A stretch of 46,405 nt of DNA from Prochlorothrix hollandica PCC 9006 = CALU 1027 (GTDB taxonomy: Bacteria; Cyanobacteriota; Cyanobacteriia; Prochlorotrichales; Prochlorotrichaceae): NCBI RefSeq assembly GCF_000332315.1, contig NZ_KB235941.1, positions 1,016,459-1,062,863 of the forward strand, given 5' to 3'. The notes beneath the pieces were generated by a model that searched no databases, was not told the origin of the DNA, and saw nothing but the letters and a program-made list of their open reading frames with translations. A program made the position numbers and the translations under genes. Shown here piece by piece: positions 1 to 46,405 of this stretch (its first letter is position 1; each line of letters opens with the position of its first letter).

Positions 1-500
1 AGACTTTCTGCACAAGACCACGACCCAGCTCATCCACGAAAATCAAGTGGTGGTGTTGGAGGATCTGGCGGTGAAGAATATGCTTGGTAATCGGAAGTTG
101 GCACGGGCCATCAGTCAGCAGGGTTGGGGCACCGCACGAACTATGTGTGAGGCCAAGGCCAACATGGTTAATGATCGAGAGGTCAGGATCATCAGTCGGT
201 GGGAGCCAACCAGTCAGATCTGTTCTGATTGTGGCTTTCGTTGGGGCAAGGTTGCTCTATCGGTTCGTTCCATCCTCTGTGTGAGTTGCGGAACCGAACA
301 TGATAGAGATGGTAATGCCGCCAAAAATATCGAAAAGTCTGGGTTGGGGCTAACCCAAGACTTTAAATGGACAAAGAACGGGCGTAAGACCAGGATGTCT
401 GGCAATCCGACTGCTTTGTCTAGCCAGCCGTACAGCGAACAGCTTGGACTATTCGCCTAGCCGGAGAATCCCCGCACCTTTAGGTCGGGGAGCATGTCAA
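1..500 (+). mobile_element. IS200/IS605-type TnpB element, right part (cut by window edge)
   Basis: This is the 3' part of a tnpB-carrying insertion sequence running off the left edge. It matches the complete copy at 8685-10149, which lies in the opposite orientation, with only about half a dozen base differences over 460 bases. The identity stops abruptly after base 500, at GCATGTCAA, which sets the right end. Just inside that end is a subterminal hairpin (about 469-490, CCCCGCACCT/AGGTCGGGG) of the kind recognised in this superfamily. No tnpA is visible in the part present. Confidence 0.85.
2..460 (+). CDS. tnpB: TnpB, RNA-guided nuclease family, C-terminal part
   Basis: The reading frame is open from the first bases of the window, so this is the C-terminal 152 residues or so of a TnpB protein of about 406 residues. 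It carries the RuvC-II segment VVLEDLAVKN, a four-cysteine zinc ribbon (CSDC and CVSC) and the RuvC-III motif DRDGNAAKNI. The catalytic Glu and Asp are present. Compared with the complete copy it differs at two residues (Q for E in SQQGWG, F for S in QDFKW). TnpB proteins are guide-RNA-directed DNA nucleases that help IS200/IS605 elements persist. Whether the missing N-terminal half is intact cannot be seen here. Confidence 0.9.
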   Translation, partial: DFLHKTTTQLIHENQVVVLEDLAVKNMLGNRKLARAISQQGWGTARTMCEAKANMVNDREVRIISRWEPTSQICSDCGFRWGKVALSVRSILCVSCGTEHDRDGNAAKNIEKSGLGLTQDFKWTKNGRKTRMSGNPTALSSQPYSEQLGLFA

Positions 501-512
501 AAGTTGGTGATC

Positions 513-2171
513 CTAATTCATGTGGAGACGATTGAGAAACCACCGCAACGATCGGCCATTATCGCCCACCGTCACCAGGGTTGGATCCTTACGATAAATA
601 CGGTAATTAATGGCAGGGAAAATATTATCGATCGCCTCCACTTTGTCTAGCCAACCGGCATCGATCGACCCCTCCGTAATATCGTCATAGAGTTTGTTAA
701 ACCGCATTAAATGGGAACGGGTTCGGCGCACCGCATAGGACACCATGGTACCCGTGCGCATGATGAAAGCCCAATCGGAGGACTGGGCCAACAGCACCTC
801 CCGCGCCGCCTGGTTCAGCCCCCGCTCCTCCAGAGGATCCGCCGGTTCCCGCTGGCTGAGATCAATCATGCGCTCCGTCACCTTATGCAAGTGGGGATAG
901 ATCCAAGTATTGGTTTCATTGAGCCAATATTCATGGAAGCCCTTATAGCCCCAACTGGACTGGGACGGGCGGCAGACTTGGTGAACATTGTGGGTTTGCA
1001 AATAGTCCGCTAAATGGGTCACCGTAAAGGTGTTTTGCCGCTGGGCAGCTTGGCGGAAAAAGGCATCTAAAAACCAGGGACCTTCATACCACCAATGGCC
1101 AAACAACTCGGCATCATAGGGGGCCACAATTAAGGGCGGGGTATCCATCACCGAGGTCAAATGTTCAATTTGTCGCTCTCGATTAAAGATAAAATTAGCC
1201 GCATGTTCTATGGCTTTTTCCTTGGCCCAATAGGGATCATAAAGCTGTTTTTCCCCTAGGCCAATGCCCCGGCTGGTAATTTTGTGGTACTTAATGCCCG
1301 TGTTTTTCCGTTGGCCGTTGGGCATGATGTAGGGCTTGATGTAGTCATAGTCCGCTTCCCAGCCCAAGTCTTTATAAAACTCCCGGTATTCAGGAGCGCC
1401 GGGGTAGCCCACTTCCGCCGACCACACCTGCTGGGATGACTCATGATCTCGACCAAAAGCAGCCACCCCGGTTTCTGTGAAGATGGGGGCATAGGTGCCA
1501 AAGCGGGGCCGGGGGCGGGCGTAGAGAATGCCATGGCCATCGGTGATGAAATAGCGTAACCCCGCATCAGCAATCATGCGCTCGATGCCTTCGTAGTAGG
1601 CACACTCCGGCAACCAAATGCCCTTGGGGGCTTGGCCAAAGTTTTGCTCGTAATGGTCGCAGGCCACCTTCAGTTGTGCCCACACCGCCTGGGGATACAT
1701 TTGCAGCACGGGGAAATAGCCATGGGTGGCCCCGCAGGTGATGATTTCGAGGTGGTTGCTGAGGAGAAACTTTTTAAAGGCGATAATTAAGTCGCGATCG
1801 TACCGTTGCCAGGTGGCCTTAACCTGGGTGAATTCCTGGACGTAGTGATCCGCCAGGTAGCTAATGTGGCTGTGATTTCTGTTGTGTTGGCTCTCTTTCT
1901 CCGCCAGTTCCAGCAGTCGATCCAGGTGGCGATCGTAGCGATCCTGTAATAACTCATCCCGCAACATGGACACCAAGGGCGGTGTCAGGCTCAGGGTCAT
2001 TTTGAAGGGCACCCCGTCCCGTTCCAGCCCTTCCAGCAGATGGATCAGGGGAATGTAGGTTTCGGTAATGGCTTCAAAGAGCCACTCTTCCTCCAGCACA
2101 TAGTCGCTTTCGGGGTGGCGAACAAAGGGTAGGTGGGCGTGGAGGACAAGGGCAAGATAACCGAGGGCCAT
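513..2171 (-). CDS. Glycoside hydrolase family 57 protein, probable 1,4-alpha-glucan branching enzyme
   Basis: This 552-residue protein has the GH57 N-terminal motif HAHLPFVRHPE (residues 11-21). It also has the nucleophile motif GIWLPEC with Glu189 and the acid motif PYDAELFGHWW with Asp353. These positions nearly coincide with the catalytic pair of characterised archaeal GH57 branching enzymes, and a C-terminal DUF1957-type helical region follows. The family cleaves and re-forms alpha-glucan bonds in the cytoplasm, and GH57 branching enzymes act in glycogen metabolism. The ATG start places HAHLPF close to the N-terminus, as is usual. It stands alone, ending 13 bases from the IS copy. A 4-alpha-glucanotransferase role is the main alternative within the family. 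Confidence 0.88.
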   Translation of the reverse strand: MALGYLALVLHAHLPFVRHPESDYVLEEEWLFEAITETYIPLIHLLEGLERDGVPFKMTLSLTPPLVSMLRDELLQDRYDRHLDRLLELAEKESQHNRNHSHISYLADHYVQEFTQVKATWQRYDRDLIIAFKKFLLSNHLEIITCGATHGYFPVLQMYPQAVWAQLKVACDHYEQNFGQAPKGIWLPECAYYEGIERMIADAGLRYFITDGHGILYARPRPRFGTYAPIFTETGVAAFGRDHESSQQVWSAEVGYPGAPEYREFYKDLGWEADYDYIKPYIMPNGQRKNTGIKYHKITSRGIGLGEKQLYDPYWAKEKAIEHAANFIFNRERQIEHLTSVMDTPPLIVAPYDAELFGHWWYEGPWFLDAFFRQAAQRQNTFTVTHLADYLQTHNVHQVCRPSQSSWGYKGFHEYWLNETNTWIYPHLHKVTERMIDLSQREPADPLEERGLNQAAREVLLAQSSDWAFIMRTGTMVSYAVRRTRSHLMRFNKLYDDITEGSIDAGWLDKVEAIDNIFPAINYRIYRKDPTLVTVGDNGRSLRWFLNRLHMN

Positions 2172-2651
2172 AGGACGTGGGTAGGGAACGGGGTTGGGGC
2201 TGAGGGGGTATCAAGTCCCCCTGTGGTGGTGTGGGGTGCTGAGCCAGGATCAAATGGTTTCTGGGTTATCTAAACCCTAGAATCCATGGTTGCTCATCTA
2301 TTTACCTTGATCCCAGGGTACGAGTTAACGGGGTGGGCCGAAGCGGTTAACGGGTAAAAATTAAGAATCCCATAAGATTCAGGAAGGATCCCCAGCATGA
2401 AGTCTAAATCCTGAGCCAGGGACGATCGCGAAGTCAGACCCACCCCTAACCCCTCCCAGGCGGGAAACAAGACCATATTCTCCCTCTCCTGTCTCCTGGT
2501 CGGGGGCTGGGGGTCGGGGGCTGGGGGTCGGGGGCTGGGGGGTGGGTCAACCTCTGACACCCACCGATAATTCTTGTAACTCCCTGCTGCGATCGCCCGG
2601 TCAAACCCACCCCTAACCTCTCCGGAGGAGGGGAACCAGAGTCGTTAGCCC
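2172..2651. other. Intergenic region with short G-rich direct repeats
   Basis: This 480-base gap between two leftward genes contains no convincing gene. It holds a tandem low-complexity block at about 2506-2546 in which CTGGGGGTCGGGGG recurs three times. It also has two related segments reading roughly CACCCCTAACC(C)CTCC near 2450 and 2610. An 88-codon reading frame on the minus strand runs through the repeat and is proline-rich, with no recognisable features. I treat it as non-coding. Confidence 0.5.
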
Positions 2652-4220
2652 TTAAAAATCAAAGTAAATATAGGGCAGGGCACCCTGGGGGGCCAATTGC
2701 AGCACGGCGTAGAAAAAGAGGGGCACACAGAGGAGCTTAACGGGCCAATTGAACTGGAGACGACTGACGCGGCGCAAAGCCTGGACGATCGCCATGGCCA
2801 CAATCAACGCCAGCACCAAAAGGGTGAGTTGCCAGCGATCGAGGCCACTGACATCCAAATACACCTTCTGGGCAAACTGGGCATCAGCCCCATGGCCCCA
2901 GAGATGGGTCACGGCCCACCAGGACTCCCGGAGATTGGGCAGGCGGAAGAAAATCCAGGAGCCAAACACCAGCCCCTGGGTCATGGCCCAGGCCACGATC
3001 GTCCCCGGCAGCGATCGCCACCAGGTCTTCAACACAGGCCACTGGTGCCCCAAGGTCTGCCCCAGGCGGTGGATGGCCAGCCCCAAGCCATGGAGCAAGC
3101 CCCAGACGATGAAGCCCCAGTTGGCCCCATGCCATAATCCCGCAATCACCATCACCAGCGTTAGGTTCCAGCAGGTGCGGGCCAAGCCTTGGCGACTGCC
3201 CCCCAGGGGAAAATAGAGGTAGTTGCGCAGCCAATTGCCCAAGGTCATGTGCCAGCGCCGCCAAAAGTCCGCCAAACTGGTGCTGAAATAGGGAGCATCA
3301 AAGTTTTCCGGCAAATTCAGCCCCAACAGCAAGGCACTGCCCCGCGCCATATCCACATAGGCACTGAAATCCAGGTATAACTGCAAGCCATAGGCGATCG
3401 TGGCCAGCCAAATATCCCCACTGCCGGCCCGCAACAGATTGCCATAGCTCAGTCCCACCAAAATCCCCAGGTGATCCGCCAGCACCGCTTTTTTGAAGGC
3501 TCCTAAACCAATGAGCCAGAGGGCTTCGGTGCAACGGTTAAAGGTGGGAAAGGTGACATTGCGCAATTGCCGCGCCAGGGTGTGATAGCCGGTGATCGGC
3601 CCAGAAATAAGTTTAGGAAAGAAAAACTTATAGGTGACAAAGCGCAGCAGGTTCGGCGTAGCGGGGGCACCCCGATAGATATCCACCAGGTAGGCGATAC
3701 ATTCAAACGTAAAAAAGCTAATGCCTAGGGGGGCGATCAGGTTGTCCCGCAGTTGGTCGGCGGTGACCTGGAGATCCGGCAACCGAAACAACAAAGCAAG
3801 GCTAGACAGGAAAAAGGGGATGTATTTAAACCCCGCCAACAGCAGTAGGTTGAGACCAATGCCGAGACCCAGAACTTGTAGCCGTTTCTGGTTCCAGTCC
3901 GCCTGGGCATATTCCCATTCTGCCTCGGTGAGGTTGGGGTTTTGGGCTTGGGCACGGAGGGGGGAGTTTTCCCCCAGAATCATCCCCAGCCGAAAGTTAA
4001 TGAGGGTGCTGATGACCAAGAGGGGCAGATAGGCCACCCCCCGCAGGGCAGCGATCGCCCCCAGACGATCGTGGGGCAAGGCTCCATAGGACACCAGACC
4101 ATAGAACACAAAGCTAGCCAGGAGCAACACCCAGAGCCGCTGGTTGGTTTTGGGGACGGCCCAATAGATCCCCATCAAAATCAACAGGAACAGGGCATAA
4201 CCGAAGGAGGTGAAGGTCAT
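2652..4220 (-). CDS. MBOAT family membrane-bound O-acyltransferase (AlgI-like)
   Basis: The 522-residue product is a polytopic membrane protein with about ten hydrophobic segments. It has the two family signatures: FWRRWHMTLGNWLRNYLYFPLGG around residues 319-341 (His324) and LWHGANWGF around 362-370, with the presumed catalytic His364. MBOAT proteins of the AlgI/DltB type move acyl groups, often acetyl, across the membrane onto exported polysaccharides or other acceptors. The usual partner, an SGNH-hydrolase (AlgJ/AlgX-like) gene, is not adjacent, so the acceptor is unknown. The gene starts at an ATG and stands alone. Confidence 0.92.
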   Translation of the reverse strand: MTFTSFGYALFLLILMGIYWAVPKTNQRLWVLLLASFVFYGLVSYGALPHDRLGAIAALRGVAYLPLLVISTLINFRLGMILGENSPLRAQAQNPNLTEAEWEYAQADWNQKRLQVLGLGIGLNLLLLAGFKYIPFFLSSLALLFRLPDLQVTADQLRDNLIAPLGISFFTFECIAYLVDIYRGAPATPNLLRFVTYKFFFPKLISGPITGYHTLARQLRNVTFPTFNRCTEALWLIGLGAFKKAVLADHLGILVGLSYGNLLRAGSGDIWLATIAYGLQLYLDFSAYVDMARGSALLLGLNLPENFDAPYFSTSLADFWRRWHMTLGNWLRNYLYFPLGGSRQGLARTCWNLTLVMVIAGLWHGANWGFIVWGLLHGLGLAIHRLGQTLGHQWPVLKTWWRSLPGTIVAWAMTQGLVFGSWIFFRLPNLRESWWAVTHLWGHGADAQFAQKVYLDVSGLDRWQLTLLVLALIVAMAIVQALRRVSRLQFNWPVKLLCVPLFFYAVLQLAPQGALPYIYFDF

Positions 4221-4470
4221 GGCAGGGGGGGCAAAGCCGGACAGAACCAGAGGGGGGACTTTTGCCAGAACACTCTAGCACTGGATGGTCGATCGGCCCC
4301 AGGCAGAAGGTTTGGCAGGGGGCGGGGGGCGCGACCAGGGAGATTTTTTTATGAAGAGGGGGTGCTTTTTGGCAGAATCTACCCTATATAAGTAACCATA
4401 AGTGGGGTGGTGTGCAGTCTGGCATCGTCAGCTTGCCACACGCCAAGTCGTTATAGGGGTATGTTGAGTT

Positions 4471-5313
4471 ATGCCAAAGGCCATTGCCGAATCTGCCACC
4501 TTCCTGAAGGCGAAGATTTTGGGATCGGATGATCTTAAGGACTCCGAAAAAATCTTTCTGCCCCAAGGCCATGTTTTCTATGTTGCACGGTGCGCCCCCG
4601 ATCGCAACCAACATCTATTTTTAGAGCTAGCGTCTCCCTTCACCGCCCGCGATGGCCAGACCAAGCTGCAACAGGTCTATGGCTATGATCCCCACATCAA
4701 AGTGGAAGGGGAAGACGAGAATAAACAGATCAAACTGCCGGTGAAGTACTGTTCCCAGTTGGACAATGATCCCTCGGTGTTTGGTCCCGGTTGGCGACAG
4801 TGCAACACCACCAGCAACACCATGTTGGCGGATTTTCTGCTGGATGGGGCACTGACCCAAAAGGCCCAGCAAATGGGCTACCCGGAACCCGAATCCGTTT
4901 ATATGCGCATTGTGTCTAAATATGGGGACACCACCGACCACGGTGCCCAAACCCAAGCCCTGCGCAGTTTGGGCATTGAATCCTATTTCAGCTATGCCCT
5001 ATCGGCCAAGGATATTTTGATGTCCCTGGAGAAGGAGATCCCGGTGGTGGTGGGCTTTGCCTATAAGGGCAGCGGTCACATTTGCATCATTGTGGGCTAT
5101 GACCCCCAGAAGCAGGATTGGCTGGTGCATGATCCCTATGGCACGCGCCACGGCTCCAGCAACTCCTACGATGTGGGGGTGGGGGGTCAATACGATCGCT
5201 ACACCAGCGCCGTGATGCAGGCGGTATTCTGGGATCAGGGCCAGGAAGCCGGTTGGGGACGCATTGTTACTAGCGTTAAAGGCAAACCCACAGGTCTGCC
5301 CACGGGTCTCTAG
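4471..5313 (+). CDS. C39-like cysteine peptidase domain protein
   Basis: The 280-residue protein has a C-terminal papain-like fold of the Peptidase_C39_2 type. The likely catalytic residues are Cys111 in WRQCNTTSN, His203 in GHICIIVGY and Asp221 in VHDPYG; the Gln110 just before the cysteine would form the oxyanion hole. About 90 N-terminal residues form a separate beta-rich region that I do not recognise. No signal peptide is visible, so it is probably cytoplasmic or exported by another route. Related proteins are double-glycine-leader peptidases of transporters or free-standing peptidases. No ABC transporter or small leader peptide gene lies next to it, so the substrate is unknown. Confidence 0.8.
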   Translation: MPKAIAESATFLKAKILGSDDLKDSEKIFLPQGHVFYVARCAPDRNQHLFLELASPFTARDGQTKLQQVYGYDPHIKVEGEDENKQIKLPVKYCSQLDNDPSVFGPGWRQCNTTSNTMLADFLLDGALTQKAQQMGYPEPESVYMRIVSKYGDTTDHGAQTQALRSLGIESYFSYALSAKDILMSLEKEIPVVVGFAYKGSGHICIIVGYDPQKQDWLVHDPYGTRHGSSNSYDVGVGGQYDRYTSAVMQAVFWDQGQEAGWGRIVTSVKGKPTGLPTGL

Positions 5314-5355
5314 GAGATGCTGTAGGAGATGCTGTAGGAGACGCTGTTAGGAGAT
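5312..5355 (+). repeat. 12-bp tandem repeat immediately after the C39-like gene
   Basis: The unit AGGAGATGCTGT is repeated three to four times with slight decay, beginning at the stop codon of the preceding gene. It belongs to the many short tandem arrays found in spacers across this window. Confidence 0.8.
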
Positions 5356-5445
5356 GAGACCAAACCCGATCGCGGGCGCATCTCGTCATTGGGGGGGCAG
5401 GATCGGATTGAAATCAGGGGAGGTCAATGCCCCCATTTTGGGTAC

Positions 5446-5511
5446 GGGCGAAGCATGGGCGCAGGTATTCTCTGGGTGATCGCCCCAAGTTTTGCCGCCC
5501 ATGCTTCGCCC
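5446..5511. repeat. Perfect 16-bp inverted repeat (GGGCGAAGCATGGGCG)
   Basis: GGGCGAAGCATGGGCG at 5446-5461 is mirrored exactly by CGCCCATGCTTCGCCC at 5496-5511, with a 34-base loop. The GGGGCGAAGCAT core resembles a repeat I know to be widespread in cyanobacterial spacers. It could fold in RNA or DNA. Confidence 0.85.
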
Positions 5512-5619
5512 CTACGATGCACCCCCCAACCCTGATATGCGCCCCCCGATCGCCGATGATTGCGGTCCAACGGGTCAACGATCGGCCTAGCTCAAAAACC
5601 ATCGGCCTAGCTCAAAAAC

Positions 5620-5672
5620 AAAACCGGAAATCCTGAAACTCAACCACAGGATCTCCGGTTTTTGGTTTTTTT
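5620..5672 (+). terminator. Hairpin followed by a T-rich run, terminator-like
   Basis: AAAACCGG..ATCCTG at 5620-5635 pairs with CAGGAT..CCGGTTTT at 5647-5662 across an 11-base loop, followed by a T-rich tail to 5672. This is the form of an intrinsic terminator for plus-strand transcripts. It lies about 300 bases after the C39-like gene, with no other plus-strand gene between. A partial direct repeat of its right arm (CAACCACAGGATCCCCGGT) follows at about 5699-5717. Confidence 0.6.
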
Positions 5673-5718
5673 ATCCCCCACCTAGAATCCTCCCACTCAA
5701 CCACAGGATCCCCGGTCG

Positions 5719-6036
5719 GAGAGTTTCACTCAAATAATGCTGTGTGGGGATGGCGATCGCTAGCATCTGTTGGCCTGGGTCGTGATGCCTAATCACATTG
5801 GCTGGATCCTGTTGAACGTTGTTCAGTCCTGCATGGGATTGTCGAGTTGTACTCGACCCTAAGCCGACTACAAGTCGGCTCTCCCAGGGGGATTGTCGAT
5901 TTTCCCAGGGGGATTGTCGATTTTCCCAGGGGAATTGTCGATTTTCCCAGGGGAATTGTCGGCTCTCCCAGGGGGATTGTCGATTTTCCCAGGGGGATTG
6001 TCGAGTTGTACTCGACATTATTAGAGTGAAACTCTC
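5719..6036. repeat. 318-bp block bounded by 21-bp inverted repeats, enclosing a 21-bp minisatellite
   Basis: The ends at 5719-5739 and 6016-6036 are inverted copies of GAGAGTTTCACTC(A/T)AATAATG with one mismatch. Inside, six head-to-tail 21-bp units (each beginning CCCAGGGG, at 5883, 5904, 5925, 5946, 5967 and 5988) form a minisatellite. It is flanked by two identical 17-bp palindromes GTCGAGTTGTACTCGAC (5841-5857 and 6000-6016), and a second palindrome AGCCGACTACAAGTCGGCT lies at 5862-5880. Because 21 is a multiple of three, all frames read as seven-residue repeats. No reading frame here has gene-like features. There is no clear target-site duplication. Confidence 0.85.
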
Positions 6037-6063
6037 GAAAATTTAGATTTTTCGAGGTGCCCC

Positions 6064-7872
6064 CTAGGGATCAGACTTGGGGATCCCCGGTTTCGCGATC
6101 GTCCACAGGGGGAAATTCTGGCTAGGGGTGATGGTCACCCCCGTAACCCCCGTTTGGGAAAAGGCATAGTCCCGATCCTGCCACAGGGGAATATAGGGCA
6201 CATCCGCCGCCGCGATCGCCTGAATCTGGGCCAAAATCTCCAGACGTTCCTGGGGATCCTGGGCTTGCCGTTCCTGGGCAATCAACCTATTCACCGCCTC
6301 ACTCCAATAAAACGAGCCTTGACTCTGGGCACCGCCCTGGGTGCAGCCCTGGGCCGCAGAACCCGCCTCACAGCTCAGAAACGGGTGCAGATAATTATCC
6401 CCATCCAGAAAATCTGGGTACCAACTAATCAAAAAACTGGGGTAGAGACCCTTACCGATATTGCTAAAACCCGTGGCAGAATCCACCCCCTGCACCGTTA
6501 GATCCACCAACCCCCCTAACGCTTGGGGAATAGACGATTGGAGCACCGCCGCCGCCTGTCCCCGAATGGGGGAACCATTGGGATACCACAACTCCACCGC
6601 CGCCGGATTCTCGGGACCATAGCCCGCCGCCCTCAAATCAGCCTGGGCTTGGGCTAACATCGTCGATCGATCCGCCGACTCCTGGGGCTGAAACACCGGC
6701 ACCGATCCCGGCACCTGGGGTGGCACCAAACTATAGAGCAATTCCCCTTGGCCCTGGAGGGCACGATCGAGGAGCAATGGGCGATCGACTGCTGCCGCGA
6801 TCGCCCGCCGCACCGGCAACTGATCCAAGGGAGGCTGCTGCTGATTCAAAACCATCAGGGTCACCGCCACCCCCTGGGTCACCACCGCCTGCCCCCGACC
6901 CGCCGCCGCATCAGCCATCAGGGTTTCAATCTGCTGGGGATCAAAGTTTAAATAGGCCACATCCACTTGGCCCGTGCGGAAGCTATTGAACAAATTAGCG
7001 GGATTATCTTTATAAATCTGGATATCCACCCCCCCATTGGCGGGCGGCTCCCCCCAATAGTCGGCGAACACCTCCAGGTGAATGGTGTTTTCCTCCATGT
7101 CCCGCAGCCGATAGGGACCCGTGCCCACCCATTGCTCCGGCTGGAAGCCCCCCGCCGCCCCCCCAGACTCCCCATAGGCCGTGGGGGAGAGGGCAGAAAG
7201 ACCAGGGAACGCCAGCAGGGCCGTAAAGGCAGCAAAGGGCTGTTGCAGATGAATCGTTAGCTCCAGATCGCCGGTGGCTTCTACGCGATCGACAATATCC
7301 CGCAGCAAAAAGGCCGGTTTCCCCCCCTGGGTCATAAAGCGCTCCAGGGAGAAGGCCATGGCCGCCGCATCAAAGGCCGTGCCATCGTGAAAGGTGACCC
7401 CCGATCGCAACGGAATGGTATAGGTCAGTCCGTCGTCACTAATCTGGGGCAGTTCCGTCGCCAGTTGGGGCACCAGGTCGCCACTGTTCCCCCCAGGGTT
7501 GGGGCTACTCTTGCTGTCACTATTCAGGGCATTAGTATCCAGGCCATCGCTATTCAGACCATCGGCATTGAAATCATAGGTATAAAGACGATCCCCCAGG
7601 TTATAAATCAAATTCAGACTGGAGACTTCATAGGCATCGGCGGGATCCAGGGTGCGGGGTCGTAGGGTAGTGCCCAGGATAATGCGATCGCCCGTCTGCA
7701 TCAGCCCAGCCTCCTCCTGCCCCCGGTTCACCTCAGCCCCCGGTTCTCCCCCACACCCCGACACCAACCCCAGGGCGATCGCCAGCCCCAGGGCACCGCT
7801 AGCCCAGCCCTGGGAAAATGGAGGTAACCGGACGTAGGGGGTTGAACTGGAACGAGGAGAGAATTTGATCAT
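6064..7872 (-). CDS. Family 5 extracellular solute-binding lipoprotein of a peptide-type ABC transporter
   Basis: The 602-residue product has a signal segment ending in the lipobox LVSGC, so Cys40 would be lipidated and the protein anchored at the membrane. The mature part is a full SBP_bac_5 (DppA/OppA-like) domain. Recognisable segments include LRPRTLDPADAYE near the start, YTIPLRSGVTFHDGTAFDAAA, and late motifs such as PYIPLWQDRDYAF. Family members bind peptides, nickel or related solutes and pass them to permeases. No permease or ATPase genes are adjacent, so the partner must be encoded elsewhere. An Asn/Asp/Ser/Gly-rich insertion with repeats (about residues 102-131) interrupts the N-terminal lobe and looks like a repeat expansion. 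Confidence 0.92.
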   Translation of the reverse strand: MIKFSPRSSSTPYVRLPPFSQGWASGALGLAIALGLVSGCGGEPGAEVNRGQEEAGLMQTGDRIILGTTLRPRTLDPADAYEVSSLNLIYNLGDRLYTYDFNADGLNSDGLDTNALNSDSKSSPNPGGNSGDLVPQLATELPQISDDGLTYTIPLRSGVTFHDGTAFDAAAMAFSLERFMTQGGKPAFLLRDIVDRVEATGDLELTIHLQQPFAAFTALLAFPGLSALSPTAYGESGGAAGGFQPEQWVGTGPYRLRDMEENTIHLEVFADYWGEPPANGGVDIQIYKDNPANLFNSFRTGQVDVAYLNFDPQQIETLMADAAAGRGQAVVTQGVAVTLMVLNQQQPPLDQLPVRRAIAAAVDRPLLLDRALQGQGELLYSLVPPQVPGSVPVFQPQESADRSTMLAQAQADLRAAGYGPENPAAVELWYPNGSPIRGQAAAVLQSSIPQALGGLVDLTVQGVDSATGFSNIGKGLYPSFLISWYPDFLDGDNYLHPFLSCEAGSAAQGCTQGGAQSQGSFYWSEAVNRLIAQERQAQDPQERLEILAQIQAIAAADVPYIPLWQDRDYAFSQTGVTGVTITPSQNFPLWTIAKPGIPKSDP

Positions 7873-7909
7873 GGCAACTTTAGGTAATTAATCTTGTTAA
7901 AAATCGGGG

Positions 7910-7982
7910 ATCAACGTAAGCCGGGATAATGGGGCACGGAGCGCCCTACTGTCCCGTTAATCTTATCCCGCTTTAAGCGATC
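7910..7982 (+). repeat. Dispersed palindromic repeat, family D, copy 1
   Basis: The sequence ATCAACGTAAGCCGGGATAATGGGG through CCCGCTTTAAGCG resembles copies at 22334-22410 and 37667-37766, and more weakly 40290-40348. In the better-kept copies the core is CGGGACAGTG...CACTGTCCCG, an inverted repeat that can form a hairpin; here it is partly decayed. The rest of the gap, 7983-8282, is AT-rich and shows no other feature I can name. Confidence 0.75.
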
Positions 7983-8282
7983 AGCCAAAGCATCAGAGGC
8001 AAGATTTTTTTGCTCTTTTACCTGTATATTATTCATATATCAAGGATATCTTTCAGTATTAACAATGATTACCCTGGTGATGCCAATGCAGTAAATCACT
8101 GCTATTTGTATCTTCGATCACTGTTTCAAGCTGTGTTTGCTGTTATATATTCTAAGTATACAGAGCAGGAGACTGAATAGAGTACTGAAGGGCAGCTTTC
8201 GGTACCGAAACCGGTTAAGGTTAGTCTGATAGACCCTGTTTAACTTCAGCGGTATACCTAATCACAGTAACGTTACTTGATC

Positions 8283-8636
8283 ATGGCTTCTCCAAAACTT
8301 CCATCAATGATCTCTGCCGATGCAGGTCATTTCTTCCGATTCTACCTTGGTGGCCAGCTCCAAGAAGGCTTACGCTATGACAACAAGCTTTATGGACTCA
8401 GCGATCGCTTTAGTGTCCATCAATCTGTATCCGCCTATCGCTGTGCCCTGGCCTGGTCCGAGAAGGGCATTCCAGGTCTAGTGCAGGAGCAAGGGAATGG
8501 CTATGTGGTCTGGGTAGAAATGGTTTCCAGCCTCCATCATCCCCTGGTTCATGGCCATCATTCCCCACCCCCATCGGATCCCAGCCTTCAGGCTCCTGAT
8601 CCAGCTTTAACGACGTTACCGTCTATTTTTTACTGA
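8283..8636 (+). CDS. Small conserved-looking protein of unknown function
   Basis: The frame encodes 117 residues from the ATG; a TTG two codons upstream is possible. The first 75 residues or so look like a compact soluble domain, with segments RFYLGGQLQEGLRYDNKLYGLSDRF split over strands and helices and ending in GNGYVVWVEM. The last 35 residues are rich in Pro, His and Ser and look disordered. I do not recognise a named family, although the central part resembles small cyanobacterial hypothetical proteins. It is followed closely by the right end of the tnpB element, which inserted about 50 bases after its stop codon. Confidence 0.6.
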   Translation: MASPKLPSMISADAGHFFRFYLGGQLQEGLRYDNKLYGLSDRFSVHQSVSAYRCALAWSEKGIPGLVQEQGNGYVVWVEMVSSLHHPLVHGHHSPPPSDPSLQAPDPALTTLPSIFY

Positions 8637-8684
8637 TCTCTGCTCATGTTCTGAGTTTTACTGATGTTCTTTCAGTGTACTGAC

Positions 8685-8790
8685 TTGACATGCTCCCCGA
8701 CCTAAAGGTGCGGGGATTCTCCGGCTAGGCGAATAGTCCAAGCTGTTCGCTGTACGGCTGGCTAGACAAAGCAGTCGGATTGCCAGACAT
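8685..8790 (-). ncRNA. Predicted omega RNA (TnpB guide RNA scaffold)
   Basis: In characterised IS200/IS605 elements the guide scaffold RNA overlaps the 3' end of tnpB and runs to the right end, with the guide taken from flanking DNA. The same position here holds the last tnpB codons and the terminal hairpin. The call is by position only; the exact 5' end is unknown. The guide would begin at base 8684 and read away from the element. Confidence 0.35.
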
Positions 8791-9945
8791 CCTGGTCTTA
8801 CGCCCGTTCTTTGTCCATTTAGAGTCTTGGGTTAGCCCCAACCCAGACTTTTCGATATTTTTGGCGGCATTACCATCTCTATCATGTTCGGTTCCGCAAC
8901 TCACACAGAGGATGGAACGAACCGATAGAGCAACCTTGCCCCAACGAAAGCCACAATCAGAACAGATCTGACTGGTTGGCTCCCACCGACTGATGATCCT
9001 GACCTCTCGATCATTAACCATGTTGGCCTTGGCCTCGCACATGGTTCGTGCGGTGCCCCAACCTTGCTCACTGATGGCCCGTGCCAACTTCCGATTACCA
9101 AGCATATTCTTCACCGCCAGATCCTCCAACACCACCACTTGATTTTCGTGGATGAGCTGGGTCGTGGTCTTGTGCAGAAAGTCTTTTCGGATATTGGCCG
9201 TTTTTAGCTTCAGCTTTGCAAGGCGCAGCCTAGTCTTTTCGCGACGCTTAGACCCTTTAACTTGGCGGGCCAGCTTACGCTGAAACCGTCGCGTCTTTCG
9301 GTCTAACCGATTATATCCAGGGGATTCTACCCGATCACCTGTGCTGAGAAAGGCAAAGGTTTTGATGCCTAGATCCACCCCAATCGAGGGCCGTAGTGGC
9401 TCAATATTGATGGGTCCAATCTCCACGACAAAGCTGGCATGGTATTGTCCAGCCGTGTTGCGGATAATGGTCACAGAGCTAGGCTCAGAGGGCAGTGGCC
9501 TTGACCACTTCACCTTGAAGCGGCCTAATTTGGCCAGTTCAAGCTTATTGCCCTTGAGGGAGAATCCCGTCCGAACAAACCGTGCCGACTGTTGGTTCAG
9601 CTTCTTTTTGAACCGAGGGAAGCCCACCTTTGACCCTTTTCGTTTGCCGCTACGGCTCTCAAAAAAGTTCTTGAAGGCAGCACCTAAAGCCTGAACCGAC
9701 TGCTGCAAGGGCACGACTGACACATCGGCCAACCATTTCCGTTCAGCCGTCTTTTTGCCCTGAGTGATCACCAGCTTTTGCAGTTCAGCATTGCTGGGCC
9801 ATTTCTCGCCCTGCGGCACTGACCGCACAATCGCCAGGGCATCGTTGTACACAACTCGACAACACCCAAAAAGCTGATTCAGCCCTTTGACCTGTTGCAG
9901 TGTCGGATAAATTCGGTACTGGTATCGTACTTTCATGCTAACCAT
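8725..9945 (-). CDS. tnpB: TnpB, RNA-guided nuclease family, full length
   Basis: The 406-residue protein has the complete OrfB/TnpB layout. It has an N-terminal YRIYPTLQQ segment and helix-turn-helix region, RuvC-I SIGVDLGIKTF with Asp191, and RuvC-II VVLEDLAVKN with Glu274. A zinc ribbon (Cys328, Cys331, Cys347, Cys350) and RuvC-III DRDGNA with Asp357 follow. All catalytic residues are intact, so it is probably active or recently so. Asp191 coincides in number with the catalytic Asp of the ISDra2 enzyme. The start codon lies 34 bases from the start of a divergent small gene. An in-frame ATG at the fourth codon is an alternative start. Confidence 0.95.
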   Translation of the reverse strand: MVSMKVRYQYRIYPTLQQVKGLNQLFGCCRVVYNDALAIVRSVPQGEKWPSNAELQKLVITQGKKTAERKWLADVSVVPLQQSVQALGAAFKNFFESRSGKRKGSKVGFPRFKKKLNQQSARFVRTGFSLKGNKLELAKLGRFKVKWSRPLPSEPSSVTIIRNTAGQYHASFVVEIGPINIEPLRPSIGVDLGIKTFAFLSTGDRVESPGYNRLDRKTRRFQRKLARQVKGSKRREKTRLRLAKLKLKTANIRKDFLHKTTTQLIHENQVVVLEDLAVKNMLGNRKLARAISEQGWGTARTMCEAKANMVNDREVRIISRWEPTSQICSDCGFRWGKVALSVRSILCVSCGTEHDRDGNAAKNIEKSGLGLTQDSKWTKNGRKTRMSGNPTALSSQPYSEQLGLFA

Positions 9946-9979
9946 GATAGCATAGATGGATAGACGATGGGTAGGCGCA

Positions 9980-10120
9980 ATGGCGAAAGAAAGGCTCGGT
10001 TTAAGGGTGTCGGGCGCTAGGTTGGCAAAGTTTAGGCGGATTGCGGAACAGAGAGAGAAGACGATGACCCAGCTTGTGGAAGACTGGATAGATCGGTTGC
10101 AGGAAGAAAAGCCGTCCTAG
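9980..10120 (+). CDS. 46-residue ribbon-helix-helix-like protein inside the tnpB element
   Basis: The frame starts MAKERLGLRVSGARL and ends at a TAG within the left-end hairpin of the element. Its pattern fits a ribbon-helix-helix DNA-binding fold: a short strand (LGLRVS), a helix (about residues 12-28), a turn at KTMT and a second amphipathic helix (TQLVEDWIDRL). It diverges from tnpB across a 34-base gap, an arrangement suited to a repressor acting on a shared control region. I recall similar CopG/Arc-like small genes beside tnpB in other cyanobacterial elements. The role is inferred; a passive reading frame cannot be excluded, but the heptad and hydrophobic pattern argues for a real protein. 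Confidence 0.65.
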   Translation: MAKERLGLRVSGARLAKFRRIAEQREKTMTQLVEDWIDRLQEEKPS

Positions 10121-10406
10121 AAGGACGGGGCTTTAGACCCAGATTTTCGGTAATAACTCAGGCTCCCCCCACATCTTGATCCCAACCTCATGGGCCGCGA
10201 TCCCACGGTTCACCCAACCCCTAGCCCCGACCAGAGGGGGAACCAGATCCCAACCCACTGACGTTATTTCACCACTGAGCCGCAACTCAGGCAGGATCCT
10301 CACCCACGGGCAGGAAACTTCTCCCCTGCCCCTAGGATCCCCTTGACCCATGGGGTATGATTTGTTCATAAATCTCAACCTTACCCCCCTAAGGATCCCC
10401 TGCCCT

Positions 10407-10862
10407 ATGTTTAGTCGTCGCCGTCGCCAGCCCCCCACCGCCCTCACCGTGTTGAGTGCTAAGAGTGAAGTTCAAGGGGATTTGTTTGTGGAAGGAGACC
10501 TGCGGGTAGAAGGTATTATCCATGGCCGCGTTGAAGTGCGGGGAAATGTGGAAGTCTTAGCCAGCGGATTGATTGAAGGATCGGAACTGCGGGCCAATGG
10601 CCTGGTGATCCATGGCATTGTTAAAGCCACCAAAATTACCTTAGACGATCGGCTCTACTTGGGATCCAATGCCCAACTGGAAGGGGATCTCACCGCTGCT
10701 GCCCTCGATATTCAGCCCGGTGCCCGCTATGTGGGCTATGCGTCAACCCAGGCTGCCCTCAACCCCGCCATGGCCCTACCCGCAGCCCAGGGTTCCCAGG
10801 ATTTTGCCCCTAAAAAGCAACAGCCGGAAATTATTTTGGGTGAAACTAAGGTTCTGCGATAG
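10407..10862 (+). CDS. Bactofilin family polymer-forming protein
   Basis: The 151-residue protein consists of a short basic N-terminal tail (MFSRRRRQPP), a central right-handed beta-helix with regular hydrophobic repeats and a disordered C-terminal tail. Typical repeats are VQGDLFVEGDLRVEGIIHG, VEVLASGLIEG and LEGDLTAAALDI. Bactofilins polymerise without nucleotide into cytoskeletal filaments and help position cell-envelope proteins. I chose the ATG at 10407 because a TAAGGA ribosome site lies about 12 bases upstream; an in-frame ATG at 10350 would add 19 residues unlike the family. The basic N-terminus could bind membrane. Confidence 0.92.
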   Translation: MFSRRRRQPPTALTVLSAKSEVQGDLFVEGDLRVEGIIHGRVEVRGNVEVLASGLIEGSELRANGLVIHGIVKATKITLDDRLYLGSNAQLEGDLTAAALDIQPGARYVGYASTQAALNPAMALPAAQGSQDFAPKKQQPEIILGETKVLR

Positions 10863-10875
10863 GGTAATGCTGACC

Positions 10876-10955
10876 CTGGGTGATGCTAGCTCTGGGTGAT
10901 GCTAGCTCTGGGTGATGCTAGCTCTGGGTGATGCTAGCTCTGGGTGATACTGACC
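10876..10955 (+). repeat. 16-bp tandem repeat, about five units
   Basis: The unit CTGGGTGATGCTAGCT begins at 10876, 10892, 10908 and 10924, with a decayed fifth at 10940. It lies between the bactofilin gene and mutY. Confidence 0.9.
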
Positions 10956-11078
10956 GTGATCTCATGGCTACCCCAATCCCCCCAGAACACGGCATGAAAC
11001 CGTTTTATACCCTGTAATCGGGATAATTACTGTTATATATCCACAAAAACCTTCTAAAATTTCAAAATTCGCTACACC

Positions 11079-12164
11079 GTGCTAGATCTGACTGATCCCG
11101 ATCTGCGGCGATCGCTCCTCACCTGGTATCACCGCTGTGGCCGGGTTCTGCCCTGGCGTAATCACCCCGATCCCTATGCCATCTGGGTTTCGGAAATCAT
11201 GTTGCAGCAAACCCAGGTTAAAACCGTCATTCCCTACTATCAGCGCTGGCTGGAAGCCTTCCCCACCATTGCTGCCCTAGCCGCCGCCCCCCAACAGCAG
11301 GTCTTGAAACTGTGGCAGGGATTGGGGTACTATGCCCGCGCCCGCAATCTACACCGAGCGGCCCAGATGCTGGTGCACCAGGGGGACGGCAGCTTTCCCC
11401 AGGATCTCCAGACCGTGTTGGCCCTTCCTGGCATTGGACGAACCACAGCCGGGGGCATCCTCAGCGCCGCGTTTAACCAGCCCGTGGCGATTTTGGATGG
11501 CAATGTCAAGCGGGTCTTGGTGCGACTGTTGGCCCTCGATCGCCCCATCAGCCAAGTCTTACCCCAGTTATGGGAAGCCTCGGAAGCCTTGCTGGATCGG
11601 CACCATCCCCGGGACTTTAACCAAGCCCTGATGGATCTGGGGGCGACGGTGTGTACCCCAAAAAATCCCGCTTGTTTGATCTGCCCCTGGCGATCGGCCT
11701 GCGGTGCCTATGCCCTCAATCGAACAGCGGAGTTACCCATGGGCGAAACCTCAGCCCCCCTGCCCTTAAAAATTATTGGTGTGGCGGTTATTTTCAACGA
11801 TCGCGGCCAAGTGCTCATCGATCGTCGGCCCGAGGATGGCTTATTGGGGGGATTATGGGAGTTTCCAGGGGGCAAGCTGGAGGCGGGGGAAACCATCACC
11901 GACTGCATTCGCCGGGAAATTGCCGAGGAACTGGCCCTAGACATCGAGGTGGGCCAGCATTTGATCACCGTCGATCATGCCTATAGCCATTTTCGGGTGC
12001 AATTGCAGGTCTACTGTTGCCAGCACCGCAGTGGCGAGCCGCAGCCCCTGGCCTGCGATGAGGTGCGGTGGGTGGCGATCGCCGATCTGGATCAGTATCC
12101 CTTCCCCAAAGCCAACGAACGCATCATCACCGCCCTCCGAACCTCTGGGATATCGGCTCATTAA
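11079..12164 (+). CDS. mutY: Adenine DNA glycosylase MutY
   Basis: The 361-residue protein removes adenine mispaired with 8-oxoguanine. It has the helix-hairpin-helix LPGIGRTTAGGIL (about 116-128), Glu39 in SEIMLQQTQV and the catalytic Asp140 in AILDGNVKRVL. The iron-sulfur cluster ligands follow the expected C-X6-C-X2-C-X5-C spacing (Cys192, 199, 202, 208). The C-terminal domain is Nudix-like and, unusually for this domain in many MutY proteins, retains a full Nudix box (GGKLEAGET...REIAEEL, about 264-285). The start is a GTG. It is convergent with chlM, with only 12 bases between stop codons. Confidence 0.95.
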   Translation: MLDLTDPDLRRSLLTWYHRCGRVLPWRNHPDPYAIWVSEIMLQQTQVKTVIPYYQRWLEAFPTIAALAAAPQQQVLKLWQGLGYYARARNLHRAAQMLVHQGDGSFPQDLQTVLALPGIGRTTAGGILSAAFNQPVAILDGNVKRVLVRLLALDRPISQVLPQLWEASEALLDRHHPRDFNQALMDLGATVCTPKNPACLICPWRSACGAYALNRTAELPMGETSAPLPLKIIGVAVIFNDRGQVLIDRRPEDGLLGGLWEFPGGKLEAGETITDCIRREIAEELALDIEVGQHLITVDHAYSHFRVQLQVYCCQHRSGEPQPLACDEVRWVAIADLDQYPFPKANERIITALRTSGISAH

Positions 12165-12176
12165 CGCAGTGGGCAA

Positions 12177-12959
12177 CTATTTCTGAAGACCCTCCCCTGC
12201 GGTTTCTGCCTCTGGCTCGGCTGCGGGCACCCCCTTCACCGCCTCCAGCATTTGGGAGAAATAGAACCGGGTGCTGGTCATGGCCTTGCGCTCCACGGTC
12301 CAGCCTTCTTCCTCCAGAATTTTGACAATATCCACTTGCCGGTGCAGATAGGCGCGGGTCGTTTTGCTGGGTCCAGGGAAAAGTTCTCCCACTTTTTTCA
12401 GCAGCACCAAGCAGGGCTTTTTGGGGGCAAAGCTGAAGATCAGCCGGGACTCTGCAAGGCTGCTGAGGTGCTTGATCATGGTGGCGATCTTGTCCGTGGG
12501 GTAATGGATCAGCACATCCAAGCAAACAACGGTGTGGTAGCTACCGCTGAGCTTTTCCAGATCTTGCACGATGAAGACGGGGTTATCGCTGTTATTGAGG
12601 GTTTCTTTGGCCCGTTTCTGGGCTTCTTCCACCATTTTTTCAGAAATGTCACTGGAAAAAACCTTAGCCCCCGCCTCTGCCAGGGGGATACTGAGGCTGC
12701 CGACACCACAGCCCGCATCACAGAAGGTCATGTCCTTGAGGTTATTGTCCGCCTTGAGCCAGTCCAGGAGGGTGTCAACGGTTTGTTGGTGGCCTCGGCG
12801 AATGTCCAACTGAACCGAATTAACCTCCCCATCGCCATAAATGCGTCGCCAGCGATCGAAGCCCGTGGAGTTAAAGTAGTTCTGCACGATGGTTTTATCA
12901 TCGTTGGCAAGCTCCGGGCTGGTTTCCTGCGTTTTCTCTTTATCGGTGGTTGTGGTCAT
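12177..12959 (-). CDS. chlM: Magnesium protoporphyrin IX methyltransferase
   Basis: The 260-residue enzyme transfers a methyl group from S-adenosylmethionine to Mg-protoporphyrin IX, the step after magnesium chelatase in chlorophyll synthesis. The SAM-binding motif FCDAGCGVGSLSIPLAEAG lies at about residues 79-97. The family signature VQNYFNSTGFDRWRRIYGDG lies near the N-terminus (about 25-44), followed by VCLDVLIHYPTD. The first 20 residues and the Glu/Ala-rich last 25 look disordered. It begins at an ATG and ends 12 bases from the mutY stop codon. This gene is strong evidence for a chlorophyll-making host. Confidence 0.95.
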   Translation of the reverse strand: MTTTTDKEKTQETSPELANDDKTIVQNYFNSTGFDRWRRIYGDGEVNSVQLDIRRGHQQTVDTLLDWLKADNNLKDMTFCDAGCGVGSLSIPLAEAGAKVFSSDISEKMVEEAQKRAKETLNNSDNPVFIVQDLEKLSGSYHTVVCLDVLIHYPTDKIATMIKHLSSLAESRLIFSFAPKKPCLVLLKKVGELFPGPSKTTRAYLHRQVDIVKILEEEGWTVERKAMTSTRFYFSQMLEAVKGVPAAEPEAETAGEGLQK

Positions 12960-13095
12960 GGTGCCATTGCGGGTTGATACAGTCTTAGAGGCGAGTAAAC
13001 TAGGGTGCCCTAGGATTTAGCCTAGAGGGTGGGAAATACCTAGAACTCGATCTTAATTGAACCGCGATCGCGTCACAATAGGCCCAACGGATTTC

Positions 13096-13293
13096 GTAGA
13101 GACGCGATAGGCAACGTCTCTACTCGGTAGACCTTGGCTCCGGGAGCATCCCAGTTTGGCAACTTGCTCTTTATCCCTCATCCCCCAGCCCCTTCTCCCA
13201 GGCTGGGAGAAGGGGAGCAAGAAGTCTTCAAAGTCCCTCTCCCGGTCTGGGAGAGGGATTTAGGGTGAGGGCAGCCAAAGCGGGATGCACCCC
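13096..13293. repeat. Two dispersed palindromic repeats upstream of chlM
   Basis: The 398-base gap upstream of chlM holds two blocks and no gene. At 13096-13123, GTAGAGACG is mirrored by CGTCTCTAC, a repeat type common in cyanobacterial spacers. At 13142-13293 a nested palindrome is bounded by GGGAGCATCCCAGTTTGGC and an inverted variant (about 13272-13293). Inside it are two hairpin-forming units: CCCTTCTCCCAGGCTGGGAGAAGGGG, split around 13190-13217, and TCCCTCTCCC...GGGAGAGGGA. The second unit recurs at 15885-15927. Confidence 0.8.
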
Positions 13294-13357
13294 TTGGTTC
13301 CAGATAACTTGGCTCCAGACCTAGGGTGGCGGGGGTCAAGCCAAACGGAACCGATCC

Positions 13358-14470
13358 TTAAACCAGGCTGGGCAAGGGAATGTGCAGGATATCCAGCAGG
13401 CGATCGACATAAAACTCCTCCCGGCCCATTTGGAAGACAAACTCCCGCTTGATGCCATCATGGAGGCTCACCTGACCAAAGGCCTGTTCAATGATTTCCA
13501 CCGTGGACAGGGTGTCCAGATCCACCGTCAAAATGGGGATTTCCATTTCCTCAGCGCGGCTCAGAATTTGGGGCGTGGGGGCAATGTGACCCGTCAGCAC
13601 CAAACATTGGGTAGAAGTTTCCAGGGCCGCTAGTTGCAGATCCGTGCGATCGCCGCCGGTGACAATGGCCATATTGCGACCTTGGCGGAAATATTCCAGG
13701 GCAGAATTGACATTCATCGCCCCAATATAGAGGGTCTCCACCATCAAATCCATGCGCTCCTTAGAGCACAACACCTCAGCCTCAAGCCGCGTCACCAGTT
13801 CGCCAACGCTGACACTTTTGAGCACCTCATTGTGGGGAACCACCCCCACCACGGGCAACCCGTGATTCTCCAGCAGGGGCTTCACCAGGGTTTCCACCTT
13901 GGGCAAATGCAGGCTAGAGACATCATTGAGGATCACGCCCACCAGACGATCCCCCAGGCGTTGCTTGGCCGCCAACAGGCGTTCAATAGCCCGGAGAGAA
14001 TGGAAACGGATCACCAAAACAATGGAAGCATCAATGGCTTGGGCCATTTGTTCCAGGGACAACCCATAGAGGTAGCCTTCGTCTAGGGTGCCGGGTCCCT
14101 CCAGGAGGACGAGGGGCACGGTTTGGTGGGTCATGGCTGCCCCCAAGGCACTGCCATAGTCTTGACGGTGAGCGCCGCCGATGTATTGCTCCACGGTCTC
14201 ATCGGTAACCATGAGCAGGGTGGGGCAAAGACGATCGGCCTTGAGGTTCAAGGTTTCCGCCAGAAACTCCACATCTGCATCAATATCTGCATCAGTATCC
14301 GGGCTGCTGTCGCTATCGAGGCGATTGTTCACAGAAGTCCCCAAGGGTTTGCCGTAGGCAATGTCTAACCCCTGTTGTTGGAGACAGTGTGCCAAACCCA
14401 GTACAGCAGTGGATTTACCACTGTAAGCGTCGAGGGAACCAATAATTAAATGTTTGCTGGATTGTGGCAC
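13358..14470 (-). CDS. Phosphotransacetylase-family protein: BioD-like P-loop domain plus DRTGG domain
   Basis: The 370-residue protein starts with an AAA_26/BioD-like P-loop domain (GSLDAYSGKST, residues 11-21) and continues with a DRTGG domain (VTGGDRTDLQLAALE in the C-terminal half). This is the layout of the N-terminal part of long phosphate acetyltransferases, but the catalytic PTA domain is absent. Cyanobacterial members are usually annotated as phosphotransacetylase-family proteins; their biochemical role is not known to me. A short acidic expansion rich in Asp and Ser (about residues 52-67, with DADIDADVE) is inserted in the P-loop domain. It starts at an ATG and stands alone, upstream of no obvious partner. 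Confidence 0.85.
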   Translation of the reverse strand: MPQSSKHLIIGSLDAYSGKSTAVLGLAHCLQQQGLDIAYGKPLGTSVNNRLDSDSSPDTDADIDADVEFLAETLNLKADRLCPTLLMVTDETVEQYIGGAHRQDYGSALGAAMTHQTVPLVLLEGPGTLDEGYLYGLSLEQMAQAIDASIVLVIRFHSLRAIERLLAAKQRLGDRLVGVILNDVSSLHLPKVETLVKPLLENHGLPVVGVVPHNEVLKSVSVGELVTRLEAEVLCSKERMDLMVETLYIGAMNVNSALEYFRQGRNMAIVTGGDRTDLQLAALETSTQCLVLTGHIAPTPQILSRAEEMEIPILTVDLDTLSTVEIIEQAFGQVSLHDGIKREFVFQMGREEFYVDRLLDILHIPLPSLV

Positions 14471-14691
14471 GTTATTTATCCAAAAAGTTATCTACGCCAC
14501 CCCTAGGGCATTCTATATTCTATGGCGTTTTGTTCTTTTTTATACAGAAAAAATGTCAGTGATTCATCATCAATGATCATCGATCGCCCTGGGTTACTGA
14601 AAATCAAGGGATCTGGCACCCCCAGATTTAGGGGTTTTGGCTGCTGCCACGGTTCCCTAGGGAGGGGCAGGGCAGGGCAATTCCTGGAATT

Positions 14692-15294
14692 TTACCCCAG
14701 GCGATCGGGAACTTCCTGGGGATGGGCTGCTAGTTTTGACCGGAGATTCTGACAACGCAGCAGTTCCCCAAAGTCCAAACTCCGCTGCTCCAGAGCCGCG
14801 ATCGCCTCAATGCCCCCCAACAAGGCCCGCAGGGCATCGGGTGCCCGATAGCCCCGGCGCTGGGACAGGCGCAACGCCCCCTCATCCGCCTCCAAGTCCC
14901 GTTGGGGACTGTGGTTTCTGCGCCACAGTTGAGCCGTGGCTCCAGCGGTCAGCCCCACCGCCATCGCCACACCCACAAAGTCTGCTTGCAGAAATTCCGC
15001 CAGGGATCCCACTAACCCGATGGCCATCACCCCCTGGTATAGCTCCGGCTTGAGCCAACGCACATTCATGATCCAGGCCACCGATCGCAGCAGCAGTAGA
15101 TCCCGTTGGGGCTGGGGAAGCTGCTGCCAGAGATCAGGGTTAAAGCTGATGCCATGGGGGGTGGGCCAGGGCCGAGGCAGGGGGACATGGAGCACCTGGG
15201 ACTGGTGGGGTTTAGCCATCAGTTTGGTTTTGCTGCGTCCCGATGCAGGCAACAGATCAAGGAGGCGGGCGATTTCAGGATCAGCAGGGGGCAT
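14692..15294 (-). CDS. DUF3318-like protein of unknown function
   Basis: From the ATG at 15294 the protein has 200 residues. It opens with PPADPEIARLLDLLPASGR, which I recall as typical of the cyanobacterial DUF3318 family. It has two hydrophobic stretches (about residues 95-128, including GVMAIGLVGSLAEFL and VGVAMAVGLTAGA), so it is probably a membrane protein. The segment RDLLLLRSVAWI resembles part of M48-type peptidases but no HExxH zinc motif is present. An in-frame TTG eight codons upstream is possible. The function is unknown. Confidence 0.7.
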   Translation of the reverse strand: MPPADPEIARLLDLLPASGRSKTKLMAKPHQSQVLHVPLPRPWPTPHGISFNPDLWQQLPQPQRDLLLLRSVAWIMNVRWLKPELYQGVMAIGLVGSLAEFLQADFVGVAMAVGLTAGATAQLWRRNHSPQRDLEADEGALRLSQRRGYRAPDALRALLGGIEAIAALEQRSLDFGELLRCQNLRSKLAAHPQEVPDRLG

Positions 15295-15453
15295 AGGTTC
15301 AGGCAATCCGGCAGGCAATCCGGCAGAAAACGGGGATCAAAAAGCGGGGATCAAAAAGCGAAAACCAGAAAGCGGGGATCCCGTTTGTTTCCTTCTGTTC
15401 TACCACAGACCGAGGGAGTCTGAAGGGGAAACCCCTGACCTGTGGCGGCGAGA

Positions 15454-15556
15454 TACAGCAATCCGAAATGGGTCGTGTGGTGTGCGCCTTCCGGGCGCAC
15501 ACCACCCCAAGGGTTTCAGCGATCGAGAGCCTTACAACTGATTTAGGCTTGCTGTA
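15454..15556 (+). repeat. 103-bp MITE, family B, copy 1
   Basis: The element runs from TA-CAGCAATCC to GGCTTGCTG-TA. Its ends are imperfect inverted repeats and a long central palindrome (GTGTGGTGTGCGCC...GGCGCACACCAC) forms a hairpin. Copies of exactly the same length lie at 40779-40881 (inverted) and 42323-42425, and a truncated one starts at 25581. Every full copy is bounded by TA, which suggests a TA target duplication as in IS630/mariner-type elements. Upstream, 15298-15370 holds small direct repeats (GGCAATCCGGCA twice; GGGGATCAAAAAGC twice). Confidence 0.88.
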
Positions 15557-15564
15557 GAGGGGAG

Positions 15565-15882
15565 TTAAAAACGGGGAGGGAGGGCGCTGTCGTGCCAACG
15601 GCGCAGGCAAATCTGGGACAAAACCGTGAGACCACTGAAAAGGGTAATACCCAGGGCAGAAATCAGCACCAAGGCCGCAAACATCCGGGGAACTTGGAGA
15701 TTATAGCGAGCCATCAAAGTTTGATAGGCCAAGCCCGATCGCGCTCCGCCAGTACCGGCCACAAACTCCGCCACCACAGCCCCAATTAATGCTAGACCGC
15801 CACTAATGCGCAATCCCTCCAGAAAATAGGGCAAGGCATGGGGTAATTGCAGATAAATAAGCCGTTGCCAGCGGGAAGCATG
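15565..15882 (-). pseudogene. ABC transporter permease (SsuC/TauC type), 3' remnant
   Basis: About 105 C-terminal residues of a nitrate/sulfonate/taurine-type permease remain. In frame they read ...RWQRLIYLQLPHALPYFLEGLRISGGLALIGAVV..., ending SALPPRF; the conserved LP..LP..L.GLRI..G.A segment is the EAA loop that contacts the ATPase. Homology stops abruptly upstream of ASRWQRL, where an in-frame stop lies within the sequence AGCATGTCAAAAGT. The N-terminal half, including the first membrane helices, is gone. No ATPase or binding-protein gene for it is adjacent. A TTG at 15834 could give an 89-residue product, but it would lack most of the channel. Confidence 0.8.
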
Positions 15883-15884
15883 TC

Positions 15885-15927
15885 AAAAGTCCCTCTCCTG
15901 CCCTGGGAGAGGGATTTAGGGTGAGGG
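15885..15927 (+). repeat. Dispersed TCCCTCTCC hairpin repeat at the permease breakpoint
   Basis: AAAGTCCCTCTCCTGCCC followed by GGGAGAGGGATTTAGGGTGAGGG matches the second unit of the repeat at 13142-13293. It abuts the broken 5' end of the permease remnant. The preceding 14 bases AGCATGTCAAAAGT (15877-15890) also occur exactly at the right end of the tnpB element copy at 491-504. Confidence 0.8.
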
Positions 15928-15951
15928 TCTGCGGAAAAGTCCCCCCTCACA

Positions 15952-17358
15952 TTAGTAATCGTAGTAAACCCGCGCATTTTTTAAGCCCGCATTGTGCAAG
16001 CTAGCCTCCGCCACCGTGGCCTGGTTACGGCTGGGGAACGGACCCACCGCCAGGAACGTACCCAGGCGAGAGGATCGGGGTTGTAAAGACGAGTTGGATA
16101 ACCCGGACTGCATCACCAAGCTAGCAATCTCTGGCATGGACTCAGGGGCACTGGGAATGGCGATGTAGTAGGACTTGATGGGAACGCCGGAGCCAGGACC
16201 AAAGGCTGGCATCCCAGAGGCGGGGGGAGGAGAGCCGTAGGGAATGGTGAAGGGCTGGGAGTTGCTGGGGCTGGCAGGGTTCAGGAATGGGGCGGCAGGG
16301 ACAGAGGAGTTGGCAACAGGGTCCGTGGCGATCGGTGCAGAAAACCCGTTAGCAGGAAAACCTGTCGCGGGAAACCCGTTCGCGGGAAAACCTGTGGCGG
16401 GAAAAGCCGGGAACGGTGTGGCAGGAGGCAGGGCACCATTGAACCCACTGGGTAAGGCGGCGCTAGGTAAGGCAGCGCTAGGTAAGGCAGCACTAGGTAA
16501 GGCAGCGCTAGGGAAACTAGCATCGGGTAAGGCAGCGGCAGGGAACCCTACCCCAGGGATAGGAACGTTGGGAAATCCTGCATTGGGTAACGCACCACCG
16601 GGAAATCCTACATTGGGTAACGCACCACCGGGAAATCCTACATTGGGTAACGCACCACCGGGAAATCCTACATTGGGTAACGCACCACCGGGAAATCCTG
16701 CATTGGGTAACGCACCACTGGGAAATCCTGCATTGGGTAACACACCACCGGGGAAGCCCGTACTGGGGAGAGCCGCACTGGGGAACCGAGGGGCAGGTGA
16801 ACCCAGGCTTGGACCGGATCCCACGGGTAGGGGACCATCCAAGGTTTGGACTGCGGCACCAATGCCCTGGAAGGCCAAGAGGTTCACCTGTGCCTGGGCA
16901 TTGGACTCTGCGAGGAATACACCGGCTTGGATCGATCGCTGGCCATCCAGATCCCGGCGAAATGCCCCCGGCTCAATGCGGCGCACCTGTTGCAGCAACA
17001 GATCACTAAAGCCATTGACAGACACCACATAGCGGGTACCCTGAAGAACAGGGGACACCGAGGCGGAGCTAGGGCTACCGTAGGTCGTGAAGGCGGGGGG
17101 TACGGAAAAGGCGGCATCCTCGGAGCCAGGGGGCAGGGCAGGCACCGACACCGGCAAGATGCTGGGGAGGGCACCGGGTAGGGGTTGCCCAAAGGGAAGG
17201 GTGGTGTTCAGGGGTTGGGCGATCGCGGCCTGACCGCCGCTCAACAAACCGCCGCTCAACAATGCGATGCCCACCCAGCTACGGCCTAATCCAGGGGTCC
17301 AGTGGGCAGGGGTCCAGTGGGGGTGAAGGGATGGGATGGACTGGGGATAACAAACCAT
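15952..17358 (-). CDS. Exported proline/glycine-rich repeat protein with SPOR-like domains
   Basis: From the ATG at 17358 the protein has 468 residues; a TTG twelve codons further upstream is possible. A hydrophobic segment ending in GGQAAIAQ near residues 32-48 looks like a signal peptide with an Ala-X-Ala type cleavage site. Two SPOR-like stretches are seen. One lies after the signal (YVVSVNGFSDLLLQQVRRIEP...QAGVF) and one at the C-terminus (SYYIAIPS...FLAVGPFPSRNQATVAEASL...ARVYYDY). Between them is a long run of near-identical ten-residue repeats (GFPGGALPNV type), then five-residue SAALP repeats. SPOR domains bind denuded peptidoglycan, so an envelope role is likely. The repeats resemble a flexible or elastic spacer. 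Confidence 0.7.
   Translation of the reverse strand: MVCYPQSIPSLHPHWTPAHWTPGLGRSWVGIALLSGGLLSGGQAAIAQPLNTTLPFGQPLPGALPSILPVSVPALPPGSEDAAFSVPPAFTTYGSPSSASVSPVLQGTRYVVSVNGFSDLLLQQVRRIEPGAFRRDLDGQRSIQAGVFLAESNAQAQVNLLAFQGIGAAVQTLDGPLPVGSGPSLGSPAPRFPSAALPSTGFPGGVLPNAGFPSGALPNAGFPGGALPNVGFPGGALPNVGFPGGALPNVGFPGGALPNAGFPNVPIPGVGFPAAALPDASFPSAALPSAALPSAALPSAALPSGFNGALPPATPFPAFPATGFPANGFPATGFPANGFSAPIATDPVANSSVPAAPFLNPASPSNSQPFTIPYGSPPPASGMPAFGPGSGVPIKSYYIAIPSAPESMPEIASLVMQSGLSNSSLQPRSSRLGTFLAVGPFPSRNQATVAEASLHNAGLKNARVYYDY
16440..16780 (-). repeat. In-frame coding repeats: 15-bp and 30-bp arrays
   Basis: Within the SPOR-like gene, a 15-bp array (GGTAAGGCAGCGCTA, about 16450-16515) is followed by a 30-bp array. 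That array has about six units, such as the one starting CGCACCACCGGGAAATCC, between about 16571 and 16750. Units are identical or nearly so at the DNA level, which indicates recent expansion or gene conversion. Both periods keep the reading frame. Confidence 0.9.
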
Positions 17359-17659
17359 GGCAGGGGAGGCAATAGCAATAAGTTCAAGGAACAAATCAGG
17401 GGATCACGGGGATAACTACTTAGGCTGCGGTGGCCACTAGACCGGGGACTACCCCAGAAGCCCCAAAAGTGCCTCAACTGTAAGACCCTTTGGCGGGATT
17501 GACAAGGGACTGGGGAAAAAAGTTGGAAGATGGCAAAAGCCAGGGATGGCTGGGGTGATTTTGGGGAATTGTGACCCTCCATAACCCTGGGAAATTCTGG
17601 TTCTAGCCCCGATCGATCGTCTGGATCGATCACCTGAATCGATCACCTGAATCCGTTGG

Positions 17660-17856
17660 GTAATTATTCAGGGGTCCAGAGAAAAATGAGGATTTCAGGC
17701 TCTAGACAACAGACCTTAGGCGATTTGAGAGGATCCATTGCATTGGGGTGGGTTCACCGATTTTGGTAGGGGCAATCCCCCCGTGGTTGCCCCGGCTGTG
17801 GGTTGCCAAGAGGGTCGGCACGGGGGCAAGAACCCGACCCGAAGTCGATGGTTCCA
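17660..17856 (-). repeat. MITE family A, truncated copy, reverse orientation
   Basis: It starts with the terminal sequence GTAATTATTCAGGGG at 17660 and aligns along its length with the reverse complement of the intact element at 24093-24375. The match is lost after about 17856, so the distal end is missing. The 300 bases between it and the start of the SPOR-like gene contain a 16-bp direct repeat (GATCGATCACCTGAAT type, 17623-17653) and nothing else I can identify. Confidence 0.85.
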
Positions 17857-17980
17857 AGGTGAAATGCATACCGTGGCCAGCCACGTTGGCCAGATCTATC
17901 GCTAGCCACGTTATGCATAATAAAAGATGACAACAGAATTTGATATTGACGTTTCTCGATGCCAGTAATACCATAGGGTC

Positions 17981-18868
17981 ATGAGAACGCTGCAACAACT
18001 AGCCCAAGAAAATCCCCACTGGTCTTTGGATCAGCTTGTTAAGATCCTCAATGCCCTATTGCCCAACTTTCTTCCCGATCGCCCTAGCACCGATCGCCCT
18101 AGCACCGATTCCCCATCCCTAGGCTCCAAAACCCTAGGCTCCAAAACCCCCCATGGGGTGCGGGATGGCATCACCCCCCGTCTCGTGCGCCACTACACCA
18201 CCCAAGGTTTGGTGGATGAACCCCTGAAGGATGGCCGATCGGCCCGCTATACCTACCGCCATCTGCTGCAATTATTGGTGGTGCGGCGGCTGTTGCGGGA
18301 GGGCTATGGCACCAGTGTTTTGCAGCCCCTATTGGCCCAGAAAACCACGGCGGAGTTGGAGGCACTGCTCCAGGGAGGGGTGCAATTAACGGTGACCCCT
18401 GCCAATCCAGCCCTATCGTTTTTGGAGGATATCCGCCAACGATCGCGCCAAATCGCCCCGCCACCAGGGACGACCCCAGCCCTGCCCACACCAGCGACTT
18501 TCCAGCCCTTAGGCCCGATAGATCCCAGCTACGATCTGGATCTCCTCGATCCGGGTGATTTCGATTCCCTCGATGCGTTGGATCTGGATGATCAGGGTCT
18601 GGCTGATTTCGAGGATCTAACGCCAGATTCCTTAGCAGACGCTGGGGATCGATCGGCGGAACCGTTGCCATGGGAGACCAGCCTGGATCCCCTGACCACC
18701 AACCCCACGCCACGGGATGATGCTGCTAGCCACTGGACGCGGCTTGAGGTGTTACCGGGTTTGGAAGTGAGCCTACGGCGGGGGGTGACCCTGCCCCGCA
18801 GTCCCCAGGAACGGCAAAATCTGGCGGCGGCGATCGTGGCCATCCTCGATCGTCTCGATCCCCTTTAG
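17981..18868 (+). CDS. MerR-like helix-turn-helix regulator
   Basis: The 295-residue protein has a MerR-type winged helix at about residues 63-110 (ITPRLVRHYTTQGLVDEP...SARYTYRHLLQLLVVRRLLREG). It is preceded by a helical N-terminal segment and a repeat-bearing linker (DRPSTDRPSTD and LGSKTLGSKT). The middle is an acidic, Asp/Leu-rich, probably disordered region (about 170-225). The conserved-looking end contains LEVLPGLEVSLRRGV and a final helix. There is no metal-binding Cys cluster, so it is not a metal sensor of the classic type. It lies 132 bases upstream of the VWA-macro gene on the same strand and probably regulates or works with it. The ATG was chosen because it begins the helical segment. 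Confidence 0.75.
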   Translation: MRTLQQLAQENPHWSLDQLVKILNALLPNFLPDRPSTDRPSTDSPSLGSKTLGSKTPHGVRDGITPRLVRHYTTQGLVDEPLKDGRSARYTYRHLLQLLVVRRLLREGYGTSVLQPLLAQKTTAELEALLQGGVQLTVTPANPALSFLEDIRQRSRQIAPPPGTTPALPTPATFQPLGPIDPSYDLDLLDPGDFDSLDALDLDDQGLADFEDLTPDSLADAGDRSAEPLPWETSLDPLTTNPTPRDDAASHWTRLEVLPGLEVSLRRGVTLPRSPQERQNLAAAIVAILDRLDPL

Positions 18869-18921
18869 AACCAAACCTAAACACTTAAGACACCACTCAT
18901 AAGCACGGGTTGATTTATATT

Positions 18922-18970
18922 TTGCCCGTAATTCTGCCCGTAATTCTGCCCGTAATTCTGCCCGTAATTA
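18922..18970 (+). repeat. 12-bp tandem repeat between the MerR-like and VWA-macro genes
   Basis: The unit CCCGTAATTCTG is repeated about four times. It sits in the 132-base spacer, 30 bases upstream of the next start codon, so changes in copy number would alter the leader of that gene. Confidence 0.9.
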
Positions 18971-19000
18971 ACTAAAACAAAAAGCCAGGACGCTTAAACC

Positions 19001-20899
19001 ATGCAACCTAAAATTGAATTAATCCCCCTTAAACCAGCCCTTTGTCCCCAGATTGCCAGCACATTAGATGTATTGGTGCGCATTACCCCCCCAGCCTTAG
19101 CCACACCCACGGAACGACCCGACTTAAACCTGAGCCTTGTTCTCGATCGATCCGGCTCCATGGGGGGACATAACAAAATGCCCTATGCCAAGGCCGCAGC
19201 CCAGTATGCCGTAGAGCAATTGGCCCTGGGCGATCGGGTCAGTGTAGTCACCTTTGATAACCAGGTGGAAACCCCCATACCCAGCACCCTAGCGGGCCGC
19301 AAAGAAGTCATCATCAATGCCATCCAGGCGATTCAGCCACGGGGTAGCACTGCCCTCCATGCCGGTTGGCTAGAAGGGGGGATGCAGGTGAGCCAGCACC
19401 TGAAACCGGAGCATCTGAATCGGGTGATGCTACTATCCGATGGCCAAGCCAATGTGGGGGAAACCAACCCCGATGTGATCGGCCAAGATGTGCGAGGTTT
19501 GGCGCAACGGGGGGTCAGCACCACAACCCTGGGGGTGGGGGATGACTATGACGAAATCCTCTTGGAGGCGATCGCTGCTAGTGGGGATGGCAGCTACTAC
19601 TACATTGCCAGCCCCGATCAGTTACCGGACATTTTCCAGCAGGAACTCCAGGGACTGATGGCCACCCTGGGGCGTAACGTGCGCCTAGGGGCTGAACTGG
19701 CTCCGGGGGTGGTGTTACTGGACTGTTTTAATGACTTCAAAACCCTAGCCACTGGGGACTATAGTCTCCCCAACTTAATTGCTGAGAGTCCGTTTACTGC
19801 AGCTTTACGGCTCCAAATACCCATCCAGACGGGAGAACCCCTAGATTGGCTCGCCCAGGTTAAATTAACCTGGAATGATGTGGAAACCGGGGCCGAACTG
19901 ACCACCGTCATCACCCTAGCCCTGCCCTGGGTTAGCCAAGGGGAGTGGGAGGCACTGCCCTTTAATGGGGAGGTGCAGCAGGAAGTAGCTGTGCTGACGG
20001 TGGCGCGGGCTAAGAAAGAGGCGGCTAGTCAAGCAAAACGGGGCGAGTATGGGGCAGCGATGGCCAGTATCAGAATGGCCCAGGCAGATTTCCAGGATGT
20101 CTGTTTTTCCATGGATACAGAGGTGGCGGACGGGGAACTGTTGGCCCTGGCGGATTTGGCGGAAGACCTAGAAGCCCAGAACTACAGCACCTTTACCAAG
20201 CGCAGCCATTATGAGTCCCACCTGCGGGGGCGAGGATCGAGCCAGAGCCAGTACCAGGACTATCAAAAGCAACGGAGCCAACAGGGGTCCAGTGGTCAGG
20301 GCAGTGGCACCAGCCTCCCCGCCCAGGGACAGTCTGGCAGCAGTCGGAGTGTCATCCCGGCCCACACCCTGCAAGATCAGGTGCAGCAGGGAGTCATTCA
20401 GGCGATATTAGGGGATATCACCAAAATTCCAGCCGATGCCATCGTTAACGCTACTAATTCCCTGCTCACAGGTTCCACAGGGGTGGATGCGGCCCTACAC
20501 CGGGCAGCGGGATCGGGATTGCAGGCGGAATGTCGGCAGTTACGGGAGTGTCCGGTGGGGCAGGCGGTGGTCACCAATGCCTATTTATTACCGGCCCGGT
20601 GGGTCATTCACACCCCAGGACCGGCATGGCAGGGGGGGCACCAAGGGGAGGAAAATCTCCTGCGCAGTTGCTATGGGCAGAGTCTGCGGCTGGCGTTGCA
20701 ACAGGGGGCTAAAAGCATCACTTTTCCAGCAATTTCCACGGGTGCCCTGGGGTTTCCCCTGGATCGGGCGGCGGCGATCGCCATCAAGGCCGTCAGTGAG
20801 TTCCTCTTGCGCTATCCGGCGATCCAACAGGTGACCTTTGTGTGTTTTGATCAAACCACCCTAGCAGCCTATCAAACGCGGCTCCCACATCTCTCCTAA
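19001..20899 (+). CDS. VWA domain-macro domain fusion protein
   Basis: The 632-residue protein has no signal peptide. Residues about 40-220 form a von Willebrand A domain with a complete metal site: DRSGS (Asp49, Ser51, Ser53), Thr117 in RGSTALHAG and Asp147 in LLSDGQ. A beta-rich and helical middle part (220-400) resembles that of bacterial VWA proteins, followed by a Gln/Ser/Gly-rich linker (about 408-455). Residues about 463-630 are a macro domain, with GDITKIPADAIVNATN, GVDAALHRAAG and the phosphate loop AISTGALGFPLDRAA. Macro domains bind or hydrolyse ADP-ribose derivatives. The residue set looks competent for ligand binding. The pairing with VWA is unusual to me. The MerR-like gene upstream is the likely partner. 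Confidence 0.9.
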   Translation: MQPKIELIPLKPALCPQIASTLDVLVRITPPALATPTERPDLNLSLVLDRSGSMGGHNKMPYAKAAAQYAVEQLALGDRVSVVTFDNQVETPIPSTLAGRKEVIINAIQAIQPRGSTALHAGWLEGGMQVSQHLKPEHLNRVMLLSDGQANVGETNPDVIGQDVRGLAQRGVSTTTLGVGDDYDEILLEAIAASGDGSYYYIASPDQLPDIFQQELQGLMATLGRNVRLGAELAPGVVLLDCFNDFKTLATGDYSLPNLIAESPFTAALRLQIPIQTGEPLDWLAQVKLTWNDVETGAELTTVITLALPWVSQGEWEALPFNGEVQQEVAVLTVARAKKEAASQAKRGEYGAAMASIRMAQADFQDVCFSMDTEVADGELLALADLAEDLEAQNYSTFTKRSHYESHLRGRGSSQSQYQDYQKQRSQQGSSGQGSGTSLPAQGQSGSSRSVIPAHTLQDQVQQGVIQAILGDITKIPADAIVNATNSLLTGSTGVDAALHRAAGSGLQAECRQLRECPVGQAVVTNAYLLPARWVIHTPGPAWQGGHQGEENLLRSCYGQSLRLALQQGAKSITFPAISTGALGFPLDRAAAIAIKAVSEFLLRYPAIQQVTFVCFDQTTLAAYQTRLPHLS

Positions 20900-20919
20900 C
20901 CCATCTCCTAACCCATCTC

Positions 20920-22206
20920 CTAGGCATGGCGGAAATAGCGGTGGGTTCCCTTCGCTTCCACGGTTTCCCCCAGACGGTTGAGGGCGTGGACATAGGCCGC
21001 CGATCGCACCGAAATACTCTCCTGTTGTGAGATGCACCACATTGCTTCCGTTTCCTCCACCATTTTCTGTTGAAGCTGGTTATGCACCTCTGCCCCGCTC
21101 CAGTACAAGCCGTTGCGGTTTTGCACCCACTCAAAGTAACTCACCGTTACCCCCCCCGCATTGACCAAAATATCGGGAATCACGTAAATATTGCGGGATT
21201 CCAAAATTTGATCAGCGGCAAAGGTTACCGGACCATTAGCCACTTCAAACACATACTTGGCTTGGATTTGGTGGGCATTGTCCGCTGTGATTTGCCCTTC
21301 TAGGGCGGCGGGAATCAGCACATCTACATCCAAGGCAAGTAACTGTTCGTTGGTGATCACCTCATGTTCCACAATGCCGCAGACACTGCCAGCACAATAG
21401 ACGGCCTTCACCCCCTCGCGGGTTGATTCTTTATGCTGGCGAATGCTGGGGATATCTAAACCTTGCTTGCTATAGATTCCCCCCTGGGAATCACTGACCG
21501 CCACGACTCGATAGCCCGCCTCCGCCAGAAGTTCAGCAATGATGCTGCCGGCATTCCCAAACCCCTGCACTGCAACGGTGGTCTCGGCGGGACGACGATC
21601 GAACTTGGGCATAAGGGTTTGGATCACAAAAAAGGCACCCATGGCCGTGGCCGATTCTCGCCCCTGGCTCCCCCCCACGGCTAAGGGCTTGCCCGTCACC
21701 ACCCCAGGACTGTACTGGCGGCGGATAATGCTATATTGATCCATCATCCAACTCATGATGCGGGCGTTGGTGTAGACATCGGGGGCCAGAATATCGACAT
21801 CGGGACCGATAAAGTCGGCGATCGCGTCAATATAACCCCGGCTCAACCGCTCCACCTCCATGGGAGACAGGGTTTTGGGATTGACCGTAATGCCCCCCTT
21901 GCCGCCCCCAAAGGGCAGATTGACTGCCGCGCACTTAAAGGTCATCCAAAAGGCTAGGGATTGGACTTCATCCAGATTCACCCCCGGATGGAAACGCACG
22001 CCCCCTTTGGCCGGTCCCCGACTATCGTCATAGCGCACGCGGTAGCCCTGGAAAACCTCCAGGGAACCATCATCCCGTCGCAGGGGAATGGACACCGTTA
22101 AACTGGCCTTGGGTGCCCGGAGCCGGGTGATCAGATCATCGGAGACAGTGGCATGTTTGATGGCGAGATCGAGGTGTTTGCTCGCATCGGAGAGAAGGGT
22201 AGACAT
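20920..22206 (-). CDS. gdhA: Glu/Leu/Phe/Val dehydrogenase (glutamate dehydrogenase)
   Basis: From the ATG at 22206 the enzyme has 428 residues, the usual length. It interconverts glutamate and 2-oxoglutarate plus ammonia. Substrate and catalytic lysines are visible in WMTFKCAAVNLPFGGGKGG (Lys91 and Lys103), and the dinucleotide-binding loop is VAVQGFGNAGS. Upstream in-frame codons would add 44 residues, but these run through a TCGATCCATC tandem repeat (about 22253-22281) and are unlike the family, so I reject them. It is convergent with the VWA-macro gene, with 20 bases between stops that contain a 12-bp repeat. Coenzyme preference cannot be read with confidence. Confidence 0.92.
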   Translation of the reverse strand: MSTLLSDASKHLDLAIKHATVSDDLITRLRAPKASLTVSIPLRRDDGSLEVFQGYRVRYDDSRGPAKGGVRFHPGVNLDEVQSLAFWMTFKCAAVNLPFGGGKGGITVNPKTLSPMEVERLSRGYIDAIADFIGPDVDILAPDVYTNARIMSWMMDQYSIIRRQYSPGVVTGKPLAVGGSQGRESATAMGAFFVIQTLMPKFDRRPAETTVAVQGFGNAGSIIAELLAEAGYRVVAVSDSQGGIYSKQGLDIPSIRQHKESTREGVKAVYCAGSVCGIVEHEVITNEQLLALDVDVLIPAALEGQITADNAHQIQAKYVFEVANGPVTFAADQILESRNIYVIPDILVNAGGVTVSYFEWVQNRNGLYWSGAEVHNQLQQKMVEETEAMWCISQQESISVRSAAYVHALNRLGETVEAKGTHRYFRHA

Positions 22207-22333
22207 AGGGATAAGGGACCATAAAGGGGAGCTATCAAGACTCTCGGGCACCTCGATCCATCTCGATCCATCTCGATCCATTGAGTTGGCCGCCGAAGCC
22301 GCCCGCCACAACCCCGATGCTTGGGTTAGGGGT

Positions 22334-22410
22334 ATCAACTTAAGCCGGGACAGTGGGGTGCGTTCCGCACTGTCCCGTTACTCTTGTCCCGCTTTCAGCG
22401 GTAGCCCTGG
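22334..22410 (+). repeat. Dispersed palindromic repeat, family D, copy 2
   Basis: This is the best-kept copy. ATCAACTTAAGCC leads into CGGGACAGTG, a short loop and CACTGTCCCG, then CTTGTCCCGCTTTCAGCGGTAG. The inverted repeat forms a strong hairpin. Related copies lie at 7910, 37667 and 40290. Confidence 0.85.
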
Positions 22411-22525
22411 GTTGGTACAGGGGCGAGAATTGGGATTTTTCGAGGTGCCTTCTCTTTGATCTTAGGATTTTATGTATTGAAAGATACAATATTTACATTA
22501 CTTCACGGAATAGGCGGGCCACTCA

Positions 22526-22772
22526 GTAGCTATTCAGGGGGGGACGAAGTTAGTAGGGTTTCAGCCCGACGATCGCCGGTCAGGACCGTCTCAAAGGGGT
22601 TCAGTTTACTGGGGAACCCTCGACCTCGGGTAGGGTTCTTGCCCCCGTGCCGACCCTCTTGGCGACCCACAGCCGGGGCAACCACGGGGGGATTGCCCCT
22701 ACCAAAATCGGGGAATCTGCTAATGGGAAAAGGCGGCGCAGTCGTCCCCTACAACCCTGATTCTCCCGTTGG
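22526..22772 (+). repeat. MITE family A, copy with damaged right end
   Basis: It begins GTAGCTATTCAGGGGG, one base different from the left end of the intact element at 24093. It is nearly identical to that element for about 200 bases and diverges near CTCCCGT (22772). The right inverted end is missing. Just beyond it, GTTGGCACC and GGTGCCCAAC (about 22774-22810) form a separate inverted repeat. Confidence 0.88.
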
Positions 22773-22885
22773 CACCTAGACAACATTGGGAATTATTCAC
22801 GGTGCCCAACGATTCTAGGGGATCCCCAGTTTAGGATGGGACTGGTCTCCAGATCTAGACAACGCTTAGTGATAGGATTGAGGAA

Positions 22886-23092
22886 GTGCCTTGGATCACG
22901 ATCCGCACCACCCCCAACCGCTGGGAAGCAGAACTGGTTCAGCAAATGCTGGATGCCCAGGATATTCCTAGTCGGATTATTGACCTGGGAGCACCCACCT
23001 ACCTCTGTGTGGGCGGGCCGACGGCGGTGCAGGTTTTGTCTCAAGACCGCTGGACTGCGCTCCTGCTGCTGAGCACCCCAGAAGGGGAGTAG
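22886..23092 (+). CDS. Small DUF2007-like protein
   Basis: The 68-residue product begins at a GTG ([21 protein letters not shown]) with an AGGATTGAGG ribosome-site-like stretch upstream. The pattern of a beta strand, a helix running from [10 protein letters not shown], then short strands ([22 protein letters not shown]) fits the DUF2007 small alpha-beta fold. I recall close cyanobacterial relatives. DUF2007 proteins are called putative signal-transducing proteins, but no function is established. It lies 46 bases upstream of accD on the same strand and may be cotranscribed with it. Confidence 0.7.
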
Positions 23093-23138
23093 ACTCCGCT
23101 TCGGCTCCATGACCCCCGTTCTTTTACTGTTTGCGCCC

Positions 23139-24071
23139 ATGTCCCTATTTGATTGGTTTGCGAATCGCCAGAAAAACGAGCCGATACAGCATCCGGTGCA
23201 GCCAGAGCGAGAGATTTCCGATGGACTCTGGACAAAGTGCGAATCCTGCGGTGTTTTGGCCTATTCCAAGGATCTCCGGGCCAATCAAATGGTTTGCCCT
23301 GACTGTGATCACCACAACCGCGTTTACAGCCCTGAGCGCATTCGCCAATTGATCGATGCCGACACCTGGTATCCCCTCAATGAACAGATAACCCCTACGG
23401 ATCCCCTGGGGTTTCGCGATCGCAAGGCCTATGCCGATCGCATCCGGGAAACCCAGGATAAAACCCGCCTCTCCGATGCTGTGCAAACGGGTCTGGGGAG
23501 GCTGGAGGGGTTGCCCGTGGCCCTGGGGGTGATGGATTTTCGCTTTATGGGGGGCAGTATGGGATCCGTGGTGGGGGAAAAGCTCACCCGCCTCATTGAA
23601 ACCGCCACCGCCGAACGGGTGCCTGTCATTATTGTCTGCGCTTCTGGGGGAGCCAGGATGCAGGAGGGCATGTTGAGCCTGATGCAAATGGCCAAGATTT
23701 CGGGAGCCTTGGAGCGCCACCGCAGCCAGCGATTGCTATATTTGCCCATCCTGACCCACCCCACCACGGGCGGCGTAACCGCTAGTTTTGCCATGTTGGG
23801 GGATTTAATCCTGGCGGAACCCAAGGCACTGATTGGTTTTGCGGGGCGACGGGTCATTGAACAAACCCTACGGGAAAAGCTCCCCAGTGACTTCCAGACG
23901 GCGGAATATTTGCAGCACCATGGGTTTGTGGATGTGATTGTGTCCCGCACCCAACTGAAGAAGACTCTGGCCACCCTGATCCAAATGCACCAACCGATCC
24001 CCCGTCCCACCCCCCCGCTGCACGTCCCCGATCATGTGCCCAACCTGACGGCGACGATGGTTCCCGACTAG
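23139..24071 (+). CDS. accD: Acetyl-CoA carboxylase carboxyltransferase subunit beta
   Basis: From the ATG at 23139 ([12 protein letters not shown]) the protein has 310 residues. An N-terminal zinc ribbon is present (Cys34, Cys37, Cys53, Cys56 in WTKCESC and VCPDC). A crotonase-fold carboxyltransferase domain follows, with [27 protein letters not shown] and [15 protein letters not shown]. With AccA it moves the carboxyl group from biotin to acetyl-CoA, the first step of fatty-acid synthesis. A GTG or ATG further upstream would add ten residues not seen in the family. MITE family A inserted 21 bases after the stop codon. Confidence 0.95.
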
Positions 24072-24092
24072 GAGGGAGAGCAACTTCAGGTG

Positions 24093-24375
24093 GTAACTAT
24101 TCAGGGGGGGACGAAGTTAGTAGGGTTTCAGCCCGACGATCGCCGGTTAGGACCGTCTCAAAGGGGTTCAATTTACTGGGGAACCCTCGACCTCGGGTAG
24201 GGGTCGTGCCCCCGTGCCGACCCTCTTCGTGACCCACAGCCGGGGCAACCACGGGGGGATTGCCCCTACCAAAATCGGGGAATCTGCCAAGGTGAAATAG
24301 ACCCTCTCCCATCGCCTCAGGTCTGTTTTCTGAAGCCTGAAACCCTCATTCTCCCGTGACCCCCTGAATAATTAC
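24093..24375 (+). mobile_element. Intact 283-bp MITE, family A, with 9-bp target duplication
   Basis: The left end GTAACTATTCAGGGGG and right end CCCCCTGAATAATTAC are 16-bp inverted repeats with one mismatch. The element is flanked on both sides by the same nine bases, CTTCAGGTG (24084-24092 and 24376-24384), which is a target-site duplication. It has no open reading frame of note. Related copies lie at 17660-17856 and 22526-22772. The duplication length points to a DDE transposase partner that makes 9-bp staggered cuts; no such gene is in the window. Just after it, TAGTAGCAACTTTAGTTGCT (24394-24413) is a small palindromic repeat. Confidence 0.93.
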
Positions 24376-24436
24376 CTTCAGGTGTTGGTTTGTAGTAGCA
24401 ACTTTAGTTGCTCTGAAAATCTGGCGGCCAATAGCC

Positions 24437-24814
24437 TTAGGGTAATAAGCCCTCAGGCAGCGGGAGCCAGTGACCATAGGCCAGGGCCGCGATCGCCCCA
24501 CTATAGACCGTGGCACTGCCCAACCCCCACAGCAACTCCTGCTTCAGGTTGCGGGGCCGATCGCCTTGCAAAGCCGCCCTAGCTCCCCACTGCATCATCA
24601 AGATGCCCACCAGATTAGACAGCCAGTAGCCCAAAATAACTCCCGGCACCAGCCATTGCCGATGGCCCCAGGTCACGACCCAGGCAAACCCGTAGGCGAT
24701 CGGCAAGTTAAACACCAGATCATTCCACCAGGACAGGGGCGACAGCAAATAGCCAAAGCCCAACAGAAAACCATTCCAGAGTTTAGACAAAAGAGACATC
24801 AGCCGTGGATTCAT
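24437..24814 (-). CDS. Small membrane protein of unknown function
   Basis: The 125-residue protein has about four hydrophobic segments: around LLGFGYLLSP, LVFNLPIAYGFAWVVTW, VPGVILGYWLSNLVGILMMQW and TVYSGAIAALAYG. The third and fourth are separated by a basic loop (QGDRPRNLKQE). It starts at an ATG. I do not recognise the family; it looks like a cyanobacterial conserved hypothetical protein. Neighbours give no functional hint. Confidence 0.7.
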   Translation of the reverse strand: MNPRLMSLLSKLWNGFLLGFGYLLSPLSWWNDLVFNLPIAYGFAWVVTWGHRQWLVPGVILGYWLSNLVGILMMQWGARAALQGDRPRNLKQELLWGLGSATVYSGAIAALAYGHWLPLPEGLLP

Positions 24815-24868
24815 GGTGACAACAGGCCCAGAGTGGGCAGGGGGAGTTTTTACTTGGGGTGCTTAGCT

Positions 24869-24956
24869 TAGATCGGGGTGTTTTTAATTGAGGTGTTTAG
24901 ATCGGGGTGTTTAGATCGGGGTGTTGTTAACTGAGGTGTTTAGATCGGGGTTTAGT
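24869..24956. repeat. Degenerate 13- to 15-bp tandem repeat
   Basis: GATCGGGGTGTTT-type units alternate with GAGGTGTTTA units, about six in all. They reach the stop codon of the Uma2 gene. Confidence 0.8.
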
Positions 24957-25551
24957 CAAGGCTGAAACGGGCGATCGCCAAGGTAAACCCCACCAGTACC
25001 GATTCCCCCGATAGGACCGTGGGCAGCGATCGCACCTCCCTCGGCTGCTGGGGGCGATAAATTTCCACGGTTTGATCCTGGGGATTGATCAGCCAACCCA
25101 AGCGGACACCGCTGTCTAAGTATTCCTGCATTTTATCCTGGAGGTCCGGGAGTCGATCGCTGGGAGACCGCAGTTCCAAGACAAAATCAGGAGCCAAGGG
25201 CAGAAATTTTTGCCGCTCCTCCCGCGTCAGGCACTGCCACCGGGATCGTTCCACCCAGGCCAAATCTGGGCTGCGATCGCCCCCCCCGGGTAACTTAAAC
25301 AGGGTTGAAGAACTAAAGACTTCCCCCAGTTGGGTTTGGAGGTTCCAAGTGCCGACGGCGATCGTATAGCTCGCTTCCCAGCGACCACGTTCCCCCCCCA
25401 CTGGACTCATGACAATTAAGGCTCCTTGGCGATCGCGTTCCAACTGTAATTCTGGGTTGTCACCACAGAGGCGATAAAATTGGTCATCGCTTAACTCAAC
25501 ACTGTGAAGATTTAGCTTCAAGGAACCGGTGACGGTGGGAGGGCTAGTCAT
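24952..25551 (-). CDS. Uma2 family (DUF820) restriction-endonuclease-fold protein
   Basis: The 199-residue protein has the PD-(D/E)xK-type core of the Uma2 family: Asp96 in RSPDLAWV, Glu126 in APDFVLELRSP and Lys140 in LQDKMQEYLDSGVRLGWLI. These families are present in many copies in cyanobacterial genomes, and their biological role is unclear. The product is full length, starting at an ATG. The last strand (TVEIYRP) and C-terminal segment are intact. It stands alone, with a tandem repeat at its 3' end and decayed dispersed repeats upstream. Confidence 0.9.
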   Translation of the reverse strand: MTSPPTVTGSLKLNLHSVELSDDQFYRLCGDNPELQLERDRQGALIVMSPVGGERGRWEASYTIAVGTWNLQTQLGEVFSSSTLFKLPGGGDRSPDLAWVERSRWQCLTREERQKFLPLAPDFVLELRSPSDRLPDLQDKMQEYLDSGVRLGWLINPQDQTVEIYRPQQPREVRSLPTVLSGESVLVGFTLAIARFSLD

Positions 25552-25580
25552 GGCAGGAGGGTCATAGGGTCATAGGGTCA

Positions 25581-25830
25581 TACAGCAGTCCTAAATGGGT
25601 CGTGTGGTGTGCCCCCTCCGGGGGCACACCACACCAAGGGTTTCAGACCCACAGGTTGCCCGTTGGGTTTCGTTCCTCTGGCCAACCCACGATCGCAAAA
25701 ACTGGAAATGGTAGGTTGGGTTGAGCTGCCTAATACTTCAGGTACACCGTCCCAACCTCACGGGCGAAATCCAACACAGGGACCCACAGGTTGCCCGTTG
25801 GGTTTCGTTCCTCTACCCAACCTACAAGCT
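25581..25830. repeat. Composite of a truncated MITE B and GTTGGGTTTCG-type repeats
   Basis: A family B MITE begins with TACAGCAGTCC at 25581 but is cut after CAAGGGTTTCAG (about 25647). It then joins repeats of the type CCGTTGGGTTTCGTTCCTC and its partner CCAACCTAC, arranged in alternating orientation to 25830. This repeat class is widespread in cyanobacterial spacers and recurs at 34965-35358. A 10-bp repeat (GGGTCATA type, 25558-25581) precedes it. No gene is visible. Confidence 0.8.
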
Positions 25831-26281
25831 ACAAGCTGATGCTTTGGCATAGGGCTTCGCATTCCCCTAAAATACGGCGATTGGCCTCAAAGGTAATCAA
25901 ACTCTGGGCTTCCTCGCAGCTACACCAGCGGAACTGGGCCACCTCCGCCTCCTGTACCGTAATGGCTGGGGGTTCACCGTTGTCAGTCGGGTGAACGTGG
26001 GCCAGAAAATAGGTCACGGTTTTGGTAATGGTATCCCGGCCCTGCTGGAATTGATAGCCCTCCTCAAACTGGGCCGTTTCCACCACATCTAAGGCCGTTA
26101 GCCCCGTTTCTTCTTCCACTTCTCGGCGGGCCGTTTCCAGGGGTGTTTCCCCCGCTTCAGCGTGACCCTTGGGGAAAGCCCAGTGGCCTTTCTGGTGCAA
26201 AATCAACAAATAGCGGCGATCGCCCTGGGGAGTCGTCCAAACCGGAATCAGCCCATAGGCAGCATCAATTCTCGTGGCCAC
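25829..26281 (-). CDS. Nudix hydrolase, diadenosine tetraphosphatase-like
   Basis: The 150-residue protein has a complete Nudix box, GHAEAGET....ARREVEEETGL (about residues 39-61), preceded by WAFPKGH. The latter is typical of bis(5'-nucleosyl)-tetraphosphatases of the Ap4A type. The start is a GTG (ATRIDAAYGLIPVW). Such enzymes hydrolyse nucleotide diphosphate derivatives linked to other moieties, in the cytoplasm. The exact substrate cannot be read. A gap of about 110 bases separates it from the divergent AmpG-like gene. Confidence 0.88.
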   Translation of the reverse strand: MATRIDAAYGLIPVWTTPQGDRRYLLILHQKGHWAFPKGHAEAGETPLETARREVEEETGLTALDVVETAQFEEGYQFQQGRDTITKTVTYFLAHVHPTDNGEPPAITVQEAEVAQFRWCSCEEAQSLITFEANRRILGECEALCQSISL

Positions 26282-26390
26282 GGCGATCGGTCTCCTTCTG
26301 TACTGATGTGCAGATCATGTGCAGATCTAATTGTATCCCTGGCCTTGCCATGGCACACTAACTGGCAACCGACCCCCTACCCCACAACCT

Positions 26391-27755
26391 GTGAATATTT
26401 TTGATTCCCTCCTCAAGGTCTTTGAAAGCCGCAAAATGGCCATAGTCTTGGCCATGGGGTTTGCCTCCGGCCTGCCCCTCTTCCTCACCAGCCGCACCCT
26501 CCAAGCTTGGATGACAGCGGAAGGAGTGGGGGTAGCCACCATCGGCCTGTTCAGCGTCGTCGCCCTGCCCTACTCCTGCAAATTCCTCTGGTCTCCCATC
26601 ATGGATCGCTACGTGCCCCCGTTCCTGGGGCGGCGGCGGGGTTGGTTATTGCTCACCCAGGTGGCCCTGGCGGCAGTCTTGGGCGTAATGGCCCTGCAAT
26701 CCCCCCGTGCCTTGGTCACCCTTAGCGCCAGTAGTAGCGAAGCCTGTAGCGCCGTATTGCCATGGTTCCAGGGGTTTTGCCAACTGTTCCAGACCATGGG
26801 ACAACTGTCCTCCAGCGGTTTCTTTTGGGCCGCATTAGCCATCGCCTTCCTCAGCGCCAGCCAGGATATCAATGTGGATGCCTACCGCACCGATGTGCTG
26901 GAAGAGCGGGAAATGGGGGCAGGGGTGGCCCTCTATGTCTTGGGCTATCGCATTGCCCTGTTGGTGACGGGATCCTTGGCCTTTATTTTGGCCGATCGCC
27001 TATCCTGGCCCGTGGTTTACCTGATTCTTGCCGCCTTGATGTTGGCCAATGTGGGCTTCACCCTCTGGGCACCGGAACCCCCAGCAGCAGCAGGGAAGCC
27101 CGCCACCTTGCTGGATGCGGTGTGGCGACCCTTCCAGGACTTCATCCAGCGCTTAGGTCTGGGCAAAGGGATTCTAATCTTGGTCTTTGTGGTGCTATAT
27201 AAGTACGGAGATTCCTTGGTCAATGCCATGGCCACCCCGTTTTTATTACAGGCTGGCTTTAGCCAAACCGACATTGGAGCCATCCAAGGGGGCATGGGCT
27301 TGGCGGCTACCCTAGTGGGGACCCTGGCCGGGGGAGCGATTTTAAGCAAAATTGGCATCACCCGATCGCTGTGGGTGTTTGGGGGGTTACAAGCCCTGAG
27401 CAACATCGCCTATCTGGTGCTGGCCAATGGGGGCAATAGCTACCCCCTGATGGTGGTGGCGATTAATGTGGAGAACTTCTGTGGTGGCTTAGGAACAGCG
27501 GGGTTTGTGGCCTTCCTGATGAGTCTCTGTAACCCCCAGTTTTCCGCCACTCAATATGCCCTTCTCTCCAGCTTCATGGCGGTGAGCCGGGACCTGTTGG
27601 TGACTCCTGCGGGTATTTGGGCGGAATCCCTGGGTTGGCCTTTATTTTTCACCGTCACCCTGCTGGCAGCGGTGCCCGCCTTGGTGATGTTGCCCCTGTT
27701 TGCCCCCTGGAACCCATCCCCTTCCATGGCGCGACCGGGACGGGACTCTGACTAG
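26391..27755 (+). CDS. ampG: AmpG-like major facilitator permease
   Basis: From the GTG at 26391 (NIFDSLLKVFESRKMAIVLAMGFASGLP) the protein has 454 residues and about 12 to 14 membrane segments. The family motif GFASGLPLFLT near the N-terminus, SQDINVDAYRTDVL in the middle and KYGDSLVNAMATPFLL in the second half match AmpG muropeptide permeases. In other bacteria AmpG imports anhydromuropeptides for cell-wall recycling. Reading from an upstream codon at 26331 would add a 20-residue proline-rich leader not seen in the family. No recycling enzymes are adjacent, so the substrate is inferred from family only. Confidence 0.85.
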   Translation: MNIFDSLLKVFESRKMAIVLAMGFASGLPLFLTSRTLQAWMTAEGVGVATIGLFSVVALPYSCKFLWSPIMDRYVPPFLGRRRGWLLLTQVALAAVLGVMALQSPRALVTLSASSSEACSAVLPWFQGFCQLFQTMGQLSSSGFFWAALAIAFLSASQDINVDAYRTDVLEEREMGAGVALYVLGYRIALLVTGSLAFILADRLSWPVVYLILAALMLANVGFTLWAPEPPAAAGKPATLLDAVWRPFQDFIQRLGLGKGILILVFVVLYKYGDSLVNAMATPFLLQAGFSQTDIGAIQGGMGLAATLVGTLAGGAILSKIGITRSLWVFGGLQALSNIAYLVLANGGNSYPLMVVAINVENFCGGLGTAGFVAFLMSLCNPQFSATQYALLSSFMAVSRDLLVTPAGIWAESLGWPLFFTVTLLAAVPALVMLPLFAPWNPSPSMARPGRDSD

Positions 27756-27993
27756 GACCACTAGGACCAACTTTCGGCGCAAGACCGCACCAAGGGGTCA
27801 TGGCAGCCCGTTAGGGACACGGGATCGCTATAGCCACGGGATCGCTAAAGACACGGGATCCCCAACAACGGTGTTGCTGAGGATCAGGGGGGGCAGCAGG
27901 GGCAGCACCAAAGGGTCAGGGTTACCCCGTTGGTATGGCCCTCATCCGTGCAGATCGGGAAGACTAACCCTGCCTACCGATCCCTACAGATCC

Positions 27994-28203
27994 CTACAGA
28001 TTGCCCATCAATTGCTTAAATTCCTTCAAATCAATGACTCCATCCCCATTGGTATCCGCCATCTTAATCATGGCTTTGACCTCATCAAGGGAGACATCTA
28101 GATCGGCATCTTGCATCAATTTAATCAATTCTTCGGCATCCAGGAATCCGCTGTTATCCACATCGATGTGGCTAAAAACTTCTTCTAAGCTCTGAGCATC
28201 CAT
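27994..28203 (-). CDS. Two-EF-hand calcium-binding protein (CSE-like)
   Basis: The 69-residue protein is composed of two canonical EF-hands. Loop 1 is DVDNSGFLDAEE (residues 14-25) and loop 2 is DTNGDGVIDLKE (50-61), each with acidic residues at the coordinating positions 1, 3, 5 and 12. A GGAG ribosome site lies about 8 bases before the ATG. Size and layout match the small calcium sensor CSE described in Anabaena, which I suggest as the nearest relative. It should be a cytoplasmic calcium sensor or buffer. The 238-base gap on its 3' side contains GGGATCGCTA and GATCCCTACA direct repeats. Confidence 0.92.
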   Translation of the reverse strand: MDAQSLEEVFSHIDVDNSGFLDAEELIKLMQDADLDVSLDEVKAMIKMADTNGDGVIDLKEFKQLMGNL

Positions 28204-28964
28204 TCCATATCTCCTAAATTCAAATTGCAGAAAACTGTCAGCAGTCCACGGTCATTGGGCGGCGATCGCCCAGCCCCAGGCTGCGAGAAACCGACCCTAG
28301 TTTACCCCAGGACACCCCCAGCCCGTCAGATCATTAGGCAGGCAGAAGCAACGAAGTCCAGGGGAGAAGGCTAGGGGGGAAGGAGTACCGGAGGTTTCTG
28401 TGAAAAAGGCTAGGGGGCAAGAAGTACCGGAGGTTTTTGTTAAAAAGTCCCTCGAAACATCCCCCAATCTGAGTTCTCCGCATAACAGCCTGCTCTTTTT
28501 GGAGTATCCCAACACCAGAGGAACGGAGAAATTCAGCCCAACCTCGGATCCTACCCCGATCGCTCCCAACCACAACAGTGGGCCATATCCCCCTGTCTCC
28601 TTGATAGCCAACTTTGCTACAGTCAAGAAACCTCTATGGGGGAAAATATTTGATTCCCTGTAGACTCTGTACTTCTTTGCATGGGTCTTTCTTCCAACGT
28701 TTGGGGGGAAGATTTTTTTTCGCCCTGAGAATCACCGATCCCTGACCTCGCCCCTCGGCTGTTCAGGGGGTGGCTCCCCTGAGATATCAGATCCTAGCCA
28801 GAAGGCCGGTTAAGATCTGGTAATCGGTCTGGGGTGGCGGGGAGCTAGGTTCCCTGGAGCAATATGACAAACTCCTCACCAATTCCCCTATCCTGGGTCT
28901 AGGTGCTCTACGGGATACTTCCTTCCCCCCGTTTAGTTCGTTCCCCCCTTCATGTATTTATGCA
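28204..28964. other. Large intergenic region with one long direct repeat
   Basis: This 760-base gap holds a direct repeat of about 45 bases at 28365-28450. Its common core is GGCTAGGGGG, then a short variable part, then AGTACCGGAGGTTT, followed by GTGAAAAA or GTTAAAAA. A leftward 109-codon frame (TTG start) crosses it and includes a hydrophobic stretch, but it has no recognisable domain and its second half only translates the repeat. Around 28700, AGATTTTTTTTCGC and other AT-rich bits may be regulatory. I see no gene. Confidence 0.4.
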
Positions 28965-29492
28965 ATGTTTAGGGCATCCCCAAACAACCGGCGCAACTCT
29001 TCTCCCTCCCCGTCATCCCGCAGTCGAGAACAGATCTTAGAGGATGCCCAGGAGATTATTTACGATTGTCTCTTGCAGGCTGTGCATCACCAGTCTCCCA
29101 CCGAAGCCCTGGAACTCTTGCGATCGATCTTCATTGATCCCGTCGGCAACATCACAGAACCCCACTACCTTGCCATTCAGGAAATTGGGTTCGGTAACGA
29201 TCGCGCTGTTTTCCTCAATACTCTCCAACGATCCTGTTATATTTTGCTCAATAACTGGGAACTGTCCCGGAACCATAGCTTCGCCAGCCAATTAATTGAT
29301 CTCTTCGCCACAGTACATCGTCCTACCCTGACCTTACCCCCCTGGAAAATACGCATCCGCCAGTGGCTCCAAACGTTTTTAGAAAGTCAGAACTACCAAG
29401 ATCTCGTCTTCTTTGCAGAGCGACTACAATCCCCCAGCGTCTTGCCATCCCCCGATGTTAACATCCAGAGCACCGATAAACCGGCTCTCTAG
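28965..29492 (+). pseudogene. N-terminal fragment of a split cyanobacterial conserved protein
   Basis: The 175-residue frame begins with a short basic tail and RSREQILEDAQEIIYDCLLQ. It continues as a helical domain with NTLQRSCYILLNNWELSRN, a signature I recall from a widespread cyanobacterial protein of about 450 residues of unknown function. The frame then degenerates after QDLVFFAERLQSP and ends at TAG. The same reading frame continues past a second stop (TGA) into the C-terminal part at 29547-30395. A central block expected between the two halves appears to be missing. Either it is a pseudogene or a gene fission; the remaining helical domain still looks well preserved. Confidence 0.65.
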
Positions 29493-29546
29493 GGATCACG
29501 CCGAGAACCGTACAGTAAATGATACCATTTGAATGGAGGGTCATTA

Positions 29547-30395
29547 TTGAAGTCTTGGCTGTATGAGGCTTTCATAGATCATAATCCAAACTTATCAGCC
29601 TCATTCCCAGAGAGCCAATTAATTGTGATGCGCGGTGGCTTTTTTAGTCACGGTAATATTGCCCATATTTTCCAAGGGCAAGTTGAAGGATTGGACTATT
29701 TTTCCTATAAAAAAAGTTTAATAAAATATCTAATTTTTTCCCTTAAAAACCAGTCGGCCATCAAACAATTTGAAACCCTCATGGCAGCTAAACTCGACTT
29801 GGTTTATGTGGATTATGAAAATGAAATTATCACAAAAGTTTTGCAACAACGAACCTGTAATCAAGTCGTTAAATTACTGCTCTGTGAAGATGGGAAAACA
29901 CCCTCAGAGCTGTTTATTCTGCTGCTGTCCCAGGGTGGAGCCTTGACCTTGGTCATTATGCTGCTAAAACTGACCCTAATTAGCCCCACAGTGCGCAACT
30001 ACCTTGACCTACAGGTGGCCAATTTAGTGCGATACTATCAACAATTCCCACCCGCAGACTGTGAGTGGTTTGCCTATTTTCTCGATGTTTTAAGTGTTAC
30101 CTTTACTATCCATGCCGAAGGGGTCAACTATACCCTGATTGATAATGGTAACCCTGCCGACCCCACCACCTCCGATCCCGATCGCGATGCTGAGCCAGAA
30201 GCCCAAATCTCCCTCGGCGATTTACGGTTACAGGAAGATACTAGTAGGGTGACAGCAGCGGACTTAGTCTTAGCGAAACGTCTCGATCGCTATCAAATTT
30301 TCTCCCAGGTGTCTCCAGCAACCATCAACAGCTTGGATCTGGTGTCAGATCGGGAAGATGATGGGGATACAGAATTACTGCCCGCCTCCTGGTAA
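29547..30395 (+). CDS. C-terminal part of the same split conserved protein
   Basis: From the TTG at 29547, preceded by GGAGGG six bases upstream, the product is 282 residues. It contains FSHGNIAHIFQGQ, KSLIKYLIFSL, LQQRTCNQVVKLLL, LFILLLSQGGALTLVIMLLKL and VRYYQQFPPADCEWFAYFLDVL. These match, by memory, the C-terminal half of the cyanobacterial family whose N-terminal half is at 28965-29492. The good ribosome site and undamaged frame suggest that this half is translated by itself. Its stop codon overlaps the xseA start (TAATG), so translation of the two is probably coupled. The last 80 residues or so are acidic and look disordered. Confidence 0.7.
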   Translation: MKSWLYEAFIDHNPNLSASFPESQLIVMRGGFFSHGNIAHIFQGQVEGLDYFSYKKSLIKYLIFSLKNQSAIKQFETLMAAKLDLVYVDYENEIITKVLQQRTCNQVVKLLLCEDGKTPSELFILLLSQGGALTLVIMLLKLTLISPTVRNYLDLQVANLVRYYQQFPPADCEWFAYFLDVLSVTFTIHAEGVNYTLIDNGNPADPTTSDPDRDAEPEAQISLGDLRLQEDTSRVTAADLVLAKRLDRYQIFSQVSPATINSLDLVSDREDDGDTELLPASW

Positions 30396-31633
30396 TGAAT
30401 CCCATGGATCAGCCCCTACCCTCCACCCCCCAAACAGCCCTGTCTGTGGCTGGCTTAACCCGCTATTTCCAAGACCTGGTGGAAGAAGATCCCCAGTTGC
30501 GCCAAGTGTGGGTGATGGGGGAAGTCTCCAGCGCCAATCCCCATCCCAGGGGGTTTTTCTTTACCCTCCAGGATCCCACGGAGAAGGTAGCCATCAATTG
30601 CGTGATTTGGCGGGGACAACAAGTTAAGTTAGCGGGAGTCCCTGCCCCCACGGAACAGGTTATTGTGCTGGGGAGTCTGCGGCTCTTTCCGGGCAGAAGC
30701 CAGTATCAACTGATGGTGTGGCAATGGATCCCGGCGGGGGAAGGGTTATTGGCCCTGCGCCAGCGGCAACTGCAGCAACGGCTGGAAGCAGAGGGACTGT
30801 TTGAGGAAACCCGCAAGCGATCGATCCCGGTCCATCCCCATACCGTAGCGGTGATCACCTCCCCGGAAGCCGCCGCCTGGGGCGATATCCAGCGGACTTT
30901 CAAACACCGTTACCCCGGCCTGCGGCTGCTGTTTGCCCCGGCCCAGGTGCAGGGAATCCACAGCCCCCCGTCCATTGTGGAGGCGTTGCAACGGGTGCAG
31001 CGGGATGGGCGGGCGGCGGTGATTATTCTCAGCCGGGGTGGGGGAGCCAAAGAGGATTTAGCCTGTTTCAACGATGAGCGGGTGGTGCGGGCCATTGCCC
31101 ACTGTTCCATCCCCATCATCACCGGCATCGGCCACCAGCGGGACGAGTCCTTAGCCGATTTAGCGGCGGATTTCTGTGCCCATACCCCCACGGCGGCGGC
31201 AGTGGTGGCGGTGCCCCAGTTGGCGGATTTGCGGGGGGATCACGAGGCCAGGGTTCAGGGCTTGTGCCACTGGATGGGGGGACACCTGAGCCAGCAGGCC
31301 CAACGGCTGGAAACCTTGCAAGGGCGGCTGCAACGCCTCTCCCCCCAGGGCCAACTGCGCCGCGATCGCCAACACCAGGCCAGCCTCCGCCAGCACCTGC
31401 TGCGGGCCATGGCTCAGCGGTTACGGCAGGAACAGATCCGCAGCCAAGCCTTGGCCGATCGCCTGGTCAGTCTCGATCCGGCGGCGGTGATTCGCCGGGG
31501 CTATGCCTTGGTGCGCCAGGATCAGGGGGAGGTGCTGCGGTCTGGGACCCAGGTGGCGGTGGGCGATCGCCTCACCATTACCCTGGCCCAGGGATCGGTG
31601 ACGGCGCGGGTGGAATCGGTGGAACCGGGTTAG
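30395..31633 (+). CDS. xseA: Exodeoxyribonuclease VII large subunit
   Basis: The 412-residue protein has the N-terminal OB-fold segment (VWVMGEVSSANPHPRGFFFTLQD). Its catalytic core has VAVITSPEAAAWGDIQRTF, VIILSRGGGAKEDLACFNDE, RAIAHCSIPIITGIGHQRD and DFCAHTPTAAA, followed by a coiled-coil region. It degrades single-stranded DNA in complex with XseB. Its start codon overlaps the preceding stop by one base (TAATG). No xseB gene follows; instead there is a 13-bp tandem repeat and a convergent gene. An ATG three codons further in is an alternative start. Confidence 0.95.
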   Translation: MNPMDQPLPSTPQTALSVAGLTRYFQDLVEEDPQLRQVWVMGEVSSANPHPRGFFFTLQDPTEKVAINCVIWRGQQVKLAGVPAPTEQVIVLGSLRLFPGRSQYQLMVWQWIPAGEGLLALRQRQLQQRLEAEGLFEETRKRSIPVHPHTVAVITSPEAAAWGDIQRTFKHRYPGLRLLFAPAQVQGIHSPPSIVEALQRVQRDGRAAVIILSRGGGAKEDLACFNDERVVRAIAHCSIPIITGIGHQRDESLADLAADFCAHTPTAAAVVAVPQLADLRGDHEARVQGLCHWMGGHLSQQAQRLETLQGRLQRLSPQGQLRRDRQHQASLRQHLLRAMAQRLRQEQIRSQALADRLVSLDPAAVIRRGYALVRQDQGEVLRSGTQVAVGDRLTITLAQGSVTARVESVEPG

Positions 31634-31634
31634 C

Positions 31635-31713
31635 CCTAAGGATCTGTCCTAAGGATCTGTCCCAAGGATTTGCCCTAAGGATCCGTCCTAAGGATCTGTC
31701 CTAAGGATCCGTC
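31635..31713. repeat. 13-bp tandem repeat between convergent genes
   Basis: Six units of CCTAAGGATCTGT (with CCGT and other variants) run from just after the xseA stop into the 3' end of the CHAT gene. The stop codon of the CHAT gene, TAG on the minus strand, is supplied by the repeat. Confidence 0.92.
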
Positions 31714-34700
31714 ACTAGGGGAGTCCATTGCCCCGACAGTATAAACGCCGCCCAATAAAAGGGGTGGGCTGTGGCGGGGTTCGCCAGCATTTGCTGTTGG
31801 ATTTGGCGCAGGGCTGTGGCGCGGCTGTGGTGATCCACCACCAAGCCTTGGTAGTAAGCCGCCATCAGGGTCAGGGTTTCCCGATCGGGCACACTCCACA
31901 GGGTCATCACCTGGCTCGCCGCCCCCGTCAGGGTGAAGGCCCGCCGCAAGCCATAGACCCCTTCCCCATCGGTCACATCCCCCAGGCCGGTCTCACAGGC
32001 GGACAGCACCACCATCTCCGTATTCTGGAGATCCAACCCCGACACTTCCAAGGCCGTCAGGATGCCATCTTCGCCGCCGCTGGATTCTGGGTTCCCTAGG
32101 CGTTGGTTGGCTCCCGCCAGAATTAGGCCCGATCGCAGCAAGGGATTTTCGTCGCCATCGGAGTCCATGGGCAAGAAGAAGCCATGGGTGGCCAGGTGCA
32201 AAATCTGGGGATTGGCCAGGGTTTTGACCTGAAATTCCGTGGCTTGGGCCTCGCTAAACACCTGGGCTTGGGGCAAGAGGGTTTGGAGGACGGCGGCTTC
32301 CTCAGCGGTACCGGGCAAGGGGGACCAGGGGGTGGCGGCCATGGCCGCCGATCGGGTGCTGGGGGCAGGATCCGGCTCCAAGGACGGGGCTAGGGGCAGA
32401 TCAGCGTTGAGATCATAGTCCGGGTTGGCAATAATGGCAGCGGCTTGGGGGCGGGCAGGGGATTCCTGGGAATTCCGGTGCGGCAGATCAAAGTGCGGCA
32501 GATCAAAGTGCGACAGATCAAAGCGTAACAAATCCCGCCCGGAGGATAAATAGGTGATATCGCGGTTCTGCAAGAGGTAATCCCCCTGTTCATCGACTAA
32601 AGTCGCAAAGGATAACAAGTTAAGCTGACTATCGGGGGAAATAAGCCAATGACTAGCCTCACCGCCATAGGGCAATAGGGGCGTGATCAACTGCTGATAG
32701 AACCGTTGGCCCAAAGCTTTAATGGGGGCGATCGGTTGGCTGGGATCCCGCAGGAAACGCCGGAAAATTTGCAGACGCCGATCGATGGTGTTCGCATCCC
32801 CCAGATCCACCCCCACCACTTCCCCTCCAGGGCGCAGCACATAGGCCGCATACCGGGCATCACCCAACCGGGCACCGGCAGCAGCCGTGGCATCAACGGG
32901 ATGATAGCGGAAAAACTCAATCAGGGCCGCATCCTGGGGTAACCCCTGGCGAACAGCTTCTACTGTAATGGGTTGGATGGTCTGCTGAAAGGCCGTGCTG
33001 CGTTGGGCTAGCTCTTTTTCCTGGCGTTCCAGTTCGTTTTCCAGGGTTCGTATTTGACGTTGGTAGGTTTCCGGGTCTTGATCCCCCACCCCTTGATTGA
33101 TTAGGTTGGCCAGTTGGGTGCGGGTGGCGTTGAGGCGATCGAAGCGCTGGCGATCGTCCGCCGTCAAGTTTTGCCGCAACCGTTGCAGACTGAGGCTAGC
33201 CGCATCCAGCACCCGCCCCTTCCGTTGCAAAATCGCCGTCAGGGCCAGGGTGGCGGCGGTGGCATCCTGGGGCAGGTGTTGCAGGTGGAGGGTCAGCAGG
33301 GGATCGAGGGTGGTGTTGAGGGTGTTGAGGTAGTCCCGCCGTTGCTGCTCCCCTAAGCCCGCCAAGTTGACCCCCAGGCTCTGTTCTTCCAGGGCCAAGG
33401 TTTCCCCCAGGGCAGCGAGGGCGGCACCATAGTGGCCTTGGGCCAGGTGGGTATCGGCACTATTTTTCAAGTAAATGGCTAAATCGGGGTGGTGATCCCC
33501 CAGACTGGCGCGGGTGGCGGTGATCACCCGATCGTACAGGTTTTCACTGACCCCATAGTTGCCCCGGTTATACTCTAAACGACTTAAATTATTGAGGCTA
33601 ATGAGGATACTAGGATGACCAGGGCTGAAATTGGCCTCTAACAGGGCTAGAGAGCGCTGATAATAGGGTTCTGCCTGATCGTAAAGGCCGCGATCGTCAT
33701 ACACAGCCCCCAGATTACTCAGAATAATGGCCAAATTGGGGTGATCTGCCCCCAGGTTAGCTTCCGCGATCGCCAACGCCTGCTCTAGATTGCGGCTGGC
33801 TTCCCCATAGTTGCCCTGGGCCTTGGCTAGAGCGGCCAGGTTATTGAGGCTGGTGGCCAGGGTGGGATGGTTGGGACCCAGATTAGCCTCAAAAATGGCA
33901 AAGGCACGGCGGGCTAGGGGTTCCGCATCGCCATAGTTACCCTGAACTCGGTAGATATTGGCTAAATTATCCAAAACAATGCCTAAATTCGTCGATGGCT
34001 CCCCATTCCCCTGGCTTGCGTCCCGTTGTTCATAGAGACGAATAGCACGGCCATAGAATTTTTCTGCCTCCAGATACTGTCCCTGGGAACGGTAGACCAG
34101 GGCTAAGCCATTAAGGCTCTCCACCAAGGCAAAGGCATCGGCTCCCAGGGCCGCTTCCAGGGTCTCAAGGGCTTGTTGATAGAGGGCCAAACTGCGATCG
34201 ATTTCCCCCTGTTGGCGGTACAGATCAGCCCCCCGGTTCAGCAGTTGACCCAGCACCAGGGGGGACAGGTGGGGGGCAATGGGGGGCAGGCGGGTAACAA
34301 CCTGATCCACCATGGCCAAGGCAGCGGCGGATTGCCCTAGGCCGCTGAGGGTTTCCGCGTCGGTCAGTTGGTTCTGGAGGGTCAGGGTGTCCGCCTCTAG
34401 GGCCGTGGCTTGCTGCCATCCCAGGCGATAGGTTCCCGTCTGCCCCGGTTTATAACTGGTCACTAGCACCCGATAGCTACCGGATTCGGGCCATTGCACC
34501 ACAATCTGGGCCTGGGATCCCCCACCACTGTCGTCATCCTCCACCAGGGTCTCCCCTGCTCCATTGAGGACTAGTAAGTAGGCATCAAACTCCTCACTCT
34601 CCAGGGTCAGGCGCAGGGTTTCCCCTTCGGTGCCCTGGATGCTATGGACGGCGTAATAGTTGCCACTGCCCAGGGTGGGGCTATCGGCGCTAAGGCTACC

Positions 34701-34898
34701 CTCAAAGGTTTCCCCCGGCTCTCCGGCGTTGGGTGCCTGGGCACGGCGATCGCGGCCCACCGGATCCGCCCCCAACCCTAACCGGGGAGCGGTCACAGCC
34801 TGAGGATCCAGCGTCCCGGCAGCAAGGACCGGCGGAGCGATCGCCCCTCCAAGGCTCCAAGACAGGACAACGGGAATCAAACTCCAAGAATAGGCCAT
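31701..34898 (-). CDS. Exported PPC-TPR-CHAT protein (caspase-like peptidase family)
   Basis: The 1065-residue protein starts with a signal peptide (cleavage probably after VLAA near residue 27). A PPC-type beta-sandwich follows (about 60-160, with FEGSLSADSPTLGSGNYYAVHSI and YLLVLNGAGETLVEDDDSGG). Tetratricopeptide repeats of the LGPNHPTLATSLNNLAALAKAQGNY type fill about 205-545, and a coiled segment comes next. The C-terminal CHAT domain has the His-Cys dyad: His905 in LATHGFF and Cys968 in LSACETGLG. CHAT proteins are caspase relatives; the dyad suggests an active protease. The TPR region probably binds partners. A five-residue repeat (HFDLP, about 805-820) interrupts the CHAT domain. The substrate is unknown; it stands alone. 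Confidence 0.92.
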   Translation of the reverse strand: MAYSWSLIPVVLSWSLGGAIAPPVLAAGTLDPQAVTAPRLGLGADPVGRDRRAQAPNAGEPGETFEGSLSADSPTLGSGNYYAVHSIQGTEGETLRLTLESEEFDAYLLVLNGAGETLVEDDDSGGGSQAQIVVQWPESGSYRVLVTSYKPGQTGTYRLGWQQATALEADTLTLQNQLTDAETLSGLGQSAAALAMVDQVVTRLPPIAPHLSPLVLGQLLNRGADLYRQQGEIDRSLALYQQALETLEAALGADAFALVESLNGLALVYRSQGQYLEAEKFYGRAIRLYEQRDASQGNGEPSTNLGIVLDNLANIYRVQGNYGDAEPLARRAFAIFEANLGPNHPTLATSLNNLAALAKAQGNYGEASRNLEQALAIAEANLGADHPNLAIILSNLGAVYDDRGLYDQAEPYYQRSLALLEANFSPGHPSILISLNNLSRLEYNRGNYGVSENLYDRVITATRASLGDHHPDLAIYLKNSADTHLAQGHYGAALAALGETLALEEQSLGVNLAGLGEQQRRDYLNTLNTTLDPLLTLHLQHLPQDATAATLALTAILQRKGRVLDAASLSLQRLRQNLTADDRQRFDRLNATRTQLANLINQGVGDQDPETYQRQIRTLENELERQEKELAQRSTAFQQTIQPITVEAVRQGLPQDAALIEFFRYHPVDATAAAGARLGDARYAAYVLRPGGEVVGVDLGDANTIDRRLQIFRRFLRDPSQPIAPIKALGQRFYQQLITPLLPYGGEASHWLISPDSQLNLLSFATLVDEQGDYLLQNRDITYLSSGRDLLRFDLSHFDLPHFDLPHRNSQESPARPQAAAIIANPDYDLNADLPLAPSLEPDPAPSTRSAAMAATPWSPLPGTAEEAAVLQTLLPQAQVFSEAQATEFQVKTLANPQILHLATHGFFLPMDSDGDENPLLRSGLILAGANQRLGNPESSGGEDGILTALEVSGLDLQNTEMVVLSACETGLGDVTDGEGVYGLRRAFTLTGAASQVMTLWSVPDRETLTLMAAYYQGLVVDHHSRATALRQIQQQMLANPATAHPFYWAAFILSGQWTPLVTDP

Positions 34899-34964
34899 AG
34901 CAATCAGGGATTAACAAGTTTACGGGTCAAAAGTTCGTAGGAAAGACTTTAGCCCTTATCCTAG

Positions 34965-35358
34965 GTCCCTTGTTGGGTTTCGTGCCTCTACCCAACCTAC
35001 GATCGGCAAAACCCAAAAGGTAGGTTGGGTTGAGCTTGCGACCCGTCTCAGTTTAAGCCCAAGATTCAGGAGGCGAAACCCAACACAGGGATCCACAGGT
35101 TGCCCGTTGGGTTTCGTTCCTCTACCCAACCTACGATCGACGATCGGTCTTCGTTCGTAGTAAGGACTTCAGTCCTTTTCCGTAGGTTGGGTAGAGCTTG
35201 GAACCATTTTAGGTTTGTTGTCACAACCTTCCAGGGCGAAACCCAACAGCCAGTTTTGTTAGGTCTCTTGTTGGGTTTCGCAAGGCTCTACCCAACCTAC
35301 GATCGACGATCGCAGATCGGTCTTCGTTCGGAGTCAGGACTTCAGTCCTTTGGCTGGT
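34965..35358. repeat. Array of GTTGGGTTTCG/CCCAACCTAC repeats
   Basis: The whole 460-base gap is made of dispersed repeats. At least four copies of GTTGGGTTTCG or its complement alternate with CTACCCAACCTACGATC in opposite orientations. Near-copies of GTAAGGACTTCAGTCCTT (about 35159-35179 and 35332-35350) form small palindromes. This repeat class is common in cyanobacterial spacers and can form long hairpins. No gene is visible. Confidence 0.85.
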
Positions 35359-35359
35359 A

Positions 35360-36883
35360 TTAGCCTTGATTGTCAATATTGCCGTCTTTTTCCAGAATTA
35401 ACCCCTCATTACCTAGGATTTCCTGGTGCAGAGTGTCCGTCACGGGATTTTCCGTCGCTAAACCCACTTCACTATCCCGAAAACGGATCTGGATATAGTG
35501 CAAGCGAGGACCATCCGTAGAGATCACCGTTAACTCCACCCCGTCATAGATAATCGTTTCTCCCTGAATGGGGATTTTTTGCAATTGGAAAATCAGGAAC
35601 CCCCCCAGGGTGTTGTAGTCTTCCGACAGAGGCAAACTGAGATTTAAGCGGTGGTTGATCTCCTCCAAATCTTGCTGGGCCTGCACCAGAAAAGTTTGCT
35701 GATCCAAGCGGCGGATTTTCAGATTCTGTTCGGCGGCGGAATCTAAGCTGGAACCAATGATTTCCTCCACGAGATCCTTGAGGGTGGTCAGGCCAGCAGT
35801 GCCTCCGTATTCATCCACCACAATCACCATGGATTGCCGCGATCGCTTCATCAGCGGCAACAGCTCACTGAGGGGGGTGCCTTCCTGGACAAAACGGGCC
35901 GGATGAATCCAAGGCTGGATGGCAATGTCTGCCGGTAGGCTACCCGCTGCCCAGGGTTCCGCCAGTTCCTTGAATTGGAGAATTCCCCGAATATCATCCA
36001 AGGATTCCCCAATGACGGGATAGCGGGAATGGCCCGACTGCGCCACCTCCAGCAACACATCATGGAGGGTGGCCGATCGCGGAATGCCCACAATTTGAGT
36101 GCGAGGGACCATCACATCCCCCACAATCACATCCCCAAACTCAAAAATATTTTGCAGCAGTTGCCGCTCTTCCTCCTCCAGGCCAATGGATTCACTGGCG
36201 GTACTGATGATTAATTGCAGTTCTTCGGGGGTGACTTGGTTATACCAGTTCTGGCCCCCATAACTAAGACCAAACAGACTGAGAAACAGGTGGGTGGATT
36301 GGTTGAGAATCCAGATAAAGGGGTTAAAGATTTGGGCAATGACGACGCTGGGTTTCCCCAACAGCCGCGCCAGTTGCTCTGGATAGATCAAGGCGATCGC
36401 CTTGGGGCACAGTTCCCCCAGCACAATTTGGAGATAGGCCAGGAGGCAGAAGGCCAGGGGAATGGCGACGGAATGGGAAAGGGTGTTGCGCAGTTCGGAC
36501 CCCAGGGGCAAACCCTGAAAAACACCGGCCAAAATGTAGGCTAACGTGCCTTCCCCGATCCAACCCAGGGCAAGGCTAGACAGGGTAATCCCCAGTTGGG
36601 TCGTGGAGAGGAGGCGATCGAGGCTGTGCTGGAGGCGCTGGACAATGCGGGCCGGATCATCCCCTTCGATGACCAATTGGCGAATGCGCGATCGACGCAC
36701 AGAGACAATGGAAAACTCCGCCGTCACAAAGAAACCATTGATGACAATCAAGCCCAGAATGGCCAGCAGTCGGGGCATGGCCGTCGCAACGGTAAGGGGC
36801 ACTTCTGTGAAGTCAAACGCCAGCAATGTTAGGTACACCTGTGGATTAAAACCAATGGATAAGGATGGAATTTGGACTATCAC
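35360..36883 (-). CDS. CNNM/CorC (HlyC/CorC) family membrane protein
   Basis: The 507-residue product has an N-terminal DUF21/CNNM transmembrane domain (about residues 37-215, with NGFFVTAEFSIVSVRRSRI and TTQLGITLSSLALGWIGE). A CBS-domain pair follows (about 235-360, with DVMVPRTQIVGIP and VIVVDEYGGTAGLTTLKDLVEEI), then a C-terminal CorC_HlyC domain (about 385-485). Such proteins are associated with magnesium efflux or, historically, with hemolysins. The start at 36883 is a GTG; the ATG at 36778 (MPRLLAILGL) fits the family start better and may be the real one. It stands alone, divergent from nothing obvious. Confidence 0.9.
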   Translation of the reverse strand: MIVQIPSLSIGFNPQVYLTLLAFDFTEVPLTVATAMPRLLAILGLIVINGFFVTAEFSIVSVRRSRIRQLVIEGDDPARIVQRLQHSLDRLLSTTQLGITLSSLALGWIGEGTLAYILAGVFQGLPLGSELRNTLSHSVAIPLAFCLLAYLQIVLGELCPKAIALIYPEQLARLLGKPSVVIAQIFNPFIWILNQSTHLFLSLFGLSYGGQNWYNQVTPEELQLIISTASESIGLEEEERQLLQNIFEFGDVIVGDVMVPRTQIVGIPRSATLHDVLLEVAQSGHSRYPVIGESLDDIRGILQFKELAEPWAAGSLPADIAIQPWIHPARFVQEGTPLSELLPLMKRSRQSMVIVVDEYGGTAGLTTLKDLVEEIIGSSLDSAAEQNLKIRRLDQQTFLVQAQQDLEEINHRLNLSLPLSEDYNTLGGFLIFQLQKIPIQGETIIYDGVELTVISTDGPRLHYIQIRFRDSEVGLATENPVTDTLHQEILGNEGLILEKDGNIDNQG

Positions 36884-37008
36884 CGTGAGGCAAAAGATTC
36901 TACATTGGGCGGGGGAATCCCGGCCCTACCAGATTGTGGTCGATGGAGGGGTGAGGTTTCCTGACCCTGCCGGGGGTGGGGGGGTCTGGCAGGTTTTATC
37001 AGTCCCTT

Positions 37009-37085
37009 AGAACCCACCCCCAGAACCCACCTTCAGAACCCACCCCCAGAACCCACCCCCAGAACCCACCCCCAGAACCCAATCT
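37009..37085. repeat. 13-bp tandem repeat
   Basis: Six units of AGAACCCACCCCC lie between the CNNM-family gene and the rhodanese gene. Confidence 0.9.
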
Positions 37086-37128
37086 CCCGTTACTCTTGTT
37101 CCGCCTGCGACGGAAACCCGCCGCTGGC

Positions 37129-37494
37129 CTAATACCGGGGCAGACTGGGATCCACCACCACCGCATAGGCATCAATGCCCCCCACCAGGTTTTTAACATC
37201 GGTGAACCCCTGGGACAGCAGCCACTGACACATTTGGGCAGAGCGTCCCCCATGGTGGCACATGACGATGGTTTCCTGGTGGGGATCCAAGCGATCGCCG
37301 ATGGTGCCCATCCACTGCTCAGCTTGGCTGAGGGGCAAAACCGTAAAGCCGGGAAGACTGACCAGGGCCACTTCCCCCGGTTCCCGCACATCAATCAATT
37401 GGGGGGTGGGGGAGTCTGGGGTTTGGGCCAAGGTCTCAAGGCGATCGCCCAGGGCTTCAACACTAATACGGGGAATATCCTGCCAGGAATGCAT
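37129..37494 (-). CDS. Rhodanese-like sulfurtransferase domain protein
   Basis: The 121-residue protein is a single rhodanese domain. The active-site loop is CHHGGRS with Cys79 in VMCHHGGRSAQM, and the flanking family motifs LIDVREPGEV and GFTDVKNLVGGIDAYA are present. The cysteine would carry a persulfide. Short stand-alone rhodaneses serve in sulfur transfer or detoxification; the partner is unknown. It begins at an ATG and has the full usual length. Confidence 0.93.
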   Translation of the reverse strand: MHSWQDIPRISVEALGDRLETLAQTPDSPTPQLIDVREPGEVALVSLPGFTVLPLSQAEQWMGTIGDRLDPHQETIVMCHHGGRSAQMCQWLLSQGFTDVKNLVGGIDAYAVVVDPSLPRY

Positions 37495-37666
37495 GGTTTA
37501 AGGGGTACTGCAAGGGATTGGGACGCAGCCTTGGGGGGCTGATGAACGGCTCTGGCTCCAGGGAAAAAAACCACTGGATTCCTAGTCCGGTTCAGGAGAT
37601 GAGTCGATTTCCTAGGATTTTAACTGGTTGCTTAGATTTTTCATACCCGTTAAGGGCCGATCGGGT

Positions 37667-37766
37667 ATCAACTTCAGCCGGGACAGTGGGGCGCGGATCG
37701 CACTGTCCTGTTAATGCGGATCGCACTGTTCTGTTAATCTTGTCCCGCGTTCAGCGGTAAGCCTGG
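37667..37766 (+). repeat. Dispersed palindromic repeat, family D, copy 3, and leader repeats of dnaX
   Basis: ATCAACTTCAGCCGGGACAGTGGGG through GTTCAGCGGTAAGCC matches the copy at 22334, with an internal duplication of GCGGATCGCACTGT.CTGTTAAT. The rest of the 457-base gap before dnaX has a further tandem set at 37797-37866: TTGGCCCACAG three times, then TTGTCTCACA-type units. Confidence 0.85.
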
Positions 37767-37951
37767 ACGATCGCCCTAGAAAAGGATCGGGGTACCTTGG
37801 CCCACAGTTGGCCCACAGTTGGCCCACAGTTGTCTCAAATTTGTCTCACATTTGTCTCACATTTATCCCGCAGGGGGAAGGTCTAGCCTCTAAGATTAAA
37901 GTACCCTGCCATCCCTGGCACCCCTCCCCCTTCTGGTCACGATTCTGCGCC

Positions 37952-40255
37952 ATGGCCTACGAACCACTGCATCACAAATATCGGCCCCAGATGTTCCAGG
38001 ATTTGGTGGGCCAAACGGCGATCGCCACCACCCTCACCCATGCCCTCCAGCAACAACGCATCGCCCCCGCCTATCTGTTCACGGGACCACGAGGCACCGG
38101 TAAAACCTCCAGCGCCCGTATCTTAGCCAAGTCCTTAAACTGCATTCAGGTCGATCGCCCCACCGCCACCCCCTGCGGCCAATGTGAAGTCTGCCACGGC
38201 ATCATTCGAGGCACCGCCTTGGATGTCATTGAAATTGACGCGGCTAGCAATACAGGCGTAGATAACATTCGAGAACTCATTGAAAAATCCCAATTTGCGC
38301 CGGTTCAATGTCGCTATAAAGTCTATGTGATCGATGAATGTCACATGCTGAGTACCGCCGCCTTTAATGCCCTCCTCAAGACCCTAGAAGAACCCCCCGA
38401 TCGCGTTGTTTTCGTCCTGGCCACCACCGATCCCCAGCGGGTGCTGCCCACCATTATTTCCCGCTGTCAGCGCTTCGATTTTCGACGGATTCCCCTGGAA
38501 CCCATGATCCAGCATCTGCAATACATTGCCCGCCAGGAAAACATCACCATCACAGACCCTGCCGTGACCCTCGTGGCCCAGATCGCCCAAGGGGGCTTGC
38601 GGGATGCGGAGAGCCTGCTGGATCAACTGAGTTTATTGCCCCCCCCCATCACCCCAGAAGCCGTCTGGGATCTGGTGGGAGCCGTGCCAGAGCGGGATCT
38701 CCTGGCCCTAACCCAGGCCATCGCCAGCCAACAACCCGAAACCATCCTTGATGTGGCCCGCCAGTTAATGAACCGGGGCCGGGAACCGCTGATTGTGCTG
38801 CAAAATCTAGCCAGTTTTTACCGGGATTTACTAATTGCGAAAACGGCTCCCCAACGGCCCGATCTGGTGGCGATTACGACGGAAACGTGGCAACAGATGT
38901 GCAGTTTCACCCAGGGAATTAATTTAGATATTATTTTGCGGGGACAGCAGCATTTACGCAGCAGTGAGGTGCAACTTAAAAATACAACCCAGCCTCGGCT
39001 GTGGTTAGAAGTGACCCTCATGGGGTTGCTGCCCAGCACCTTAGGGGCTGCCGCCTCGATCGCTGCCGTTTCCGCCCCCCCCATAGCCCTCGGAACCGTA
39101 CCCCCCGCCGTACCCCCGGTAGTTCCCCCCGCTCCCAGCCCCGCAGCCATGGGTCAGGCTATGGACCCAGCCATGGCGACTTACCCAATGGTTCCAGCGG
39201 CTCCGGCGGCTCCTCCCCAAAGTCCAGGGATCGCCCCAACCCCGCTCCCAGCCCCAGAGCCAGGAACTGCTACCACCGCCGAAGCCACTCCCGACCTCGG
39301 CCAACTCTGGCAACGGATCATGAACCGCTTGGAATCTAAAAGCACCAAAGCCTTGCTGGAACAGCATGTGCATTTAGTCTCGTTCCAGGGTTCCAGGGCC
39401 ATGATTTCCAGCCCCCCAGGACTCAAGGAAATCGTCCACAGCCGCCTGGATCTGATTCAACAAGCCTTTAGCCAAGTGGTGGGCCGATCGGTGGCCATTC
39501 AAGTGGAAACCTTGGCCAAGGCCAGCCCGCCCCCCGGAGTGGTAACCGTTCCTCCGAACCCAGTTTCCCCGCCATCTCCACCGTCCTATGGTTCTCCTGC
39601 CCCACCATCCCCGGTTTCTGCGGCTTATACGGCGGCTCAGTCCGCTGGATCGGCCCATGCGCCCGGAGTAGCCCCCAGTCCGCCCTTACCGACCACACCG
39701 CCAGCCCCGACCCCTGGGACGGCGATCGCCCCCGCTTCCCAGGCTCACGCTCCAGGAACCCCACCGTCCATCGCTCCGGCTCCGGTGGCTCCGGCTCCGG
39801 TGGCTCCGGCTCCTATAGCGTCCGATGCCATAACTACCGGTACTATGGCATCTGGTGCAGTGGCTTCCGGTCCAGTGGCATCTGGTGCAGTGGCTTCCGG
39901 TGCAACCCCAGCAGCCCCTAAGGGTAAGGCTCCCCCAGATCTGCCAACCATACCAACCCCTAGTGCTGGGGTTACCTCCCCGACCGCTGCCCCGAACCCA
40001 ACCACAACTCTCCCAAACCCAGCAACCCCACCCGCTCCGCCGTCTCCAACTCCTACCCCGCTGCCCATAACCCATCCCGCTCCGTCCACCCTGGCAACCG
40101 TGTGGAGTGAAGATGAGGTGGTGGAAATAGCCAAACAGTTCGCCGAGTTTTTTCGTGGAGAAAGGGTGCAGGAAAATCAATTGGAGGAAGAAGCCGTTGA
40201 TCTGGACTATTGGAACCAGTCTCCAGGCGATGATGATGACGATATTCCCTTTTAA
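37952..40255 (+). CDS. dnaX: DNA polymerase III subunit gamma/tau
   Basis: From the ATG at 37952 (MAYEPLHHKYRPQ) the protein has 767 residues. It is the clamp-loader ATPase: Walker A GPRGTGKTS (about 45-53), zinc ligands Cys64, 75, 78 and 81, Walker B VIDECHML and the SRC motif ISRCQRFDF. Domain III follows. A long Pro/Ala-rich linker contains tandem repeats (APAPVAPAPV, ASGAVASGPVASGAVASG), surrounding a short conserved domain (about 440-520). The C-terminal end is DDDDDIPF, like the tip of single-stranded DNA-binding protein. There is no intein, unlike Synechocystis DnaX. An upstream frame would add 48 residues running through repeats, and is rejected. Confidence 0.95.
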   Translation: MAYEPLHHKYRPQMFQDLVGQTAIATTLTHALQQQRIAPAYLFTGPRGTGKTSSARILAKSLNCIQVDRPTATPCGQCEVCHGIIRGTALDVIEIDAASNTGVDNIRELIEKSQFAPVQCRYKVYVIDECHMLSTAAFNALLKTLEEPPDRVVFVLATTDPQRVLPTIISRCQRFDFRRIPLEPMIQHLQYIARQENITITDPAVTLVAQIAQGGLRDAESLLDQLSLLPPPITPEAVWDLVGAVPERDLLALTQAIASQQPETILDVARQLMNRGREPLIVLQNLASFYRDLLIAKTAPQRPDLVAITTETWQQMCSFTQGINLDIILRGQQHLRSSEVQLKNTTQPRLWLEVTLMGLLPSTLGAAASIAAVSAPPIALGTVPPAVPPVVPPAPSPAAMGQAMDPAMATYPMVPAAPAAPPQSPGIAPTPLPAPEPGTATTAEATPDLGQLWQRIMNRLESKSTKALLEQHVHLVSFQGSRAMISSPPGLKEIVHSRLDLIQQAFSQVVGRSVAIQVETLAKASPPPGVVTVPPNPVSPPSPPSYGSPAPPSPVSAAYTAAQSAGSAHAPGVAPSPPLPTTPPAPTPGTAIAPASQAHAPGTPPSIAPAPVAPAPVAPAPIASDAITTGTMASGAVASGPVASGAVASGATPAAPKGKAPPDLPTIPTPSAGVTSPTAAPNPTTTLPNPATPPAPPSPTPTPLPITHPAPSTLATVWSEDEVVEIAKQFAEFFRGERVQENQLEEEAVDLDYWNQSPGDDDDDIPF

Positions 40256-40289
40256 AGCGAAATACAGCGATGGCTAGCAACTGAAGGCA

Positions 40290-40348
40290 AAAAAATGGGG
40301 CGCGGAGTACCCTACTTTCCCCTTAATCGTATCTCGCTTTCAGTGCAA
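40290..40348 (+). repeat. Dispersed palindromic repeat, family D, decayed copy 4
   Basis: ATGGGGCGCGGAGTACCCTA and TTAATCGTATCTCGCTTTCAG resemble the second half of copy 1 at 7910. The hairpin core is lost. The remainder of the 318-base gap to 40573 shows nothing I can identify. Confidence 0.55.
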
Positions 40349-40573
40349 ACCCCAGGGATTTTCACAACATGATGGACAATAAGATCCTACCCCTAACTCC
40401 GGTGGGGGCAATACTGGTCCTAAAGGACACCTCTAGGGTTTTAGAACCTCCTCTCCTAACCTTGAGATGCACCCAGCCGCAACCAGACCAAAAAGTGCCA
40501 TAACTGAATAGTTTTAGCCCTTTTTCACCTAGTCCTAGCTAGCGATCGATCAAATTGCACTACAGAACTTGCC

Positions 40574-40792
40574 ATGGCTAGAAAAATTCCCCTTTATCTA
40601 ATCCTGAACCTACAGATTTTAATTCAACTTTTAATTCAACTTTTAATTCAACTCTTGGCAACTGTCGAATTAGTGGATTATTTATCTTATCGTAATGGTC
40701 AGCAGGCTGTTAAAAACTTAGCCGTTCAACCCATAAATTCCAGCGCCAAGCGAGCTGATTCATTGCCTGGTTTAGATATACAGCACTCCTAA
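40574..40792 (+). pseudogene. Sensor histidine kinase, N-terminal remnant
   Basis: The frame opens MARKIPLYLILNLQIL, continues with a hydrophobic repeat of four residues (LIQL three times, from a 12-bp tandem repeat) and then LATVELVDYLSYRNGQQAVKNLA. This matches, by memory, the first membrane helix and start of the sensor region of large cyanobacterial hybrid kinases. It ends inside a MITE at 40779-40881. The periplasmic sensor, PAS, kinase and ATPase parts that should follow are absent, so it is a broken gene end. Confidence 0.65.
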
Positions 40793-40881
40793 ATCAGTTG
40801 TAAGGATCTCGATAGCTGAAACCCTTGATGTGGTGTGCCCCCTCCGGGGGCACACCACACGACCCATTTAGGACTGCTGTA
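40779..40881 (-). repeat. 103-bp MITE, family B, inverted copy at a kinase breakpoint
   Basis: It has the same length and ends as copies at 15454 and 42323, in the opposite orientation, with TA at both borders. The central palindrome is GTGGTGTGCCCC..GGGGCACACCAC. The left border falls in the kinase N-terminal remnant, and the right border is followed directly by receiver-domain codons (VTFNLIFINSQ). Confidence 0.9.
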
Positions 40882-42321
40882 ACGTTTAATTTAATTTTTA
40901 TTAATTCCCAAGGATTAGAGTTAGCTAAAACCATACTTTATCATTGTATCCAAAAAAGTTTAGAATACCAGTCTATTCCCTTAGTTCTCATGACTAAAAT
41001 TTATGATTTACAAAGCTCTCAACTCCTAATGAATCATCGCTTTTGGAGTTATATTACCAAGCCTATTATTGTAGCCAATTTGGTCAAGATTATCAAGGAC
41101 ATTACCACAGGCATTATCAAACCTCCAGGACTCTCAACCTTAGCCTCGATCGTAGTAGCACCGCCACCCATACCCTCACCCCAAGCTGTAAGTCTATCCC
41201 TAGATCCTGACCTAGATGCTGCCTTAGATGCAGCCCTCGATACAGCCTGTCAGGGTATACTGACCCTAGACTGTGATGATTTATCAAAACCCTCACCGAT
41301 TCCAGTCACCGTAGCGCAAGGAGGGAAACCCTTAAGCCCGTTTAGCTCACTGAGTTCTCAGCATTTCAATTCTCAAATCCGTTTATTAGTTGTAGATGAT
41401 CACGCTATTAACCAAAAGGTAGCTCAAGGTTTATTACAACAACTTGGATTAAAATCAGAGATAGTGAGTGATGGTCAAGAAGCCATAGAAACCCTGAAAG
41501 GGGCACCCCTAGACAATCCCTATACCTTGGTTTTTATGGATTGCCAAATGCCAGAGATGGATGGCTACGAAACAACCCGTCAGATTCGTCAAGGTGTGGC
41601 CGGTGCCACTAACCAGAACATTCCTATTATTGCCATGACTGCTAATGCAATGGAGGGCGATCGCGAAAAATGTTTGGCGGCAGGGATGAGTGACTACATC
41701 AGTAAACCCCTCAACCCCCAACTTCTGGACGTAATTTTAAGACAATGGTTAGATCTAGAGCAGGATTCTGGATCAGATAGTTCCCGTCAGGATATAACCG
41801 CAGATGGGGATAGGGCTAAAACCCTAGAACGATCGACACCTCAAAATACCAAACAGGCTATGATCATGGAAACCAAGACTAGTGAAATGAAAACTAGTGA
41901 AATGAAAACTAGTGAGACCAGCACCAGTATAGAGGACAGCAACGATCGCGCCCAAGGCAACAACCCAGAGAAAATTCCCATCTTCGATCCAACAGTATTC
42001 CTACAGAACTGTGGCAACGATCGAGCCTTAACTGCCCAAGTAGGCCGATTCTTTTTAGAGGACATTCTAGAAGAAATCGACAGTCTCAAGCAATATTTAA
42101 GGGCTGAAGAGTCCTACAGCTTAGTCTGTAAAGCCCATGGCATTAAGGGCTTAGCAGCCCATGTGGGTGGGAAGGCATTAAGAACCATTGCCCTTAAGCT
42201 AGAAGAAGCTGCCATAGCAGAAGACCTCACCATGGCTCAAACCTATATCCCGGCCCTAGAATACGAATGCTCTCAATTACAAATTGCCCTAAAACAATGG
42301 TTATCTACCCTAAACGCTTGA
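40828..42321 (+). pseudogene. Hybrid kinase 3' remnant: partial receiver, receiver and Hpt domains
   Basis: The frame reads 497 residues from an ATG inside the MITE; a TTG one codon earlier also exists. Residues 1-18 are MITE-encoded. Then comes the C-terminal two-thirds of a receiver domain whose phospho-acceptor Asp is replaced by Asn (FNLIFINSQ). A complete receiver follows (RLLVVDDHAINQKVAQ, phospho-Asp239 in VFMDCQM, SKPL). The C-terminal Hpt domain has His438 in KAHGIKGLAAH. A KTSEM repeat lies in the last linker. Receiver plus Hpt parts are intact and could still take part in a phosphorelay if expressed, but there is no ribosome site at the start. Its stop codon is one base from the next MITE. 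Confidence 0.7.
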
Positions 42322-42322
42322 T

Positions 42323-42425
42323 TATAGCAGTCCGAGATGGGTTGTATGGTTCGCGCCCGGAGGGCACGAACCACGTCAGGGGTTTCAGCGATCGAGATCC
42401 TTACAACTGATTTAGGGTTGCTGTA
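42323..42425 (+). repeat. 103-bp MITE, family B, one base after the receiver-Hpt stop codon
   Basis: It starts TATAGCAGTCC and ends GGTTGCTGTA, with a central imperfect palindrome. It is inverted with respect to the copy at 40779-40881, so the receiver-Hpt fragment is bracketed by inverted repeats. The 177 bases that follow up to the hybrid kinase gene show no other feature. Confidence 0.88.
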
Positions 42426-42602
42426 GCTCTAGGAGATGTTTTAAGCTAGTAGCATCTCTCTTGTTACCCTGAGTCAAGAGGAAACGTCAAGATAGTGATC
42501 AGCCTAAGGTCATGACCTGGGAAACATTAGATTTGATGCTCTACCGATCGCCGCTACTATCTTACCTCAGATCACCTCGATCGCAACCGCCAGAATAGAC
42601 CT

Positions 42603-45600
42603 ATGGTAAAACGAGTCACCATTACAGAATTCTTCAAAACAGTCCTCAATAATCTATACAAAGCTGAATGGTTCCGACAAAACCATACCCAGATGTTAGA
42701 ACATGAGGTAGCTGAAAAAACTGCTGCCTTAATAGAGGCCCAACAGGTTGCCCATATGGGGAGTTGGGAATTTGATCTGACCACTAACACAGTTGTTTGG
42801 TCTAAGGAACTCTACTGTATTTATGAGGCTAACGATCAGTACCCTGTACCTAGGCCCGATCTGACAATTTTACAAATTCATCCGGATGATCAGGACAAGT
42901 ATGAACAGCAGATCATGGCAAACTTTTATAGCCATAAACCCTTTGATACAGAATTCAGAATCATCACCCAGCGGGGTAATACTCGTTATGTGATAGCCAA
43001 AGGCAAACCGATTTATGGAAGAATAACCCACCCCAGCCAGTCTTCCCCTAAGGCGATCAAATTTGTGGGGACGATGTTAGATATCAGCGATCGTAAGTTG
43101 ACAGAACTGGCTCTCCAAGAGTCTGAAACTAAATTTTCTACTATTTTTTATTCTAGTCCCGATCCCATTTGGATTGCCACACTCCCAGAAGGACGAATAT
43201 TGGAGGCCAATGATAACCTTAGTAATTTTTTAGGGTATTCCCTCAAAGAACTGATTGGAAAAACATGTACCGAACTAAACCTTTGGCATAATTCCCAGGA
43301 TATTATAACCTTCCAAACCATCTTAGCTGCTACCGGTAAGGTCATCGATCTTGAGGTTATTGTACAGTTAAAATCTGGTGAACGGCGAACTGTTTTATTG
43401 TCCGGCAGTTATGGCCATATTCAAAACCAAGACTGTGTTATTGCCTCCCTCAAAGATATTAGCGATCGCAAAGCCCTAGAACTCGCTCTCCAAAACTCTG
43501 AGCATCAACTCAATGATATTCTTAATAGCGTCAGTGCAGCCATCACTCGGATGCATATCTTTGGGGATAGTTCCTGGCATATTGATTATACAACCCAGGG
43601 TTGTAGCGATATTTCAGGGTACAGTAGCGCTGAACTCACGGCTGATCAAAACCTCTGGATGAGCCTCATTTATCCCGAAGACTGGGCCGCCATCGCAACT
43701 GATGTTTTTGCTGATATTTTTGCTGAGCGATCGAACACCTATGAATATCGCATTACCGATAAAACAGGTAATCTGCGATGGATTTCCCAAACTAGCCATT
43801 CCCGCCGCAATAGTACCCATAATCACTGGTGTGTCACAGCAGTTTCTGTCGATGTCACCGATCGTAAGCAGGCAGAGGAAAAACTACTCCACAGTGAAGC
43901 CGCCCTACAGGAAGCCCAACAAATTGCCCACATTGGTAACTGGTCGCTGAATGTTAATAACTACGCCATTACCTGGTCTAAGGAACTATTTCGGATGTTT
44001 GGTTTAGATCCCCAACAGCTCGAACCCTCCTATCCTGAGTTCCTCCAAATGGTTCATCCCGCTGACCGTATGATGATTCAGGATAAAGTCAACCAAACCA
44101 TCGCCACCGGTGAACCCTATACCATTGACTATCGAATTATTGATCCCAATGGCCAACTCCATTACCATGAAGGCCGAGGCCAACTGGAACGAGATCAACA
44201 GGGTCATCCACGGCGAATTTTCGGGACCACCATGGATATTAGCGATCGCAAAAAAGTTGAGCAGGAATTAACCCAAGCCAAAGAACTCGCAGAAGCCGCC
44301 ACCCAAGCTAAAAGTAATTTCTTAGCCACCATGAGCCACGAAATTCGTACTCCGATGAATGGGGTCATTGGCATGTTAAATTTGCTGAGCCACACCCCCT
44401 TAAGTCCCGAACAACAATCCCACCTCAATCTGGCTCAATCCAGTGCCGAATCTCTCCTGAACCTGATTAATGACATTCTCGATTTTTCTAAGGTGGAAGC
44501 CGGTAAACTCGACCTAGAATATCTGGCCTTTGATCTGTGTGAAGAGTTGGGAGACTTTGCTAAAACCATGGCCCTCCAGGCCCAACAAAAGGGTCTCGAA
44601 CTGATTCTCGACCTCCAGGGTATCCAATCCTCCAAAGTCCAGGGGGATCCCAGCCGATTACGGCAAATTTTCAGCAATTTAGTCAGTAATGCCATTAAAT
44701 TTACGGATCAAGGGGAAATTAGCATCACTGGCCATCTCCAATGGTTGGATCAGGTGTTACTGTTTACCGGTTCCGTCCGTGACACAGGCATTGGTATTCC
44801 CCCGGATAAATGCTCCGGACTCTTTGATGCCTTTAGTCAGGTGGATAGCAGCACAACCCGTAAGTATGGGGGAACCGGATTAGGATTAGCCATCACCCAA
44901 AAGCTCTGCCGCCTCATGGGGGGGAATATCCAAGTTTATAGTCAGTTAAACCAAGGTAGTTGCTTTGAATTCACGGTTTTTCTGCAACCGGGTGAACCCC
45001 GACTAGCCCGATGCCTACCCCCTGACTTTGCAGCCCTGACCCTGCTAGTGGTGGATGATAACAACAGTAATCGCGACAGCCTACGTCGTCAGTTAAGCCA
45101 CTGGGGTGCCCAGGTCGTCACAGCCGCCAATGGACCCGATGCCCTCCAGATCTGGGAAACCCGGTGCAAAACCCCAGCAACCACTCCCCCCTTTGACTTA
45201 GTATTAATCGATGCTGAAATGCCCACCATGGATGGTCTGGCCTTAGCCCAACGGCTCCAAGGCGATCCCCGTTTTAAGACTATCCCCTGGGTGATGATGA
45301 CCCCTCTCACCCTACCTGGGCCTATGGATAGTCTAAATTCACCTATATTTGACGTAATACTGATTAAACCTCTATCTCCCACAGATCTATGGGATATCCT
45401 GACCCTAGCTAGCCAGAAAACCAGAAATCAAGCCCTGGCTCTGGCTCTGGATGGAACCATACACACCGTTGCCGATCGCACCCCACGCCGATCAGCCCAG
45501 CAAGACAACACACCACAAAAAACGACACCCCCAAAAACGACACCCCCAAAAACTACAAATATCCCATGGCCTGATGGAACCCAGTTGCTCTTGGTGGAGG

Positions 45601-45980
45601 ATAACCCCGTGAATCAGTTAGTTCTCAAGGGATTACTCAAGAAAATCGGATTAGGGGTCGATCTAGCCGGTAATGGGCTAGAAGCCCTGGCTATCCTCCA
45701 GCAGAGTCCCCTAACCTGTCCTTACACTTTGATTTTTATGGACTGCCAAATGCCAGAACTGGATGGCTATGGGGCTACTCAACAGATCCGCCAGGGTGCA
45801 GCCGGTGACCATAACCGTACCGTGCCCATTATTGCCATGACGGCCCATGCCATGACGGGCGATCGCGAGAAATGTCTCCAGGCCGGGATGAGTGACTATT
45901 TAGCCAAACCCATTAACCAAGCTCTGCTGCTAGACATACTCAAAAAATGGCTCTTAACCCCCCAGCCCAGCCCGGATTAA
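42603..45980 (+). CDS. Hybrid sensor histidine kinase with PAS and receiver domains
   Basis: The 1125-residue protein has no membrane helices. Four PAS domains are seen (about residues 45-165, 175-290, 300-425 and 440-550), three ending in D(I/V)SDRK and one in DVTDRK. The kinase domain has phospho-acceptor His579 in [11 protein letters not shown] and an ATPase domain ([28 protein letters not shown]). Two receivers follow, with Asp870 in LIDAEMP and Asp1047 in [17 protein letters not shown] repeat lies between them. There is no Hpt domain; the neighbouring fragment at 40828-42321 has one. The N-terminus resembles an internal coiled segment of longer kinases and has no clear ribosome site, so an original 5' part may be lost. 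Confidence 0.92.
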
Positions 45981-46026
45981 CCCTTAAACCGGCGGTTATT
46001 GCCACCCATCTCCCTGGGTTCATGAC

Positions 46027-46299
46027 CTAAATCTCCACTTCAGTAGACTCATACTGCGCGAGTAACGATCGCGTTTCCGCCACAAAGCGATCGCGCACCA
46101 AGCTCGGACCCCCAATGTAACAGTCCAAGCCATAGGCCCGAACCTCACGAAAGAGCCAAAATAAGCTATGGGTGCGGCGAATCACCCGTTTAATCGGTTG
46201 ATGCTCGTCCCAAACGACACTTAAATCCTGATTGCCCTTACTGCGATAGCGAAAGGCCAGCGATCCCTGTAACAGTAACTCCACCTCTAGGGTATCCAA
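46027..46299 (-). CDS. Small conserved-looking protein of unknown function
   Basis: The frame encodes 90 residues from a TTG; a GTG five codons later (ELLLQGSLAFRYRS) may be the true start. Recognisable features are a basic, aromatic core (KRVIRRTHSLFWLFREVRAYGLDCYI) followed by a helix (VRDRFVAETRSLLAQY). There is no signal peptide or membrane segment. I cannot name a family, although the sequence looks like a conserved cyanobacterial hypothetical protein. It converges with the hybrid kinase gene, 46 bases apart. The remaining bases to the window end hold no gene I can see. Confidence 0.6.
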   Translation of the reverse strand: MDTLEVELLLQGSLAFRYRSKGNQDLSVVWDEHQPIKRVIRRTHSLFWLFREVRAYGLDCYIGGPSLVRDRFVAETRSLLAQYESTEVEI

Positions 46300-46405
46300 C
46301 CCACATTCAGCAGGTTTCTAAGATAAACAGAAAATTAAGGGAACCCAGAGCCAGAGGGGGATAGAGCAAGATCAAGGGGATAGAGCTGTTCCTCCCTTGA
46401 GAGAG

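Follow-up and report, generated by a model that had tools for sequence, protein, structure and literature searches.

The window analysed here, a 46,405-nucleotide stretch of the Prochlorothrix hollandica PCC 9006 genome, carries on its forward strand a dnaX gene, which encodes the gamma/tau subunit of the clamp loader. Translation starts at the ATG of MAYEPLHHKYRP, and a longer frame runs from a TTG at 37808. Pfam matched the DNA_pol3_delta2, DNA_pol3_gamma3, AAA and DNAX_ATPase_lid models, the AAA+ clamp loader ATPase domains I–III are present (PF13177, E 1.2e-43; PF12169, E 7.9e-13), and the nearest PDB folds are the gamma subunits of the E. coli clamp loader. From the N terminus, the protein comprises the ATPase domains, a first Pro-rich linker, an alpha/beta domain, a Pro/Ala linker, a helix and an acidic end, with the following coordinates.

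37952..40255, + strand: dnaX, clamp loader gamma/tau subunit, 767 aa (open reading frame and translation, Pfam, PDB folds)
39287..39508, + strand: folded alpha/beta domain, residues 446–519, that follows the first Pro-rich linker (PF23007, STICHEL DnaA_N-like)
39509..40102, + strand: second Pro/Ala-rich disordered linker, residues about 520–717 (pLDDT, alignment)
40103..40168, + strand: conserved helix WSEDEVVEIAKQFAEFFRGERV, residues 718–739 (alignment, AlphaFold, profile)
40169..40228, + strand: short acidic variable linker from helix to tip (helix-to-end distances)
40229..40252, + strand: codons of the SSB-type tip DDDDDIPF, the extreme C terminus of DnaX (sequence)
40253..40255, + strand: dnaX stop codon

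The translated protein ends in EEEAVDLDYWNQSPGDDDDDIPF, immediately followed by the stop codon. The ending that a preliminary description had likened to the C-terminal peptide of SSB was confirmed as GDDDDDIPF before the stop, with the tip at 40229–40252. The same description had a long disordered linker leading to the tip, as in SSB. The linker is indeed disordered (about 200 residues, with AlphaFold pLDDT below 50 over most of 523–716) and mostly variable in an alignment of 37 DnaX proteins, but the conserved helix at 718–739 intervenes before the acidic stretch. The alpha/beta domain at residues 446–519 matched PF23007 with an E value of 4e-10 and is modelled at a pLDDT of about 95–97. Residues 753–767 are again disordered (pLDDT below 50), as expected of a docking peptide; an AlphaFold model with a disordered tail cannot reveal the partner of the tip. 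Pfam found no SSB-type OB fold (PF00436) in DnaX, and the PF00436 matches of the genome lie in three other genes. Programmed frameshifting that would yield a tip-less gamma form was considered and rejected, because dnaX contains no run of six or more A residues; the longest, of five, occurs twice, and there is one T6 at 40148.

We examined how widely the tip occurs. An acidic (V/L/I/M)PF ending was present in 66 of 139 cyanobacterial DnaX tails, with V (39), L (16), I (10) or M (1) before the terminal PF. Variant ends with a terminal F were found in 18 more, comprising 2 acidic APF ends and 16 acidic ends with F but no PF. Position entropy, about 3.6–3.8 bits at positions −9 to −12, dropped to 1.95 bits for the final residue. 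The linker preceding the tip varies among cyanobacterial DnaX proteins, and the distance from helix to end ranged from 22 to 90 residues (median 37; 54 measured tip-bearing proteins), while the PF end stayed constant. Thus, the tip is neither unique to this sequence nor freely varying, outcomes that would have told against the preliminary description, but keeps its sequence and its place in the protein across much of the class. In Symplocastrum torsivum, DnaX runs about 40 residues beyond DDDDIPF, making the tip internal; this read-through reflects either a stop loss or an assembly error. Titles and abstract openings in the open-access literature retrieved by DnaX-directed searches describe no SSB-like tip on DnaX.

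The tip is also specific within genomes. DDDDIPF followed by a stop occurs once in the whole 5.6 Mb genome, and the broader pattern [DE][DE][FLIMV]PF-stop has three matches there: SSB, DnaX and a DnaQ-like exonuclease frame. Across ten diverse cyanobacterial genomes (this one and nine others; 31 of 36 matches translated, from 30 loci plus the G181 SSB), the real genes that close with this pattern were nearly all SSB or DnaX; very short frames and TGG read-throughs made up most of the remaining matches. As a control, we took 80 named loci and the window and compared DnaX with the other open reading frames near dnaX that were 200 aa or longer. A PF tip was present in 27 of 67 DnaX frames, versus a PF end in none of 273 other frames (Fisher p about 6e-22, with shared ancestry ignored); six tip-bearing frames with an internal start were counted as DnaX on the basis of their tails. 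The DnaQ-like frame (G000:C1:596248; locus L220, 1504–2277, − strand), which besides SSB and DnaX is the one gene-like frame of this genome that fits the pattern, ends in NYDDIPF, has an RNase_T match in its first part and is interrupted by one in-frame stop. A relative in genome G009 ends in DTLPF.

The genome encodes three SSB-family proteins (PF00436). A comparison with the genome's own SSB, as proposed in the preliminary description, upheld the likeness, since the tailed SSB (L002) ends in NPNYDDIPF and so shares DDIPF with DnaX. The second SSB (L001) is tail-less, and the third family member (L003, 1501–2025) has a long YD-rich tail that ends in HSLGDF and carries no IPF tip. Among SSB proteins from the lineages sampled for DnaX, 43 of 46 end in IPF. 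The tip of DnaX is no mere copy of that of SSB, since DnaX favours VPF and SSB favours IPF, and its preference possibly reflects a pocket different from that of the SSB-tip receptors.

To date the tip, we used a maximum-likelihood tree of the DnaX N-terminal domain, from which a wrong G020 row was pruned before reconstruction, and a two-state likelihood model. The reconstruction assigned the cyanobacterial ancestor a PF tip with P of about 0.94 and an acidic terminal F with P of about 1.0, values that are only indicative because support is weak on many inner branches and sampling is heavy for the PF-less Nostocales. The tip was seen in both deep and crown lineages of this tree and probably dates to the cyanobacterial ancestor. 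The reconstruction also places many later losses, including in Nostocales and picocyanobacteria, lineages in which SSB keeps its own tip. The check on conservation and age suggested in the preliminary description was answered in two ways: the tip is probably ancestral to the class, yet repeated losses followed, whereas SSB has kept its own. Such repeated loss suggests a function that is useful but dispensable. Lineages without PF often keep acidic ends, and many Nostocales DnaX proteins end in VDDE or similar. Outside the class, 16 complete DnaX tails from outgroup classes stop with the helix block or shortly past it and do not bear the tip. It is likewise absent from DnaX of E. coli, Priestia, Aerococcus, Paracoccus, Arthrobacter, Sinorhizobium and Neisseria. 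Large cyanobacterial plasmids (L340–L349) bear a second dnaX, which in most of those examined adjoins plasmid dnaN, holA, holB or polymerase genes. The tip was absent from all ten plasmid-borne copies examined, as was the helix block.

The helix upstream of the tip has the consensus EVxxAAKxLAxFFNGxVV in cyanobacterial DnaX, with F734 and G736 invariant among 37 aligned sequences and a helix predicted at residues 720–733 (AlphaFold pLDDT about 80–86). In E. coli, the last 23 residues of tau bind Pol III alpha, according to the passages of PMC4703070 that cite Jergic 2007. When a profile of the helix block was slid along E. coli tau, residues 618–635 ranked first of 626 windows, and this segment lies inside or overlaps the polymerase-binding C-tail. 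The same rank-based approach gave a mixed outcome in the other bacterial DnaX proteins, and an HMM of the block returned no significant match in seven non-cyanobacterial DnaX proteins, leaving the E. coli tail undetected. Because position and profile rank agree but the profile HMM makes no detection, the equivalence of the cyanobacterial helix (718–739) with the polymerase-binding tail of tau is suggestive. DnaX from other classes within the phylum also has an (L/F)F.GxV block at its C terminus, and inspection by eye shows one in Bacillota, where Priestia DnaX ends in AKKLFGEDLIEIQE. Its distribution suggests an old, shared C-terminal element of tau.

We also searched for chi and for candidate receptors of the tip. 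Chi (HolC, PF04364) was found in none of 20 cyanobacterial genomes, whereas the same model was positive in E. coli and Caulobacter. PriA exceeded the cut-off in 21 of 22 genomes and RecO in all 22. Presence of these candidate receptors does not account for tip loss, as PriA and RecO occur whether or not a genome has the tip; nor does RecQ, as a long RecQ does not follow tip presence.

The reading that we favour, at a probability of about 0.5, is that the end of DnaX is an SSB-type docking peptide added to tau, which would bind SSB-tip receptors. The peptide would have been gained by the time of the cyanobacterial ancestor, on the C-terminal side of the older helix, so that each tau subunit would display a tip near the polymerase. 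There it could dock in pockets that read the SSB tip, for which PriA, RecO, RecG, RecJ, RecQ and primase are candidates. It may thereby bring receptors to the loader without SSB, or take them over from SSB at the primer end; that tau uses its tip in this way, to hold or exchange SSB-tip receptors, we regard as an even bet. The broader proposal, in which tips of the loader's own allow receptors at the fork to be shared or exchanged between SSB and tau, independently of chi and as an ancestral trait of the class, is more tentative, its chances falling a little short of even. DnaX and SSB need not have identical partners, given V versus I before PF and the failure of PriA, RecO and RecQ to track the tip.

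The main rival to docking in SSB-tip receptors is a contact with the replisome core, either a second contact with Pol III alpha next to the tau helix or one with an OB fold of SSB or the polymerase, in which case the acidic stretch would mimic single-stranded DNA. The position of the tip, a median of 37 residues past the probable polymerase-binding helix, favours such a contact, as does a VPF preference unlike the IPF of SSB. In B. subtilis, moreover, DnaE needs the SSB C terminus at forks (PMC3000357; also cited in PMC3919608). E. coli tau, however, binds alpha by its own tail without such a tip. Acidic residues together with a free C-terminal Pro-Phe are a hallmark of the SSB tip and not of known tau–alpha contacts. 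We consider a core contact unlikely, at something like one chance in four.

More doubtful still is a generic acidic tail that keeps the protein soluble, supplies charge or shields the C terminus from proteolysis, in which Pro-Phe would be retained by descent and not for the sake of a partner. The acidic ends of PF-less lineages and the many lineages that do without a tip are what such a tail would lead one to expect. Pro-Phe, however, is unnecessary for solubility, the last two residues are more conserved than the preceding linker across very divergent sequences, and the PF end stays in place as linker length shifts. Chance resemblance, or an oddity local to the DnaX of the window, is highly improbable: short motifs do arise randomly and about half of the sampled DnaX tails lack the tip, but its occurrence in deep and crown lineages, the pattern search across genomes and the open reading frame control together refute it.

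To our knowledge, little work has addressed how the clamp loader is connected with SSB and the partners of SSB in bacteria that lack chi and psi. An SSB-type tip conserved on tau would offer a concrete and readily testable answer in one major phylum. If the docking reading is true, the SSB-tip code would extend to a protein without OB-fold binding of single-stranded DNA.

The closest known counterpart is the SSB C terminus itself, which reads DDDIPF in E. coli (PMC5872125); in B. subtilis, SSB tips are known to recruit 12 proteins or more (PMC3000357). The DnaX tip is likewise an extreme C-terminal acidic run followed by a hydrophobic residue and Pro-Phe on a disordered tail. It differs in sitting on a clamp loader subunit rather than on an OB-fold protein, in favouring V before PF, in being often lost and in having a conserved helix upstream. 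Among cyanobacterial SSB proteins, passages of PMC3976300 describe the tailed All4779 and the shortened paralogues Alr0088 and Alr7579, a set that resembles the tailed L002 and tail-less L001 of P. hollandica, to which the YD-rich L003 is added; that paper concerns SSB, and those passages do not mention DnaX. With regard to the tau C-tail, the cyanobacterial helix consensus best fits E. coli tau 618–635, but E. coli tau stops eight residues past this segment, whereas cyanobacteria append an acidic linker and the SSB-type tip. Finally, in E. coli, chi links the clamp loader to SSB (PMC13213242, PMC6783573), and the DnaX tip would likewise connect the loader with the network of SSB-tip interactions. 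The link would be turned around, however: the E. coli loader holds the receptor chi and SSB holds the tip, whereas in cyanobacteria the loader would itself present the tip.
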